IMG/VR virus record: IMGVR_UViG_3300047409_000613
Span: 1-52,110 of that record
Strand: one strand, 5' to 3'
Source: a virus
Length of the DNA stretch: 52,110 nt
Each line of letters starts with the position of its first letter. Positions within the stretch are counted from its first letter, which is position 1. The notes beneath the pieces were generated by a model. That model worked only from the letters and a program-made list of their open reading frames with translations, did no database searches and was not told the DNA's origin. Of this stretch, positions 1 through 52,110 are shown piece by piece. The position numbers were made by a program, and so were the translations under genes.

Positions 1-30
1 AAGAGACCCGGCAACGACACCCGCGAGTGA
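1..30 (+). CDS. 3' end of small hypothetical gene (second copy of 51753-52019)
   Basis: The last nine codons and TGA of the 88-aa protein that starts at 51753 appear here because the contig ends overlap. See the entry at 51753-52019 for the full gene. Confidence 0.85.
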   Translation, partial: KRPGNDTRE

Positions 31-121
31 GCCGCGCTGCCCGTGGTGTGGCGAGCTCCGCGGGCTCGAGCCGATCGGCGGGATCTGGTTCTGCGTCGTC
101 TGCAGCCACACCTTCCTCTGG
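1..121. repeat. Terminal overlap, left copy
   Basis: These 121 bases are identical to 51990-52110. An exact overlap at both ends of a contig is what an assembler leaves when it walks round a circular or circularly permuted molecule, so this is most likely a closed 51,989-bp genome and not a biological terminal repeat. A true 121-bp direct terminal repeat cannot be excluded, but it would fit poorly with the lambda-type terminase. Confidence 0.93.
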
Positions 122-178
122 ACCGGCGGCGCGGGGCGTGCTGGGAAATCAGGCGCCGGGAATCCGCCCGGCGCGTGA
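2..178 (+). CDS. Small zinc-ribbon protein, 3' part (gene cut by contig ends)
   Basis: The reading frame enters from the other end of the contig: its ATG is at 51979, overlapping the 3' end of the preceding gene, and joining the two ends gives a 62-aa protein ending at TGA 176-178. Two CxxC knuckles (CPWC and CVVC, about 17 residues apart) with a GIWFC segment between them form a classic zinc ribbon. The C-terminal tail is Gly/Ala rich. Function is unknown; small zinc ribbons like this are typical phage accessory proteins. No single start is visible inside this left piece, which supports the cross-junction reading. Confidence 0.75.
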   Translation, partial: RDPATTPASEPRCPWCGELRGLEPIGGIWFCVVCSHTFLWTGGAGRAGKSGAGNPPGA

Positions 179-201
179 GGCGCGTCGACCGTGTCGCCGG
201 G

Positions 202-417
202 TCAACCGTGGCGGCCGGTGTCTCCACTTACGGCCGCCCCGCCGTCATCGTCCCAGCGGGCCAGCTCACGCGGACTGACACGATTCAGGAACCGGCTGAC
301 GATCGCGCCGACGATGGCTGATGGGAGTCGCATCGGGCCAGGGAGCAGCGCCGCGCGGAGGCCGGCGTCGAACGCGGCTTCGAAGCTCTCGAGACGGGTC
401 AGGGTTCGATCGTCCAT
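202..417 (-). CDS. Hypothetical protein, 71 aa
   Basis: ATG at 415-417 and a 71-residue product with a helical N-terminal half (residues 1-50) and a short Asp/Gly-rich tail. It lies downstream of the lipoprotein gene on the same strand and converges with the zinc-ribbon gene ending at 178. An AGAGG-like sequence lies rather far upstream of the ATG, so the start is not firmly supported. No family recognised. Confidence 0.45.
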   Translation of the reverse strand: MDDRTLTRLESFEAAFDAGLRAALLPGPMRLPSAIVGAIVSRFLNRVSPRELARWDDDGGAAVSGDTGRHG

Positions 418-452
418 CGCTGGTACTCTACGCCTCTTCGGTCAGCCGGGTG

Positions 453-464
453 TTCCACGTGGAA
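453..464. promoter_or_regulatory. 12-bp palindrome TTCCACGTGGAA
   Basis: A perfect palindrome lies in the 59-bp gap between the lipoprotein gene and the 71-aa gene. It could be a dimeric regulator site or a weak transcript end. There is no T-tract, and only the symmetry supports it. Confidence 0.25.
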
Positions 465-476
465 GCGTGGACGACC

Positions 477-1268
477 CTACTTGCTAAAGGCGACGGCCGT
501 CACAGTCGCGGTGATCTTTCCCGCCCAGTCCGACGGGATGTCCCGGATTCCACCACCGTACGTGCGCGTGTAGTTCGGGCGGAGCGGGGTGTTCTCGACG
601 CCGTACCCGCCCACCAGGACCGGATGAACCGCGTCCTCGTGGACCCGTTGGCCGGCCTTGTCGAGAAAATAGACCATGACCACGACGTCGTCGAGCGTTC
701 GATCCCCGCCGTTCTTCACTTCGAACTTGACGATCGCGATGCCCTGGCCGAGTTCCGGGAGGCCGGGCCGCGCCTCGAGGTGCCGTAGTTCGACCTTGGG
801 GAGGTACGCGCGCTGAGCATCGTCGGACGGCGGCGATCCGGCCACGACCGTCGCGACCTGTGGACGCGCCGTGGGGATCTTGAACGGAACGGGCTCGCGC
901 CGCTCGCCGTCGATGATCTCTCCGACGGTCTTTCCGATGGCCGCGCGAAACGGATCCGCCACGCCGCCTTCCGCGGCGCGCATGATGGCGGCGTCGAGCA
1001 GGTCGCTCTCGGCCACGGTCAGCCGTTGCGTGGCCTTCACGTCCTTGAACCACGTCGCCGCATTGCCGTCGGTGATGCGCAGCCGACGCGGGTCGTCGGT
1101 CCTGCTACAACCGACGAGGACGAGACAGACCAGGACCAAGCCGCCCAGCGCCGCCAGGAGGCGCGTGACGCCGGGGGTCACCATCGGGCCGATCGCCGAC
1201 CGGTCCGGCGCGCTGGTGGCCGGCAACGCGCTGCCGTTGGGCTCGTGCGCGCGTCTCACAGACTTCAT
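477..1268 (-). CDS. Membrane lipoprotein next to attP (candidate lysogenic-conversion gene)
   Basis: The 263-aa product starts at ATG 1266-1268, chosen because AAAGG lies about ten bases upstream and because the open frame further upstream runs through the arm-site repeats. Residues 1-28 are polar, 29-52 form one hydrophobic segment that ends in a lipobox (LVLVGC), and the mature part has a C-terminal beta-rich domain (about 150-263) with a pattern of alternating hydrophobics and a V-x-F-x-V-x-N-x-G motif like FxLYD-type or DUF3426-type extracellular domains. It sits alone between the attachment site and the contig end, the classic place for a gene expressed from the prophage. A role in superinfection exclusion or envelope change is inference only. 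Confidence 0.72.
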   Translation of the reverse strand: MKSVRRAHEPNGSALPATSAPDRSAIGPMVTPGVTRLLAALGGLVLVCLVLVGCSRTDDPRRLRITDGNAATWFKDVKATQRLTVAESDLLDAAIMRAAEGGVADPFRAAIGKTVGEIIDGERREPVPFKIPTARPQVATVVAGSPPSDDAQRAYLPKVELRHLEARPGLPELGQGIAIVKFEVKNGGDRTLDDVVVMVYFLDKAGQRVHEDAVHPVLVGGYGVENTPLRPNYTRTYGGGIRDIPSDWAGKITATVTAVAFSK

Positions 1269-1318
1269 GGAGCGACGCCTTTCAAGCTGACCGATGGGTG
1301 AACGACCTAGCCGGTTCA

Positions 1319-1342
1319 GGGACAACTTCTGGGACAACTTCT
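1319..1342. promoter_or_regulatory. Candidate integrase arm sites, left pair
   Basis: Two perfect head-to-tail copies of GGGACAACTTCT occupy 1319-1330 and 1331-1342. A second pair of the same element lies at 1549-1573 on the other side of the tRNA-like core. Paired short direct repeats on both flanks of a core are what arm-type binding sites of tyrosine integrases look like. Confidence 0.6.
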
Positions 1343-1456
1343 GCCCGAACAACGGGGAAAAACCGGGACGTTCGGGTAAGTTCGAGAGCGTAAGCGTGAG
1401 GCCCGTTTGGAGAGGATTTCCCAGCGAATCATTGAATGTTCTCAACGATTTTCTAG

Positions 1457-1504
1457 TGGCGTCCCCAACGGGATTCGAACCCGTGTCTTGGCCTTGAAAG
1501 GGCT
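1457..1504 (-). other. attP: attP core: 3' half of a tRNA-Glu(TTC) gene
   Basis: Read on the minus strand, the segment gives the anticodon loop CTTTCAA, the 3' anticodon strand, a four-base variable loop, a perfect T arm (ACGGG, TTCGAAT, CCCGT), the 3' acceptor strand TGGGGAC, discriminator G and CCA. The 5' half of a tRNA (GTCCCCA and the D arm) is absent, so it is not a working tRNA. A tRNA 3' half beside an integrase gene is the usual attP: integration would rebuild a complete tRNA-Glu at the host site. The integrase stop codon (1503-1505) lies in the anticodon-stem part of the core. Confidence 0.85.
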
Positions 1505-2738
1505 AGGACACTCGACGTAACCGCCTGCGCGTGTGGACCTTGCGGGCCGGGACAACTTTCGGGGACAACTTCTGCCCCGGCGCGCGCCCGACCGCTTCCG
1601 TCTTCCGCCTTCCGCCTTTAGCCGGAACGCCCGGGGCGGAGAGGTTCACCGCGGCGACCGCCGCCACGTTCACCGCGTCATGCGCGGCCGCTGTGTAGCG
1701 CGCGGTCATCGGCGACCCTTCCGCGTGCATCCCGAGCCGGCCGACGGTCGCCTGATCGCGCGTCGCCAGGTAGACCTGGCTCAGGAAGCTGTGCCGCAGG
1801 TCGTAGATCGTCAGCAGCTCGGTGATGCCCACCTGCCGCGCGGCCCGCTGGAACGAGCGGTTCAGCGGCGAGGGGTCGAACTCGCCGTACGCATCGGCGG
1901 CGTCAAACGCCACGAACGCCGCGCGTCCTTCGGTCGAGAGTGGCAAGGTGCGCGTCTCGACGCCCCCGCCCTTCAGTCGACGCTCCAGGCGCACCGTCGA
2001 CGGTGTCGCGCGCAGGTTAACGTCGGTACGGCCGATCCCGCCAACCATCCCCGGCGGGATCCCGGCGTAGGCGATCACCCCGGCGCGCAGGGGACCGAGG
2101 CTTAGGACCGGCGGCCGTCCTTTCTTGACCGACCGGTGCGTCGGCATCGCGGCGAGGATCTGCGCGATGGTCCCGTAATCGGTGCCCCGGAGCTCAGGCT
2201 TCGCCGCCTTGATCGACTGCGACCCGCGGACGGGATTGGCGCCGGCCTTGCCGTTCATCACGCGGAAGAAGGTCCGCAGCGTCGACCGCCGTTTCAGCAC
2301 CGTCTGGTCGCCGATACCGTCGGGCCCGCTCGGCCGTCCGCGGGCACCGGCTGCGAAGTCCGGCACGCTCGGCGTCGTCAGCCAGGTCTGCATGACAATG
2401 TCGATCTCCGCGGACGCGATCGAGTGCCGCGATCGATCACGACCGAGCGCGTTGGCCCAAAGCTCCATGTGGGCCATCATCTGGTTCGCGGTCCGCTTCG
2501 CCGCGATCCGCTTGCCGAAGATGACGATGTCAGCGACGAACGTGCCGCGCTCGACGCGGGGCCCGCCGCCGAAGTGCTCGCGCTTCGTCTTCAGCCGCCA
2601 GGCGCGGATGTTCTCGAGCGGCTCGTCGAGTGGGTAATCCTTCGAGTACAGGACGCCGCGGACTCGGATGTAGCCCTGCAGCCCACCCTTCCACGGACGG
2701 ATCCCTTTTTCGAGGCGACGGTTCTTTCGACGGGTCAT
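1503..2738 (-). CDS. int: Tyrosine integrase
   Basis: This 411-aa site-specific recombinase should insert and excise the genome at the adjacent tRNA-Glu core. The start is ATG 2736-2738 with AAAGGA nine bases upstream. An N-terminal basic arm-binding region (1-60) and a core-binding region (70-170) precede the catalytic domain (about 190-365). Visible catalytic elements are the beta-turn lysine in RLKGGG (about 256), the YDLRHS box (R315, with Tyr at the usual first His), H338 and the nucleophile Y348 in ARYT. The first catalytic Arg is not seen: the expected TGLRxGE reads AGIPPGM. Residues 380-411 form a basic tail encoded by the right arm repeats and the attP edge. Confidence 0.93.
   Translation of the reverse strand: MTRRKNRRLEKGIRPWKGGLQGYIRVRGVLYSKDYPLDEPLENIRAWRLKTKREHFGGGPRVERGTFVADIVIFGKRIAAKRTANQMMAHMELWANALGRDRSRHSIASAEIDIVMQTWLTTPSVPDFAAGARGRPSGPDGIGDQTVLKRRSTLRTFFRVMNGKAGANPVRGSQSIKAAKPELRGTDYGTIAQILAAMPTHRSVKKGRPPVLSLGPLRAGVIAYAGIPPGMVGGIGRTDVNLRATPSTVRLERRLKGGGVETRTLPLSTEGRAAFVAFDAADAYGEFDPSPLNRSFQRAARQVGITELLTIYDLRHSFLSQVYLATRDQATVGRLGMHAEGSPMTARYTAAAHDAVNVAAVAAVNLSAPGVPAKGGRRKTEAVGRAPGQKLSPKVVPARKVHTRRRLRRVS
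1549..1573. promoter_or_regulatory. Candidate integrase arm sites, right pair
   Basis: GGGACAACTTTC (1549-1560) and GGGACAACTTCT (1562-1573) match the left pair at 1319-1342, in the same orientation, and lie inside the 3' end of int. They encode part of the basic C-terminal tail of the integrase (GQKLS and KVVP), so the protein end and the DNA site share the same bases. Confidence 0.6.
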
Positions 2739-2798
2739 GGTTTAGTGTCCTTTAGTTCCGAAAGTGTCGATCGGCCGGCGCGTGACGGCGACGCGCAC

Positions 2799-3110
2799 CT
2801 AGTAGCCGTCACGCCTCGCCTGGTCGGCGAGCCAGGCCGGCCAATCGATGTCGACGTCGAACGTCCGCGGCCAGCCCTGGACGAACGCCGCCTTGAAGCG
2901 CTGGTGCAGACGGACCGCCGTGGCGTCGTCGAGCCCGGCCTCGAGCACGATCGCCAGCGCGAGCTGCGCCGGCCCGCTGCCGGCGTAGCCCCACTCGAAG
3001 CCGTCCGGGCTATGGTTCCAGAGCTGCTGCGATCGCGCCGGCGAGAGCAGCGTGCCGTCGACCCAGACTTCGCGCGTGTCGGCGTCGGGGCGCGTCCCGG
3101 TGATTCTCAT
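2799..3110 (-). CDS. DUF6166-like phage protein
   Basis: A 103-aa protein whose ATG overlaps the stop of the gene before it (ATGA at 3107-3110). The WNHSPDGFEWGYAGSGPAQ motif (about 32-50) followed by LALAI is the hallmark of the DUF6166 family, found in phages and mobile elements; its biochemical role is not known. It ends 60 bp before int and is the last of the tightly overlapped leftward genes. Confidence 0.7.
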   Translation of the reverse strand: MRITGTRPDADTREVWVDGTLLSPARSQQLWNHSPDGFEWGYAGSGPAQLALAIVLEAGLDDATAVRLHQRFKAAFVQGWPRTFDVDIDWPAWLADQARRDGY

Positions 3111-3373
3111 CACCGGTCCTCCGCGGGATCGTCGCCGCGGCGCACGACGTCGAGCACCGTCGGGCAATCTGAGAAGTACACGCGGACGGCCTTCAGGAAG
3201 CGCTCCACCGTCGCACGCACATCCGGTGGGACGTTCGGGTGCCGGAGCGCGAGCTGCAGCGCGGCCGTCAGTTGAAACACGGTGACCGGCCGGAACGCCG
3301 CCTCCATCGGCTGGTGCTTGGCGGCGAGCTCGCACGCCATCAGATCGACGATGAGTTGATCGGCGGGGGTCAC
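3110..3373 (-). CDS. Hypothetical protein, 87 aa
   Basis: Starts at ATG 3371-3373, overlapping the stop of the upstream gene, and its TGA overlaps the next ATG. The product is mostly helical with an acidic-basic C-terminal tail and no cysteine cluster or membrane segment. No family recognised; the tight overlaps make it a real member of the leftward operon. Confidence 0.65.
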   Translation of the reverse strand: MTPADQLIVDLMACELAAKHQPMEAAFRPVTVFQLTAALQLALRHPNVPPDVRATVERFLKAVRVYFSDCPTVLDVVRRGDDPAEDR

Positions 3374-3855
3374 TGGGTCTGACTCGCGATGAACTTCCGC
3401 ATCATCACCAGGACGTCGGCCCGCTCAGCATTCGCGATGTAGAAGAGGCTGCCCGGGTCGAACTCAAAGATCAGCAGCGTGAAGCCCCAGCCCTGCGGCA
3501 GCTCCTCGCGGATGTGGTCGGCCAGGGCGCGCAGCAGCGGCTTGATCTCGTCGGCATCCGACGTCGTGTAGTGGTGATCTGGGACGGTCGGCGCCGGCGG
3601 CTCCGCGATCGGGAGCGGCATCCCGACTGACTTCGCGAAGGCCTCGCACTCGACCCGGATCGCCTCGAGCTGCTCGGCGCCCTCATCCTCCGACGTCGAG
3701 TCGTCGCCCAGGTTATAGAGCGCGTGCATCAGCAGGAAGTACGAGCCCGCGTAGAAGGCCCGCCGGCACTCTTCCACCTGGACGTCCGACGCGCCGCGCG
3801 GGATCACGCCGGCGCGGTACGTGGCGAAGGACTCGGCGATCGTCGGGGTCTTCAT
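3370..3855 (-). CDS. Hypothetical protein, 161 aa
   Basis: ATG 3853-3855 is chosen because it overlaps the stop of the upstream gene. The C-terminal half has a conserved-looking pattern (GWGFTLLIFEF, LFYIANAERADVL, MMRKF) that I associate with widespread phage proteins of unknown role; the middle is a Pro/acidic linker. Soluble, no catalytic motif seen. Confidence 0.68.
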   Translation of the reverse strand: MKTPTIAESFATYRAGVIPRGASDVQVEECRRAFYAGSYFLLMHALYNLGDDSTSEDEGAEQLEAIRVECEAFAKSVGMPLPIAEPPAPTVPDHHYTTSDADEIKPLLRALADHIREELPQGWGFTLLIFEFDPGSLFYIANAERADVLVMMRKFIASQTQ

Positions 3856-4106
3856 CGCTGAATGACTTCCAGGTTCGTCCGGACCGAGAACTGCGCGAGC
3901 GTGATCGTCTTCCCTTTCAGCAGGGGATCGGTCATGACTTGTTTGCGCAGCGCCTCGACGCGCGCCGGGTCCGCGCCCATGAAGGGAAGCATCGTGGCGG
4001 TCGGGAACACGCCGGGCGGCACGAGCATCGCGGGCACGCCCTCGGTGCCGTCGTCGTCGACGACGATGAACGCGAACAGGGTGTCGATGCGCAGCTGGCC
4101 CTTCAC
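3852..4106 (-). CDS. Hypothetical protein, 84 aa
   Basis: Overlaps both neighbours by four bases. Residues 8-45 look like beta strands with an acidic turn (VVDDDG), followed by a helical segment (LRKQVMTDPLLKG). No family recognised. Confidence 0.62.
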   Translation of the reverse strand: MKGQLRIDTLFAFIVVDDDGTEGVPAMLVPPGVFPTATMLPFMGADPARVEALRKQVMTDPLLKGKTITLAQFSVRTNLEVIQR

Positions 4107-4372
4107 TGCTGCCTCGGCGGCTTCGGGTCGCGCGGCTGCGCACTGACCTTCGTGTCGGGGCCGATCACGCCCATCGCCTGGAGGTCCGCAGTGATCGCCG
4201 CTTCCGTCTCCCCGTAGATGATCGCGATCGTCCAGCCCAGGGGAATGCCGGCGCCGTGCGTTTCCGTCGTCAGGCGAATCGGGCGCCCAGCCTGCAGCTC
4301 CTCAATGTTCCGACGGGAGATGCCGAGGAGTAGGAGCTCGGTGCCGTCGCCGATCGCGCGGGCAATGATCAT
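4103..4372 (-). CDS. Hypothetical protein, 89 aa
   Basis: ATG at 4370-4372 overlaps the preceding stop. The product has an alternating beta/helix pattern (TELLLLGISRRNIEEL, IPLGWTIAIIYG) and a Pro/basic tail. The pattern resembles small phage proteins of unknown role; no motif points to an activity. Confidence 0.6.
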   Translation of the reverse strand: MIIARAIGDGTELLLLGISRRNIEELQAGRPIRLTTETHGAGIPLGWTIAIIYGETEAAITADLQAMGVIGPDTKVSAQPRDPKPPRQQ

Positions 4373-4554
4373 CGGATCCTCCGTGGCCGCCTGCGTCGCC
4401 GGTGCCGCGCGACCCGCCGGCCCGTCTCGCGCACGCGCCCGCCGATCGTGATGAGGAGCAGTAGCGCCGCGGCGAGATCGTACCGGTCACGCCGGCGGTT
4501 CAGGAGCGCGGCGATCGCGTCGAGAGCGCCGCGGTCGGAGACGCTACGCGCCAT
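4369..4554 (-). CDS. Small basic protein with one hydrophobic segment
   Basis: A 61-aa product: residues 25-40 (YDLAAALLLLITIGG) could form a short membrane helix, and the tail is almost entirely Arg. It overlaps the gene upstream by eleven bases and the gene downstream by four. The Arg-rich tail could be an effect of GC-rich coding; function unknown. Confidence 0.5.
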   Translation of the reverse strand: MARSVSDRGALDAIAALLNRRRDRYDLAAALLLLITIGGRVRETGRRVARHRRRRRPRRIR

Positions 4555-4828
4555 CGCGTCTCCTGGTGGGCCAGCCGCGCGCGAGCGCCTTGGTCAGTTC
4601 GGGGAGGGCGTCAACCTCGTCCTGCGTCGCGATCCGAAACGCGTCCAGGGTCATCACCAGCGCGGCGCCGCAGTAGCCGCAGATTGTGATGTCCCCGGGT
4701 TTCGGGAGCGGCGTCGTCGTGGGTTTCCGGCCGACCGTCGCGGTCGTCACCGCATCGAGCCGGCGACGACAACTCGGACACGACCTCACGGCGAGCTTGC
4801 CGGACGTGCGGATCCAGGCGTCCGTCAC
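4544..4828 (-). CDS. Zinc-ribbon phage protein, 94 aa
   Basis: The start is taken as GTG 4826-4828 because it overlaps the upstream stop (GTGA). Two knuckles, CPSC near residue 18 and CGYC near residue 52, make a zinc ribbon, followed by a helical region (DAFRIATQDEVDALPE) that is typical of a common phage zinc-ribbon family near lysogeny genes. A longer start at 4888 exists but would overlap the neighbour by 64 bases. Confidence 0.65.
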   Translation of the reverse strand: MTDAWIRTSGKLAVRSCPSCRRRLDAVTTATVGRKPTTTPLPKPGDITICGYCGAALVMTLDAFRIATQDEVDALPELTKALARGWPTRRRDGA

Positions 4829-5154
4829 GGGATCTCCAATCGGCCCGGCGTCGTCGTCCAGGCGAGCACCTTCTCGCGCGACCCCCACGCGTCGAAGGGC
4901 GCGTGGTCGAGCAGGAACCGAATCAACCCGCCGATCGTCGCCTCGGCGTCCTGGCCGCCATACCGGTACCGCGCGTCCGCGACGTGGTTACAGAGGACGG
5001 CCTGCAGGAAGCCGCCGGGCAGGATGCCGTCCCTGAAGTAGCGGACGAGCCCGCCGTGGAGATGCTCAGGAATCCCCGACGCCGCCAACGCGGCGACGAC
5101 CTCGAGCACGAGCTGATCGCGCTGCGCGTCGGTCATCTGATCCCAGAGCGTCAC
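4825..5154 (-). CDS. Hypothetical phage protein with GGFL(Q/R)AVL motif
   Basis: A 109-aa protein with a helical N-terminus (MTDAQRDQLVLEV) and the segment ILPGGFLQAVLCNHVADA followed by FLLDHAP..AWGS. I recognise this pattern from many phage and prophage hypothetical proteins, but no function is known to me. It overlaps both neighbours by four bases. Confidence 0.65.
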   Translation of the reverse strand: MTLWDQMTDAQRDQLVLEVVAALAASGIPEHLHGGLVRYFRDGILPGGFLQAVLCNHVADARYRYGGQDAEATIGGLIRFLLDHAPFDAWGSREKVLAWTTTPGRLEIP

Positions 5155-5408
5155 CGGCGCCTTGCTTTCTGCTCGCGCTTCTTCTGTGTCCGGGCGGCCG
5201 CCGCGGACTTACTGGCTTTCGTGACGACCGCGCCTCGCTTGAAGAACGCCGTGTAGACGTACGCGACGGTGCCCGCGCGGCGTTCGACCCGCAGATGGAT
5301 CAGCCGATGGCCCTCCGCCTCGGTCGCCGCGAGGAGCGCGTCTAGGTTCGTCGCGGGCACCCGCTCGACGTTGAAGTAGCGCCGGGAGTCGTCGGCGGTC
5401 TCAGACAC
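5151..5408 (-). CDS. Hypothetical basic protein, 85 aa
   Basis: GTG start at 5406-5408 follows the upstream TGA with no gap. The middle (residues 25-60) looks beta-stranded (HRLIHLRVERR, VAYVYTAFF), and the C-terminal 30 residues are Lys/Arg/Ala rich, suggesting nucleic-acid contact. No family recognised. Confidence 0.58.
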   Translation of the reverse strand: MSETADDSRRYFNVERVPATNLDALLAATEAEGHRLIHLRVERRAGTVAYVYTAFFKRGAVVTKASKSAAAARTQKKREQKARRR

Positions 5409-5741
5409 TCAGTCCTTCGCTTTCTTCGCGCGGCCCCCGCCGCCCTTCATCGACGCGGTCCAGGCCATCACGCGCCCCGCGACCGTCGCGTCCTGCGCGG
5501 CCGTCAACGCCTGCACCGCGGTGGTGTGGCGGTGCACCATCCGGAGGAGCTCGTCGCCGTAGGCCTCCCGGCCCACCGGATCGGTGACCGCGCTCAGCGC
5601 CTGGTCGGTGAACTGCAGCGTCTCGCGCAGCTGGACGATCAACTGCTCGAGCATCTGATCGCGGAACCGCCCGATCCGCACGAGCATCCACTGGGCGACG
5701 AGGGTCAGCGCGATCAGGAGGAAATAGGCTGCGAGGATCAT
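5409..5741 (-). CDS. Membrane-anchored helical protein, 110 aa
   Basis: Residues 1-22 are one hydrophobic helix (MILAAYFLLIALTLVAQWML) and the rest is a long amphipathic helix region with a Lys/Gly tail. The layout suggests an inner-membrane anchor with a cytoplasmic coiled coil. It overlaps the stop of the upstream gene by four bases. Function unknown. Confidence 0.6.
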   Translation of the reverse strand: MILAAYFLLIALTLVAQWMLVRIGRFRDQMLEQLIVQLRETLQFTDQALSAVTDPVGREAYGDELLRMVHRHTTAVQALTAAQDATVAGRVMAWTASMKGGGGRAKKAKD

Positions 5742-6316
5742 CGGCCGGCGGCCCGCTCTTTATCGAGATCGATCCAGTTCGGCGTGTTCGACGGCGTACA
5801 GCCGATGATTCGACCGCCGTGCAGCGCGCGCAGCCCTCGGGTCCGCGCGGCCATCTGCTCGATAACCGCGTCGGGGAGCCACTGCGATTCCGGACGGAAG
5901 TCCAGGAAGCTGTCGTGGGGTGCGAGCGGGCCGAGGGTGGGCAGCACCATCGCGCCGCCGACGCGCTCGACCGCTTGCATCAGGGCGAGGGATTCGCGAT
6001 CGGTCAGCCAGCGATCGGGGACACAGCCGTGCATGCAGGACATCCGCTGCACGGCGCCCCACACGCGGCAGACGAGCGGGCGCACCGCGTAGACGCTGCA
6101 GCGCTCACGGGCCGTCAGGTAGATGCACCGCGCGTCCTCGCGAATCATCGGCAGCCGCCGTCCAGGATCGGCGCGGCGAGCGCGCGCCGCCTCGAGCGTC
6201 GTCATCGGGACCGCCCCGCGCGCGATCGCGCAGCGGCCGCGGCACGCGACGCGCGGGATCGTCGCGTAGAGGGCCTCGAGCTTCGCGATGGCCTTCCGGT
6301 GCGTCTTCTGGCTCAC
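5738..6316 (-). CDS. YkgJ-like cysteine-cluster protein
   Basis: A 192-aa protein starting at GTG 6314-6316. It has the cysteine pattern of the YkgJ (CxxCxxCC, PF03692) family: an N-terminal CRGRC, then ARCIYL..RERCSVYAVRPLVCRVWG and MSCMHGC in the middle. Members are thought to bind zinc or an Fe-S cluster; their role in phages is not known. Adjacent genes do not suggest a partner. Confidence 0.78.
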   Translation of the reverse strand: MSQKTHRKAIAKLEALYATIPRVACRGRCAIARGAVPMTTLEAARARRADPGRRLPMIREDARCIYLTARERCSVYAVRPLVCRVWGAVQRMSCMHGCVPDRWLTDRESLALMQAVERVGGAMVLPTLGPLAPHDSFLDFRPESQWLPDAVIEQMAARTRGLRALHGGRIIGCTPSNTPNWIDLDKERAAGR

Positions 6317-6609
6317 GCGTACGTCTCGGTTTCCTGGCCCATGTCGCGGCAGACCGCCGCGATCACGTCGCCGAAGAGAACGCCGTCGTGGTGCCGGGGC
6401 GACCCCCGGTAGAGCCGTGTGGCGGCCTCATTCACGCGCAGCCTCGGCCGGTACCGGCCGCATTCGTCGCAGATCAACACGGCGCCGGGTGCCCCACCAG
6501 CCGGTGTCACGATCTCGATGTCGCCGCCGACGAGCCGCTGCATCACGGGCAGCGTGAGCGCCTCGGTGATCGCGACCGTCGTACCGTCGGCCTTGAGCAG
6601 AATCGCCAT
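6313..6609 (-). CDS. DUF3846-like protein
   Basis: 98 aa. An N-terminal strand region (MAILLKADGTTVAI, residues 1-35) is followed by CDECGRYRP and then VNEAATRLYRGSPRHHDGVLFGDVI, which matches the end of DUF3846-type phage proteins (N-x-x-A-T-x-L-Y, then G-D-V). Its stop overlaps the GTG of the next gene. Exact function unknown. Confidence 0.6.
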   Translation of the reverse strand: MAILLKADGTTVAITEALTLPVMQRLVGGDIEIVTPAGGAPGAVLICDECGRYRPRLRVNEAATRLYRGSPRHHDGVLFGDVIAAVCRDMGQETETYA

Positions 6610-6612
6610 CAG

Positions 6613-6879
6613 TCAGGACTCTTCCTGTTGACGGATGATCGCGGCGGTCCCCGTCTGGGCCAGCTCCCGCGTGAGCATCTCCGTGACGATCGCGCGGTTC
6701 GCCGGCGTGTTCGGGAGCGCCACCAGCGCGAGCAGCTCGGGGACGCTGAAGTGCACACCGCCGTCGGCATCGAGCCAGATCCCCGGCGCGACGCGGACGC
6801 TGCCGATGCGTTGGGCGGCGACCGTCGCCGGCGTCAGCGTGCGATCGATCACCCGCGTCGGGCCGACGTGCTTCTTCAT
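6613..6879 (-). CDS. Hypothetical protein, 88 aa
   Basis: ATG 6877-6879, two bases before the next gene. Beta-like N-terminal half (VRVAPGIWLDADGGVHFSV) and a helical C-terminal half. No family recognised; position in the operon supports it. Confidence 0.58.
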   Translation of the reverse strand: MKKHVGPTRVIDRTLTPATVAAQRIGSVRVAPGIWLDADGGVHFSVPELLALVALPNTPANRAIVTEMLTRELAQTGTAAIIRQQEES

Positions 6880-6896
6880 GGGGTCCCTGGGGTGCT

Positions 6897-7148
6897 TTAC
6901 GCGCCGCTCTTCTGCTCGTCGTCCACGGGTGGCGCGTCGAACGCCGCGCCGTTGTGATGTTGCGAATCAGCCTGCTGCGGCTCCGTCGGCATCGCGGCCT
7001 GACGCGCCGCCCAATCCTTCAGGCCCTGCGCGGAGATCTCGCGTAGGTGCGCCTCCGGATGATGGCGGAAGTAGTCGGTGATTAACTCGTCGAGCGCGTC
7101 ATGGAGGCGCGCGTGCCGGGCCTGGTGAGTCTCGGGGTTTAACTGCAT
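6897..7148 (-). CDS. Hypothetical His-rich helical protein, 83 aa
   Basis: Residues 1-50 are helical and rich in His, Asp and Arg (THQARHARLHDALDELI); the C-terminal 30 residues are low complexity. The start overlaps the end of the upstream gene by ten bases. Function unknown. Confidence 0.55.
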   Translation of the reverse strand: MQLNPETHQARHARLHDALDELITDYFRHHPEAHLREISAQGLKDWAARQAAMPTEPQQADSQHHNGAAFDAPPVDDEQKSGA

Positions 7149-7441
7149 TGCTCGATCCTCAGCCGCGCTTCAAACCAGGCTCGCAAGCGGGTGCCTTCGC
7201 CGGCGGCGGCGATGTCGGCGCGGCGCGCGCGCAGCAGATCCGCTTTCGCCTGGCGGTGCACCTTCACGATGAACTGGCCCGCGACGACGTTGAGGGCCTC
7301 CACCGCGCCAGGCCGGACCCGGTCGAGGATCTCTACCTTCCCCAGGAGCTCGCGCGCGGCAGGCGACTGGGTCAGCGTGGTGGACTTCTTCGGCAGCCGC
7401 TGACGTGGCCGCTGACGCGCGAATAGCAGTGTCCGTCCCAT
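7139..7441 (-). CDS. Basic helical protein, 100 aa, first small gene after the repressor
   Basis: ATG 7439-7441 has a strong Shine-Dalgarno (AGAAGGAG, 7455-7462), but thirteen bases separate them and eleven of these are C (G on the plus strand). The product is basic with a helical pattern (PGAVEALNVVAGQFIVKVHRQAKADLLRARRADI). A longer frame runs back into the repressor gene but lacks a better start. Function unknown. Confidence 0.6.
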   Translation of the reverse strand: MGRTLLFARQRPRQRLPKKSTTLTQSPAARELLGKVEILDRVRPGAVEALNVVAGQFIVKVHRQAKADLLRARRADIAAAGEGTRLRAWFEARLRIEQCS

Positions 7442-7452
7442 GGGGGGGGGGG
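7442..7452. promoter_or_regulatory. Eleven-base homopolymer between ribosome binding site and start codon
   Basis: Eleven G on the plus strand (C in the mRNA) directly precede the ATG of the 100-aa gene. Tract-length change would alter the distance from AGAAGGAG to the ATG, so the tract could tune or switch translation, or it may be a place where the assembly is unreliable. Confidence 0.45.
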
Positions 7453-7460
7453 TGCTCCTT

Positions 7461-8006
7461 CTACGCTCCGACTTTTCCGCGAACGACACGCGCGGGCTGA
7501 CCCGCGGCGTCCTTCGGCGCAGCACTCTCGTCTTCCGACAACATGGCTTCGAATTCCGCGATCACCGTCGCGATCGCCTGACGCTTCTCCGGGTCGAGGC
7601 CGAGCAGTCGTCGCGACCATTCCGCGACGTCGTGACTCGAGGAGTCCTTGCCACGCCCGCGCCGCGCGCGCTCCTGAAGGACGCCGAGTGCGCGTTGCTT
7701 CACGCGCATCGGGGCGTGGTGGAACGCCTGCGCGACCTCGAGGTCTTCATCGTTGAGATCGGCGAGCAACGGATCGCTGGTATCGATGGCGCGCTTGCCG
7801 CTCGTGAGCGAGGACGGCGTCGTGCCGAGCATGCGCGCGATGCGATCGATCGTCCGCTGGCTGGGGTCCTGGGCCCCGCGCTCGAGCGCGCGGAGCGTGT
7901 TCGTCGTAATCCCGGCCTTCTTGCAGAAGTCGACTTTGTTCAGATCGAGCTTCGCGCGACCGGTCCGGAGGGTTTCGGCAAATTGCTGCAGCTGCTCAGG
8001 GGTCAT
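7461..8006 (-). CDS. CI-like repressor (XRE helix-turn-helix)
   Basis: 181 aa from ATG 8004-8006. Residues about 5-60 form an XRE domain (FCKKAGITTNTLRALERG, then IDRIARMLG). The C-terminal part (about 80-181) is helical and lacks the Ala-Gly cleavage site and Ser/Lys pair of LexA-type repressors, so induction by RecA-driven self-cleavage is not evident. The divergent Cro-like gene and the operator region upstream identify it as the lysogeny repressor. The start was chosen because a promoter ends six bases before it (leaderless mRNA); a longer start at 8078 lacks a ribosome site and would cover the promoter. Confidence 0.82.
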   Translation of the reverse strand: MTPEQLQQFAETLRTGRAKLDLNKVDFCKKAGITTNTLRALERGAQDPSQRTIDRIARMLGTTPSSLTSGKRAIDTSDPLLADLNDEDLEVAQAFHHAPMRVKQRALGVLQERARRGRGKDSSSHDVAEWSRRLLGLDPEKRQAIATVIAEFEAMLSEDESAAPKDAAGQPARVVRGKVGA

Positions 8007-8012
8007 CCCGCC

Positions 8013-8041
8013 ATTTTTTGACCCCGGTTCTGAGGCGTCAA
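8013..8041 (-). promoter_or_regulatory. Repressor promoter (leaderless transcript)
   Basis: On the minus strand TTGACG (8041-8036), a 17-base spacer and AAAAAT (8018-8013) form a sigma70-type promoter. Transcription would begin about seven bases further on, at the repressor ATG, giving a leaderless mRNA as for lambda cI from PRM. Confidence 0.55.
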
Positions 8042-8068
8042 CGCCAAACGGTTCGACGCGCAGTGCGA

Positions 8069-8085
8069 TACCTACCATGAGCAGT
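8069..8085. promoter_or_regulatory. Operator-like site, left copy
   Basis: ATACCTACCATGAGCAGT shares TACCT-n3-ATGAGCAGT with the site at 8128-8144, which lies in the opposite orientation. A nested inverted repeat (GTGCGATA 8063-8070 and TATCGCAC 8089-8096) surrounds it. Candidate binding site for the repressor or the Cro-like protein. Confidence 0.5.
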
Positions 8086-8101
8086 CACTATCGCACACTA
8101 C

Positions 8102-8130
8102 TTGACAACGCGCAATCAATTACCCATACT
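8102..8130 (+). promoter_or_regulatory. Rightward early promoter
   Basis: TTGACA (8102-8107), 17-base spacer, CATACT (8125-8130). It lies just before the Cro-like gene and its -10 end overlaps the right operator-like site, the layout expected of a lambdoid PR. Confidence 0.62.
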
Positions 8131-8144
8131 GCTCATTACAGGTA
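8128..8144. promoter_or_regulatory. Operator-like site, right copy
   Basis: ACTGCTCATTACAGGTA is the inverted counterpart of the site at 8069-8085 (nine identical core bases plus the outer TACCT). It covers the -10 element and start region of the rightward promoter, so a bound protein would block early transcription. Confidence 0.5.
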
Positions 8145-8147
8145 ACT

Positions 8148-8363
8148 ATGGAACTCAAGACTGCCAGGCGGATTGCGCGTCTCACGCAACAGGAACTCGC
8201 CAAACGGGCCGGCGTCGACCCCGCCCTCATCTGCCGCCTGGAGGGCGGCAAGGGGCGGCGGCCCAGCTACGAGACGATCGTGCGCATCGCACGGGCGCTC
8301 AATCTGGCGCCCGACGAGCTGTTCCCGGTCGCCGACGTCGGCGACGTCAAGAGGTCCGCGTGA
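8148..8363 (+). CDS. Cro-like XRE regulator
   Basis: 71 aa, nearly all one XRE helix-turn-helix: RLTQQELAKRAGVDPALICRLE (about 10-31) and VRIARALNLAPDELF (about 46-60). Divergent from the repressor and first gene of the rightward early operon, so a Cro-type role (shutting off the repressor) is the natural reading. AGG eight bases upstream gives a weak ribosome site; the leader is very short. Confidence 0.85.
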   Translation: MELKTARRIARLTQQELAKRAGVDPALICRLEGGKGRRPSYETIVRIARALNLAPDELFPVADVGDVKRSA

Positions 8364-8563
8364 GCCGCGCCTATCTCCGTGGCGCCTCTCTCCGTCTCGC
8401 GTTCGTCGGCGAGCCGCCGGTCCACCCGATCGCCGTCGTCCTGCCGCGCCTCGTCTGCTGCTACTGCACGCCGCATCACGTCATGCGAGAGGGGCCCGAG
8501 CCGACCTCGCATGGCGCCTGCCCGATCGGCGTCGCCCGGTTCGAAGCGGGAGCGACGGCATGA
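8360..8563 (+). CDS. Cysteine-containing phage protein, 67 aa
   Basis: GTG start overlaps the stop of the Cro-like gene. The C-terminal half has CCYC, HHVMREGPEP and SHGACP, a pattern seen in small phage and mobile-element proteins (C-x2-C, then EGPEP.SHG.CP). Metal binding is likely; function unknown. Confidence 0.62.
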   Translation: MSRAYLRGASLRLAFVGEPPVHPIAVVLPRLVCCYCTPHHVMREGPEPTSHGACPIGVARFEAGATA

Positions 8564-8994
8564 CGGCCGCGAAGGGGCTCGAGGTGCACCGGCATTCCTT
8601 CGTGCGCGGCCGGCGCGCGAACGGCGGGTGCTACGGGCCGGGCGGCGCGTGGCTGCTGTCGACGTTCTCGCACTCGCACGAGGGCGGGAGCGCCCCGCAT
8701 CAGCATCCGGACATCGGCCCGGCGTCGTTCACGATCGACAAGGACGCGTGGGCGCGGGCCACCGGCCTGAAGGGCGGCGGCCGGAAGGTGTTCACCGCGG
8801 CGCCGACGGGCGAGCAGTTTGCGATCGTGGAGCTCGAGGCCTGGCAGACGACGTTCGAGGTGATCCTCGGCACGCCAACGCCGCCGGCCTGGGGCACCGG
8901 GCCCGGCGTCGCGTTACCGCTGCGCATGGTGCTGCAGTTCGGCATGACGGGCATCGTCCGCGTCGATCGTCCGACGCGAAAGCGAAACGCGTAG
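8560..8994 (+). CDS. Hypothetical protein, 144 aa
   Basis: ATG overlaps the preceding stop. The sequence has a His-rich loop (HSHEGGSAPHQHPDIG, about 38-53) in a mainly beta protein. No family recognised; the spacing of His residues could bind a metal. Confidence 0.58.
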   Translation: MTAAKGLEVHRHSFVRGRRANGGCYGPGGAWLLSTFSHSHEGGSAPHQHPDIGPASFTIDKDAWARATGLKGGGRKVFTAAPTGEQFAIVELEAWQTTFEVILGTPTPPAWGTGPGVALPLRMVLQFGMTGIVRVDRPTRKRNA

Positions 8995-9004
8995 GAGGCG
9001 CCGC

Positions 9005-9220
9005 ATGTCCTCGTCGACCCGCTGCTACACCGTCGCCGAACTCCTCGAGAAGCTCCAGCTCGCGCGCTCCACCTTCGACCAATTGAAGGGCGCCGGGCAA
9101 CTCCCCTTTCTCGAGGAGCTCCGCCCTCGCATTGGCCGCAAGCTCCGCTTCCGCGCGGACCTGGTCGATCGCTATCTCGAAGGGCGCCCCGTCATCCAGC
9201 CGGTCGCCAAGCGCGCCTGA
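9005..9220 (+). CDS. Excisionase/MerR-like helix-turn-helix protein
   Basis: 71 aa. CYTVAELLEKLQLARSTF (about 7-24) is a winged-helix recognition unit, followed by the wing RIGRKLRFRADLVDRYLEG, as in AlpA/Xis and helix-turn-helix domain 17 proteins. AGGAG sits eight bases before the ATG. It may be the excisionase partner of the integrase or an early regulator. Confidence 0.75.
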   Translation: MSSSTRCYTVAELLEKLQLARSTFDQLKGAGQLPFLEELRPRIGRKLRFRADLVDRYLEGRPVIQPVAKRA

Positions 9221-9225
9221 CCCCC

Positions 9226-9522
9226 ATGCTGACGATCCATCTCTTCACGCGGGCGGGCGACGAGATCCACACGGCGCGGATCCCGGCGCCGCCGCACGAC
9301 GACATGCCGGACGTGATCGTCTGGGGCGCGCGGCTGTTCGTAGTCCCCGACATCAACGGTCCCTCGATCATCACCCTGACGGACGGCGCGTACGTCGAGG
9401 CGCTCGTCTTCCAGCTCCCAGCTTCCAGCTGTCAGCCGACCGGGGCCGTCTACAACGCGACCGGCGGCGATCTGACGCCACCGCCGTGGCCGGCTGATCC
9501 TCGCGTGGGGGCCCGACGGTGA
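9226..9522 (+). CDS. Hypothetical protein, 98 aa
   Basis: Beta-rich N-terminal 65 residues (MLTIHLFTRAGDEIHTARI) and a Pro-rich tail with two Cys-free low-complexity stretches. Its stop overlaps the next GTG. No family recognised. Confidence 0.55.
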   Translation: MLTIHLFTRAGDEIHTARIPAPPHDDMPDVIVWGARLFVVPDINGPSIITLTDGAYVEALVFQLPASSCQPTGAVYNATGGDLTPPPWPADPRVGARR

Positions 9523-9680
9523 CGCCGCTGGCCGCCTCGATCCTCGGGTATTTCCTCGGCCTGGCCACGGGCGCCTTCCTCGTCGCGATCGTGCTGGTCA
9601 TGCGCGGCGGGCGGGACGTGCGCGACCACGATCGGCGCCGGGATGATCAGGCGCCGACGATCAAGAGGCGGGACTGGTGA
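9519..9680 (+). CDS. Single-pass membrane peptide, 53 aa
   Basis: GTG at 9519, overlapping the stop before it. Residues 4-28 are one hydrophobic helix (LAASILGYFLGLATGAFLVA), followed by a basic cytoplasmic tail. Overlap at both ends makes it likely real. Function unknown. Confidence 0.55.
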   Translation: MTPLAASILGYFLGLATGAFLVAIVLVMRGGRDVRDHDRRRDDQAPTIKRRDW

Positions 9681-9952
9681 GGAAGCGGGTCATGACGGTC
9701 GTGGCGACGTGGCTGGCCGTCACCGCGCTGTTGATCGCGTCGCTTCGCGGCTACTACGGCCAGGAGAAACCCGTCCGCGAGACGCGCATGTGGAAGATCG
9801 CCGACAACGTGAACGGCGCGCGGGTCGCGGTGATTGACACCGAGGGTGTGTGTCTCTACGTCGTGACGGGCGAGGTCTACGCGCAAGGCACCGTGCCGGC
9901 GGTCGCGGCCGTGCCGAAGACGCAGCTGCCAAAAGGAACGGGCTGCCAATGA
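9677..9952 (+). CDS. Secreted or membrane-anchored protein, 91 aa
   Basis: GTG overlaps the previous stop. Residues 5-24 form a signal anchor (MTVVATWLAVTALLIASLRG), the rest is a small beta domain (MWKIADNVNGARVAVIDTEG) ending in Cys. Could be exported. Family not recognised. Confidence 0.58.
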   Translation: MRKRVMTVVATWLAVTALLIASLRGYYGQEKPVRETRMWKIADNVNGARVAVIDTEGVCLYVVTGEVYAQGTVPAVAAVPKTQLPKGTGCQ

Positions 9953-9993
9953 CGCCGCCGGCCGGCAAGTCGGTGATTTCAGAACGGGGATAG
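9949..9993 (+). CDS. Possible 14-aa leader or remnant
   Basis: ATG at 9949 overlaps the stop of the preceding gene (ATGA) but the frame stops after 14 codons. It may be a gene remnant or simply the edge of the non-coding stretch that follows. Confidence 0.2.
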   Translation: MTPPAGKSVISERG

Positions 9994-10366
9994 CCGAGGC
10001 ACGAGCCGCGAGCGCGGGAACGGACAAGACAGGGCGCCGTCCCGCGTGATGACCGGTGTGAGGCTAGGGCGCGAACGATGTCCCCCCATGGGACAGCCCG
10101 GGTACGTGAGAAGGGCTGATCGGCCTCCATGGTGACGCAGAGGGTACGGCCTCGCTGACGCGTCGGTGCCCAGGTGGAGCGGGTGCCACAAAAGATCGGC
10201 CGTCGGTTCGCCGCTCGCCCGGATGTGAGTAGGCCGAGAACGCCAGCGTGAGGTGGGGACAACAGCAGGGCCCTGCGAGGCGTGACTGCCGGGGGAGAGA
10301 CCCGGCGCGGAAACAAGTCGGGGCTCGCCGACCGCTGGCACGGTGACGAGCCCCCTCCCTGGCTAA
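9994..10366 (+). ncRNA. Candidate structured non-coding RNA
   Basis: No frame here looks like protein, and the only long frames are on the minus strand with shuffled Arg/Pro/Ser-rich content. On the plus strand hairpins follow one after another: CGCGGGA 10013-10019 with TCCCGCG 10040-10046; TGTCCC 10079-10084 with GGGACA 10090-10095; AGCCC 10095-10099 with GGGCT 10113-10117; long-range CCTCGCTG 10150-10157 with CAGC/GAGG 10244-10253; the palindrome GCAGGGCCCTGC 10265-10276; GCCGGG 10288-10293 with CCCGGC 10301-10306; and a closing 8-bp stem GGGGCTCG 10320-10327 with CGAGCCCC 10347-10354. It matches no RNA family I can recall (not tmRNA, RNase P, group I or II intron). Confidence 0.5.
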
Positions 10367-10834
10367 GTGGAGATTGCCGTGCTGCTGCAGTTTACCAAAG
10401 CGATGCGCATTGAGGAATCCCCCCACCGGACCCACGCCCGGACAGCGGTCGCCCTGGCGCACGCGGACGTCGAGCGCGCCGCGCTGCTGGCACGCCTCAC
10501 GGAGTTCCTGGACGTCGAGCTCGGCGAGCTGGTCCAGTCCGCGGGGCTCGCCGGCGCGATCCTTCGCCTGGTCGATGAGATCCGCGCGGAGCGGCCGCCG
10601 ACGCCGTTCGAGATCGCGCACGTCGCTCACGCGCGGACGCTGCAGCTCGCGCGGAGCCGCGTCCGGTGTCACGCGGTCGCGAACGGGCACACGCTCGGCG
10701 TGTGGCGGACGGATCCGGCACGCCCCGGCTGCGAAGAGGCGCGTTGTACGCGCTGCGGCGCCGCCGCGGCGATCCCTCTTGGGACGGCGCGCGAGCACCT
10801 GGCCGACGCGCTCCTGCGCGGGTGCGAGCGGTAG
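10367..10834 (+). CDS. Hypothetical protein with C-terminal zinc site, 155 aa
   Basis: Helical N-terminal two thirds (ARTAVALAHADVERAALLARL, residues 26-46) and a C-terminal CHAVANGHTLGVW..C..ARCTRCGA segment that should bind zinc. The start is uncertain: GTG 10367 (used here), GTG 10379 or ATG 10403 are all possible and none has a clear ribosome site, perhaps because the preceding RNA structure matters. Confidence 0.58.
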   Translation: MEIAVLLQFTKAMRIEESPHRTHARTAVALAHADVERAALLARLTEFLDVELGELVQSAGLAGAILRLVDEIRAERPPTPFEIAHVAHARTLQLARSRVRCHAVANGHTLGVWRTDPARPGCEEARCTRCGAAAAIPLGTAREHLADALLRGCER

Positions 10835-11185
10835 ATGCCGACGACCGCCCCGAGCCGTGACGTCGTCGCGACGCGCGCCGCGGAACGGCGCCGCCGTCAA
10901 CACCGGGCGCTGCTGCGCACGCTCGGCCCGCTGGTGCTGCGCTGTCGCGCGTTCCTCGTCCGCGACCAGGGCAAGGCCGCTGACCTGGTCCGCGACGTCC
11001 TGCGGGCGCTCCTGCGCGTGTTGGGGCCCACGCCGGGCGTCTGCCGGGTCTGCGCCTGCAGCGAGCTGGACCCGTGTGACGTCAATCGGACCGGCGTCGC
11101 CTGCAGCTGGGCCGACGCGTCGCAGACGTTGTGCACCGCGCCGGCGTGTCGCCACCAGGCGTCGCTCGAGGACATCCGATCATGA
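10835..11185 (+). CDS. Cysteine-rich phage protein, 116 aa
   Basis: ATG follows the upstream TAG directly. Basic helical residues 1-60, then CRVCACSELDPC..G.ACSW......LCTAPAC, the cysteine pattern of a small zinc-binding motif (CRVC-x2-D-x-C-x-W-x-LC) common in phage early proteins. Function unknown. Confidence 0.65.
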   Translation: MPTTAPSRDVVATRAAERRRRQHRALLRTLGPLVLRCRAFLVRDQGKAADLVRDVLRALLRVLGPTPGVCRVCACSELDPCDVNRTGVACSWADASQTLCTAPACRHQASLEDIRS

Positions 11186-11541
11186 GGCCCGGCGCCGAGC
11201 GGATGGATACGTCGGGGTTCCACCACGGCCTGCGCGTGCGCATGGGCGCCCGCGGTCCCAAAGGCATGTTGCTGCGGTGCGAGCGGCGGGACGGCACCGG
11301 GTTCTACTGGAAGGTCCGCCTCAACACCGGCGAGTGGGTCTGGCCTGAAGGCCTGATCCTCGAGGGCCCGGGCACGCGCGTCGGCGTCTGCGAGCAGTGC
11401 GCGCTGCCGTTCATGACGGACCAGACCGGCGACGGGCTGTTGTGCCCGCGCTGCGACGAAGAGATCCACGGCACGCGCGCCCGCGCGGCCGACCCGACCC
11501 CCCCGCGCCGCCAGTGGGATGTGCGGCGCCGCCACCGCTAA
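11182..11541 (+). CDS. Zinc-ribbon protein, 119 aa
   Basis: ATG overlaps the previous stop. Residues 10-65 look like an SH3-like beta domain (GLRVRMGARGPKGMLLRCER, then FYWKVRLNTGEWVWPEG), residues 70-92 a zinc ribbon (CEQC...CPRC), and the tail is basic. Function unknown. Confidence 0.62.
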   Translation: MRPGAERMDTSGFHHGLRVRMGARGPKGMLLRCERRDGTGFYWKVRLNTGEWVWPEGLILEGPGTRVGVCEQCALPFMTDQTGDGLLCPRCDEEIHGTRARAADPTPPRRQWDVRRRHR

Positions 11542-11565
11542 CAACTAGGAAGGACACGTTCCACT

Positions 11566-12501
11566 ATGAGCACCGACACCGTCATCGACGACGCGCCGCC
11601 CATCGACGCGCTGCAGCTGCGTCGCCCCGATACGCCCGTCACGCTCAGCGAGCTCGCCGCGCTCAAGGGCGAGGCGATGGAAGTCATCGAGGCGCGCGTC
11701 CAGATCATCGAGACGCTGCGCAAGGCCGCCATTCGCATGACGAGCCCGGAGGACTGGCTGCTGTTCAAGTCGCCCGAGGAACAGGGCGGGCAGACCGTCG
11801 GGTATCTCCAGGACGCCGGCGCGGACCGCGTGCGCGACCTGTGGGGCATCGAGGTCTTCGGCGTGTCGATCCCGGAGAAGGTCGTCGGGAACGATCCGGC
11901 CGTCTTCCACTACCTGATTCGCGGGTCCGGCCGCTGCAAGCTGACGCGGCAGGTCATCGAGGAGGTCGAGGGCGGGCGCTCGTCGACCGACGACTTCTGT
12001 AAAGGCAAGACCGGGCTCGAGCTCGAGCTCGCGGTCCGCAAGGCCGCGCGCGCCAACCTGGACGGCGGCATCACGCGCGAGCTCGCCGGCATGAAGTCGG
12101 TCCCGATCGCCGACCTCGAGGCCGCCTGGGTCGGCACGCCGAAGAAGATCGAACACTGCCGGCGCGGCCGGGGCTTCGGCACGCGCGACGAACGCGTCGG
12201 CGGCGCGTCCGCGAAGGCGCCGGACGTCGAGCCGCCGGTGTGCCCGCACTGCCAGAGCAAGGGCGTGTACCGGCCGGCGAAGGACAACCGGAAGGCGTTC
12301 TACGGCTGCCCGCAGTACTCGAAACACCCAACCCAGAAGTTCATCATCGACGCGGAGAAGTGGGTCGCGGAGCACCAGGCGAAGCCGGCGGCCGCCGCGA
12401 CGCCAGCAAACGGCCAGGCGCCCGCCGGGAAGACCACGTCGCCGAGCGCCAACGAAATCTTCGGCGGGCCGCGCGATCGTGAACCGGGAGAAGAAGGGTG
12501 A
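11566..12501 (+). CDS. Possible DNA annealing/recombination protein
   Basis: 311 aa. An N-terminal helical region (25-60) precedes a conserved-looking core (DLWGIEVFG, about 91-99; ELELAVRKAARANLDGGITRELAG, about 152-174) of a type found in phage recombination proteins encoded next to a nuclease. CPHC (226-229), C248 and H254 make a topoisomerase-like zinc finger. The downstream overlapping gene is a Cas4/RecB-type nuclease, so an annealing-protein plus exonuclease pair is the best hypothesis. AAGGA lies upstream of the ATG. I cannot assign it firmly to RecT, Erf or Sak families. Confidence 0.6.
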   Translation: MSTDTVIDDAPPIDALQLRRPDTPVTLSELAALKGEAMEVIEARVQIIETLRKAAIRMTSPEDWLLFKSPEEQGGQTVGYLQDAGADRVRDLWGIEVFGVSIPEKVVGNDPAVFHYLIRGSGRCKLTRQVIEEVEGGRSSTDDFCKGKTGLELELAVRKAARANLDGGITRELAGMKSVPIADLEAAWVGTPKKIEHCRRGRGFGTRDERVGGASAKAPDVEPPVCPHCQSKGVYRPAKDNRKAFYGCPQYSKHPTQKFIIDAEKWVAEHQAKPAAAATPANGQAPAGKTTSPSANEIFGGPRDREPGEEG

Positions 12502-13511
12502 GCGGCGAGATCGCCCCGGCGCTCGCGCCGAGTGACATCGCGGCCACCGTCGAGAAGGCCTGGCAGGCGTTCCTGCTCGCCGATCGCCGGGCGCCGAACG
12601 CGCACCCGACGCACGTCTACGCCTCGGCCTGGCGCGTCTGCGAGCGCCGCATGGTGTACGAGGCCACCGTCCCCGAACAGCAGCCGCCCTTCGACGCGTT
12701 CACGCTCGCGCGGTTCCGGCGCGGCAACGATCGCGAGCGGGACCTGCTCGCCGATCTCTCACGGATCGGCCGCAACGCCGAGCCCGCGTTCTCCATCATC
12801 GGGCAGCAGGACCAGTTCAAGGTGCGCGACCGCAAGGGCCGCTACGTGATTAGCGGGAAGGTTGACGCGTTCCTGGCGATCGGTAACATGCGCGCGCCGC
12901 TCGAGGTGAAGGCCTGGTCGCCGCTGCTTGTCGATCGCATCGAGACGTTCGCGGATCTCTTCGACAGCCCCTGGACGCGCAGCGGCGCGCACCAGCTGAT
13001 CTCGTACTTGTACGGCCACGCGGATCCCGTCGGGTTCATGGTGCTCGATCGCAGCGGCATCCCGAAGCTGCTCCCGGTCGTCCTCGACGAGCACCTCGAC
13101 AAGATGGAGGAGTTCCTCACAAAGGCCGAACGCGTCGTCGATCACGCCCAGGCGGGCACGCTCCCTGGGTTCCTCGAGGGCGACGCGGCGGAGTGCAAGC
13201 GCTGCCCGTTCTTCGGGGGCGTGTGTCAGCCGCCGCTCGACGCCGTCGGCGCGCAGCTGCTGAACGACCCCGAGCTCGAGGCCGCGCTCGAGCGGCGCGA
13301 AGCCCTGAAGGCCGCCGGTTACGAGTTCCTCGATCTCGACAAGGAGATTAAGGCGCGGCTGCGCGGCTGCGAGAGCGGCATCGCGGGCAAGTTCCAGATC
13401 ACCGGCACCTGGGGGAAGAGCTCGCACCTGGAGCTGCCGGCCGCGCTCAAGAAGCAGTACACGGTTTCGGATCCGAAAGGCAAGTTCACCCTCGACATCA
13501 CCCGGTTGTAG
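12498..13511 (+). CDS. Cas4/RecB-like PD-(D/E)xK nuclease
   Basis: 337 aa from GTG 12498, overlapping the previous stop. The nuclease core shows GKVD (D123), EVK (E136, K138) and QLISY (Q166-Y170), the motifs of the RecB/lambda-exonuclease fold. Cys48 and CKRC...C (C233, C236, C243) match the four cysteines that hold the Fe-S cluster in Cas4/AddB-type nucleases. It should degrade or trim DNA ends, probably together with the preceding annealing-protein candidate in phage recombination. Confidence 0.82.
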   Translation: MSGEIAPALAPSDIAATVEKAWQAFLLADRRAPNAHPTHVYASAWRVCERRMVYEATVPEQQPPFDAFTLARFRRGNDRERDLLADLSRIGRNAEPAFSIIGQQDQFKVRDRKGRYVISGKVDAFLAIGNMRAPLEVKAWSPLLVDRIETFADLFDSPWTRSGAHQLISYLYGHADPVGFMVLDRSGIPKLLPVVLDEHLDKMEEFLTKAERVVDHAQAGTLPGFLEGDAAECKRCPFFGGVCQPPLDAVGAQLLNDPELEAALERREALKAAGYEFLDLDKEIKARLRGCESGIAGKFQITGTWGKSSHLELPAALKKQYTVSDPKGKFTLDITRL

Positions 13512-13519
13512 GAGATCCC

Positions 13520-13705
13520 GTGGCCACAAAGAAGAATCCCGCGGACGCGGCCGTCGCGTTTTTCGAGACGGCGCCGATCGACGTCGCCGTGCAGGTCCTC
13601 GCGATCTGTAAGGGCATCGTGCAGCGCCGGTCGCCGAAGGTGAAGTCTCCGCGCGCCAGCACGAGGACCGCGGCCACGTCCGCGCAGGACGTCGCGACCC
13701 GGTGA
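13520..13705 (+). CDS. Small basic protein, 61 aa
   Basis: GTG with AGGAG seven bases upstream. Residues 8-32 form one helix (DAAVAFFETAPIDVAVQVLAI), the remainder is a basic tail. Lies between the nuclease and the YdaU-type gene. Function unknown. Confidence 0.58.
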   Translation: MATKKNPADAAVAFFETAPIDVAVQVLAICKGIVQRRSPKVKSPRASTRTAATSAQDVATR

Positions 13706-13719
13706 CCCACCGGTGACTA

Positions 13720-14133
13720 ATGGCCTCGTCGTCCGATCGTCCGCCGCCCCTGCAGTTGCCGTACTACCCGAAGTACGTCGACGACTGGCTGTCGTCGCTG
13801 ACGATCGCGGGGTTAACGCTCGAGCAGGAGGGCGCGTACGACCGACTCTTGATGCACCAATGGAAGTCGCCCGACTGCTCGCTGCCGGACTCGGACCAGA
13901 CGCTCGCGCAGTACTCGCGACTCGGGGCCCGCTGGCGGAAAGTGGGCCGGCCGATCATCGACGCGTGTTTCGTCGCGATCGAGGGCGGGCGACTCCGCAA
14001 CGAGAAGCTGTACCAGCTCTGGCTGGACGCGCAGGACAAGAGCGTCAAAGCCCGCGCCGCCGCCGACGCGCGATGGACGAAAGTCCGGCAGGGCCGGCTG
14101 CCGATGTCGTCCAACGGTGGGGACAATTCGTGA
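13720..14133 (+). CDS. YdaU-type (DUF1376) replication protein, ends early
   Basis: 137 aa with the DUF1376 signature near the N-terminus: PYYPKYVDDWLSS, then LTLEQEGAYDRLLMHQW and CSLPDSDQ. These proteins act in phage DNA replication and are usually longer, with a low-complexity tail. Here TGA 14131-14133 stops the frame, yet the same frame continues with a tail typical of the family (HADAYADASANA) to TAG 14194-14196. The stop may be a recent nonsense change, and repeats in the tail DNA may be part of an origin. Confidence 0.82.
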   Translation: MASSSDRPPPLQLPYYPKYVDDWLSSLTIAGLTLEQEGAYDRLLMHQWKSPDCSLPDSDQTLAQYSRLGARWRKVGRPIIDACFVAIEGGRLRNEKLYQLWLDAQDKSVKARAAADARWTKVRQGRLPMSSNGGDNS

Positions 14134-14143
14134 CAGGTGTCGC

Positions 14144-14179
14144 ATGCGGACGCATATGCGGACGCATCTGCGAACGCAC
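14144..14179. repeat. Tandem 12-mer repeats (candidate origin iterons)
   Basis: ATGCGGACGCAT occurs twice head to tail (14144-14155 and 14156-14167) and a degenerate third copy follows to 14179. They lie in the tail of the YdaU-type replication gene, as lambda iterons lie within gene O. Confidence 0.45.
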
Positions 14180-14226
14180 CCGCCGAGCATGGCTAGATCA
14201 CCGATCTGGGCATGCTCCAGCGATGC

Positions 14227-14255
14227 AAGTACGTAAGTACAAAGTACTTAAGTAC
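14227..14255. repeat. Four AAGTAC repeats (candidate origin element)
   Basis: AAGTAC at 14227, 14235, 14242 and 14250 is spaced by seven or eight bases in a locally AT-richer stretch, and further GTAC palindromes follow at 14259 and 14273. No gene covers 14197-14378 in a convincing frame. Together with the 12-mers this is the best origin candidate in the genome. Confidence 0.42.
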
Positions 14256-14378
14256 CACCGTACGGGTTCTTCGTACGTCCGTTCTTCTCTTCCTCCGTGT
14301 ACCCAGATCCGAGAATTAGAGCACCGGCGCTGGCGCGCCGGGACACCCACACGATTCACGAGAGACCGGGGGTTCCCT

Positions 14379-14864
14379 ATGCGAACGCCGGTGGCTTTTC
14401 CGCTGCTCTGCGTTATCGCGAAGGAGCAGCTCCTCGCGGAGCCGTCGATCGACAACGGGGAATGGGCGGAGCGGATCAAGGTTCGCCTGGTCCGGTTGCG
14501 GTTGGGCTACCCGGATCCCCCGCATCGGCTGACCGACGCGATGGACGCGGTGGAGCACGCGCTGGCGAAGGAAGGCCGGCCACGGCCCCTGCCGCGTCGA
14601 CTGGGCCCAGCGCCGCCGCCGGCCGACGTCCGTCCGCTCAGCCACGACGAGGCCCGGCGCGCCCTCGCCTTTGTCGGCGGGCTCGGCCTGGTGAAGACCA
14701 TGCCGAAGCCTCGCGCGATCACCCGTCGCGTGGTCGACCTTCACGCGCAGTCGCGGATGGTCGCGGCTGCGATCGTTGCGTCCGTCGAACGGTGCGAAGC
14801 ACTCGAGCGCGCGGCCGCCGACGCCGCTGCCGTCGTGCCCGATCCCGTGGAGCCCGGCGCATGA
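14379..14864 (+). CDS. Hypothetical protein of the replication region, 161 aa
   Basis: ATG 14379 with GGGGG upstream. Helical throughout (NGEWAERIKVRLVRLRLGY, then LTDAMDAVEHALAKEG), Pro-rich linker at about 70-85, and an Ala-rich C-terminal helix. The frame is open far upstream but that part reads as repeat DNA. Its TGA overlaps the RusA start, so the two are translated together. Function unknown. Confidence 0.6.
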   Translation: MRTPVAFPLLCVIAKEQLLAEPSIDNGEWAERIKVRLVRLRLGYPDPPHRLTDAMDAVEHALAKEGRPRPLPRRLGPAPPPADVRPLSHDEARRALAFVGGLGLVKTMPKPRAITRRVVDLHAQSRMVAAAIVASVERCEALERAAADAAAVVPDPVEPGA

Positions 14865-15388
14865 CGCTCACGATGGCGCGTCGCCGGGTGTCGTTCGAGG
14901 TCCTCGGCGCGGCCGAGACGAAGGGATCCGCGAAGGCGTTCGTCCCGAAGAAATGGGCGGACGAGGCGCACCGCGCCGGCAAAGCGCCGCGGGCGATCGT
15001 CACGAACGACAACCCCAGCGCTAAGGCCTGGGAGCAACGCATCGCCACCGAGGCCCAGAAGGTCGCCGGCGATGGGCTCTTCGTCGGCCCCGTCGTGCTG
15101 CTCGTGACGTTCCACCTGCCGCGGCCGAAGTCGCTGCCGAAGCGCGTCCTCCACCACACGACGCGGCCTGACTGCGACAAGGCGGCGCGGTGCGTGCTCG
15201 ACGCGCTCACCGGCGTGCTCTACCACGACGACGGGCAGATCACGGAGTTGCACGTGCGGAAGGCCTTCGCCGCGACCGCGACGGCGCCGCGCGCCGTCAT
15301 CACCGTCGCCGCGGCGGCGGACCCCGACCCGATGCAGCACGTGCTCACCGTCGACGAGGCGCGCGATCTCTTCTCCATGGAGGCGTAA
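14861..15388 (+). CDS. rusA: RusA-like Holliday junction resolvase
   Basis: 175 aa. The family core is clear: TRPDCDKAARCVLDALTG (about 101-118, with D104, D106 and K107) followed by YHDDGQI (D123, D124), the acidic residues that bind magnesium and cut four-way junctions. The N-terminal beta strand is SFEVLGAAETKGS. RusA resolves branched DNA before packaging. Its ATG overlaps the previous stop. Confidence 0.92.
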   Translation: MTLTMARRRVSFEVLGAAETKGSAKAFVPKKWADEAHRAGKAPRAIVTNDNPSAKAWEQRIATEAQKVAGDGLFVGPVVLLVTFHLPRPKSLPKRVLHHTTRPDCDKAARCVLDALTGVLYHDDGQITELHVRKAFAATATAPRAVITVAAAADPDPMQHVLTVDEARDLFSMEA

Positions 15389-15643
15389 ATGGCGTTCGAT
15401 GTGACCGAAACAGAAGCCGCCGAGGAGAGCGCGATCGACGCGCATTTCGAACAATGGCCCGAAGGCTGCCCAGACGGGTGCCGGCACTGCGCGTCGCGTC
15501 TGCGCGATCGGTGCGGCGACGTCGACGGGCACATGTGGCCGGCGACCTTCGATTACGGCGACACCTGCTACTGCGGCGCCCTGTATCTGCTGCGGGATCC
15601 CGGGGGCCGCGTGCGAGTCACGACGGCGCCGACGTCGACGTAG
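15389..15643 (+). CDS. Cysteine-rich hypothetical protein, 84 aa
   Basis: ATG directly after the RusA stop. Five cysteines in CPDGCRHCASRLRDRC (about 27-42) and CYC near residue 60 suggest a zinc- or Fe-S-binding fold. Acidic N-terminus. No family recognised. Confidence 0.6.
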   Translation: MAFDVTETEAAEESAIDAHFEQWPEGCPDGCRHCASRLRDRCGDVDGHMWPATFDYGDTCYCGALYLLRDPGGRVRVTTAPTST

Positions 15644-15657
15644 CCCCCAGGGAAACT

Positions 15658-15672
15658 GCATTTTAGAAATGC
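15658..15672. terminator. AT-rich hairpin between operons (weak terminator or operator)
   Basis: GCATTT (15658-15663) and AAATGC (15667-15672) form a six-base stem with a three-base loop, followed by ATTTTC; AAATGCATTT is also a perfect palindrome. It is the only AT-rich island between 15389 and 16357 and precedes a gene with a good ribosome site. Confidence 0.3.
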
Positions 15673-15703
15673 ATTTTCGGAAGATCGATCTCAGGAGAGT
15701 GTG

Positions 15704-16357
15704 ATGGCGAGAAAATCCCACGGCCCGAAACCCCGACGTGTCAGCTACGAGCTCGTCCCGCGCGACAGCGTCGTCGGCTTCCCGATGTACAGCCTGCTCG
15801 ACGAGCTCGTCTACGCGCACCACGACGATCTCCGGGTCGCGCGGATCGCGCTCGCCTGGTGCACGTCCTGGCAACCCGACCTTGATGGCCGCCTCCGGCT
15901 CGGCCAGTGCAAGCGCGCGTCCGACCTCGATCGCGAGCTCGCGGCGTTCGACTTCGTCATCCTGCTGCGCCGCGCCTTCTGGAAGAACGAGCACGTGACG
16001 GACCTGCAGCGGCGCGCGCTGCTCGACCACGAGCTCTGTCACGGGGCCCGGGCGCAGGACAAGCACGGCGATCCGGTCGTCGACGAGCGCGGCCGTCCGG
16101 TGTGGCGCACGCGGCGCCATAACGTCGAGGAGTTCACGGAAGTCGTCGAACGCCACGGCATGTGGACCGCCGACCTGGAACGCGTCGCGGTCGCGCTCCG
16201 GCGCCAGGCCGCGGGGCCCTTCCAGCCGTGCGTGACCTGCCAGGCGACGCCGGGCTGGGTGCCCACGGCCGACGGGCGCGCCGTCACGCGCTGCGCGTGC
16301 TGGGTGAGTTGGGCGGCGCAGCGCGAGGATCTGCGCGCGGATCAAGCGACGGCGTGA
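15704..16357 (+). CDS. Phage metallopeptidase-domain protein
   Basis: 217 aa from ATG 15704 with AGGAG seven bases upstream. LLDHELCHG carries HExxH (H109, E110, H113), and the surrounding pattern (residues 20-115: GFPMYSLLDELV, RIALAWCTSW, FDFVILLRRAFWK) matches the putative phage metallopeptidase domain seen in phage early regions. CVTC and CACW near the C-terminus form an added zinc site. The substrate is not known. Confidence 0.78.
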   Translation: MARKSHGPKPRRVSYELVPRDSVVGFPMYSLLDELVYAHHDDLRVARIALAWCTSWQPDLDGRLRLGQCKRASDLDRELAAFDFVILLRRAFWKNEHVTDLQRRALLDHELCHGARAQDKHGDPVVDERGRPVWRTRRHNVEEFTEVVERHGMWTADLERVAVALRRQAAGPFQPCVTCQATPGWVPTADGRAVTRCACWVSWAAQREDLRADQATA

Positions 16358-16617
16358 GCAACATGCGCTGCCGATGCTGCGGAATCCGGTGGGCCCAGCA
16401 GGCCGGCCTCTGTCGGACCTGCCAGGCGCTCCCCGGCGATCAGCGCCGGGACGCGGAGCGCGAGCGCGACCGGCGGCGCGGGGTTGACCGGCCGGTGCTC
16501 CATGTGCAGCACGACCCGACGCCGACCCCGCTGCGCACGCTCACGGTGCGCGGGGTCGACTACGACGTGCTGTGGGACGGCTCCGACGGCTCCGCCGTGG
16601 GGCAGCGCTATCTATGA
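16354..16617 (+). CDS. Small zinc-binding protein, 87 aa
   Basis: GTG overlaps the stop of the metallopeptidase gene. MRCRCCGIRW and CRTCQALPG (about 4-26) give a zinc ribbon, followed by an Arg-rich helix and a short beta C-terminus (VRGVDYDVLWDGSDG). Function unknown. Confidence 0.58.
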   Translation: MSNMRCRCCGIRWAQQAGLCRTCQALPGDQRRDAERERDRRRGVDRPVLHVQHDPTPTPLRTLTVRGVDYDVLWDGSDGSAVGQRYL

Positions 16618-16793
16618 CCGAGGCGCGCGTTCAGCAGCTCGCGCAGACGACGTCGCGCGCCCTGCTGCAGGTCTACGTGCGACAAGCGGAGGCCTGCGCG
16701 GCGCGGGGCTGTGCGGCGTGCCGCGAAGAGGCCGCGAACTATCGGGAGGCGTTCCGCCGCGTGCTCGAGCGCGACGCGCGGCAGTCCACGTGA
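16614..16793 (+). CDS. Small helical protein, 59 aa
   Basis: ATG overlaps the previous stop and its TGA overlaps the next GTG. A single long helix interrupted by CAARGCAAC (about 28-36). Function unknown. Confidence 0.58.
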   Translation: MTEARVQQLAQTTSRALLQVYVRQAEACAARGCAACREEAANYREAFRRVLERDARQST

Positions 16794-17287
16794 TCATCTT
16801 CGCCGCGGACGATCCGCTTGTCCTCAACGGCACCTACGACCGCGAAGGCTACAAACCCGGGGAACGCGCACGGATCGCAAAAGCCCGCACCCTACAGACG
16901 AAAGGATCAGTCCCGATGGCGAAGAAGACGACGAAGACGAAGGACACCAAGCCGGCGCGCCCAGGCCGCCCGCGCCAGGCCGATCTCCCCGGGACCGAGG
17001 ACCGCGCGATCAAAGCGCTCGAGGACGCGGCGACCGTGTACGCCTAGATTCGCGATCAGCGCATCGAGCTCAACGTCGACGAGGCGAAGCTGAAAGCCTC
17101 GTTGCTCGCGTTGATGCACAAGCACGGGAAGACGATCTACGCGCGCGACGGGATCACAATCACGATCATCCCGGAGGCGGAGTCCGTGAAGGTGAAGGTC
17201 CGCAAGCCGGGCGACGACGACGAAGACGACAAGATCGAGAACCTCAAGGGCGAGGAACTGCGGCCCGGTGTGCGCGCGGAGCACTGA
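16790..17287 (+). pseudogene. Phage host-nuclease-inhibitor-like/basic-acidic protein split by an in-frame amber codon
   Basis: Frame starting at GTG 16790 (overlapping the previous stop) or, with a good site AAAGGATC, at ATG 16916. It reads a Lys-rich head, then LPGTEDRAIKALEDAATVYA, stops at TAG 17045-17047, and continues without shift as IRDQRIELNVDEAKLKASLL, LMHKHGKTIYARDGITI and an acidic tail to TGA 17287. The junction reads smoothly as one protein of about 123 aa in which TAG replaces probably GAG. The sequence type is one I know from phage early genes (a helix pair plus a beta C-terminus), but its function is unproven. Confidence 0.65.
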
Positions 17288-17292
17288 TCGCC

Positions 17293-17925
17293 ATGACGAC
17301 ACATCCTGCGGGGGGGGCGACCACAATGAGCAGCAGCGCCGCGGCCGCCGATCGCCCGGGCCTGATCTACACGCGCTGTCGCGTCTGCACCTGCGCGCTC
17401 GGCCTCGACGACGACCGCACGCGCGGCGTCTGCGTCGATTGCGCGAATCGACCGGAGGGCAAGCGGCTCCTCGCGCGCGCGGTCGCACCCGGCGTCACGC
17501 CGACGGCCGCGCCGTCCAAGACGGCGGCGCCAACGGCCCCGCCGATCGCAGTCGCCGCGCCGCCGCCGGCGCAGGAGCGCCCCTTCTCGCCGGCGGAGAA
17601 GTCGCTCATCCGGCACATGCACCACGTCCTGCCCCCGGCGGACCTGTTGCGCGTGCTGAACGATCGGCTGCAGGCCGACGTCGGGCCCGGCGTGCCGCTC
17701 TGGACGCTCGAGCAGGTGCACGCCGAAACGACGACGCTGCAGCGGACGAGCGGCGCGAGCGATTGGGAGGGGCTGCGCCAGATCGTCCGCCTCGCGCGGC
17801 ACGGCGGCGTCCTCGATTCAATCACGGCCGAGGTGATCAACGACTTCGCCATGGTGTTCCAGCTCTCGTCGGCGCAGCTCATGACTCTGCGCGACGTCAT
17901 CCGCAGCGCAAAGGAGTCCGCATGA
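17293..17925 (+). CDS. Zinc-ribbon protein with helical C-terminal domain
   Basis: 210 aa from ATG 17293, or 199 from ATG 17326 after an eight-G tract. CRVC (about 30) and CVDC (about 50) form the ribbon; a Pro/Ala-rich linker (65-100) leads to a helical domain (105-210: LIRHMHHVLPPADLLRVLNDR, then LRQIVRLARHGG). The stop overlaps the ATPase start, and the three genes 17293-20746 look like one translated unit, so it may cooperate with the ATPase. Confidence 0.65.
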   Translation: MTTHPAGGATTMSSSAAAADRPGLIYTRCRVCTCALGLDDDRTRGVCVDCANRPEGKRLLARAVAPGVTPTAAPSKTAAPTAPPIAVAAPPPAQERPFSPAEKSLIRHMHHVLPPADLLRVLNDRLQADVGPGVPLWTLEQVHAETTTLQRTSGASDWEGLRQIVRLARHGGVLDSITAEVINDFAMVFQLSSAQLMTLRDVIRSAKESA

Positions 17926-18866
17926 TCGGCAAGCCCGTCTTCCGGCGCCAGGAGTTCGATACCGCGACGCTCGAGCTCGGCGGCGCGCCGATCGCGCTCT
18001 CGGCCTATGCGACCACGGGCCTCCGGATCGTCTGCGTCGGCCCGAGCGGCGCCGGCAAGACCAACGCCGGGCTCCTCATCGCCGAGCAGCTCGCGACGCA
18101 GGGCTGGATCTCCGTGCTGTTCGATCGCGAGGGCGACATCGGCGCGCTCTACGAACCCATGCGCGACGTCACGCACTTCGAGAATTACCTGCGCGGCCGC
18201 CATCACCCGATCCTTGTGGTGCCGGTGCGCCACACGGATGACTTCCTCCACTACGGGCGGACGGTCCAGCGCGTCGTCGAGGAGGACCGTCAGCCGGTCT
18301 TCCTGATGGTCGACGAGGGGCAGATGGTCAGCGCGTCCCGGAAGCGGAAGGAATCGATCGGCGAGGCCTCCGACCTGATGAACGATTTCACCGAGCGCGG
18401 GCGCAAACGGTCCCTCGACGTCTTCGTGACGGCGCACCGCTTCAGCGGCACGCTCCATCGCTCGGTCTTCGCGAACAAGAACCTGACCCTGATCGGCCGC
18501 CAGGAAGATCCGACCGCCTGGTCGGCGCTCGCGCCGCAGTTCAAGGGCTCGGCGATCGGCTATCCGGATCTCGCGGCGCTCGCGCCCGGGGAGTTCTTCT
18601 GCTTCGCGCGATCGGGGGTGGAGAAGATCCAGATGCCGATGGCAGATGCGCTCGCCGCGGTCGCCCCGCCGGCGACCGTCGTCCGCCAGGCGCTGCCCAG
18701 CACGTTTTCGCAGTGGGACCGGGCCATGCGCGAGCTGCCGACCGACCGGCTGCAGCGGCTGGACGACGCGGTCACGGGCGTGCTGGCGGCGATCGTCGGG
18801 CTCACGTTTCCGCAACTGGCGGCCGGTCGACGCGCGCGGCGTGAGGAACTGGAGGCCCGGCCGTGA
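17922..18866 (+). CDS. P-loop ATPase (HerA/FtsK-like or helicase-like)
   Basis: 314 aa from ATG 17922 with AAGGAG upstream. Walker A is GPSGAGKT (40-47), Walker B VFLMVDEGQ (D131, E132), and residues 150-215 (ERGRKRSLDVFVTAHR, NLTLIGRQEDP) look like sensor and arginine-finger elements of HerA/FtsK-type motor ATPases. No zinc or nuclease domain. Position beside the multi-HTH DNA-binding gene suggests an ATP-driven DNA-handling pair, for example replication initiation, helicase loading or DNA movement. Confidence 0.72.
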   Translation: MIGKPVFRRQEFDTATLELGGAPIALSAYATTGLRIVCVGPSGAGKTNAGLLIAEQLATQGWISVLFDREGDIGALYEPMRDVTHFENYLRGRHHPILVVPVRHTDDFLHYGRTVQRVVEEDRQPVFLMVDEGQMVSASRKRKESIGEASDLMNDFTERGRKRSLDVFVTAHRFSGTLHRSVFANKNLTLIGRQEDPTAWSALAPQFKGSAIGYPDLAALAPGEFFCFARSGVEKIQMPMADALAAVAPPATVVRQALPSTFSQWDRAMRELPTDRLQRLDDAVTGVLAAIVGLTFPQLAAGRRARREELEARP

Positions 18867-20746
18867 CCTGGCAGGCCTTCGTCCTCGAGCACGGGTGGCA
18901 CGCGCACGGCGCGCACCTGGCCGCGGTGCTCGAGCAGCCCCTGTTGGCGATCGCGCGCCTGCGCCAATCGGCCAGTTGCCGGCGACTCGCGAAGGCCAAA
19001 ACGTTCGGCGACCTCTTCGCGCTCTGGCGCGGGCGGCCGCCACGCGACGAGGAGTGGCCGGCGCCGCGGAAGATCGGCGGCGGCTATGAGTGGCTGGCGC
19101 CGGAGCTCGCGCTGCTCGCGTCGCTCGTCGGGCGCCTGGGCGCCGCGGAGATTGCGGGCGTCCTGACGACGCGCCTGCGGCGGCTGACCGGCGATCGCCG
19201 CGCGGTCCGGCCGCGCAATGCGATCTGGACCGCCTCCCAGCGCGTCGGCCTCATCGCCACCGACGTCGCCGGCGGGCTCACGGCGCACCAGGCCGGCCGC
19301 GAGATCGGCTGCGTGTCGATCATCTACAACGAGATCCGGCACGGACGGCTGAAGACCGTGCGCGTCGGCCGCCTCCTCGTCATCCCGCGCGACGAGTGGG
19401 CGCGGTGGAAGGGCACGCGGGTCTTCCCCCCGAAGGGCTACGTCCAGCTCTCGCGGCTGAAGCGGCCGCTCGGCATCCGGAGTGACAAGCTCTCGGAGTG
19501 GGCGCGGCTCGGCTACGTGCCGACGGCGATCCGCTGCAACCCGTACGGCGCGCGCGCGGCATCGACGATGTTCGGCACCTGGTGGATTGACCCGAAGATC
19601 GTCACGAAGCTCACCGCCGATCGCCGCGCCGGCCGCGCGATGCCCTGGTGGGGCCAGCCCGAGCCGGGCAACCTGAAGATCACCTGGACGCTCCTGCAGC
19701 AGCGCCAGCATCCCGCGCGGTGTGCCACGTGCCGCGCGATCTGGGGCCCCGCGGGCGCGCCGCGGACGTTCGACGACTACATGCAGCGGTATCCGCCGCT
19801 GGCCTTCGGCGCGAAGCGGCACCTCACGCGCGTGTGGTCGGACGGCCTGTCGGTCAGCGAGCTCGCGCGCGACGTCAACCTCCCCTCGTCGCTGGTGTTG
19901 TCCGCGATCCGGACCGGGGTCCTTCGCGCGACCCGCGTCGCCAGCCGGTATGTCATCACGCGCACCGACGCGACGCGCTGGAAGTTCCGGCGCTGTCCCA
20001 CGGGTCGCGGCCGGCACTGCTGGATGCAGATCAGCGCGGCGCGTCAGACATACGGGTTCAGCCGCGCGGAAATCGCCGCGCACATCAAGGCCGGTCGACT
20101 CACGTCGAAAATCGGCGCGTGCGGTCCGCAGCGGGGTCTTCGGTACGTGCTCCGCCAGCAGATCCGCGAGCTCCGGGAAACCTCGGGTTTCCCCGCCGCG
20201 GACGCCGCCCGGCGACTCGGGATCTCCGTCGCGCGCCTGAAGACGTTCGCGCGGTACGCGGACTGGCGCGATCCGCACCGCTACACCCTCGACGTCATCA
20301 CCACCATCCGGAAGCGAATGGAATCCGAGGCGGGGTTGACGATCGCCCAGGCCGCGCGGAAGCTCCGCAAGTCGGTCCGGTGGGTCGAGCGGGAGATCGC
20401 CAATGGCACCGCGCGGGTGTTGCGGACCCCGTTCAAGACGACGCGGCGCTATATCTCCGGGCCGATGTTCCGACGTCTACAGGCCGCGGTCACCCATCCC
20501 ACCCCCAGGCTGCGCTGGTCGTCGGAATGGCTGCTCGTGAGCGACGCGGCACTGTTGGCCGGCGTCTGCAGCAACACGGTGCAGCGCTGGGCGGATCTGG
20601 GCCAGGTCCGGATCCGCTTCAAGGCGCGCTTCCGTCGCTACCACCGCCGTTCGGTCATCGCGCGCGCGCGGCTGCATTGGACCACTGAACGCCGGCGCGG
20701 GCGCGCCCCCGCCCCCGCCTGGCTGCAGACCCCGGAGGCCGCGTGA
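18863..20746 (+). CDS. Large DNA-binding protein with about eight helix-turn-helix units
   Basis: 627 aa from GTG 18863, overlapping the ATPase stop. Residues about 78-130 resemble a SANT/GcrA-type unit (LVGRLGAAEIAGVLTTR, then NAIWTASQRVGL). Then come repeated excisionase/MerR-like winged units at about 138-182, 196-245, 328-373, 388-433, 441-480, 491-535 and 556-600. They share helix-turn-helix, a GRL or G-x-V turn, a basic wing and a closing aromatic. A CxxC pair (C287, C290) interrupts the series. Such a beads-on-a-string protein should wrap or scan a long or repeated DNA site. No catalytic motif seen. Confidence 0.8.
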   Translation: MTWQAFVLEHGWHAHGAHLAAVLEQPLLAIARLRQSASCRRLAKAKTFGDLFALWRGRPPRDEEWPAPRKIGGGYEWLAPELALLASLVGRLGAAEIAGVLTTRLRRLTGDRRAVRPRNAIWTASQRVGLIATDVAGGLTAHQAGREIGCVSIIYNEIRHGRLKTVRVGRLLVIPRDEWARWKGTRVFPPKGYVQLSRLKRPLGIRSDKLSEWARLGYVPTAIRCNPYGARAASTMFGTWWIDPKIVTKLTADRRAGRAMPWWGQPEPGNLKITWTLLQQRQHPARCATCRAIWGPAGAPRTFDDYMQRYPPLAFGAKRHLTRVWSDGLSVSELARDVNLPSSLVLSAIRTGVLRATRVASRYVITRTDATRWKFRRCPTGRGRHCWMQISAARQTYGFSRAEIAAHIKAGRLTSKIGACGPQRGLRYVLRQQIRELRETSGFPAADAARRLGISVARLKTFARYADWRDPHRYTLDVITTIRKRMESEAGLTIAQAARKLRKSVRWVEREIANGTARVLRTPFKTTRRYISGPMFRRLQAAVTHPTPRLRWSSEWLLVSDAALLAGVCSNTVQRWADLGQVRIRFKARFRRYHRRSVIARARLHWTTERRRGRAPAPAWLQTPEAA

Positions 20747-20991
20747 TGGCCGAGACGCTCATCCGCCTCCTCGCGGACACCAAGAAGCCGGGCGTCTGCT
20801 CGGCCGCGAGTTGCCGCGCGGCGATCGATTGGTACCGCACGCTGAGCGGCGCGAGCATGCCGATGAACCGTGGCGCCGTCCCGCGCACGTCGGAGCCGCT
20901 GGCGGGGCAGACGGTCGGGTTCTTCTCGAGCGAGGACAGCCACTGGGCCTCCTGCGTCGCGCGGGGGCAGTTCGGACGGCACGCCCGATGA
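20746..20991 (+). CDS. Hypothetical protein, 81 aa
   Basis: ATG 20746 with GGAGG seven bases upstream. The sequence has CSAASCRAAIDWYRTLSGASMP near the N-terminus and SEDSHWASCVARG near the C-terminus: two Cys and one His in each half could bind zinc. Family not recognised. Confidence 0.6.
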   Translation: MAETLIRLLADTKKPGVCSAASCRAAIDWYRTLSGASMPMNRGAVPRTSEPLAGQTVGFFSSEDSHWASCVARGQFGRHAR

Positions 20992-21356
20992 GGCATATCA
21001 GCGTCGCGCTCACCACGCGCCAGATCCGGGCCCGGACGAAGACGGTGACACGGCGCCTCGGCTGGACACACCTGCAGCCCGGCACGCTGCTGCAGCCGGT
21101 GAAGAAATCGCGGGGCCTCAAGAAAGGCGAGCGCGTGGAAAAAATCGGCCGCCCGATCCGCGTCGTCCGCGTCTCCCGCGAGCGAGTCTCGGCGCTCCTG
21201 GCCAACGAACCCTACGGCTCCCTGGAAGTCTCCCGCGAGGGCTTCGGGGGCGAACTGACGCCGCGGATGTTTGTCGAGTTCTTCTGCCGGACGCACCGCT
21301 GCCGGCCGTCCACCTACGTCACCCGGATCGAATTCCAGCACCTGGAGACACTATGA
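20988..21356 (+). CDS. ASCH/PUA-like phage protein
   Basis: 122 aa, ATG overlaps the previous stop. ALTTRQIRARTKTVTRRLGW, LQPGTLLQPV and GLKKGE, then IRVVRVSRE follow the pattern of ASCH-type phage proteins, small PUA-like beta barrels thought to bind RNA or nucleotides. No catalytic residue can be assigned. Confidence 0.7.
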   Translation: MRHISVALTTRQIRARTKTVTRRLGWTHLQPGTLLQPVKKSRGLKKGERVEKIGRPIRVVRVSRERVSALLANEPYGSLEVSREGFGGELTPRMFVEFFCRTHRCRPSTYVTRIEFQHLETL

Positions 21357-22084
21357 GCACAGACGCCCTCATCGCCGAAGCCCCGTCGGACGTCCACGTC
21401 GTCGCGCTCACCCCGGCCGAGATGGTGCCCGCGCAGGCCGAGCTCGTCGCCTGGTGCGACCGGAAGATCCGGGCGCTCATCGACGAGGCCGACGAGCTCG
21501 ACCTGCACATGAAGCTGGCGCTCGAGAACGGCTGGAAGACGAGCGTCGTCCACGCGACGATGAACCGCACGGCGCGGCGCATCACCTACTACCAGAAGAT
21601 GCAGGCGGCGCTGCAGGCCGGCTACCTGCTCGTGCCGAACATGCCGGTCGACGTCCTCGCGGTGCGCGTCAAGGGCGCGCGGCCGCGGCAGCAGACGAGC
21701 GGGTACGCCTCGCATCGGTTCACATCGCCCCCCGAGCTGCTCCCGGCCGGCGCGGGCCGCTACGTCGACGAGCAGCCGCGCGAAACGTCCGAGGAGTATG
21801 AGGGCAAGGACTACCAAGGGAAGCCCGAAACGAAGACTCGCTATCTCTCCGCCGAGCACGACGAGGAGGTCGACTTCCCGTTCCAGACCATGAAGCCCGT
21901 CGTGCTCGAGGCCGCGGCCCGCGCGATGGCGCTGAAGATCTTCGACCAGATCGGGCAGGTGCAGAACAGCGGCGGTGAGGATCCGATTCTCGTCGGGCAA
22001 CTCCTCGACCCGCGCGGCTCGCGACACCATCGACGCCTGGTGACGTTCTTCATCGCGTGGTGGGTCGACACCGCGTCGCTCTAA
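21353..22084 (+). CDS. Conserved phage protein, 243 aa
   Basis: ATG overlaps the previous stop. A helical N-terminal half (VAWCDRKIRALIDEADELD, RRITYYQKMQAALQAGYLLVPN, about 40-110) leads to AVRVKGARP and an acidic middle, then a helical C-terminal part. I have seen this architecture in unassigned proteins of phage early regions. Function unknown. Confidence 0.62.
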   Translation: MSTDALIAEAPSDVHVVALTPAEMVPAQAELVAWCDRKIRALIDEADELDLHMKLALENGWKTSVVHATMNRTARRITYYQKMQAALQAGYLLVPNMPVDVLAVRVKGARPRQQTSGYASHRFTSPPELLPAGAGRYVDEQPRETSEEYEGKDYQGKPETKTRYLSAEHDEEVDFPFQTMKPVVLEAAARAMALKIFDQIGQVQNSGGEDPILVGQLLDPRGSRHHRRLVTFFIAWWVDTASL

Positions 22085-22096
22085 GGGCAACCGCCC

Positions 22097-22378
22097 ATGA
22101 CGAAGCGCCAACGGCCAACGAAACTCGCCGCGCGGGTACTCTCGGTCAGCGTCGACAAGGTCCGAGAACTCACCGAGCAGATCGCGCGCCTGGAAGCCGA
22201 CGCCCTCCGGATGGGCGAGTACTGCGCGCGCCAGGACACGGCGCTCGAGGGCCTGATGCGGGCGGTGTTGCAGGAGGCGTGTGACCCCTACGCCCATCCC
22301 ACGTCGATCGCCTGCGCCAGCTTGATCGCGGCCGTCGCCACCGCGAGCCAGGTCCTCCACGGACGGGAGCGCCACTGA
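22097..22378 (+). CDS. Hypothetical coiled-coil protein, 93 aa
   Basis: ATG 12 bases after the previous stop. Heptad-like helix at about 18-45 (DKVRELTEQIARLEADALRM), then a helical Ala-rich C-terminus with two Cys. Last gene of the early block before the tRNA fragment. Confidence 0.58.
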   Translation: MTKRQRPTKLAARVLSVSVDKVRELTEQIARLEADALRMGEYCARQDTALEGLMRAVLQEACDPYAHPTSIACASLIAAVATASQVLHGRERH

Positions 22379-22450
22379 ATGGCCACGAAGACGCGGCCGC
22401 GAGCCACCACACCGGCGGCGAACCACTCGAAAACATTCAACAAACGGTGA
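22379..22450 (+). CDS. Possible 23-aa peptide
   Basis: ATG directly after the stop of the previous gene; Lys/Arg/Thr/Asn-rich, stop at 22448-22450. No site or family supports it beyond adjacency. Confidence 0.22.
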   Translation: MATKTRPRATTPAANHSKTFNKR

Positions 22451-22479
22451 CCGTGCACTAAACTATTGGGGTCGGTTTG

Positions 22480-22527
22480 CGACTGGGGGTCAGGGGGTCG
22501 CTGGTTCGAATCCAGTCATCCCGACCA
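22480..22527 (+). other. 3' half of a tRNA-Pro(GGG) gene (att-like)
   Basis: GA plus the anticodon loop CTGGGGG, 3' stem TCAGG, variable GGGTC, a T arm GCTGG/TTCGAAT/CCAGT, acceptor 3' strand CATCCCG, discriminator A and CCA read perfectly as the 3' half of a tRNA-Pro. The 5' half (CGGGATG and D arm) is missing upstream, so this cannot be a working tRNA. It is the same kind of fragment, and the same length, as the attP core beside int at 1457-1504, but no integrase gene is near. Confidence 0.8.
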
Positions 22528-22662
22528 TTTTTCGCACGAATCGTTGCCGTAAAATTGCCGAATTCGGCGGCTAGGGTTGCTCTGAACGGCTGGACCATCC
22601 GCGCCAGCCTGCCGCCGATTCTTTCCCACCCATTCCGCGGACGCTGCTTGCGGAGGCAGCCC
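22528..22662. other. Non-coding stretch after the tRNA fragment
   Basis: No convincing gene in 135 bp. It starts with an AT-rich run, contains the perfect palindrome GCCGAATTCGGC (22557-22568), and ends in a GGAGG-like sequence before GTG 22663. It could hold a promoter for the next genes or the arm of an old attachment site. Confidence 0.35.
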
Positions 22663-23034
22663 GTGGCGAAGTACTCGGTTCGTATCGTCACCACCTCACC
22701 CGACGGGCCGCCGATCATTTTCGAGGTTCGAAACCTCGCTGAGATCGCCGGGGCATATCAGCGACTCCGGAATGAGGCGCTGGGGCGTGCACACCGGGCC
22801 CAGCAGCGCGCGCGATCGATCGCCGGCGTGACGGCGAAACGCGATGCCCGGCAGCGCGGGGCCGACGGGGACGAGGAGCTGCTCACGGCCTTGAAGGCTC
22901 AACGCGAGAAACACCCCTCGCACTCACTCCGCGCGATTGCCAGCAACCTGGTGTCGCGCTTCGGCAGCCATCATCACAAGAGTCCCGTCGACGCGCTGCG
23001 CAAGCGACTCGCCCGCCTCGAACGCCGAAAGTAG
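22663..23034 (+). CDS. Hypothetical basic protein, 123 aa
   Basis: GTG 22663 with GGAGG nine bases upstream was chosen because the open frame further upstream runs through the tRNA fragment. N-terminal beta segment (KYSVRIVTTSPDGPP), then basic helices (YQRLRNEALGRAHRAQQRARS) and an Arg-rich end. Possibly DNA binding. Family not recognised. Confidence 0.58.
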   Translation: MAKYSVRIVTTSPDGPPIIFEVRNLAEIAGAYQRLRNEALGRAHRAQQRARSIAGVTAKRDARQRGADGDEELLTALKAQREKHPSHSLRAIASNLVSRFGSHHHKSPVDALRKRLARLERRK

Positions 23035-23081
23035 GACGCGCGCCGCGGTTCTGTCCCATCGCGCGTGCTCTACTCCCACAC

Positions 23082-23309
23082 ATGAGCACGACGGTTCAGA
23101 GCGTCACACCCGACAGCCCCCCCGCTCGCATCCTCCGGCGTCCAGTCGTGATCGATCGCGTTGGCGTGAGCTACTCGACGATCTGGCGCATGTACCGGGC
23201 CGGGCAATTCCCCGCGCCGATTCGGGTTTCGGCCCGGATTGTCGGTTGGCGCGAGCGTGACGTCGACGCCTGGATTGCCGCGCGCGAAGAGCGCCGGAGG
23301 ATCGGGTGA
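23082..23309 (+). CDS. AlpA-like regulator
   Basis: 75 aa with the AlpA layout: RRPVVIDRVGVSYSTIWRMY (about 19-38) as helix-turn-helix, GQFPAPIRVSARIVGWRERDVDAWI as the wing and closing helix. AlpA proteins regulate or help excise prophages and satellites. Together with the tRNA fragment upstream it marks a possible mobile-element core. Confidence 0.85.
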   Translation: MSTTVQSVTPDSPPARILRRPVVIDRVGVSYSTIWRMYRAGQFPAPIRVSARIVGWRERDVDAWIAAREERRRIG

Positions 23310-23560
23310 GCGCCGGCGACGACAGCAACCAGGCAGCGGAGCGCGCCGCGATCGCGACGACGTCGCCATGGCTGAACGGCCAGCAGGCAGCAGCCTACGT
23401 GGGGAAGAGCAAGCAATTTCTCTTTCGCGAGATCCACGCCGGCCGGCTGCGCGCGGCTCGTATCGGAGGCCGCGGCGAAATCCTGACGCGCGCCGAATGG
23501 CTCGACGAGTTTGTCCAGGCGCAGGCAATTCCGATCTCGATCAACAGGCGGCGCGCGTAA
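23306..23560 (+). CDS. Excisionase-family helix-turn-helix protein
   Basis: 84 aa from GTG overlapping the AlpA stop. WLNGQQAAAYVGKSKQFLF (about 18-36) and the wing ARIGGRGEILTRAEWLDEF place it in the excisionase/helix-turn-helix-17 family. The tandem pair with AlpA is typical of the start of satellite or plasmid-like replication operons. Confidence 0.82.
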   Translation: MSAGDDSNQAAERAAIATTSPWLNGQQAAAYVGKSKQFLFREIHAGRLRAARIGGRGEILTRAEWLDEFVQAQAIPISINRRRA

Positions 23561-24518
23561 ATGGCCACGCCCAGGCGGCCGTACGTCTCGATTCGGCTCG
23601 GGACGTTCGACGACGCGATCGCCGCCGGCGTCTCGAGCGGCGGCGTGTTACTGCTGGCACGCCTACTGACGCATCGCGACAAGCGCTCGGTCCCTGGGCT
23701 TCTCCGGTCTGGCCTCGCTGGTTTGAGCGAATCACTCGGACAGTCGAAGACGGCGACGCGGCGCGGGCTCATCGAACTCGAACGCGCCCACCTGGTGCGT
23801 CTCGACGCCCCCGCGCGGGTGCTCTATGTGGAGGGCGCGATCGACGCGGATCCCCCGCGGACAGAAAACAGCGTCCGCGGCATGGCGGCCCAGGTGCGCG
23901 AACTGCCGGCGACCTCCCCGGTCACTCTGGCCGTCCGTCGCGCCATCGAGGCCGCGCTCTCGGAAGGCGACAAGGCGTCCGCCTGGCTGGCGACGTGGCG
24001 CGAGCTCGCCGGCCCGGACTCAGGCCCTGACCCAAGCCCTGAGTCAGGGCCTGACCCAGGGCCGGACTCAGGCCCTCACGCGCGCGCGCGTACCACCACC
24101 ACCACCGATCCCGAGATCCGATCCCGAGATCCGAGATCCGAGACCCGCGCGCGCGGCGCTGGCGGGCGAGGGCGGCGCCGGCGACGTCGTCGCGGTGGCG
24201 GCGAAGACCAACGGCACGGGCCTGCGTGAACGCTTCGACGCGTTCTGGCAGGCGTATCCCCGGAAAGTCGCGAAGGATGGCGCGTGGCGCGCCTGGCAGA
24301 AGCGGAAGCCGAGTGCGGAACTGCTGCAGCAGATCGTCGCGGCGCTTGCCTGGCAAGTACACCAGGACACCTGGCTGAAGGACGGCGGCCGCTACATTCC
24401 GCACCCGGCCACGTGGCTCAATGCCGGCCGGTGGCAGGACGAACCGAGCAAGGGCCCGCGGCTGAACGATCGCACGCTCGCGATCGGCCGGGCCGGCGAG
24501 GAGTTTCTCCGATCATGA
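23561..24518 (+). CDS. Replication protein broken by a frameshift in simple repeats
   Basis: The N-terminal part (from ATG 23561) is a winged-helix replication domain (SSGGVLLLARLLTHRD, LAGLSESLGQSKTATRRGLIELE). The C-terminal part, in a frame one base further on, is the typical end of phage replisome organisers: RFDAFWQAYPRKVAKDGAWR, then YIPHPATWLNAGRWQDE, ending at TGA 24518. The frames cross in 24010-24160, which contains imperfect CTGAC repeats, CGCGCGCGCGCG, five ACC and copies of GAGATCC. Unshifted, frame one ends at 24229 as a 222-aa protein with an Arg-rich end. Confidence 0.65.
24030..24160. repeat. Simple-sequence repeats at the frameshift
   Basis: This stretch holds a six-unit CG run, five ACC units and repeated GATCCCGAGATCC/GAGATCC units. 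Loss or gain of a unit whose length is not a multiple of three would change the reading frame of the replication protein. Confidence 0.6.
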
Positions 24519-25186
24519 TCGACGCCGACAAGCCGAGGTTCGTGGAGGCCGTCGGCCGTCTCGCGGTCGCGCTGCGCGAGAAGGACCCCGACGTCGTCAC
24601 GCTGCGTGTGTACTTCGACGGGCTGCGGACCCTCGAGATCGAGCTCGTCGACGCCGCCGCGGAGCGACTGATGAGCGCGGCGTGGTTTCCCAAGGTGAGT
24701 GAATGGCGAGCGGCGGCCGCGAAGATCGAAGGCGAGCGCCGCGCGGCGCAACGCGAGCTGTTACGAAAACTCCCGACGCCAATTTGTGACCGGTGCGCCG
24801 ACACGGGCTGGATCGAACTGGGCGCCGGCGAGACGTTCAAGGGCCACACGGCGACGCGGCGCGCGGAACCCTGCGCGTGTCAACAGGCGCGGCGGCTCGA
24901 GCTGCTCGGCCGGCGACACTGGCCCGCGCTCCCGGCCGGTGCGCCGGCGACAGAGGACCGCGCGTTCACGCGAGCCGAGAGCGCGAGGGCCGTCACCGAG
25001 TTCGAACGCGCCCGCGGCGCGCGGCTCGTGAAGACGATGCCAGAGGATCCGCCGAGACGCGCGCGCAGCGCCACGCAACGCGCGTTTGAGATCGTGCTGC
25101 AGGGCATCGCGGCCCAGGTGAAGCGGGTCGCCGCGGCCGAGGCGGTCGTCGCCACGAAGACAGGGACGGACGGCGACCCACGATGA
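24515..25186 (+). CDS. Helicase-loader-like protein with zinc site
   Basis: 223 aa, ATG overlaps the stop of the replication protein. Residues 1-75 (FVEAVGRLAVALREKDPDVV, AAERLMSAAWFPKVSEWRAAA) match the helical domain of G39P-type replicative-helicase loaders/inhibitors. CDRC (about 91) and CAC (about 125) form a zinc site; the C-terminal half is basic and helical. Following the replication protein directly, a role in loading the host helicase is likely. Confidence 0.72.
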   Translation: MIDADKPRFVEAVGRLAVALREKDPDVVTLRVYFDGLRTLEIELVDAAAERLMSAAWFPKVSEWRAAAAKIEGERRAAQRELLRKLPTPICDRCADTGWIELGAGETFKGHTATRRAEPCACQQARRLELLGRRHWPALPAGAPATEDRAFTRAESARAVTEFERARGARLVKTMPEDPPRRARSATQRAFEIVLQGIAAQVKRVAAAEAVVATKTGTDGDPR

Positions 25187-25413
25187 AGACGGCCGCGACC
25201 GGCGTAGTCGTGCTCTGCGCCGGCCACGTGGTTCGATCGGCGGTCGTCGAACTGCTCGCGGATCTTGAGACCAGAGGCTTCCGGTTCTTCGTCGAGCGCG
25301 GGCGCCTCCTCGTCTCGCCCGCCTCTGAGTTGACGGACTTTGATGATCTCTGTATCCGCGCGAATGTTGACGAGCTGCGCGCCATCGTGCGCGCGTGTGG
25401 AGATCGCCAGTGA
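25183..25413 (+). CDS. TubC-like small domain protein, 76 aa
   Basis: ATG overlaps the previous stop. VVELLADLETRGFRFFVERGRLLVSPASELTDFD follows the pattern of TubC-N-like docking domains that often occur in phage replication operons (LL..L..RG..F.V....L.v.PA..L). Probably mediates a protein contact. Confidence 0.62.
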   Translation: MKTAATGVVVLCAGHVVRSAVVELLADLETRGFRFFVERGRLLVSPASELTDFDDLCIRANVDELRAIVRACGDRQ

Positions 25414-25760
25414 CGGACCAGGTCCGCACGTCCGGCGATCTTCGCGTGCCGTTCACCACGGCGCTCGACGCGTTCAGCGTGCCGGCAGTCGTGACGCCCC
25501 CCGAGGGCACGCCGATCGAGACGCGCGGGATCTGGGTCAGTCCGACGACCGAGAACAGGCCCGGTTCCATCGACCTGAAGCGCCGCGAACCGACGCGGAT
25601 CCTGGCCCTTCCGCTCGCCGACGTGCCGAGCGTGCCACGTGGAACGGCCATCGTGGCGCCCGAGATGGACGGGCTCGAGGCGCGGCGCTGGCGCGTGGAG
25701 GGGTTCGACCGCCTCGAGGTGGACCACGTCCGCGTCATCGTCGCCGAGGGCGCGCCGTGA
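25410..25760 (+). CDS. Paralogue of the head-tail joining protein
   Basis: 116 aa from GTG 25410. It matches the 111-aa product of 34406-34741 almost throughout, about 70% identity by eye: SGDLRVPF..AL.AF.VPA, TRGIWVSP, RREP.R.LALPLADVP and RWRVEGF. The duplicate sits at the end of the early block before terminase, outside the head cluster. N-terminal residues differ (TDQVRT insert). Confidence 0.78.
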   Translation: MTDQVRTSGDLRVPFTTALDAFSVPAVVTPPEGTPIETRGIWVSPTTENRPGSIDLKRREPTRILALPLADVPSVPRGTAIVAPEMDGLEARRWRVEGFDRLEVDHVRVIVAEGAP

Positions 25761-25897
25761 CGCGGACGTACGACGAGGTGCAGGCCGCGGCGGTGCTCAC
25801 CGTGTGCACGTCGTGCCCGATCTGCATCCGCTGCCGACGTCGATTCGATCGTCGAGATTTCGGGGCCCCCAGCGGTGGCCGCGTCCGCTGCGGTTGA
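25757..25897 (+). CDS. Cysteine-rich peptide, 46 aa
   Basis: GTG overlaps the previous stop. CTSCPICIRCRRRF (about 17-30) has four Cys in a row plus one near the end, enough for a small zinc knuckle. Function unknown. Confidence 0.5.
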   Translation: MTRTYDEVQAAAVLTVCTSCPICIRCRRRFDRRDFGAPSGGRVRCG

Positions 25898-25918
25898 GCC
25901 TCAAAGGTTCGGAGGCTC
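25896..25918. terminator. Hairpin after the early operon
   Basis: GAGCCTC (25896-25902) and GAGGCTC (25912-25918) form a perfect 7-bp stem with a nine-base loop, at the end of the early genes. There is no T-tract, so it could be a factor-dependent end or part of a cos site. Confidence 0.35.
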
Positions 25919-26014
25919 CTGTGACTTCTGGGCCCCAGACGGGTGCACGGCAGCGCAGGAATCGTCCACCTTCCAGCTGACATTTAGGGCTAAACCGTAA
26001 CGGGCGGCGCATCG
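25919..26014. other. Intergenic region upstream of terminase (cos candidate)
   Basis: Ninety-six bases without a gene. In lambda-type genomes cos and the small-terminase binding sites lie just upstream of the terminase genes, so this is where I would expect them, but I see no diagnostic cohesive-end sequence. A weak CTGACA/TAACGG promoter-like pair is present with a short spacer. Confidence 0.35.
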
Positions 26015-26581
26015 ATGACGAAGACGAAGGCCAGCGCGCGGCGACGGGCGTCGAAGAAAACCGCGCCCCGAACGCGGTCGAAGCCGCGCGGCCTGTTGAC
26101 GCGCCGGGAGCTCGCGACGCTGCTCGACATGCATCGGCAGACGGTGGTGAAGTGGGAGCAGGAGGGGATGCCGATCGCCGAGCGCGGCTCGCGCGGCCGC
26201 GCGTCGCTCTACCGCGAGGTCGACGTGCGCGCCTGGTTGCAGCTGCGCGCGGAGGCCGCGAAACAGCCGGGCGTCGTCACGGCCCTCCAGGACCGGGCGC
26301 GCAAGGAACGTGCGCAGGCCGCGCTCGCGGAACAGTCGTATCAGATGCGAATGCGTGACCTGCTGCCGCGGGACGAGGTCGAGAAGACGTGGGCCGCCGA
26401 GGTCGCCGCGGTGCGCACGAAGCTGCTCGCGTGGACGACGACGCTGGCCGACCAGGTGCACCGAGTCTCGACGATCGAAGGCCTGCCGGGCGTGGAGCGC
26501 CTGCTCCTGGAAGCGGTGCAGGACGTGTTGCGCGAGCTCACCGATCCCCAGCCACCGGTCCCGGGAGCGCGCGTCGCATGA
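26015..26581 (+). CDS. Terminase small subunit (Nu1-like)
   Basis: 188 aa. Basic N-terminus, then a winged helix at about 28-75 (LLTRRELATLLDMHRQTVVKWEQEG, a Nu1-like recognition motif), then a long helical dimerisation region and a C-terminal segment. It should bind the packaging site and hand DNA to the large subunit, which follows with overlapping start. Confidence 0.85.
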   Translation: MTKTKASARRRASKKTAPRTRSKPRGLLTRRELATLLDMHRQTVVKWEQEGMPIAERGSRGRASLYREVDVRAWLQLRAEAAKQPGVVTALQDRARKERAQAALAEQSYQMRMRDLLPRDEVEKTWAAEVAAVRTKLLAWTTTLADQVHRVSTIEGLPGVERLLLEAVQDVLRELTDPQPPVPGARVA

Positions 26582-28479
26582 TGCCCGCGGTCACCGAGAG
26601 CGAGACCCCCGTCCACGCGCTGCTCGTGCAGGTGCGCGCCGGCTACGCGCCGCCACCGGAGCTCAAGGTGTCCGAATTCGCCGACGAACACATCATCGTC
26701 ACGAGCGGCCCGCTCGCGGGAACCAAGTGGCAGACCGCCTTCGCGCCGTATCAGCGCGGGATCCTCGACGCGTTCCATGAGCCCGGCGTGCAGACCGTCG
26801 TCGTGATGGGCAGCTCGCAGTGGGGCAAGACGGCCTGTGCCGTAAACGTCGTCGCGTACCACATCGCGCACGACCCCTGCCCGATCCTCGTCGTCGAGCC
26901 GACGGTTGAGCCGATGGCGAAGGACTTCGCGCGCAACCGCCTCGAGCCGGTCATCGCCGCGAGCGAGATCCTATCGAAGACCGTCGGCAAGAAACGCGCG
27001 AAGGACGCCTCGAACACCACGCTCGCGAAAACGTTCCGTGGCGGCGCCGTGGCGATCGGCGGCGCGAACTCGTCGGCCTCGCTGGCCGCGCGGTCGGTGC
27101 GCCTACTGATCCTCGACGAGGTCGATCGCTATCCGCCCGAGCTCCCGGGCGAGGGCTCGACGCTCGCGATCGTGATGAAGCGGACGCAAGCCTATCGGCG
27201 GCGCAAGCGCATCCTGATGCTCTCGTCGCCGACGCTCGCGAAGGCGCCGATCCACGTGTGGTTCCTGCGCGGCGATCAGCGCCGTTACTACGTGCCCTGT
27301 CCGTCCTGCGCGCACCTGCATGCATTCGAGTGGAAGCAGGTGCGGTGGACCGACGACGATCCCCTGACGGCGCGTCTGCACTGCCCGGCCTGCGACTACG
27401 GCATCAACGATGCGGAGCGCGTCGCCATCCTCGCGCGCGGCGAGTGGCGGGCCGAGGTGCCGGGCCGGCGCGACAAGGCCATCGTGTCGTTCCACATGTG
27501 GGAGGCGTACTCGCCCCTCTCCTCGCTCAGCGAAATCGTCGGCACCTTCCTCGCGGCGCGCGACAAGCAGAAGGCCGGCGACAAGGCGGAGATGCACACC
27601 TGGCAGAACACCACGCTCGGCGAACCGGTGGAGGCGGACGCCGGCGAAGGCGTCGAGCCCTCGTCGCTCATCCTGCGGCGCGAAGCGTACGGCCCCGACA
27701 TCGACGTGCCGGCGGGCGCCTGCTGTCTGACCATGGGGGTCGACGTCCAGGACGATCGCCTCGAGGCGCTGGTGATCGGGTGGGGCCCGGGCGAAGAGTC
27801 ATGGCTCGTCGATCGGCAGACGCTGCCAGGGGATACGTCGCAGCCCGAGCCCTGGCGCGCGCTCGACGCGCTGCTCGATCGGCCCTATCGGCACGCGCGC
27901 GGCGCCCAGTTGATGATCCACGCGATGTGCATCGACTCGGCGGGCCACCGGACGACGATGGTCTACGACTACGCGGAGGTGAAGGCGGCGCGCCGGGTCT
28001 ATGCGATCATTGGGCGGGACGGCCAGCGGCCGATCGTGTCGTCGCCGTCGCCGAAACGCTGGGGCCGGCACGAGCGCCAGGTCCCGCTCTACACCCTCGG
28101 CGTCGACGCGGCGAAGTCGCTGATCGTCTCGCGCCTCAAGCTCCTCGAAAGAGGCGCGGGCTATGTCCATCTCCCGCACACCGAGTGGTGCGACGAGGAG
28201 CTCGCCGCGCAGCTCGCCAGCGAGAAGCTCGTGACGAAGTGGACCAAGGGCGTGCCGGTGCAGGTCTGGGTCAAGAAGCGGGCGCGCAACGAAGGCCTCG
28301 ACATGTTCGTCTACGCGATCGCGGCGCTGCGGTTGCTGAACCCGCGACTGCCGGCGATGCTCCAGGCGCTGCAGGCCGCGAGCTACGACCCGACCGACAT
28401 GCCGCCGCGCGCGCCCGGCGCCTCGGGCCCGCGGCCGCCGGGTCGGCGTGTCGGGCGCAGCGGGTACCTCGGACGTTGA
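26578..28479 (+). CDS. terL: Terminase large subunit, lambda GpA family
   Basis: 633 aa from ATG 26578 (26581 is also ATG). Adenine-binding and Walker A-like GSSQWGKT (78-85), Walker B LLILDEVD (D180, E181), a zinc-ribbon-like insertion CPSC..CPAC (about 240-280) and a C-terminal nuclease domain with GVDVQDDRLE (about 383-392). The order of motifs is that of the GpA family, which cuts cos sites and pumps DNA into the prohead. Confidence 0.93.
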   Translation: MMPAVTESETPVHALLVQVRAGYAPPPELKVSEFADEHIIVTSGPLAGTKWQTAFAPYQRGILDAFHEPGVQTVVVMGSSQWGKTACAVNVVAYHIAHDPCPILVVEPTVEPMAKDFARNRLEPVIAASEILSKTVGKKRAKDASNTTLAKTFRGGAVAIGGANSSASLAARSVRLLILDEVDRYPPELPGEGSTLAIVMKRTQAYRRRKRILMLSSPTLAKAPIHVWFLRGDQRRYYVPCPSCAHLHAFEWKQVRWTDDDPLTARLHCPACDYGINDAERVAILARGEWRAEVPGRRDKAIVSFHMWEAYSPLSSLSEIVGTFLAARDKQKAGDKAEMHTWQNTTLGEPVEADAGEGVEPSSLILRREAYGPDIDVPAGACCLTMGVDVQDDRLEALVIGWGPGEESWLVDRQTLPGDTSQPEPWRALDALLDRPYRHARGAQLMIHAMCIDSAGHRTTMVYDYAEVKAARRVYAIIGRDGQRPIVSSPSPKRWGRHERQVPLYTLGVDAAKSLIVSRLKLLERGAGYVHLPHTEWCDEELAAQLASEKLVTKWTKGVPVQVWVKKRARNEGLDMFVYAIAALRLLNPRLPAMLQALQAASYDPTDMPPRAPGASGPRPPGRRVGRSGYLGR

Positions 28480-28492
28480 GCAGGAGACCCAC

Positions 28493-28717
28493 ATGATCAC
28501 CCGGCGAGGATTCCTCACACTGCTGCCTGGTCCGCTGCTCACGCGGCTCCCGGCGCGCCTTCCGCAACGCGTCCCGCCGGCTGCCATCACCGTGCCGCAT
28601 GTGGGCGTGCGCGAAGTCACGATCCATCTCGACGACCGCCAACTGGTGCACGTCTGCTTCGACGCCGCCGGGGGCCGGCTGCCGGCGGACCTGGTGAAGG
28701 AGATCCTGAGGCCGTGA
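28493..28717 (+). CDS. Small protein with secretion-like N-terminus, 74 aa
   Basis: ATG 28493 with AGGAG eight bases before. The N-terminus TRRGFLTLLPGPLL resembles a Tat signal (RRxFL then hydrophobic). The rest (VREVTIHLDDRQLVHVCFD) is a small beta unit. Its place between terminase and gpW-like genes suggests a head role, and the resemblance to a Tat signal may be chance. Confidence 0.55.
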   Translation: MITRRGFLTLLPGPLLTRLPARLPQRVPPAAITVPHVGVREVTIHLDDRQLVHVCFDAAGGRLPADLVKEILRP

Positions 28718-28920
28718 TGTCCCCGCTGACCGACAAGCAGCGGCGCGTCTTCGCGTTGGCGGTCCGCTACCACGCGATCGCGGAGGAACCCTGCAGCACC
28801 AGCTGGCTGGCGCGCCGGCTCCACCGGCACCGAGCCACCATTCGCGGGCACGCCCTCGCGATCGTGAAAAAGGGCTGGGCGAGCCGCAATACGCCGGCCT
28901 TCCGCGGCCTCCACCTATAA
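28717..28920 (+). CDS. Winged-helix-like small protein, 67 aa
   Basis: ATG 28717 shares one base with the previous stop. LTDKQRRVFALAVRYHAIAE and SWLARRLHRHRATIRGHALAIV read like the N-terminal DNA-binding domain of LexA-type regulators. A DNA-binding role in the packaging region is possible. Confidence 0.6.
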   Translation: MSPLTDKQRRVFALAVRYHAIAEEPCSTSWLARRLHRHRATIRGHALAIVKKGWASRNTPAFRGLHL

Positions 28921-29001
28921 GCCCGGATCCGGCTTACACCGGATACCCACACTTTTTGCGGTCTATCCCGGGCGCGCGCGTTCTGCCACGCTCACGCCAC
29001 C
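28921..29001. other. Short intergenic hairpin region
   Basis: ATCCGG (28927-28932) and CCGGAT (28939-28944) form a stem with a six-base loop, and five T follow eight bases later. Too far apart for a standard terminator; no gene here. Confidence 0.3.
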
Positions 29002-29241
29002 ATGACGCCCCAGACCCGCGACCAGCTCCTCGGCAAGCAGACGGCCAACACGGCCGCCCTGGACAAGCTCAAGGCCGAGGTCGCCGAGATTTCGAAGAAC
29101 GCCCCCGCGGCCCGCTCGCAGGCGCAGAACGACCGCCTCCAGGCGATCGAGAAAGAGCGCCAGGCCCTGGTGGAGGAGGCCGAGACGATCGCGGCCGACC
29201 TCGCCAAGCTGCCGGCGGCGGACCCGAAGAAGGCCAAGTAG
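29002..29241 (+). CDS. Coiled-coil protein, 79 aa
   Basis: Almost all charged helix with heptads (LDKLKAEVAEISKNA, then LQAIEKERQALVEEAETI). Ends in Lys/Ala. Located before the gpW-like gene; possibly a scaffold or head accessory. No ribosome site is obvious. Confidence 0.62.
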   Translation: MTPQTRDQLLGKQTANTAALDKLKAEVAEISKNAPAARSQAQNDRLQAIEKERQALVEEAETIAADLAKLPAADPKKAK

Positions 29242-29248
29242 GGGCTGC

Positions 29249-29488
29249 GTGCCCCCGATCCCGTATACCGCGGACGAGCTCCGGGACCGGATCCGGACGC
29301 TCGAGGATGGCCTGCTCCAGGTCGCCAAGGGCGTGCAGTTCGCGGACCGGGGCGTGACGTACAACTCGGCGGCCGAGATCCGCGAACGGATCGACTACTT
29401 CTCGGGCCAGCTCACGCAATTGACCAGCGGCGCCAGCGTGGTGCCGCGGTCCAAGCAAACCCTCGGCGTCTCGAGGAACGGGTTCTGA
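29249..29488 (+). CDS. Head-tail joining protein, gpW-like
   Basis: 79 aa from GTG 29249. The pattern TADELRDRIRTLEDGLLQVAKG and GVTYNSAAEIRERIDYFSGQL matches gpW, which binds below the portal to prepare the tail attachment surface. Small size and place just before the portal fit. Confidence 0.78.
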   Translation: MPPIPYTADELRDRIRTLEDGLLQVAKGVQFADRGVTYNSAAEIRERIDYFSGQLTQLTSGASVVPRSKQTLGVSRNGF

Positions 29489-31050
29489 TGCAGGCCACCA
29501 CGGCGGTCCCCGAGTTTGACAGCCCGCGGCCGCAGCTGGCGCTGACGTCGCGTCCGGGGCGGGTCCGTGCCCAGGTCGCCGAGCGCGTCGAGTCGCTGTA
29601 CGACGCCGGCGCGAACACGCGGCGCACCGTCGGCTGGCGCGCGCCCACCGTCTCCTCGAACCAGGCCCTCCTCGCCAACCTCACCACGCTCCGCGATCGC
29701 TCGCGCGCCGCCACCCGCAACGACGGGTACGCGAAGGGCGTGATCGACAAGCTGGTCACCAACGTCATCGGCACCGGGATCCAGCCGCTCTCGCAAGCGG
29801 CCGACCCGGCGTTCCGCCGCGCGCTGCAGGCGCTGTGGCTGCAGTGGACGGACGAGAGCGACGCCGACGGCCTCCTCGACTACTACGGCCAGCAGACCCA
29901 GGCGGTCCGCACGTGGTTCGAAGGCGGCGAGGCCTTCACCCGGCTGCGGCCGCGGCTCCCGGAGGACGGGCTCTCGGTGCCGCTGCAGATCCAGGTCCTC
30001 GAGCCGGAGCTCTGCCCCCATACCCACACGGTCTGGTCGGCGACCGCGCGTATTCGGGCGGGGATCGAGTTCAACCCGATCGGGAAGCGCGTCGCGTACT
30101 GGTTCCACCCCTCGCGCCCCGAGATCGATGACTTCGACGCGTCGACGTTGCGCCGCGTGCCGGCGACCAGCGTCCAGCATCTCTACGATCCGCTGCGGCC
30201 GGGGCAGTTGCGCGGACTGCCGCTGCTCGTCCAGGCGCTGATCGCCCTCTACGAACTCGACAAGTACGACGACGCCTCGCTCCTCAAGCAGCAGCTGGCG
30301 AATCTCTTTGTCGCGTTCGTGACGCGGACGGCGCCGATCGTCGAGCCCGAGACCGTGCATCCGCTCACGGGCCTGCCGGTCGACCGCAGCGTCGACGACG
30401 CGCCGATGCTCGTGATGGAGCCGGGCATCTTCCAGGAGCTCAATCCGGGCGAGGACGTGAAGTGGTCGACGCCGCCCGCCGTCGACGCGGCGTATCCGGA
30501 TTTCATGCGGCAGCAGCTGCTCGGCGTGTCGGCCGCCACGGGCGTCCCGTACGAAGTGCTGACCGGCGACATGTCCAAGGTGAACGACCGGACGGTGCGC
30601 GTCATCCTCAACGAGTTCCGGCGCCGCATCACCGCGTGGCAGCACCAGATCGTCGTCTTCCAGGTGTGCCGGCCGCACTGGCAGGCGTGGATGGACCAGG
30701 TGTTTCTCTCGGGGGCGCTGCCGATTCCCCTGGCGTACCTCGACGATCCGTCCCCCTGGGCCGCGGTCGAGTGGCAGCCGCAGGGCTGGCCGTACATCAA
30801 TCCGACCCAGGACGTGCAGGCGCAGCGGGAAGCCGTCCGGTCGGGCTTCAAGTCGCGCACCCGGGTCGTCAGCGAGCAAGGCGACAGCGCCGCGGTCATC
30901 GACGCGGAGCAGGAGGCCGACAACACGCGGGCCGACGAGCTCCGGCTGCGCTACGACTCTGACGGCCGCACCGCCGCCACTCCGACGGCGGCGGCGATGT
31001 TCGTCCCCGAGCCCAAGGCGGCCCTTGCCCAGACCGGAGCCCCCGCATGA
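29488..31050 (+). CDS. Portal protein, lambda family
   Basis: 520 aa. RARAATRNDGYAKGVIDKLVTNVIGTGI-like segments (residues 70-100), EGGEAFTRLRPR and YEVLTGDMSKVND are family marks of lambda gpB-type portals. The twelve-fold ring forms the DNA entry and exit pore. ATG overlaps the gpW-like stop, and the protease gene overlaps its end. Confidence 0.92.
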   Translation: MQATTAVPEFDSPRPQLALTSRPGRVRAQVAERVESLYDAGANTRRTVGWRAPTVSSNQALLANLTTLRDRSRAATRNDGYAKGVIDKLVTNVIGTGIQPLSQAADPAFRRALQALWLQWTDESDADGLLDYYGQQTQAVRTWFEGGEAFTRLRPRLPEDGLSVPLQIQVLEPELCPHTHTVWSATARIRAGIEFNPIGKRVAYWFHPSRPEIDDFDASTLRRVPATSVQHLYDPLRPGQLRGLPLLVQALIALYELDKYDDASLLKQQLANLFVAFVTRTAPIVEPETVHPLTGLPVDRSVDDAPMLVMEPGIFQELNPGEDVKWSTPPAVDAAYPDFMRQQLLGVSAATGVPYEVLTGDMSKVNDRTVRVILNEFRRRITAWQHQIVVFQVCRPHWQAWMDQVFLSGALPIPLAYLDDPSPWAAVEWQPQGWPYINPTQDVQAQREAVRSGFKSRTRVVSEQGDSAAVIDAEQEADNTRADELRLRYDSDGRTAATPTAAAMFVPEPKAALAQTGAPA

Positions 31051-32111
31051 AGAGGCAGTGGTATCGCTTCGACAACAGCGCGAGCGACCCGGCGATCGCC
31101 GAGCTGTTCATCTTCGGCGACATCGGCGCGTCGTACTGGGGCGAGGAGAGCGTCACCGCCAAGCAGTTCATGGACGACCTGAAGGCGCTCGCGTCCGTCG
31201 TGACCACGATCAAGGTGCACGTGAACTCGCTCGGCGGCGACGTCTTCGACGGCGTCGCGATCGCGAACGCGCTGCGCGACCAGATCCGCACGAAGGGGCG
31301 GACGGTCACGACGATTGTCGAGGGGATTGCCGCGAGCGCGGCCTCGATCGTGATCATGGCGGGCGAAACGATTCAGGTCGCCGACAACGCGCTCGTGATG
31401 GTGCACAACTGCTGGACCGTCGGCATCGGCAACGCGGCCGACATGCGGAAGCTGGCCGACGATCTCGACAAGATCGACGGCGCCATCCTGGCCACCTACA
31501 AATGGCACTCCACGCTGAGCGACGAGGAACTGCACGCGCTCATGGACGCCGAAACCTGGATGTCCGCCGATGAAGCGATCGCCAACGGGTTCGCCACCGA
31601 AAAAGTCGAAGGCCTCAAAGCCGCCGCCAGCCTGGACGCGCGCGCGCTCGCCAAGCTCACGGTCCCCGAGAAGTATCGCGATCGTGTCACGGCGTTGCTG
31701 ACGCCCGTGCCGGCGCCGGAGACGCCACCGGCCGCGGCGGCCGCAGCAGACGTGCTCCGCCTCTGTCGCGAAGCGGACTGCCTCGACCTGGCCGAGGGGC
31801 TGCTCGCCGCGCACACCCCGCTGGCCGACGTGCAGGCGCGGGTGACCGAGGCGAAGACGACGCGCGCGATCGCCGCCCGCCGCGCGACGGACATCCGCGC
31901 GCTCTGCGGCCTGGCCAAATTGCCCGAGCTCGCCGACGGCTACATCGCCGGCGGCATCACCATCGACGCGGTCAAGGCCCAGCTCGTCGTGCTCAAGGCC
32001 AAGATCGAGCACACCGAGATCGACGGCAGCCTGCTCCCGGACGCCGGCGCCCGCCGGCCGAGCGTCCTCAACAGCCGCGACATTTACCTCGAACGCAACC
32101 GACGCAACTAG
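31047..32111 (+). CDS. Head maturation protease (ClpP/S49-like)
   Basis: 354 aa. The ClpP-like fold is clear: VHVNSLGGDVFDGVAIANAL, EGIAASAASIVIMAG with the likely nucleophile Ser97, and ALVMVHNCW with the likely His120. The C-terminal 130 residues are helical and probably act as scaffold, as in lambda gpC/Nu3. It cleaves scaffold and head proteins in the prohead. Confidence 0.88.
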   Translation: MKRQWYRFDNSASDPAIAELFIFGDIGASYWGEESVTAKQFMDDLKALASVVTTIKVHVNSLGGDVFDGVAIANALRDQIRTKGRTVTTIVEGIAASAASIVIMAGETIQVADNALVMVHNCWTVGIGNAADMRKLADDLDKIDGAILATYKWHSTLSDEELHALMDAETWMSADEAIANGFATEKVEGLKAAASLDARALAKLTVPEKYRDRVTALLTPVPAPETPPAAAAAADVLRLCREADCLDLAEGLLAAHTPLADVQARVTEAKTTRAIAARRATDIRALCGLAKLPELADGYIAGGITIDAVKAQLVVLKAKIEHTEIDGSLLPDAGARRPSVLNSRDIYLERNRRN

Positions 32112-32123
32112 GAGTAGCCAACC

Positions 32124-33344
32124 ATGACGACCCCTCGCACTCGCTTCACCGTGACGCCCTGGCTGGTCGCGTTGCTCGTGGCCGTTGCGCATCTGCCGGC
32201 GACGGCGATCGTGAAAGTCAATGCGCTCGGGATGGGCTTTGAACACGAACAGCCGTGGCGCCGCCCCCTGGCCGCCCTCGGCGCCGGCCTCGCGCGCGTG
32301 CACCGGTCCCCGCTCTTCGGGCCCGGCCTCGCGGCGGCCGCGCTCGTCGTGTCCTGGCTCCATCCGCACGCCGCGTGGGCGCTGCCGCTGGCGGTCGGCG
32401 TCCTCACCGAGGGCCGGCACGCCGGCGAGTTCCTGCTCGAGGAGCGCGCCATGGGCGGCATCGGCACGCCGAGCCGCGAGAACGTCACGGTGTTGTCGGG
32501 GCAGGTCCTGAAAGCCGGGTCCGTCATCGGCCGCGTGAACAAGGCCGTCGGCAGCGTGGCGATTCCGGTCGTCGTGGGCACCGGCAACGGCGTCGCCTCG
32601 ACCGTCTTCGGCGGGCCCGACACGCTGGCCGGCAACTACGTCGTGACGTGCACGATCGCGGCGGCCAACGGCGGCACGTTCAGCGTCACGAATCCCGCCG
32701 GCAAGGCGCTGCCCGTCGCCCTCGTCGGCGTGCCGTACCGCTCGCGCGAGATCAACTTCACGATCGCGGACGGCGCCGCCGACTTCATCGTGGGCGATTC
32801 GTTCACCTTCGTCGTTGGCACGACCGCGCCGCTCGCGGTCGGGACCGGCAACGGGGTCATCTCGGCGATCACCTTCGGGCCGGACGCGAAACCGGGCAAC
32901 TACCGGTTCGAGATCATCCAGGCCATCGCCAACGGCGGGCAGTTTAAGTTGACCGATCCCGACGGCGAGCTCGTCGACACGGGCTACATCGTCGCCGGCG
33001 CTGGCGGGACCTACGTGGGCGCCAACAAGCGCCAGATCAACTTCACCGTCACGGAAGGCGCGACCGACTTCGTCCTGGGCGACGCCTTCAACATCGCCGT
33101 GTCGAAGACGGCGACGGGCGGCAAGGTGGTCGCCTGGGATCCGACGCTCGTGGACGGCCGCGACGACGTGGCCGGCATCCAGTTCGACAACGTCGACGCC
33201 ACGGCGGGCGATGTGGTCGGCGTGATCATCGCCCGCGACGCGACCGTCATCAAGGCCTCGCTCGAGTGGGCGGCGGGCATCACCGCCGCGCAGAAGGAAT
33301 CGGCGTACCTCGACCTCGAGGCGCGCGGGATCATTTGCCGGTAG
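32124..33344 (+). CDS. Head decoration protein with extended membrane-like N-terminus
   Basis: 406 aa. The decoration domain begins near residue 93 (VLTEGRHAGEFLL, then GTPSRENVTVLSGQVLKAG), which is where such proteins normally start. Here about 92 residues precede it, with two hydrophobic segments (about 12-30 and 63-92). After the first block two beta repeats follow (GTGNGVASTVFGGPDTLAGN and GTGNGVISAITFGPDAKPGN). It should trimerise on the capsid surface. No alternative ATG/GTG start lies near residue 93, so the extension is real or the start region was rearranged. Confidence 0.82.
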   Translation: MTTPRTRFTVTPWLVALLVAVAHLPATAIVKVNALGMGFEHEQPWRRPLAALGAGLARVHRSPLFGPGLAAAALVVSWLHPHAAWALPLAVGVLTEGRHAGEFLLEERAMGGIGTPSRENVTVLSGQVLKAGSVIGRVNKAVGSVAIPVVVGTGNGVASTVFGGPDTLAGNYVVTCTIAAANGGTFSVTNPAGKALPVALVGVPYRSREINFTIADGAADFIVGDSFTFVVGTTAPLAVGTGNGVISAITFGPDAKPGNYRFEIIQAIANGGQFKLTDPDGELVDTGYIVAGAGGTYVGANKRQINFTVTEGATDFVLGDAFNIAVSKTATGGKVVAWDPTLVDGRDDVAGIQFDNVDATAGDVVGVIIARDATVIKASLEWAAGITAAQKESAYLDLEARGIICR

Positions 33345-33378
33345 GCCGCAGGCCGTAACGAGGAAAAGAGAGACCACC

Positions 33379-34401
33379 ATGCAACTCGACGTCTTCACCG
33401 GCGACGCCTTCTCGATGCACTCGCTGACGGCCACGTTCATCAAGCTGCCGTACCAGCCGATGCGCCTGGGCGCGCTGAAGCTCTTTCAGGAGAGCGGCAT
33501 GCGCACCACGTACGCGGACGTCGAGTCCATGGACGGCCGCCTGTCGCTCATCCAGTCCTCGCCGCGCGGCGGGGTCGCCGCCGATCCGTTGGGCTCGAAC
33601 AAACGCAAGCTGCGCACCTTCAAGGCCTACCACTTCGAACGCCAGTCGAAGGTGTACGCCGACGAGGTGCAGAGCATCCGCGCCTTCGGGTCCGAGACCG
33701 AGCTGCAGCAGGTCGAGACGATCGTCCAGGAGCGGCTGGCCGAGCTCCGCCCGATGCACGAGGTCACGCAGGAGTACCACCGCGCCAACGCGCTCCAGGG
33801 GTTGCTGCTGGACGCCGACGGGTCGACGCTGCTGAATCTCTTCACGGAGTTCGGGGTCGCGCAGCAGGTGGAGAACTTCCCCTTCAGCGTCGTCGCGACC
33901 GACGTGCGGGCGCTCATCGTGGCCGCCAAGCGCCTGGCCGAGAACGAGCTCGGCGGCCAGGTCATCACCGGGTGGCGGGGCTTCTGTTCCGGCGAGTGGT
34001 TCGATGCCTTTGTCGGGCACGCCAGCGTCGTCGAGGCGCTCAAGTTCCAGGAGTCGCAGGTCCTCCGATCGGACATCCGGGCGGGGTGGGAATACGCCGG
34101 CGTGACCTGGGAGGAGTACGTGGGCGGCGTACCGAAGCCGGAGAGCGCCGGCGGCGGCACGGCCAGCTTCTTCCCGGCCAACGTCGCGTTCCTGGTGCCG
34201 ACCGTCGCGCCGTCGATCTTCATCACGCGGTTCGCGCCGGCCGACTACGAGGAAACCGTGAACACGCTCGGCCTGCCGCTCTACGCGAAGTCGGTCCCGG
34301 ACTCGAGCGGGCTGAACAAGTACCGGCTGATCGACACGCAGTCGAACTTCATCAGCCTGAACCTGCGGCCGCGCGCCGTCATCAAGCTGACGAAGTCGTA
34401 G
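33379..34401 (+). CDS. Major capsid protein, lambda gpE family
   Basis: 340 aa with family features: N-terminal MQLDVFTGDAFSMHSLTATF, KLRTFKAYHFERQSKVYADEVQ and C-terminal TQSNFISLNLRPRAVIKL. It forms the HK97-fold icosahedral shell. Good ribosome site (AGGAAAAGAG) upstream, and the next gene starts within five bases of the stop. Confidence 0.93.
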   Translation: MQLDVFTGDAFSMHSLTATFIKLPYQPMRLGALKLFQESGMRTTYADVESMDGRLSLIQSSPRGGVAADPLGSNKRKLRTFKAYHFERQSKVYADEVQSIRAFGSETELQQVETIVQERLAELRPMHEVTQEYHRANALQGLLLDADGSTLLNLFTEFGVAQQVENFPFSVVATDVRALIVAAKRLAENELGGQVITGWRGFCSGEWFDAFVGHASVVEALKFQESQVLRSDIRAGWEYAGVTWEEYVGGVPKPESAGGGTASFFPANVAFLVPTVAPSIFITRFAPADYEETVNTLGLPLYAKSVPDSSGLNKYRLIDTQSNFISLNLRPRAVIKLTKS

Positions 34402-34405
34402 CGCC

Positions 34406-34741
34406 GTGAGCGGCGATCTCCGGGTCCCGTTCGCGACGGCGCTCGAGGCGTTCGCGGTACCGGCGACCGTCACGGTGCCCGGCGGCGGGCCCCTCATCAC
34501 GCGCGGGATCTGGGTCTCGCCGCTGACGCAGGACATGCCCGGATCCGGCGGGGTCCGGCGCCGGGAGCCGAAGCGGGTGCTGGCGCTGCCGCTCGCGGAC
34601 GTGCCGACGGTGCCGCGCGACACCGCGATCGTGGCGCCGGAGATGGCGGGCCTGACGGCCCAGCGCTGGCGGGTGGAGGGGTTCGAGAGCGTCGAAGTCG
34701 ATCACGTGCGCGTGATCGTCGTGGCGGATCCGGGGGCGTAA
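34406..34741 (+). CDS. Head-tail joining protein (paralogue of 25410-25760)
   Basis: 111 aa from GTG 34406. Beta-rich protein in the place of lambda FI/FII. Core motifs ALPLADVPTVPRDTAIVAPEM and RWRVEGFESVEVDHVRV are shared with the early-region copy. Role in head completion or connector binding is inferred from position. Confidence 0.72.
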   Translation: MSGDLRVPFATALEAFAVPATVTVPGGGPLITRGIWVSPLTQDMPGSGGVRRREPKRVLALPLADVPTVPRDTAIVAPEMAGLTAQRWRVEGFESVEVDHVRVIVVADPGA

Positions 34742-34744
34742 CCG

Positions 34745-34897
34745 ATGGGCCTGCTCGAAACGCTGATTCTCGTTTGTCTGGTGCTGTGGATCCTCGGGCT
34801 CGGCACCGGGTACGCGCTCGGCGGCGCCATTCACGTGCTCCTGGCCGTCGTGATCGTGCTGGTGCTCGTGAAGGTCCTCCGAGGCGAGCGGCTCTGA
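34745..34897 (+). CDS. lmo0937-family small membrane protein
   Basis: 50 aa. Two hydrophobic helices with the family signature GLLETLILVCLVLWILGLGT and GGAIHVLLAVVIVLVLVKVL. Such proteins are common in bacterial genomes, where they are often linked to stress. Finding one between head-joining and tail genes is unusual and suggests a moron. It is followed directly by the next ATG. Confidence 0.78.
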   Translation: MGLLETLILVCLVLWILGLGTGYALGGAIHVLLAVVIVLVLVKVLRGERL

Positions 34898-35344
34898 ATG
34901 ACGAAGCGGCAGGCGATTCTCACCGCGCTCGTGGCCCGGGTCAGCGCGATCGCGATCGCCGCCGGCTTCGCCACCGACGCCGGCGCGACCGTGTTCCTCG
35001 GGGAGGCGGCGGAACTCGGGCCCGACGATCCCGACGCGGCGATCGCGCTGGTGCTCGAGGACGACTCGCCGCAGGACAAGGGCTACCTGTACGTGCAGCT
35101 GCCCATCGCCGTGGCGGCCCTCGCGAAGGCCGACCTCGAGACGCCCTGGCTGACGATCGAAGCCATCGTGGGGGACATCAAGCGCGCGGTGGAGCATGAG
35201 GACCGCACGCTCGGGGGGCTGCTGAAAGGGCCGATGACGCGCGGCGCGACCCGGACCCTCACGCGCGAGCCGGGGAGCACGACGGTCGGCGCGAGCGTCA
35301 CCTACATCTGCAGTTACGTCGAGGCATGGGGAGATCCTGGGTAG
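34898..35344 (+). CDS. Tail completion or minor tail protein (gpU-like)
   Basis: 148 aa. ATG just after the previous stop. Order in the cluster (before a gpZ-like protein and the tube) and an alpha/beta pattern with RTLTREPGSTTVGASVTYICSY near the C-terminus suggest a tail terminator or connector, but sequence identity to gpU is not obvious. Confidence 0.6.
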   Translation: MTKRQAILTALVARVSAIAIAAGFATDAGATVFLGEAAELGPDDPDAAIALVLEDDSPQDKGYLYVQLPIAVAALAKADLETPWLTIEAIVGDIKRAVEHEDRTLGGLLKGPMTRGATRTLTREPGSTTVGASVTYICSYVEAWGDPG

Positions 35345-35896
35345 ATGGCCACCATCACGCTGAACTTCAAGACCGACCAGACGCAGCGCGCGATCGACCG
35401 CCTGGCCACGCAGGCGCCGATCGCGATCGTGCGCGCGCTGAACAAGTCGATCGCGAGCGCGAAGACGGCCATGAACCGCGTGGTCAGCCAGGACATGGGC
35501 CTCAAGGTGAGCGACGTCAGCGCGAAGATCGGGATCGTCCCGGCCGCGGCCGATCGGCAGCGGGCGCGGCTGTACGCGGACGCGACGCGGATCCCCCTGA
35601 TCAAGTTCGGCGCGAAGGGGCCGGAGCCCTCGCGCGGCAAAGGCCGCGGCGTCACGGCGAAGCTGGGCCAGGCGCGCGGCCGCTACCCGACCGCGTTCAT
35701 CGCGACGATGGCGGGCGGCCATCGCGGCGTCTACGTGCGGAACGCCAAAGCGCGGCTCTCCATCCGTGAGCTCTTCGGCCCGTCGATCGCGCACGTGTTC
35801 GAGAAGCACGTCAACGTCGGGATCGCGCGCGGCCAGGAGCAGCTCGCGAAGAACCTGAAGTCGGAATTCCGGTTTGCCCTGCAGCAGGCCGCGTAA
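35345..35896 (+). CDS. Minor tail protein Z family
   Basis: 183 aa. N-terminal beta segment, then RAIDRLATQAPIAIVRALNKSIASAKTAMNR, a pattern of gpZ-type minor tail proteins, then IRELFGPSIAHVFEKHV near the end. gpZ helps position tail DNA or complete the tail. Placed next to the tube protein. Confidence 0.82.
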   Translation: MATITLNFKTDQTQRAIDRLATQAPIAIVRALNKSIASAKTAMNRVVSQDMGLKVSDVSAKIGIVPAAADRQRARLYADATRIPLIKFGAKGPEPSRGKGRGVTAKLGQARGRYPTAFIATMAGGHRGVYVRNAKARLSIRELFGPSIAHVFEKHVNVGIARGQEQLAKNLKSEFRFALQQAA

Positions 35897-35908
35897 GCAG
35901 AGGACACC

Positions 35909-36517
35909 ATGCTCAATGCCACCCCGTTTGAAGTCATCGCCGCCCCGTTCACCCTGTGGGTGGCGGTCGTCGGGACCGCCTTTCCCCTCGTCTCCGCCGT
36001 GCCCGCCGTCGCCTGGGTTGAGGTGGGCTCGTCTGGGCCGCTCAACTACGACGACGCGGGCGTCACGATCGAGCAGCCGCAGTCGATCGCCTTCTGGAAG
36101 TCGCTCGGCGACGCCGGGTCCCGCAAGGCGTTTCGGTCCAGCGAAGACCTCAAGATCGGCCTGACGCTCGTCGACCTCACGCTCGAGCAGTACGCGCTGG
36201 CGCTCAACCACAACGCGATCACGACGGTCGCGGCCGCGTCGGCGATCCCTGGGACCAAAAAGATCGGCCTGTCGCGCGGCTTCTCGGTGGACACGCGGGC
36301 GCTGCTCGTGCGCGGCCCCTCGCCGTACATGGCCGACGGCATCGCGCAATTTGAAGTCCCGCGCGCGGCGCAAACCGGCAGCCCCTCGACGGTCTTCAAG
36401 CGCGATACCCCGGCCGGTCTGAAGCTGGAATGGACCGCCATGGTCGATCCGGGCGCCGCGACCCCGGACGAGTACTTCGGTCGCCTCGTCTGCGAGACGG
36501 CGGCCGCGCTCCCGTAA
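35909..36517 (+). CDS. Major tail tube protein (gpV-like)
   Basis: 202 aa, beta-rich, first gene after gpZ. EQYALALNHNAITTV and LSRGFSVDTRALLVRG followed by AAQTGSPSTVFKRDTPAGLKLEW fit a tube subunit, which stacks as hexameric rings round the tape measure. Identification rests on order and length. Confidence 0.7.
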   Translation: MLNATPFEVIAAPFTLWVAVVGTAFPLVSAVPAVAWVEVGSSGPLNYDDAGVTIEQPQSIAFWKSLGDAGSRKAFRSSEDLKIGLTLVDLTLEQYALALNHNAITTVAAASAIPGTKKIGLSRGFSVDTRALLVRGPSPYMADGIAQFEVPRAAQTGSPSTVFKRDTPAGLKLEWTAMVDPGAATPDEYFGRLVCETAAALP

Positions 36518-36528
36518 GGCGCGCGCTG

Positions 36529-36741
36529 ATGTCGACGGACCTGGCCGCGCGCGGGCAGCAGCTGCGCGCGACCGTCGCTGAACACAAGGCGGCCATCCGG
36601 CGCCACCGGGAGCAACTCGGCGCCGCGAAGGCCGCGCTCGATCGGTTCGAAGCGGAGTGCCGCCAGCGCGGCATCGCCGTCACGCAGGTTCCCATCACTG
36701 GCGCAGGAGGCATCCATGGCCATCGTCCAACCGGTCCTTGA
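36529..36741 (+). CDS. Small coiled-coil protein, 70 aa
   Basis: ATG twelve bases after the tube gene stop. Residues 7-45 are one helix (RGQQLRATVAEHKAAIRRHR). It overlaps the next gene by 26 bases. Unknown role in tail assembly. Confidence 0.55.
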   Translation: MSTDLAARGQQLRATVAEHKAAIRRHREQLGAAKAALDRFEAECRQRGIAVTQVPITGAGGIHGHRPTGP

Positions 36742-37180
36742 TCTCACCACCGACCTCGAGCGGCCCACGGTCAAGATTGACCAGGTCGCGTATCTCCTCC
36801 GGACGGCGCGTGACCTGACGCTCGACGCCTACAAGGCGCTCGAGCGCGCGACGCCGCGCATCGCCGCGCTGCTCCTCGCCGACGTGCTGTCGGCCGACGA
36901 GGGACAGGAGCTGAGCCACCTCCTTGATTCGGCCTGCCAGATCGCGCTGATCGCGCCCGAGGCCGTCCACGCGAAGCTCGGGGACGTGCAGCGGATGCAG
37001 ATCTTCCAAGTTTTTACGGAGCGCTTGACGCCGAAACTTCGGATGGCGGCAAGCGCGCGCCCGACGACGGCCGGCCGTGCGGCTGGGACGAAGCCCTCCC
37101 GCGGCTCCAACGGTTCTACGGCGGCACCGCCGCGAGTTGGCTCACGGAGACGCCGCTCGGCGTCCTCCGCGCGTACCTGA
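36716..37180 (+). CDS. Tail assembly chaperone, G part
   Basis: 154 aa from ATG 36716 with AGGAGG six bases before. Helical N-terminal 100 residues (IDQVAYLLRTARDLTLDAYK, LGDVQRMQIFQVF); beyond residue about 105 the frame turns into Arg/Ser/Gly low complexity, as expected when the real product shifts frame. It keeps the tape measure soluble during tail assembly. Confidence 0.75.
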   Translation: MAIVQPVLDLTTDLERPTVKIDQVAYLLRTARDLTLDAYKALERATPRIAALLLADVLSADEGQELSHLLDSACQIALIAPEAVHAKLGDVQRMQIFQVFTERLTPKLRMAASARPTTAGRAAGTKPSRGSNGSTAAPPRVGSRRRRSASSART

Positions 37181-37401
37181 CCATGTTGCCCCGCCTCCAG
37201 GCCGAGGAATCGTTCTTGACCGCCGAGCGCACGGTGATCGGGAGCGGCACGCTCGAGCCGTCCGTGGCGCGCGCGACGACCCGGCGCTGGTCGCAGGCGA
37301 CCGGGCGTGCGGTCGCGCGGGCGGCGCAAGCTTCGCCCGCCGCGCTCGGCGCGATCGGGATCGGGGTGCGACACGTGCCCAGGAAGCCCGCCACCGCATG
37401 A
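36716..37401 (+). CDS. G/GT chaperone fusion by candidate -1 frameshift
   Basis: In the -1 frame from about 37012 the sequence continues as a well-behaved protein (GGKRAPDDGRPCGWDEALPRL, then SWLTETPLGVLRAYLTMLPRL and a basic end) to TGA 37401, which overlaps the tape-measure ATG. A T5 run in AAGTTTTTACGG (37008-37019) allows the Phe tRNA to slip back one base. The fusion would be about 229 aa, like lambda gpGT. No ATG starts the T part early enough to be a separate gene. Confidence 0.58.
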
Positions 37402-40400
37402 GCGATTCCGGGCTCGGCAAAGCGGTCCTCGAGCTGTCGACCGACAGCGCGACGTTCTTCACGGATCTCGATCGGGTGAAGACGGGCGCGAAGGGGATCG
37501 AGGCCGACTTCAAGAAAGCCGGCGAGAGCGCAAAGGGCTTCGGCGCGACACTCGACGGGCTCAGCCTGAACTCGAAAAAGTGGTCGGCCGACACCAAGGA
37601 CAGCTTCAAGGCCGTCGGCCAGGCGGCCGGCCTCCTCCTCGGCGCGATCGGCGCCGTCGGCGCCGGGATCATCCTGCTCGGGCAGCGCGGGGCCGACGTC
37701 GACGACGTCTCGAGCGCCTTCAACCGGCTGAGCGCCGACGCCCCGGCGGCGCTGGCCGGCCTGCGCGCGGGCATCGGCGGGCTCCTCACCGACTACGACC
37801 TGATGAAGCCCGCGAACGCGGCGATGTCCGCCGGCTTCCAGATGAACGCCGCGGACGCGCAGACGATGGCGCGCGCGGCGTGGATCCTCGCGGACGCGCA
37901 GGGGAAGGATCTCAAGGAGAGCTACGAGACGATCGCGAACGCCATGGCCACGGGCAAGGTCCAGGCGCTCGGCGCGCTCGGCCTGAACGTGGAGCTGAAG
38001 GGCGCGTCGCTGGCGCTCAAGACCGCGCTCGGCGCCGAAGGGGAAGCGATCACCTCGAACGCGCAGAAGCAGGCCAACCGCCAAGCGGCGATGGAGGCGA
38101 TGAACCGCGTCGTGCTGGCCGCGGGCGCGCAGGAACTCGACTTCGGCGAGAAGCTGACCCGCGTCAAGGTCCAGATCGGCAACATGACCGACTCGCTCGG
38201 CGTGGCGATCGCGAGCTCGCCGGTGCTGGGCGTGGCCATGAACAGCGCGGGAGACGCGCTGCAGTCCGCCTTCGGCGCGAACCAGACCCAAACCATTCAG
38301 GCGTTGGTGAAAGCGATCGGCCAGATCGCCATCATGGCGGTGCAGACGGCGACGTTCGTCGTCGCCGCGGCGAGCGAGATGGCGTCGGCGTACTACAAGA
38401 CCCGCGCGGCCGTCGACACCCTCTTTCAGGCGTTCAACGATCGCGAGATCGCGCGCGTGCAAGCGCTCGTCACGACCTACGAGGCGATCGCGGCCACGTC
38501 CACGACCGCGACGTCGACCTCGAAGCTGCGCCTCCAGGAGCTCCAGATCGAGCTCGCGCGGCTGAAGGGCGTGTCGAAGGGGTTCGACAGCGACGCGAAC
38601 GACTCGCTCGCCACCCAGGCCAAGCTGGCGGCCGCCAACGAGAAGGCGCAGAAGTTCCTCGACGACATGATCCGGTCGATGCAGCTCGCGCAGGCGCAGG
38701 GCGTGTCGGCCACCGCCATCGCGAAAGGCCTGGCGCAGGCCCACGTCGAGCTCGCCGGCGGCGTCCACGTGGCGACCGCCGAAGAAAAAGAGCAGGCGAA
38801 GGCGATCGCGGAGATCCTCGCGGCCGCGATCCCGCTGACGGCCGCGCAGATGGCCACCGCCGTCGCGAACGAGAAGCTCGGGATCTCGGCCGAGACGACG
38901 GCGAAGGCGCTCGGCATCAGCGCGGCCGCGGTCACGACGTACCTGAACTCGGTGGCCGGCATCAAGGAGATCGCCGCGATCTGGGACAAGGCGCACGTCG
39001 ACATGCTCGACGACAGCAAGAAATTCATCAACAAGGCGCTGGCCGACAGCACCGCCGCGCGGCAGAAGGAGGCGGACGCGTCCGGGAAGGCGCTGGCCGA
39101 GCAGCTCGCCACGCGCGCCGAGTACGAGGAGAAGAACTACCAGCTGACACTCACCGGGACCGATCTGATTGTGCGGCAGGCCGAGGTGGAGCGGCAGGCC
39201 CGGCTCGACGCCATCCCGACCAATCTGACCGGGCCGCTCTACGATCAGGCCGCGGCGCAAATCAACAAGTACTACGACAGCGTGGTCGCCGGCGCTGAGC
39301 GCGCGCGGCACGCGATGGACGTCTCGCAGGTCCTCGGCGCCGTCGTGCAGGCCTTCGCGACCCTCGGCCAGTCGGCGCACGGGGCGCTCGGGCAGATCCT
39401 CACCGACGTCGCCGGCATTGGGTCGACGCTCCAGTCGGCGATGAAGATCACGACGAAGGCCGGCGGCGCCGGCACGGGCGGGATCCTCACGCCGTTCTTC
39501 GATAAAGATGCGTCGTCCGCCGACAAATGGGGGGCGGCGATCCAGGCCGGCGTGACGGTGGCGCAAGGCGCGATGGAAGTCTGGAGCGCCACCGCGAACG
39601 ACGGGACGAAGTCCGCGGCCGCGCTCCATGGCGCGATGGCCGGCGCGAAAGCGGGCGCGGCATTCGGGCCCTATGGCATGGCGGTGGGTGCGGTCGCGGG
39701 CGCCGTCCTGGGCATGGTCCACGCGATGACGATCGGCCGGCGCACGGTCGAGGACTTCGCGAAATCGTTCGACACGAAGGCGCTCGGCGACGGCTTCGAC
39801 GAATTGCACGCGAAGATGGCGGCGACGCTCGGCGACGCGGTGAGTGAGAAGTTCTGGATCCAACTCACCCAGGGGGTGAAGAAGGGCGACAAGGCCGGGG
39901 CCGAAGCGGTCATCGCCGCGATCCAGAACGCGCTGGCCGCGGCGCCGTCGACGTTGGCGGCCGCCGCCGGGTACCAGACGACCGTGCAGCTGCAGGCCGT
40001 CGCCGACAAGGCGAAGCAGGTGTACGACTTCATGCTGGCATCCGGGCAGTACTCCGCCTCCGAGCTCGCGAAGGCCTTCCAGGCGTCGGCGGACGCGACA
40101 AAGGCGGTCCTCGGCGACACCGCGACGGCGCAGCAGGATGCGCTCGACGCGATCGATGCGAAGTACAAAGACTCGCTCGACCAGCTCGATAGCGAATTCA
40201 AGACCCTCTCGGACTCGGTCGGTGCCGAGGCCGAAGAGGCCGAGATGGGCGTGATCGAAACGCGCGACCGCGCGCGCATGGCCCAGATCGAAAAAGAGAA
40301 GACGGCGCTCGAGGACAAGAAGGCCGCGGAGATCGCCAACGCCACCGACACCGCCGCGGCCGTCCTGGCGGCGGCCGCCGACGCGGCGAAGGCCGCCGCC

Positions 40401-40730
40401 GAGGCCGCGGACGCCGCGTTCCGCGCCAAGTTCGAGCCGGGCTACAAGATCCCGATCACCTTCACGTATCCCGACGGGTCGCCGGGTGGGTTCACGCTGC
40501 CCCCGAGTAAGCCGATGGCGAGCGGCGGCTTTGGCCGCGTCACGACGCCGACGCTCTTCTATTCCGCCGGCGATGAAGACTACGCGTTCAGCGGCGAGGG
40601 GAGCCGCTTCGGGCAGATGGCATCGCGACAGCCGACGGTGATCGAGAACCGGATCATCCTGGACGGCCGCGAGCTCGCCAGGAACCAGGTGAAGCACATC
40701 CCGAGCGTCCTCGCCGGAGCGGGGCTCTAA
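37398..40730 (+). CDS. Tape measure protein
   Basis: 1110 aa from ATG 37398. N-terminal coiled segments (LSTDSATFFTDLDRVKTGAKG), a hydrophobic stretch at about 70-95 (AAGLLLGAIGAVGAGIILLG), a long Ala-rich helical body with repeated heptads, a second hydrophobic zone near 745-780, and a small C-terminal beta part. It fixes tail length and is thought to enter the membrane during DNA injection. At roughly 1.5 angstrom per residue the tail would be about 165 nm. Confidence 0.92.
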   Translation: MSDSGLGKAVLELSTDSATFFTDLDRVKTGAKGIEADFKKAGESAKGFGATLDGLSLNSKKWSADTKDSFKAVGQAAGLLLGAIGAVGAGIILLGQRGADVDDVSSAFNRLSADAPAALAGLRAGIGGLLTDYDLMKPANAAMSAGFQMNAADAQTMARAAWILADAQGKDLKESYETIANAMATGKVQALGALGLNVELKGASLALKTALGAEGEAITSNAQKQANRQAAMEAMNRVVLAAGAQELDFGEKLTRVKVQIGNMTDSLGVAIASSPVLGVAMNSAGDALQSAFGANQTQTIQALVKAIGQIAIMAVQTATFVVAAASEMASAYYKTRAAVDTLFQAFNDREIARVQALVTTYEAIAATSTTATSTSKLRLQELQIELARLKGVSKGFDSDANDSLATQAKLAAANEKAQKFLDDMIRSMQLAQAQGVSATAIAKGLAQAHVELAGGVHVATAEEKEQAKAIAEILAAAIPLTAAQMATAVANEKLGISAETTAKALGISAAAVTTYLNSVAGIKEIAAIWDKAHVDMLDDSKKFINKALADSTAARQKEADASGKALAEQLATRAEYEEKNYQLTLTGTDLIVRQAEVERQARLDAIPTNLTGPLYDQAAAQINKYYDSVVAGAERARHAMDVSQVLGAVVQAFATLGQSAHGALGQILTDVAGIGSTLQSAMKITTKAGGAGTGGILTPFFDKDASSADKWGAAIQAGVTVAQGAMEVWSATANDGTKSAAALHGAMAGAKAGAAFGPYGMAVGAVAGAVLGMVHAMTIGRRTVEDFAKSFDTKALGDGFDELHAKMAATLGDAVSEKFWIQLTQGVKKGDKAGAEAVIAAIQNALAAAPSTLAAAAGYQTTVQLQAVADKAKQVYDFMLASGQYSASELAKAFQASADATKAVLGDTATAQQDALDAIDAKYKDSLDQLDSEFKTLSDSVGAEAEEAEMGVIETRDRARMAQIEKEKTALEDKKAAEIANATDTAAAVLAAAADAAKAAAEAADAAFRAKFEPGYKIPITFTYPDGSPGGFTLPPSKPMASGGFGRVTTPTLFYSAGDEDYAFSGEGSRFGQMASRQPTVIENRIILDGRELARNQVKHIPSVLAGAGL

Positions 40731-42347
40731 ATGGGCTGGAAGCTGACGGTCGCCGGCGTGGACCATACCGACGACGTCGACGCGGCCCAGATTACCCGGG
40801 CGCTCAACGCACGCGCGCAGCTGCACTTCGCGACCGGGCCCGGGTACGTGCCGGCCCGCTTCGCGGAGGTCGTCGCCTACGACCAGGACGGCGTCACGCC
40901 GCTGTTCGGCGGACTCATCACCCGGCGCGGCGGGGCGCCGTTCGGCGACGCGTCGGCGGCGGCGTGCGTCACCGCGGTCGAGTGCGGGGACTTCTTCACC
41001 TACTTCGATTGGGCGTACCTCACGCTCACCTACCCCACGACCCACGTGACGCTCAAGGCCGCGCTGGAGGATCTCGTGGCCCTGTTGCCGGCGGCCTACG
41101 GCATCACGCTCGACCCCGCCCAGGTGGCCGGACCGGCCCTGGCCACGTTCACGTGGGTCCGCAAACGCGCCTCGGATGCGGTGCGCGAACTGAGCGATCG
41201 CACCGGCTACGTCGCGGTCCTCTCGCCGGGCAAGGTGTTGCGGATGTTCGTGCCGGGGTCGGTCGCCGCACCGTTTGCGATCACGGACGGCGATCCGCAC
41301 TGCACCTCGCTGGCGTGGGCGGACAGTGATCAGATTCCGGCGAACTCGGTCACGTGTATCTGCGGCCCGAGCGGCGCCGTCGAGCGGTCGCAGCGGTGGA
41401 TCCAGGCCGGTGGCGCGACGTCGTGGACGACGGACATTCCCGCGGCCGCGGGGACGTTCACCGGGCTGGCCGTCGTCGGGGGGCTGTTCTGCACCGTGGG
41501 CCCCGGCGCCATGTTCACGTGGGACGCCGCGACGTCGACGTTGCACCTCGGCACGTTCGCGCTGCCGGCCAACGGGACGATCATCGACCTCGTCTACACC
41601 GCGCAGTTCCCCTTCATTGTGACGGCGACGAGCGGCACGACGCCGGTCATCGAGGTCCAAGAGGAGTATCCCGACGTCGTCGACGTCGCGCAGGCGCAGG
41701 AGATTGCCGACGGGCGGCTCGCGCAGTTGAATCAGCAGCCGCGCCAGGTCGACGTCGTGTCGATCGAGCCGGGCTGGGCGCCCGGGCAGGCGCTGACGAT
41801 CGCGCGCACCGATCGCCTGACCGCGGACTGCCTCATCACGAACGACACGATCACGCTCAACACCGCGCTCGAGTGGGTCTACGCGTTCACGGCGATCGAG
41901 AACGACACCTACCAAGGCTCGTACCTGGATCAGTGGCGCGCGATGACGGGCGGCGGCTCGAGCGGCGTGTCGTCGGTGAGCGGCGTCGGGGGCGGCGGGA
42001 CGACGGTCGTCCTCGCGGCGCCGGTCTATTTGGGCGGCAGCTACAGCACGCTCGTCACGAACCCGGTCGCGAAAAAGCTGATCCAGAACGCCGTGCCCTA
42101 CGTCGCGCCGGCGAGTTTCACCGGACGCCTGCGGGTGAATCTCCGCGCGCGCGACGCCGGCGTCGGCATGAAGGCGATCATCAGCGACGGGACGACGGAC
42201 GTGGCCACGAGTGTCGTCACGAATCAGGCGTTCGTCGACGAAGGCGTCATCGTGGCCATCGTCGCCGGGCACACCTATTGGGTCTACATCCAGAACACGG
42301 TCGCGGGCGACGGCGCCGTGGGCTACGCCACGTTGGAAGCCGCCTGA
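40731..42347 (+). CDS. Tail-tip hub protein
   Basis: 538 aa, ATG directly after the tape measure stop. N-terminal beta part (MGWKLTVAGVDHTDDVDAAQI) and a mid region with KRASDAVRELSDRTGYVAVLSPG and FVPGSVAAPF, of the kind seen in distal-tail/hub proteins (gp27-like). A Gly-rich linker (about 405-425) precedes a C-terminal beta-sandwich (VYLGGSYSTLVTNP) that may bind host sugars. Confidence 0.72.
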   Translation: MGWKLTVAGVDHTDDVDAAQITRALNARAQLHFATGPGYVPARFAEVVAYDQDGVTPLFGGLITRRGGAPFGDASAAACVTAVECGDFFTYFDWAYLTLTYPTTHVTLKAALEDLVALLPAAYGITLDPAQVAGPALATFTWVRKRASDAVRELSDRTGYVAVLSPGKVLRMFVPGSVAAPFAITDGDPHCTSLAWADSDQIPANSVTCICGPSGAVERSQRWIQAGGATSWTTDIPAAAGTFTGLAVVGGLFCTVGPGAMFTWDAATSTLHLGTFALPANGTIIDLVYTAQFPFIVTATSGTTPVIEVQEEYPDVVDVAQAQEIADGRLAQLNQQPRQVDVVSIEPGWAPGQALTIARTDRLTADCLITNDTITLNTALEWVYAFTAIENDTYQGSYLDQWRAMTGGGSSGVSSVSGVGGGGTTVVLAAPVYLGGSYSTLVTNPVAKKLIQNAVPYVAPASFTGRLRVNLRARDAGVGMKAIISDGTTDVATSVVTNQAFVDEGVIVAIVAGHTYWVYIQNTVAGDGAVGYATLEAA

Positions 42348-42358
42348 AAGAACACCCT

Positions 42359-45286
42359 ATGAAACAGATCCTCGCGACCGTCGCCCTCGTCCTTGCCCTC
42401 GCGTCCGCCGCCGCCGCGCAGGGCAGCGTCGACGCCGAGGCCCTCTACCTCGGCCCCTACGGCGGCACGATCTGCCCGGTCTCCACCGGCAGCGGCGCGC
42501 CGACCGGCGCCTCGACGTGCAGTCACTACATCGACACCTCCACCGGGGATCTGTACGGCAAGCAGGCGGGCACGTGGAAGAAGATCAACACCTACGGCAC
42601 CGTGACGAGCGTCGCGATCACGGGCCCCACGGGGATCACCTGGACGAGCTCGCCGGTCACGACCAGCGGCACGCTGACCGGCGCGATCGCGTCGGGGTAC
42701 TTCCTCCCGAACGCCGGCACGAGCGGGCAGATCCTGCGGTCGGCCGGCGCGAGCGCGCCCGGCTGGAGCACGGCGACGTTCGCGAGTACGTACACGCAGG
42801 GGGACCTGCTCTACGCGAACACGGCGGACGGCATCGTCGGGTTGCCGGCCAGCAGCACACCGGGGACGTTCCTCCGATCCGCGCCGCCGCTACCGCAGTG
42901 GTCCACGCTGGTGCTCCCCAACGCGGCGACCGCGAATCAAGTCGTGCGCGCCACGAGCGCGAACACCTGGGGTGGGGACACGGGCCTGACCTACAACGGC
43001 ACGACGCTCCAGGTGACGGGCAACATCGGCGTGGGGACGGGGAGCGCGAACTACACGCTGGTGCTGTCGAAGGCGTCCGTGCCCGGTATCCAATGGCTCG
43101 ACTCAGCGACGGGGACTGGGACGTCGAGCGGGTTCACGATCGCGTTGTCGACGGGTGACGTCTTCCTCAACCAGCGGGAAAACAAGTCGCTGTTTTTCTA
43201 CGACAACGGCGCGGAGGCGTTCGCGATCACGCCCTCGCGCGACCTCGGGCCGAGTACCTACGCCAGTCAGACGACCGACTGGCGCATGACGCGGAACGGG
43301 TCGCTCGACGTGCGCTACCTCTACACCGACGAACTGCGGGCCAAGTTGTTCACGGCCGACCTGGAGAGCGTGCTGGCCGGCAGTCAGCGGGTGACGAAGT
43401 CGTTTTCCACGGTCAGCCAGACGTTCACTTGCCCGGTGCCGACCGCGACCTCGACGCTCTGGGTGCTGGATGCGCCGACGTTTGGCGACGCCGCGATCTT
43501 CGTCTCGGGTGATGCCGTCGTCCTGCATGCGATGACCCGGACGACCTTCGGGCCGTTCACGATCGCCGATTGCGTGGGGGTCGTGACGAGCTACACCGAT
43601 GGCACGGGCGTGAACGCGGGCCAACAATCGTGGACGTTCACGCGCAACGGTGGCGGACCCAGCAACCAAGGCTCCATGACCGGCGGGACGACCATTGCCG
43701 TGAATCAATTGGTCCAGGACATGGGCGTGAGCGGCAACGGGTACGTGGAGACGACCGCGATCGATGGGGCGGCGGGAATCAACGCGCCCTACACGCAGGT
43801 CGTCACGTGGACGACGGCGCCGACTGCGGCCAACACAACCACGCGGTGCCGGCTGGGGAATCTGAACGGAATCACCAGCGTTGCGGAGTACGGGCTGCTC
43901 TGCGGCAGCTTCGGCGGGAACGCGTTCGTCCGGTTCTCGGACCAGAACGCGGAAATTCGCGGCATCCCGTTGAAGCTGTACAACGGGGGGACGAACGTGA
44001 TCTCGATTGCGCCGAACGGCACTTCACCGTATATCAGCTTGGGCAGTCCTCCCCCGGCCGCGTTCTCGGAGTTCGGCACGGTCGCGGGCATCTTCCTCCA
44101 GTACTCCTCGGCCACCAGTAAGGCGCGCATGTACCTCTGGGCGGACGCGAACAACTACTTGAAGTACGACGGGTCGGTGCTGTCATGGAAAGCCGCGAAC
44201 ACGACGCTCGATGCGAGCGGCAATCTCACGGCGGCGAGCGCCACACTCAGCGGCGCCATCACGGCGACGAGCGGATCGATCGCGGGGGCCTTCACGATCG
44301 GCACGAGTGGATCGCTCGCGTCGGGCGCGACCGCGTACGGGACGGGCACCGGGATCTGGGCGGCGTACAACGGCGGCACGCCGCAATTCCGCGCCGGGAA
44401 TCCCAGCGGGAATCGTCTGGACTGGAGCGGGTCGGTCTTGGTCGTGAAGTCGAACACCGTCAACATCGACGGCACCAACGGGATCCAGGTGGCCCCGTAT
44501 CAGGGGTTCCTCGGGGATCCGGCCGGCATCGCGCCCGTCGCGAACGGCTTCAACTTCGGGCCCTATGGGTACACGGCCACGGGGTTTGTCGGCATGCGCG
44601 GGGCTGAGTATCCGACCGGCAATCTCCACGAAGTCACCCTGACCGCTGAATCCGCCGGGTCCTCCATCGCGACCGCGGCGAACGCGTCGGTGGCCGCGAT
44701 TTCGCAAGATGCCTCGAACAACCGCCAGGTGGCGTCCATCTATCTGCAGACCACGGGGGCGACGCCGGCGTCGGCCATGATTACGCTGCGCGCCCGGAAC
44801 TACGGCTTCAGTGACGTGATCGGTGGCCTCGGTGGCGCCTCCTTTACCTTCCAAGGCCACGTCGGCATCGGGGCGATCACCACCCATCTGCTGGAAATCA
44901 CCGGGGCGGACGACGCCGTGAAGCCCACGACGGCGACCTGGACCATCGCCTCGGACGCGCGGGTGAAAACCCAGGTCCGCCCGGCCTCGGACGCGCTCGC
45001 TGTGATCCGCCAGGTGCAGATCCATGCGTTCACCTACACCGGGGAGTACGGGACCGCGGCCGGCGTCCACGGCCTCGGGCCGATCGCGCAGGAGATTGCG
45101 CCGCTGTTCCCCGGGTCGGTCTCGACGGCCCTACTGAGTCGCACCCCGGGCGCGCCCGCGGATCCGATTCTCCTGTTCAATCCGCACGAACTCTGGATGG
45201 AGACCACGCAGGCTGTGATCGAACTCGACCGAGACGTCCAGGCGCTGAAGGCGGCGCTCGCCGCGCTGAAGGCGAAACAGCAGTAA
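42359..45286 (+). CDS. Tail fibre or spike with signal-like N-terminus and S74 chaperone end
   Basis: 975 aa from ATG 42359. Residues 1-21 (MKQILATVALVLALASAAAA) look exactly like a Sec signal with an AxA cleavage site. The body is Gly/Ser/Thr-rich, with repeated beta segments and a collagen-free fibre-like pattern. The C-terminal 110 residues are a Peptidase S74 intramolecular chaperone (TWTIASDARVKTQVRPASD, GPIAQEIAPLFP, then a coiled coil), which helps trimerise and then cuts itself off; the Ser of SDARVK is the likely nucleophile. It should recognise the host cell. Confidence 0.88.
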   Translation: MKQILATVALVLALASAAAAQGSVDAEALYLGPYGGTICPVSTGSGAPTGASTCSHYIDTSTGDLYGKQAGTWKKINTYGTVTSVAITGPTGITWTSSPVTTSGTLTGAIASGYFLPNAGTSGQILRSAGASAPGWSTATFASTYTQGDLLYANTADGIVGLPASSTPGTFLRSAPPLPQWSTLVLPNAATANQVVRATSANTWGGDTGLTYNGTTLQVTGNIGVGTGSANYTLVLSKASVPGIQWLDSATGTGTSSGFTIALSTGDVFLNQRENKSLFFYDNGAEAFAITPSRDLGPSTYASQTTDWRMTRNGSLDVRYLYTDELRAKLFTADLESVLAGSQRVTKSFSTVSQTFTCPVPTATSTLWVLDAPTFGDAAIFVSGDAVVLHAMTRTTFGPFTIADCVGVVTSYTDGTGVNAGQQSWTFTRNGGGPSNQGSMTGGTTIAVNQLVQDMGVSGNGYVETTAIDGAAGINAPYTQVVTWTTAPTAANTTTRCRLGNLNGITSVAEYGLLCGSFGGNAFVRFSDQNAEIRGIPLKLYNGGTNVISIAPNGTSPYISLGSPPPAAFSEFGTVAGIFLQYSSATSKARMYLWADANNYLKYDGSVLSWKAANTTLDASGNLTAASATLSGAITATSGSIAGAFTIGTSGSLASGATAYGTGTGIWAAYNGGTPQFRAGNPSGNRLDWSGSVLVVKSNTVNIDGTNGIQVAPYQGFLGDPAGIAPVANGFNFGPYGYTATGFVGMRGAEYPTGNLHEVTLTAESAGSSIATAANASVAAISQDASNNRQVASIYLQTTGATPASAMITLRARNYGFSDVIGGLGGASFTFQGHVGIGAITTHLLEITGADDAVKPTTATWTIASDARVKTQVRPASDALAVIRQVQIHAFTYTGEYGTAAGVHGLGPIAQEIAPLFPGSVSTALLSRTPGAPADPILLFNPHELWMETTQAVIELDRDVQALKAALAALKAKQQ

Positions 45287-45309
45287 CCGCGCACGGGAGG
45301 AACAACGCC

Positions 45310-45507
45310 ATGGCCTCAGACAAGAACGGCAACAACCTCAACCCCGGCGACACGGTGACCGTCACGGGCACGGTCACCGACGTCGGCACGCTCGGCGGAC
45401 AGAACCCGCGCCGGATCGTGGTCGACGTGCCGGCACTCACGGACGACGCCCCCGCGCCGGCGGTAACGATCAGCCTCGACGGTCGTCAGACGGTCAAGGT
45501 GTCGTGA
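45310..45507 (+). CDS. Small beta protein, 65 aa
   Basis: NNLNPGDTVTVTGTVTDVGTL and PAVTISLDGRQTVKV suggest a small SH3/OB-like barrel. GGAGG lies ten bases upstream. Its stop overlaps the next GTG. Unknown role, possibly a virion or lysis accessory. Confidence 0.6.
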   Translation: MASDKNGNNLNPGDTVTVTGTVTDVGTLGGQNPRRIVVDVPALTDDAPAPAVTISLDGRQTVKVS

Positions 45508-45872
45508 GGACCAGCCTGCGCTGGGCGGTGCTCACCCTGGGCCTGGTCCTGGGCGGCGCGGTCGGGCTCGCCCAGGACGCGCCGAAACCCGCGGCCGACG
45601 CGAAGGCCGACGGCGCGAAACCGCCCGAGCTCTCAGAGCTCCAGCAGACGCAGATCACCGCCGCCGCGCTGACGAAAGAAAACTGGGCGTTGAAACTGCA
45701 GCAGGCGGGTTCGGAATACACGAAGGCCAGCGAGGCGCTCGATCGGCTCGTGGCGTCGCTGCAGAAGCCCGGGTACACGCTGCAGCAGAACCGCGAGACC
45801 GGCAAGCTCGAATACGTGAAGACCCCGGACCCGCCGAAGGGCGATCCGAAGAAAGGCGGAGGCACGCGATGA
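45504..45872 (+). CDS. Exported helical protein, 122 aa
   Basis: GTG start overlaps the previous stop. Residues 1-24 are a Sec signal (RWAVLTLGLVLGGAVGLAQ, cleavage after A-x-A-like GLA), the mature part is a Lys/Ala/Gln-rich helix with a Pro/Gly tail. It precedes the holin genes, so a spanin-like or periplasmic lysis role is possible but no lipobox is seen. Confidence 0.62.
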   Translation: MRTSLRWAVLTLGLVLGGAVGLAQDAPKPAADAKADGAKPPELSELQQTQITAAALTKENWALKLQQAGSEYTKASEALDRLVASLQKPGYTLQQNRETGKLEYVKTPDPPKGDPKKGGGTR

Positions 45873-46144
45873 AGGGACTCAGTAACCTCTACGGCCGGCA
45901 GCCCGTCATGCTGCTCGCCCTCCTGCAGGCCGGGCTCGCGATGCTCATGGGCTTCGGCCTGCATCTCACCGGGGACCAGGTGGCGCTCGTCGTGGCCTTC
46001 TCTGCGGCGCTCCTGGGCGTGCTGACGCAAACGCAGGTGACGCCGATGGCCACGCTGCCGGACCACGTCGCGGCTGCGGTCAATGCTGCCGCGAATGCCA
46101 GCGTGCCGAAAATCACGGTGCCGGGCGAGGCGCCGAAAGGCTGA
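45869..46144 (+). CDS. Holin-like membrane protein
   Basis: 91 aa, ATG overlaps the previous stop. Two membrane helices (about 12-31 VMLLALLQAGLAMLMGFGL and 37-56 VALVVAFSAALLGVLT) with a short turn, and a charged C-terminal tail, fit a class II holin of the kind found in actinophages and others. It lies directly upstream of the endolysin. Confidence 0.68.
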   Translation: MKGLSNLYGRQPVMLLALLQAGLAMLMGFGLHLTGDQVALVVAFSAALLGVLTQTQVTPMATLPDHVAAAVNAAANASVPKITVPGEAPKG

Positions 46145-46148
46145 GCGT

Positions 46149-46775
46149 ATGGGGAATGATCCCGAGTCGTTAGCGACCGCGGCGGCGCGCGGCGGTCCTC
46201 CGCCCATCGACCCCACGAAGAACGTCATCGCGCTCGTCGAGGCCAACGCCAAGGCCGCGGCGGCGCTTCGGCGCGCGGATACGAAGTTCAATGACGCCAA
46301 GGCGCGGCACCTGAAAGAGATCGGCAAGCTGCGGGCGGCGCACGCCGAGACGCTGCGCGTGAGCGACCTCGATCGCCTGGACAAGACGCGGCAGGTCGAC
46401 GTGCTCGCCGGCACCGCGTCGGCCGCGGCGCTCGCGACAGCGGTGCAAACCCTGGCGAACACCTCGGACCGCAACGCGGAGACGCTGCGCAACCTCGTCA
46501 ACGCGACCGCGGCGACGATGGCGAAGCAAACGTCCGACCAGGCGCAGCTCCTCTCGGCGCAGACCGACAACCTCGTCAAGGACATCAATTCGCGGATCGC
46601 GGAACTGCAGAAGTCCAGCTACCAGGGCGCGGGGAAGAGCGAGGGGATCAGCTCGACGACCGCGATCTTGATTGCCGTGGGCGGCCTCGCCGTCGCCGCC
46701 GTCGTGGGGTTTTTCACGATCATTGCCGGCCTGGCCGCGATCGGCGGCGTGCTCTACGCAGTGCTGAAGCCATGA
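46149..46775 (+). CDS. Coiled-coil protein with C-terminal membrane helices
   Basis: 208 aa. A long helical soluble part (30-165: NVIALVEANAKAAAALRRADT and ASAAALATAVQTLANTS) is followed by two hydrophobic helices at about 172-205 (TTAILIAVGGLAVAAVVGFF, GLAAIGGVLYAVL). Could be a second holin or a membrane partner in lysis, like haemolysin XhlA. Its stop overlaps the endolysin ATG. Confidence 0.6.
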   Translation: MGNDPESLATAAARGGPPPIDPTKNVIALVEANAKAAAALRRADTKFNDAKARHLKEIGKLRAAHAETLRVSDLDRLDKTRQVDVLAGTASAAALATAVQTLANTSDRNAETLRNLVNATAATMAKQTSDQAQLLSAQTDNLVKDINSRIAELQKSSYQGAGKSEGISSTTAILIAVGGLAVAAVVGFFTIIAGLAAIGGVLYAVLKP

Positions 46776-47320
46776 CCGAAGACCAACTGGTCGCCGACGT
46801 CTTCGCGCGAGAGGGCGACACGTACGGCGACACGACCACGCACCCGCCGATCGATCAGCCGACGGCTCGAGGCGGGATCACGCTGGCGGTGCTGCGGGCG
46901 TTCATTGCCGCGACGCCTTCGCCGCTCGCGGGGACGGTGACGACGCTGAAGGCGCTCACGCGCGAGCAGGCCGAGGCCATCGTGCGCTGGAACGTGCGCA
47001 CCCTCTCAGCCGAGCACAAGTTCACCTCGATCACGTTCGAACCGCTGCGGCTGCAGGTCATTGATTTCGCCTACAACTCCGGCGCGCCGTTGGCTATTCG
47101 CTGGCTGCAGCGCGTGCTGCGCGTGGATCGCACGGGCGTGATGGACGCGTCGACGTTCGCGGCACTCGAGGGCGCCGATCAGTGGTTGGTCAACCAGGCC
47201 TACGTCGCGGCGCGGCTGGAAATGATCGACCGCTGGACGGACAGCGACGCGCAGGCGAAGGCGTGGGAAGAGGGGCTGGAATCGCGCGGGCTGACCTTCT
47301 CGCTGCTGGAGGTGCCGTGA
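46772..47320 (+). CDS. Endolysin, GH108-type muramidase
   Basis: 182 aa. N-terminal catalytic domain: REGDTYGD with likely acid E14, then PTARGGITLAVLRAF, the GH108 pattern (E...Y, GGIT). The C-terminal peptidoglycan-binding part has DFAYNSGAPLAIRWLQRVL and GVMDASTFAALE. It breaks the glycan chain of the cell wall at the end of infection. Starts at ATG overlapping the upstream gene. Confidence 0.85.
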   Translation: MTEDQLVADVFAREGDTYGDTTTHPPIDQPTARGGITLAVLRAFIAATPSPLAGTVTTLKALTREQAEAIVRWNVRTLSAEHKFTSITFEPLRLQVIDFAYNSGAPLAIRWLQRVLRVDRTGVMDASTFAALEGADQWLVNQAYVAARLEMIDRWTDSDAQAKAWEEGLESRGLTFSLLEVP

Positions 47321-47541
47321 AGGACCAGAGCCTGACGTTCCCGCGGCGGCCGCGCAATCGCGGGGCCTTCGTCGTCGACGGGGACAAGAAGACGATCGGG
47401 CGCATCGGGATGACGGCCGGCGTGCCGATCTTCGAACCGATCGGGAAGATCTTCCTCGAGCAGGACCTGCGCGAGATCGCCGACGCGCTGCAGCGCGAGA
47501 GCCAGGACCTGTCCCTCTTCGCCACGCGGAAGCACGGCTGA
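47317..47541 (+). CDS. Hypothetical protein, 74 aa
   Basis: GTG overlaps the endolysin stop. Basic N-terminus, then a beta segment (GAFVVDGDKKTIGRIGMTAG) and a C-terminal helix. Function unknown; its stop overlaps the next ATG. Confidence 0.58.
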   Translation: MKDQSLTFPRRPRNRGAFVVDGDKKTIGRIGMTAGVPIFEPIGKIFLEQDLREIADALQRESQDLSLFATRKHG

Positions 47542-49466
47542 TGCCGACGCTGAATAGTCGCGGCCAGGCGGCGATGGGCCAGGCGGGCGGGCCGGGGTCG
47601 GTGGACCGGCGCGTGCTGCTCGATCCCGGCGGCGAGCTGTGCTGGGTGACCGACGATCTCCTGATCGGCAACACCGGGAGCGATGCGGCGGGCTGGCAGG
47701 TCGTGGCGATCAATCTCACCGGCGCGTGGATCCCGCTCGCGCCCGGCGCGAATACCCTCTGCGCCGGCGGCGGCCGGTGGCTCGGGTGGGCCGATCCTGC
47801 GAAGGGCGGCGCCGGCCTGTTCGGATCGATCACGCACCCGGCCGCGGGTCCCCGCGGCGCCGGCCCGGACGGCACGCTCGCGTACTGCCGGGACTACCAG
47901 TCCGGCCGCGGCCTCGTGCTCCAGGCCCCCGACGGGACCGAGACCGAGGCGCCCGCCGACATCTACGCGCTCGACGTGCAGGTGCTCGGCCCGACGTCGG
48001 CCTTGTGGAACGACGGACACGATCACACCGAGGTCCTGGGCCGCGCGCCGGTGCGTCCGGCGCTCCCGTCGTGGCGGCTGCGCCTCGTCACGGTCGATAG
48101 CGTCGACTATCTGATCTACTGGTCGGAAGGTACCGGCCTCGTCGTGCAAGTCGACGGCGCGGCCGACGGGTGGATCCTCGAGCCGCGGCCGATCGCGTTC
48201 AATCACGGTGCGCGCGAGGTAAACGGCGCGCTCGTGGTCACCTGGTCGACCACCTCCGGCGAAGGCCCGAACGACCTGGTTACGGTGACCGTCGATCGGA
48301 CGCAGCCGCGCGTCCCCCTCGTCCCGTCCGTCCAGGTCCCGGCGATCGGCCGACCGCTCTGGGTGGGGCCGTTCTATTTCGGCGCCGGGAAGGTCGCATT
48401 CCCTGGGAACTGCACACTGCCGGTCGTCCAGGGCGCGCCGCGGCTGCTCCTGACGTCCCGCGCGGGCGACGTGCTCGCGGCCTATGTGGCGGGCAATCCG
48501 GACGGCGACGTCGACGCCCTGGAGCGCGCGATCGCCGCGTCGCAGCAGCTGGGCCCGGAGCCGGTGCTCGCGTACTGGACCGCGGCCGCGCAACGCGGGC
48601 GTCTGCCCCACGGCGCCGCAATCGTTGGGGTCGAGGCCTACCGCCACGTCGACGAGTCGCTCGCGGTGTTCGAGACGCGCGTCGCCGCGGCCGTCGCCCG
48701 CATTGCTGATCGCGCATTTCTGATCGCCCAGTGTTACTCGAGCAACGCCAACAACACAGCCGACCTGGTCAGCCTCGTGCCGATCTACGCGCGCCTCGCG
48801 CGGGCGCACGCGACCATCGAAGGCATCCTCGTCTTCAGCGCCGGCGCGCGCGCGAGCGGCTGGGACGACCACCCGGAGGTGCGCGATGCGTGGCGGCGTC
48901 TCACAGAAGGCATCGCTGGAACGCCGGCTGTGCCGCCTGCTTCGGATCCGGGACCAACTGCGCCGCCTCCACCACCGCCTCACTCACCACCTGTCGATCC
49001 GCCCGGCCCGCCGGCGGCGTCGCGGTTTGCACTCGCGAAAGAGGTAACCATGTCCGAACCCACACGTGTCGCCCTGCGGCTGGGGCAGTACTTTGCCAGC
49101 GTCGACCCGGCCGAGATGGGGACGCGGCTCTACGGCTTCGGCCCGCTCCGCTTCAAAAAAGAGACCGCGCGCACGGACCCGCACGCCGCATTCACGATGA
49201 CCCCGATCGGGTCGAACAAATTCCTCGTGCGGCCCGAGTCCGTGCCGACCGGCGCGGTCTCGATCGACGCGACCGAGTTCAGCGGGGAGATCGCCGAGGA
49301 GTTCGGAATCAAGCCGAACGTCGCGGACGGCGACGTGGGGCCCGACAGCTACGAGGCGCTGAGCGGCTGGACGCTCGGGGTGACGGGCGTCGTGATCCTG
49401 CTCGTCCACTACAACCGGAACGGGGAGCAGTACGAGTCGGCGTGTCTCACGATGGTGAAACTGTGA
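47541..49466 (+). CDS. Multi-domain virion-type protein with internal start
   Basis: 641 aa. Beta-propeller-like N-terminal 260 residues, then a TIM-barrel-like middle (about 300-450: VFETRVAAAVARIADRAFLIAQ, ATIEGILVFSAG) that resembles sugar hydrolase-like domains, a Pro-rich linker (about 468-492), and a C-terminal beta domain (MSEPTRVALRLGQYFASVD). An ATG at 49050 in the same frame has a strong ribosome site (AAAGAGGTAACC), so the last 138 residues may also be made alone. Probably binds or cuts host surface sugars. Confidence 0.62.
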   Translation: MPTLNSRGQAAMGQAGGPGSVDRRVLLDPGGELCWVTDDLLIGNTGSDAAGWQVVAINLTGAWIPLAPGANTLCAGGGRWLGWADPAKGGAGLFGSITHPAAGPRGAGPDGTLAYCRDYQSGRGLVLQAPDGTETEAPADIYALDVQVLGPTSALWNDGHDHTEVLGRAPVRPALPSWRLRLVTVDSVDYLIYWSEGTGLVVQVDGAADGWILEPRPIAFNHGAREVNGALVVTWSTTSGEGPNDLVTVTVDRTQPRVPLVPSVQVPAIGRPLWVGPFYFGAGKVAFPGNCTLPVVQGAPRLLLTSRAGDVLAAYVAGNPDGDVDALERAIAASQQLGPEPVLAYWTAAAQRGRLPHGAAIVGVEAYRHVDESLAVFETRVAAAVARIADRAFLIAQCYSSNANNTADLVSLVPIYARLARAHATIEGILVFSAGARASGWDDHPEVRDAWRRLTEGIAGTPAVPPASDPGPTAPPPPPPHSPPVDPPGPPAASRFALAKEVTMSEPTRVALRLGQYFASVDPAEMGTRLYGFGPLRFKKETARTDPHAAFTMTPIGSNKFLVRPESVPTGAVSIDATEFSGEIAEEFGIKPNVADGDVGPDSYEALSGWTLGVTGVVILLVHYNRNGEQYESACLTMVKL

Positions 49467-50638
49467 CACCCGGCCTGACCTTCCCGCTCGCGACGCCGTA
49501 CAGCGGCGCCGGCCGGGGCACGATCGCCGGCCGCCTCCGCGTCATCGAGGGGCGCTTCGCGACCGACGCCGGCGTCACCGGCCTGCACACGATCAGCGAG
49601 TTCAGCGGCGCGCACCTCTGTCGCACCGGGAACGCGGGGGAGTTCGAGCGCCGGCTCGATCGCGCGGCCGCGGCCCGGCGTAACGGCGCGCGCGTGTTTC
49701 TCATGGCGCGCAACCTCTTCGACTTGTCGCCCATGCAGCCCGGGTACTGGGACGCGGCGACGCGGGCGGTCGACCTCGCGGCCGCGCGCGGCCTCTACAC
49801 CGAGACGTGCCTCTTTCCCGACGCGCAGATGGTGATGCCGTCGGCCGACGACCGGCGGGCGCTCGTGACGGACTACGGCGCCTGGTGTCGCGCCCACGTG
49901 AGCGTGTTGCCCTCGCTGGCCAACGAGGCCGGCGCGAACGGGTGGGACAGCGTCACCGACCCCGCGCTCCTCGAGCTCGCGGACCGCTTCGCGGACGCCT
50001 ACGGCTCGCGCGACTTCTTGATCGGGGACGTGCCCGACGTCGTCACGGACGGACAGGAACCCCTCCGCGGCCGGCTGCTCACCCTCGCCGCGCGCAGTAG
50101 CGTGCTCAGCGTGCACGACGACCGGGCCGAGGACGCCGCCCGGTTCGCGCGGTGGGTCGATCACCTGAAGGGCCTCGCCGAGTATCGCGACGCCGTGAAG
50201 GGCTGTGCCCTCTACCATGGCGAACCGATGGGGATGGCGAGCGTGCGCGACGTGCCGATCGGCAACGGCAAAACCTACCGGCGGGAGAACCGCGCCGAGG
50301 CGCTCGTGGCCGCGACCTGCATCGCCGCGATCACGCAGACCGGGTTCTGTACGCACTACATCAGTGAACAGGACGATACGGTCCCGGGCCTCATGGAGTC
50401 GGCGATCGCGGCGGACATTCCGCAGGGGCCGGACTGGCGCTTCATCAACGCCGCGATCGGCGGCTCGCCGGTCACCGGGTTCTCGGGCTGGGAGAAGGTC
50501 CGGCCGTCGACGAACGGCGCCGAGGCGTGGGCGTGTGCATACGGACTGTCGAAAGGGACGATCACCTGGGCCGACGGCTTCATCCCCGAGAAGGTCTTCG
50601 ACGGCGTGAACGTCGAAATCTGGCACGCGCACCGATGA
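49463..50638 (+). CDS. TIM-barrel glycosidase-like protein
   Basis: 391 aa from GTG 49463, overlapping the previous stop. Segments ARRNGARVFLMARNLFDLSP, GLYTETCLFPDAQMVM, SLANEAGANGWDS and RSSVLSVHDDRAED are spaced like strands and loops of a (beta/alpha)8 glycoside hydrolase, with the likely acid in NEAG (family GH5-like). No signal peptide. It may be a capsule- or polysaccharide-degrading tail enzyme, but substrate and virion location are inference. Confidence 0.6.
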   Translation: MTPGLTFPLATPYSGAGRGTIAGRLRVIEGRFATDAGVTGLHTISEFSGAHLCRTGNAGEFERRLDRAAAARRNGARVFLMARNLFDLSPMQPGYWDAATRAVDLAAARGLYTETCLFPDAQMVMPSADDRRALVTDYGAWCRAHVSVLPSLANEAGANGWDSVTDPALLELADRFADAYGSRDFLIGDVPDVVTDGQEPLRGRLLTLAARSSVLSVHDDRAEDAARFARWVDHLKGLAEYRDAVKGCALYHGEPMGMASVRDVPIGNGKTYRRENRAEALVAATCIAAITQTGFCTHYISEQDDTVPGLMESAIAADIPQGPDWRFINAAIGGSPVTGFSGWEKVRPSTNGAEAWACAYGLSKGTITWADGFIPEKVFDGVNVEIWHAHR

Positions 50639-51081
50639 AGAAGAGCCCGCTCGCGCGCCTCACGATTGCCCTCATGGGCCGAGACAATCGCGATTGGCCG
50701 GCGATGTTGGCGCGCGTCGACGACCTGAAGGCGGCCGCGGTGCTCCCTCCTGCGCGCGCGGCGCTCTTGCGCGTGCTGGCCGAGATGCCGGACGAGGCCT
50801 TCGGGTGGCTCGTCGTGATGATCGCGCACGTCAAGGGGAGCGGGCAGATCTGGCCGGACGGGTTGGGCGGGTTCCGTCCGGAGTCTCGCGCCTCGATCGA
50901 GGCCGCGGTCAAGGCAGCACTGGCGATCATGAACGGCCCCGGCGACGTGGACGGACCGACCGACCAGGCGCCGGATCCGGCGGACGCGTCTCAACTCGCC
51001 GACGCGACGACGCCAGGGATCCGGATCACCTACGTGCCGCGCCGACCACGGAAACGGAAACGGAAAGGACGGACCTCATGA
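50635..51081 (+). CDS. Hypothetical helical protein, 148 aa
   Basis: ATG overlaps the previous stop. Helical residues 1-100 (ARLTIALMGRDNRDWPAMLA, ARAALLRVLAEMPDEAFG), acidic Pro/Asp linker, and a C-terminal Arg/Lys run (RRPRKRKRKG). The basic end may bind nucleic acid or membrane. No family recognised. Confidence 0.58.
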   Translation: MKKSPLARLTIALMGRDNRDWPAMLARVDDLKAAAVLPPARAALLRVLAEMPDEAFGWLVVMIAHVKGSGQIWPDGLGGFRPESRASIEAAVKAALAIMNGPGDVDGPTDQAPDPADASQLADATTPGIRITYVPRRPRKRKRKGRTS

Positions 51082-51695
51082 TGATCTTCGCGCTCGTCAC
51101 CCTCGTGACCCTGCTGCTGGCGCTCCAAACCCCGTACTTCCGGCGCCGCCACCCGCGGCCGCCGCGCGACATTCACGCCGGCTCGGTCTCCGACGCGCAT
51201 CTCGCGCGGCTCACCGCCGATGATGCGCGGCTGCGGCACCGGCTGCTGCTGCCGATCGTACTGCTCAGCGCGCTCGCGATCGCCACCCCGAGCTGCGTCC
51301 ACACGCCCCCGACGACGACGCCGGCGCCGATCGGCACGCCGGCGGCCGCGCATCTCGCGCAGGTGCAACGCGTGCTCGACGCCACGCGCAAGGTCGGCCT
51401 GGTGGCGGAGCAGGTGCAAGCCGCGGAGATCGCGCTCTACCGGGGCGGCTCGGTGCCGGCGTTGACCGCCGCGGTCCACGCGACGATTCAGACCGCGTTC
51501 CAGAAAACCGCGGCCTCGGTCATCGCGGCGACCGGTGCGCTGGTGCACGCCGTCGAGACGACCGATCCCGCGACCGTGGTCCGCGCGCTGCGGGACGGCG
51601 TCACGGATCTCGCGAAGGCGTTGCAGCTGTATTCCGCGTCGCTCGCGGGCTGGCTGGGCACGGCGGACGCGCTGCTCGAGCTCGCGCTGGCGTGA
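51078..51695 (+). CDS. Membrane protein with internal lipobox-like segment
   Basis: 205 aa from ATG 51078 with AAAGGACGG upstream. Hydrophobic segments at 1-17 and about 57-70 (LLLPIVLLSALAIATPSC); the second ends in a lipobox-like Cys, followed by a Pro/Thr linker and an Ala-rich helical domain. It could be two products (an inner membrane piece and a lipoprotein) or one double-anchored protein. Function unknown; a spanin-like role is possible. Confidence 0.55.
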   Translation: MMIFALVTLVTLLLALQTPYFRRRHPRPPRDIHAGSVSDAHLARLTADDARLRHRLLLPIVLLSALAIATPSCVHTPPTTTPAPIGTPAAAHLAQVQRVLDATRKVGLVAEQVQAAEIALYRGGSVPALTAAVHATIQTAFQKTAASVIAATGALVHAVETTDPATVVRALRDGVTDLAKALQLYSASLAGWLGTADALLELALA

Positions 51696-51752
51696 CCGGT
51701 GCTGAAGTGGTGGCTGACGGGCGTCGTGCTCGTGAAAGAACGGAGATCGGAA

Positions 51753-52019
51753 ATGACCCTCACCGACAAGATCCTGAAAGTGTTGACGCTCGTGCCGCTG
51801 CCGCTCGTGCCGCAGGCCGCGCAGATCGTCCAGGCCGTCCTCCTCGTCTCGCACGAGGCGCACGCCGAGGCCGCGGCCGCGGGCTTGCCCCCGCCCACCG
51901 TCGCGGAGCTCGAGGCGGCGCTCGCCGAGGCGCTCACGCTCGCGCAGGAACCGTGGCGCCGGATTCAGGCGAAGGCCGATGCCGAGCTCAAGAGACCCGG
52001 CAACGACACCCGCGAGTGA
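51753..52019 (+). CDS. Hypothetical helical protein, 88 aa
   Basis: ATG 51753 with GGAG nine bases before was chosen; a longer GTG start at 51699 would add 18 residues. Sequence is helical with a hydrophobic stretch at about 10-28 (LTLVPLPLVPQAAQIVQAVL) and an Ala/Glu-rich rest. Its 3' end is repeated at window positions 1-30. Confidence 0.6.
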   Translation: MTLTDKILKVLTLVPLPLVPQAAQIVQAVLLVSHEAHAEAAAAGLPPPTVAELEAALAEALTLAQEPWRRIQAKADAELKRPGNDTRE

Positions 52020-52110
52020 GCCGCGCTGCCCGTGGTGTGGCGAGCTCCGCGGGCTCGAGCCGATCGGCGGGATCTGGTTCTGCGTCGTCTGCAGCCACAC
52101 CTTCCTCTGG
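51979..52110 (+). CDS. Small zinc-ribbon protein, 5' part (gene cut by contig ends)
   Basis: ATG 51979 overlaps the end of the previous gene in another frame; the frame reads PSSRDPATTPASEPR and CPWCGELRGLEPIGG onwards and runs off the contig. Joined to window 122-178 it gives a complete 62-aa zinc ribbon. Confidence 0.72.
   Translation, partial: MPSSRDPATTPASEPRCPWCGELRGLEPIGGIWFCVVCSHTFLW
51990..52110. repeat. Terminal overlap, right copy
   Basis: Identical to 1-121. Removing one copy leaves a continuous gene order across the joint, with an intact zinc-ribbon gene, which supports a circular molecule of 51,989 bp. Confidence 0.93.

Follow-up and report, generated by a model that had tools for sequence, protein, structure and literature searches.

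ATPases of the FtsK/HerA superfamily pump DNA. The superfamily includes HerA, VirB4, TcpA and the packaging ATPases B204, P9 and A32, which have a P-loop, a Walker B DE pair and a core fold in common. In the HerA/FtsK capture systems (DndFGH and relatives) and in MADS (Mad8), such ATPases are encoded on mobile DNA together with winged-helix proteins. On the DNA-binding side, BldC (68 residues), lambda Xis and RdfS are single-unit, oligomerising proteins of which several could line up on DNA; for BldC and RdfS, filaments with a head-to-tail arrangement on DNA have been described (PMC5859096, PMC11963761). The locus analysed here brings an ATPase of the first kind and units of the second together in one cassette.

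The cassette lies in a virus record of IMG/VR, 52,110 bp long, which was analysed over its whole length (the window). Because 121 identical bases are common to both ends, the record probably represents the entire circular genome of a siphophage-like virus, which carries integrase-like, TerS, TerL and tail-type genes. Codon-use gene calling gave high scores to both the gene of the ATPase (A) and that of its 627-aa partner (H). With a third gene (T), they are located in a rightward cluster containing a Cas4-type exonuclease and RusA, and a sequence resembling the 3′ end of tRNA-Pro follows the trio (T-A-H) after 1.8 kb. Separate from T-A-H are initiator-type genes at 23561-24518, whose linker region contains short tandem repeats. 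A candidate structured RNA at 9975-10366 was discarded, as its fold at best equals that of shuffled sequences and it has no Rfam match. The features of the cassette are as follows.

17326..17925, + strand: T, third cassette gene, 199 aa; homologue directly upstream of A across loci
17922..18866, + strand: A, FtsK/HerA-type P-loop ATPase, 314 aa, ATG start (VIA, viral-library and hhalign matches)
18039..18065, + strand: Walker A of A, GPSGAGKTN, residues 40-48 (A alignment)
18294..18320, + strand: Walker B of A, PVFLMVDEG, residues 125-133
18863..20746, + strand: H, 627-aa multi-HTH DNA-binding protein, GTG start (AF2, hhalign repeats, HTH_17)
18869..18964, + strand: H N-terminal helical segment, residues 3-34 (AF2 helices 3-10, 16-23, 27-34)
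19097..19243, + strand: H SANT-like three-helix segment, residues 79-127 (AF2)
19274..19414, + strand: H winged-helix unit A, residues 138-184 (AF2; repeat of unit C)
19436..19627, + strand: H winged-helix unit B, residues 192-255, recognition helix conserved (AF2 fold only)
19628..19840, + strand: H highly conserved centre, residues 256-326, probable zinc knuckle
19844..19990, + strand: H winged-helix unit C, residues 328-376, excisionase type (TIGR01764; BldC/Xis fold)
20021..20185, + strand: H winged-helix unit D, residues 387-441 (AF2; weak repeat signal)
20189..20329, + strand: H helix-turn-helix unit E, residues 443-489, without clear wing (AF2; repeat of unit F)
20336..20494, + strand: H winged-helix unit F, residues 492-544 (pSK1 Par, RacA and MerR fold matches)
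20528..20692, + strand: H winged-helix unit G, residues 556-610 (HTH_17 at 5e-10)

The first-pass annotation had described a P-loop ATPase translationally coupled to a 627-aa protein. Its coordinates are right: the two genes overlap by 4 nt, and A carries a Walker A (GPSGAGKT) and a Walker B (FLMVDEG). In the alignment of A homologues, the former reads GPxGxGKTN and the acidic pair D131-E132 of the latter is invariant. By these motifs, by whole-domain fold and by profile relationship, A is an FtsK/HerA-type ATPase. The model of A is poor (pLDDT 57); on this model VIA gave Z 8-9 across 174-197 residues to B204, HerA and VirB4, with TcpA also among the matches covering the whole domain, whereas only about 107 residues could be aligned with RAD51 proteins. 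Viral-library structural matches include the corticovirus NTPase and A32-type packaging ATPases, and hhalign against a set of HerA-like phage and mobile-element proteins returned 99% (E 6e-18). Pfam matches to the family are weak (DUF87/HerA in 10/12 members, best E 0.017), with AAA_22 reaching 5.8e-05, and searches of PDB sequences with the A and H profiles found short or marginal matches only. We judged the PHROG 2666 label ‘terminase large subunit’ on A to be a loose superfamily match, and rejected a packaging motor or terminase, since the phage has its own TerS and a GpA-type TerL and T-A-H also occurs on plasmids.

H is very basic (pI 11.65). Its AF2 model, built from a 12-sequence alignment, contains seven consecutive excisionase/MerR-type HTH units, six of them winged in the order helix-helix-wing-helix, at a mean pLDDT of 78.8; given a low pTM (0.34), the model does not fix how the units are placed relative to one another. 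Units C and F match BldC-DNA, pSK1 Par, Pukovnik Xis, RacA and MerR structures (VIA-align, Z 7-8.6 over 50-61 residues), and RdfS is also among the solved-structure matches of H. Pfam HTH_17 was matched in 12/12 homologues scanned; PF12728 (HTH_17, 39.9 bits on unit G) and TIGR01764 (34.2 bits on unit C) exceed their curated cut-offs. Comparison of unit sub-alignments by hhalign relates A to C (97%), C to F (89%), A to F (32%), E to F (30%) and C to G (24%), against a maximum of 1.0% in 270 reversed or permuted control comparisons. Unit D gives a faint signal (2-8%), and unit B, in which hhalign detected no repeat, is defined by its predicted fold alone. The first-pass annotation's count of about seven excisionase-like winged helices is thus borne out, apart from the missing clear wing of unit E, and the repeats do fold as separate HTH units in the model. 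Its SANT/GcrA-like unit fared less well: three helices are predicted at residues 79-127, but no family matches them.

Four residues of the centre, H283, C287, C290 and H320, are identical in all 30 H homologues, and we regard the centre as a probable zinc site or knuckle from this pattern. The centre and unit B are conserved, unlike the outer recognition helices, whose exposed positions are more variable than exposed positions of other helices (2.09 vs 1.48 bits, p = 0.0035, units A and C-G pooled, in a post hoc test whose pooled p treats related sequences as independent). Units F and G depart from this pooled trend. Such variability would fit different DNA targets in different elements. The number of units seems constant, with long C-terminal extensions in two Variovorax forms only. 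Sequence and model together establish H as a fixed chain in which about seven predicted excisionase-type HTH units surround a centre that is highly conserved and probably binds zinc.

The first-pass annotation had seen a unit of two genes. The A/H pair stands, but the unit has a third member, T, directly upstream, which had been overlooked. The core of T (about residues 87-193) is helical and conserved, and many copies also bear an N-terminal ribbon-like CxxC...CxxC stretch that is absent from some homologues; T has no Pfam match and no PDB sequence match. When ORFs around 31 relatives were clustered, only three families recurred everywhere, namely T, A and H. As the earlier pairing of the two genes implied, H is next to A in all relatives of A found (31 loci), always in the order A-H, and T is upstream of A in all loci but one, where the start of the contig cuts the locus. 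Overlaps of 4 nt are seen between A and H in 13/29 loci and between T and A in 15/28, whereas in a few loci A and H are separated by a small gene (gap of about 380 nt). By blastn, 305 locus pairs are alignable over the trio, and 270 of these have less than 300 nt aligned outside it; because these pairs share essentially nothing beyond the trio, T-A-H travels as a cassette. Distances also co-vary (Spearman 0.66-0.76), and from these comparisons we conclude that the three genes are inherited together as a unit.

Carriers are phages, conjugative elements and plasmids of Pseudomonadota; the order T-A-H was seen in viral contigs, in genomes of Beta-, Gamma- and Alphaproteobacteria and in three plasmids. 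Among the latter, B. cenocepacia pTY921B has an ICE-type backbone (ParB, PFL_4669, SSB, MobH, TraD). Two 16.9-kb segments (L024 and L025) from two genera are 99.99% identical, and a GpA terminase was found in 7/18 viral records with the trio. Among the carriers are also large plasmids that are not known to excise, an observation that counts against the motor reading given below. The viral-contig relatives were retrieved via A, while a search with H alone yielded none; tblastn with A and H against 50,697 phage records gave no match. A draw of 399 genomes of the order Burkholderiales contained three with T-A-H, two of them (including the centre of the draw) already known. Short H-like fragments (L064, L065) with no adjoining A were seen in one genome. 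In the libraries and papers searched, we met no description of the trio, of the seven-unit chain or of T, although each piece is of known fold or superfamily; our literature search encountered the theme of HerA/FtsK capture but not T-A-H.

Outside the cassette, neighbours differ. An integrase or serine recombinase directly follows H in four loci (L026, L038, L041, L049), DnaB or primase genes are near the trio in L036, L048 and L022, and DnaB is directly upstream in G232. An apparent DnaB-T fusion in G232 is a likely frameshift, the H of the same locus being frameshifted as well, and we used the adjacency alone. Elsewhere, the neighbours are ICE genes (L050) or DNA gyrase genes (L052). Common to these contexts is that they are early DNA-processing regions of mobile DNA.

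A repeated DNA region had been suggested as the target of the pair; our searches do not support it. No repeat array was found near the cassette in the window (9-mers against shuffles), nor is there one as a rule in the relatives, two of 29 loci being marginal; no KOPS-like over-represented word and no binding repeats or site belonging to T-A-H itself were found. The poor ATPase model and the lack of a binding site count against reading the trio as a motor.

That A and H form a joint ATP-driven DNA machine, as first proposed, is likely given the separate units, the constant neighbourhood and the distant phage relatives in which this type of ATPase is fused to tandem winged helices. Those relatives (L035, L039 and MW202482) argue for an ATPase that works with a DNA-binding array. 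We read T-A-H as a site-directed DNA motor on mobile DNA, with a probability of roughly 45%. H would lie along a single long run of double-stranded DNA, perhaps 70-90 bp if each unit takes up about one helical turn as it does in BldC, and would bend and mark the DNA as a covalent version of the head-to-tail Xis/BldC/RdfS filaments, with an outer-unit specificity that may differ between elements. A could then be recruited by H, through the conserved centre or through T, and assemble as a putative ring that translocates along the bound DNA or remodels it at the expense of ATP. The substrate would most likely be DNA of the element itself, around its excision, replication or segregation, because the cassette is located in early or recombination-end clusters of phages and, on one plasmid of conjugative type, in the region from ParB to SSB.

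Other functions could be assigned to the same genes. In a module for defence or superinfection exclusion, H would recognise incoming rival DNA and A would capture or pump it. HerA/FtsK ATPases with fast-evolving wHTH proteins are a recurrent theme in defence (PMC10853773, PMC12839542), which counts against the motor reading, and the variable recognition helices would suit such a role. A also matches PADLOC Mad8 (4.6e-11) and an H unit matches Mad1, but the Mad8 profile matches in 14/14 control genomes too. Moreover, no nuclease or other effector is conserved alongside, T, A and H being all that recurs in every locus, and the phage copies are found inside early gene clusters. We therefore hold defence to be unlikely. 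Segregation or positioning, with H on a centromere and A as the motor that moves or resolves copies, appears quite improbable to us. In its favour, unit F resembles RacA and the domain of pSK1 Par that binds the centromere, plasmids are among the carriers, the pTY921B cassette is 2.4 kb from a ParB gene, and the cellular segregation motor FtsK belongs to the superfamily of A. However, pTY921B already has ParA and ParB genes, and the classical partition that the first-pass annotation had listed among possible roles is not supported, the ATPase being of HerA rather than ParA, ParM or TubZ type and no adjacent repeat array having been found.

The same annotation had also offered two other roles. 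Targeting of the host chromosome is conjectural; the recognition helices vary from one element to another. The second role is replication initiation. A machine that initiates replication or loads a helicase, with H on the origin, could explain the DnaB or primase genes close to several loci (G232, L036 and L048 among them), but the window phage has initiator-type genes of its own elsewhere and no repeat array near T-A-H; this role is very unlikely. It is likewise highly improbable that H is an architectural or transcription regulator, a large DNA bender that A merely remodels or removes: all H units do resemble regulators and excisionases, but regulation alone leaves the constant HerA-type partner and the fixed trio unexplained.

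Returning to the site-directed motor, a bolder form of this reading, which we put forward tentatively and with more doubt than conviction, is that T-A-H represents an ATP-driven motor of a new class, shared by phages, conjugative elements and plasmids. Here a string of seven covalently linked wHTH units with variable outer units would put an FtsK/HerA-type ring on an element-specific sequence. The retention of one undescribed trio by three such dissimilar kinds of mobile DNA argues for a shared, unrecognised need. If H does read a long site and load such a motor, the trio would be a compact model for motor targeting, and H would be a naturally occurring reader of long DNA sites, with a specificity that changes from one element to the next.

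Compared with described systems, A has the P-loop, Walker B DE and core fold of its superfamily, but it is short: the stretch ahead of the Walker A strand, only about 35 residues, leaves no room for the N-terminal HAS-barrel of HerA proper, and this barrel is absent. It also has FVTA(H/T) where the HerA-like relatives L071 and L072, which by sequence reading lack obvious C-terminal repeats, have IATQ, and it belongs to a trio without a nuclease. ParABS-type partition ATPases were set aside on grounds of ATPase type. L035, L039 and MW202482 (‘hera helicase’) come close in joining an ATPase domain related to A to a tandem DNA-binding array; in these, however, one fused chain bears two winged-helix-like repeats of another type, as read from the sequences, whereas T-A-H has a separate chain of about seven excisionase-type units and a third gene. 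Like the capture systems and MADS, T-A-H combines a HerA/FtsK-type ATPase with winged helices on mobile DNA, but it has no conserved nuclease, kinase or methylase, and both its HTH type and T differ. Membership of MADS was rejected, as the Mad8- and Mad1-like matches were the only ones among the genes scanned and no other neighbour is conserved. H is not an Xis, a small single-domain recombination directionality factor, given its 627 aa, about seven units and an integrase that adjoins in some loci only. It shares its unit fold with BldC, lambda Xis and RdfS, but where these act as oligomerising single units, H joins its units covalently and has an ATPase as its partner.

Two phages encode, at most about 2 kb from T-A-H (the cassette of the third gene T, the ATPase A and the multi-HTH protein H), another HerA-like ATPase whose C-terminal part carries winged-helix-like repeats in tandem. 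On L064 and L065, small contigs of one genome, short H-like ORFs of about 290 and 315 aa form adjoining pairs, with no ATPase gene adjoining them.

L035:4198-5973, second HerA-like ATPase
L039:3521-5299, second HerA-like ATPase
L064:658-2510, H-like ORF pair
L065:771-2623, H-like ORF pair

A Variovorax plasmid (L052:9577-18362) carries DNA gyrase B and A genes, directly followed by T-A-H and then thymidylate synthase. The related phage L038 has a diversity-generating retroelement signature (repeats at 1-100 and 2927-3026), in which all 16 mismatches between variable and template repeat fall on template A (16/16); reverse-transcriptase-like genes are also present in L026, L033, L041 and L046.

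Within the window, 22474-22527 resembles the 3′ half of tRNA-Pro, terminates in GGTTCGAATCCAGTCATCCCGACCA and is a likely attP core, although the integrase-like gene (1503-2738) lies about 20 kb away. Some 400 nt without a called gene (9952-10367) are purine-rich with numerous hairpin-like motifs; the stretch had no Rfam match, and its folding energy did not beat that of shuffles. Downstream of the DUF1376 gene, a gap holds short palindromic tandem repeats at 14144-14255 (ATGCGGACGCAT x2.9 and AAGTACGTAAGTACA x1.9), possibly an operator or origin. The 300-nt copies at 25433-25732 and 34411-34710 (74% identical) are a small gene duplicated inside the phage.

An initiator-like replication protein is seemingly divided between two reading frames (23561-24229 and 24195-24518), possibly by a frameshift.

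23561-24518, replication-initiator-like region, two frames

Its linker contains 12-nt and 7-nt tandem repeats (24011-24147), a candidate origin; lambda O likewise has repeats in its linker.
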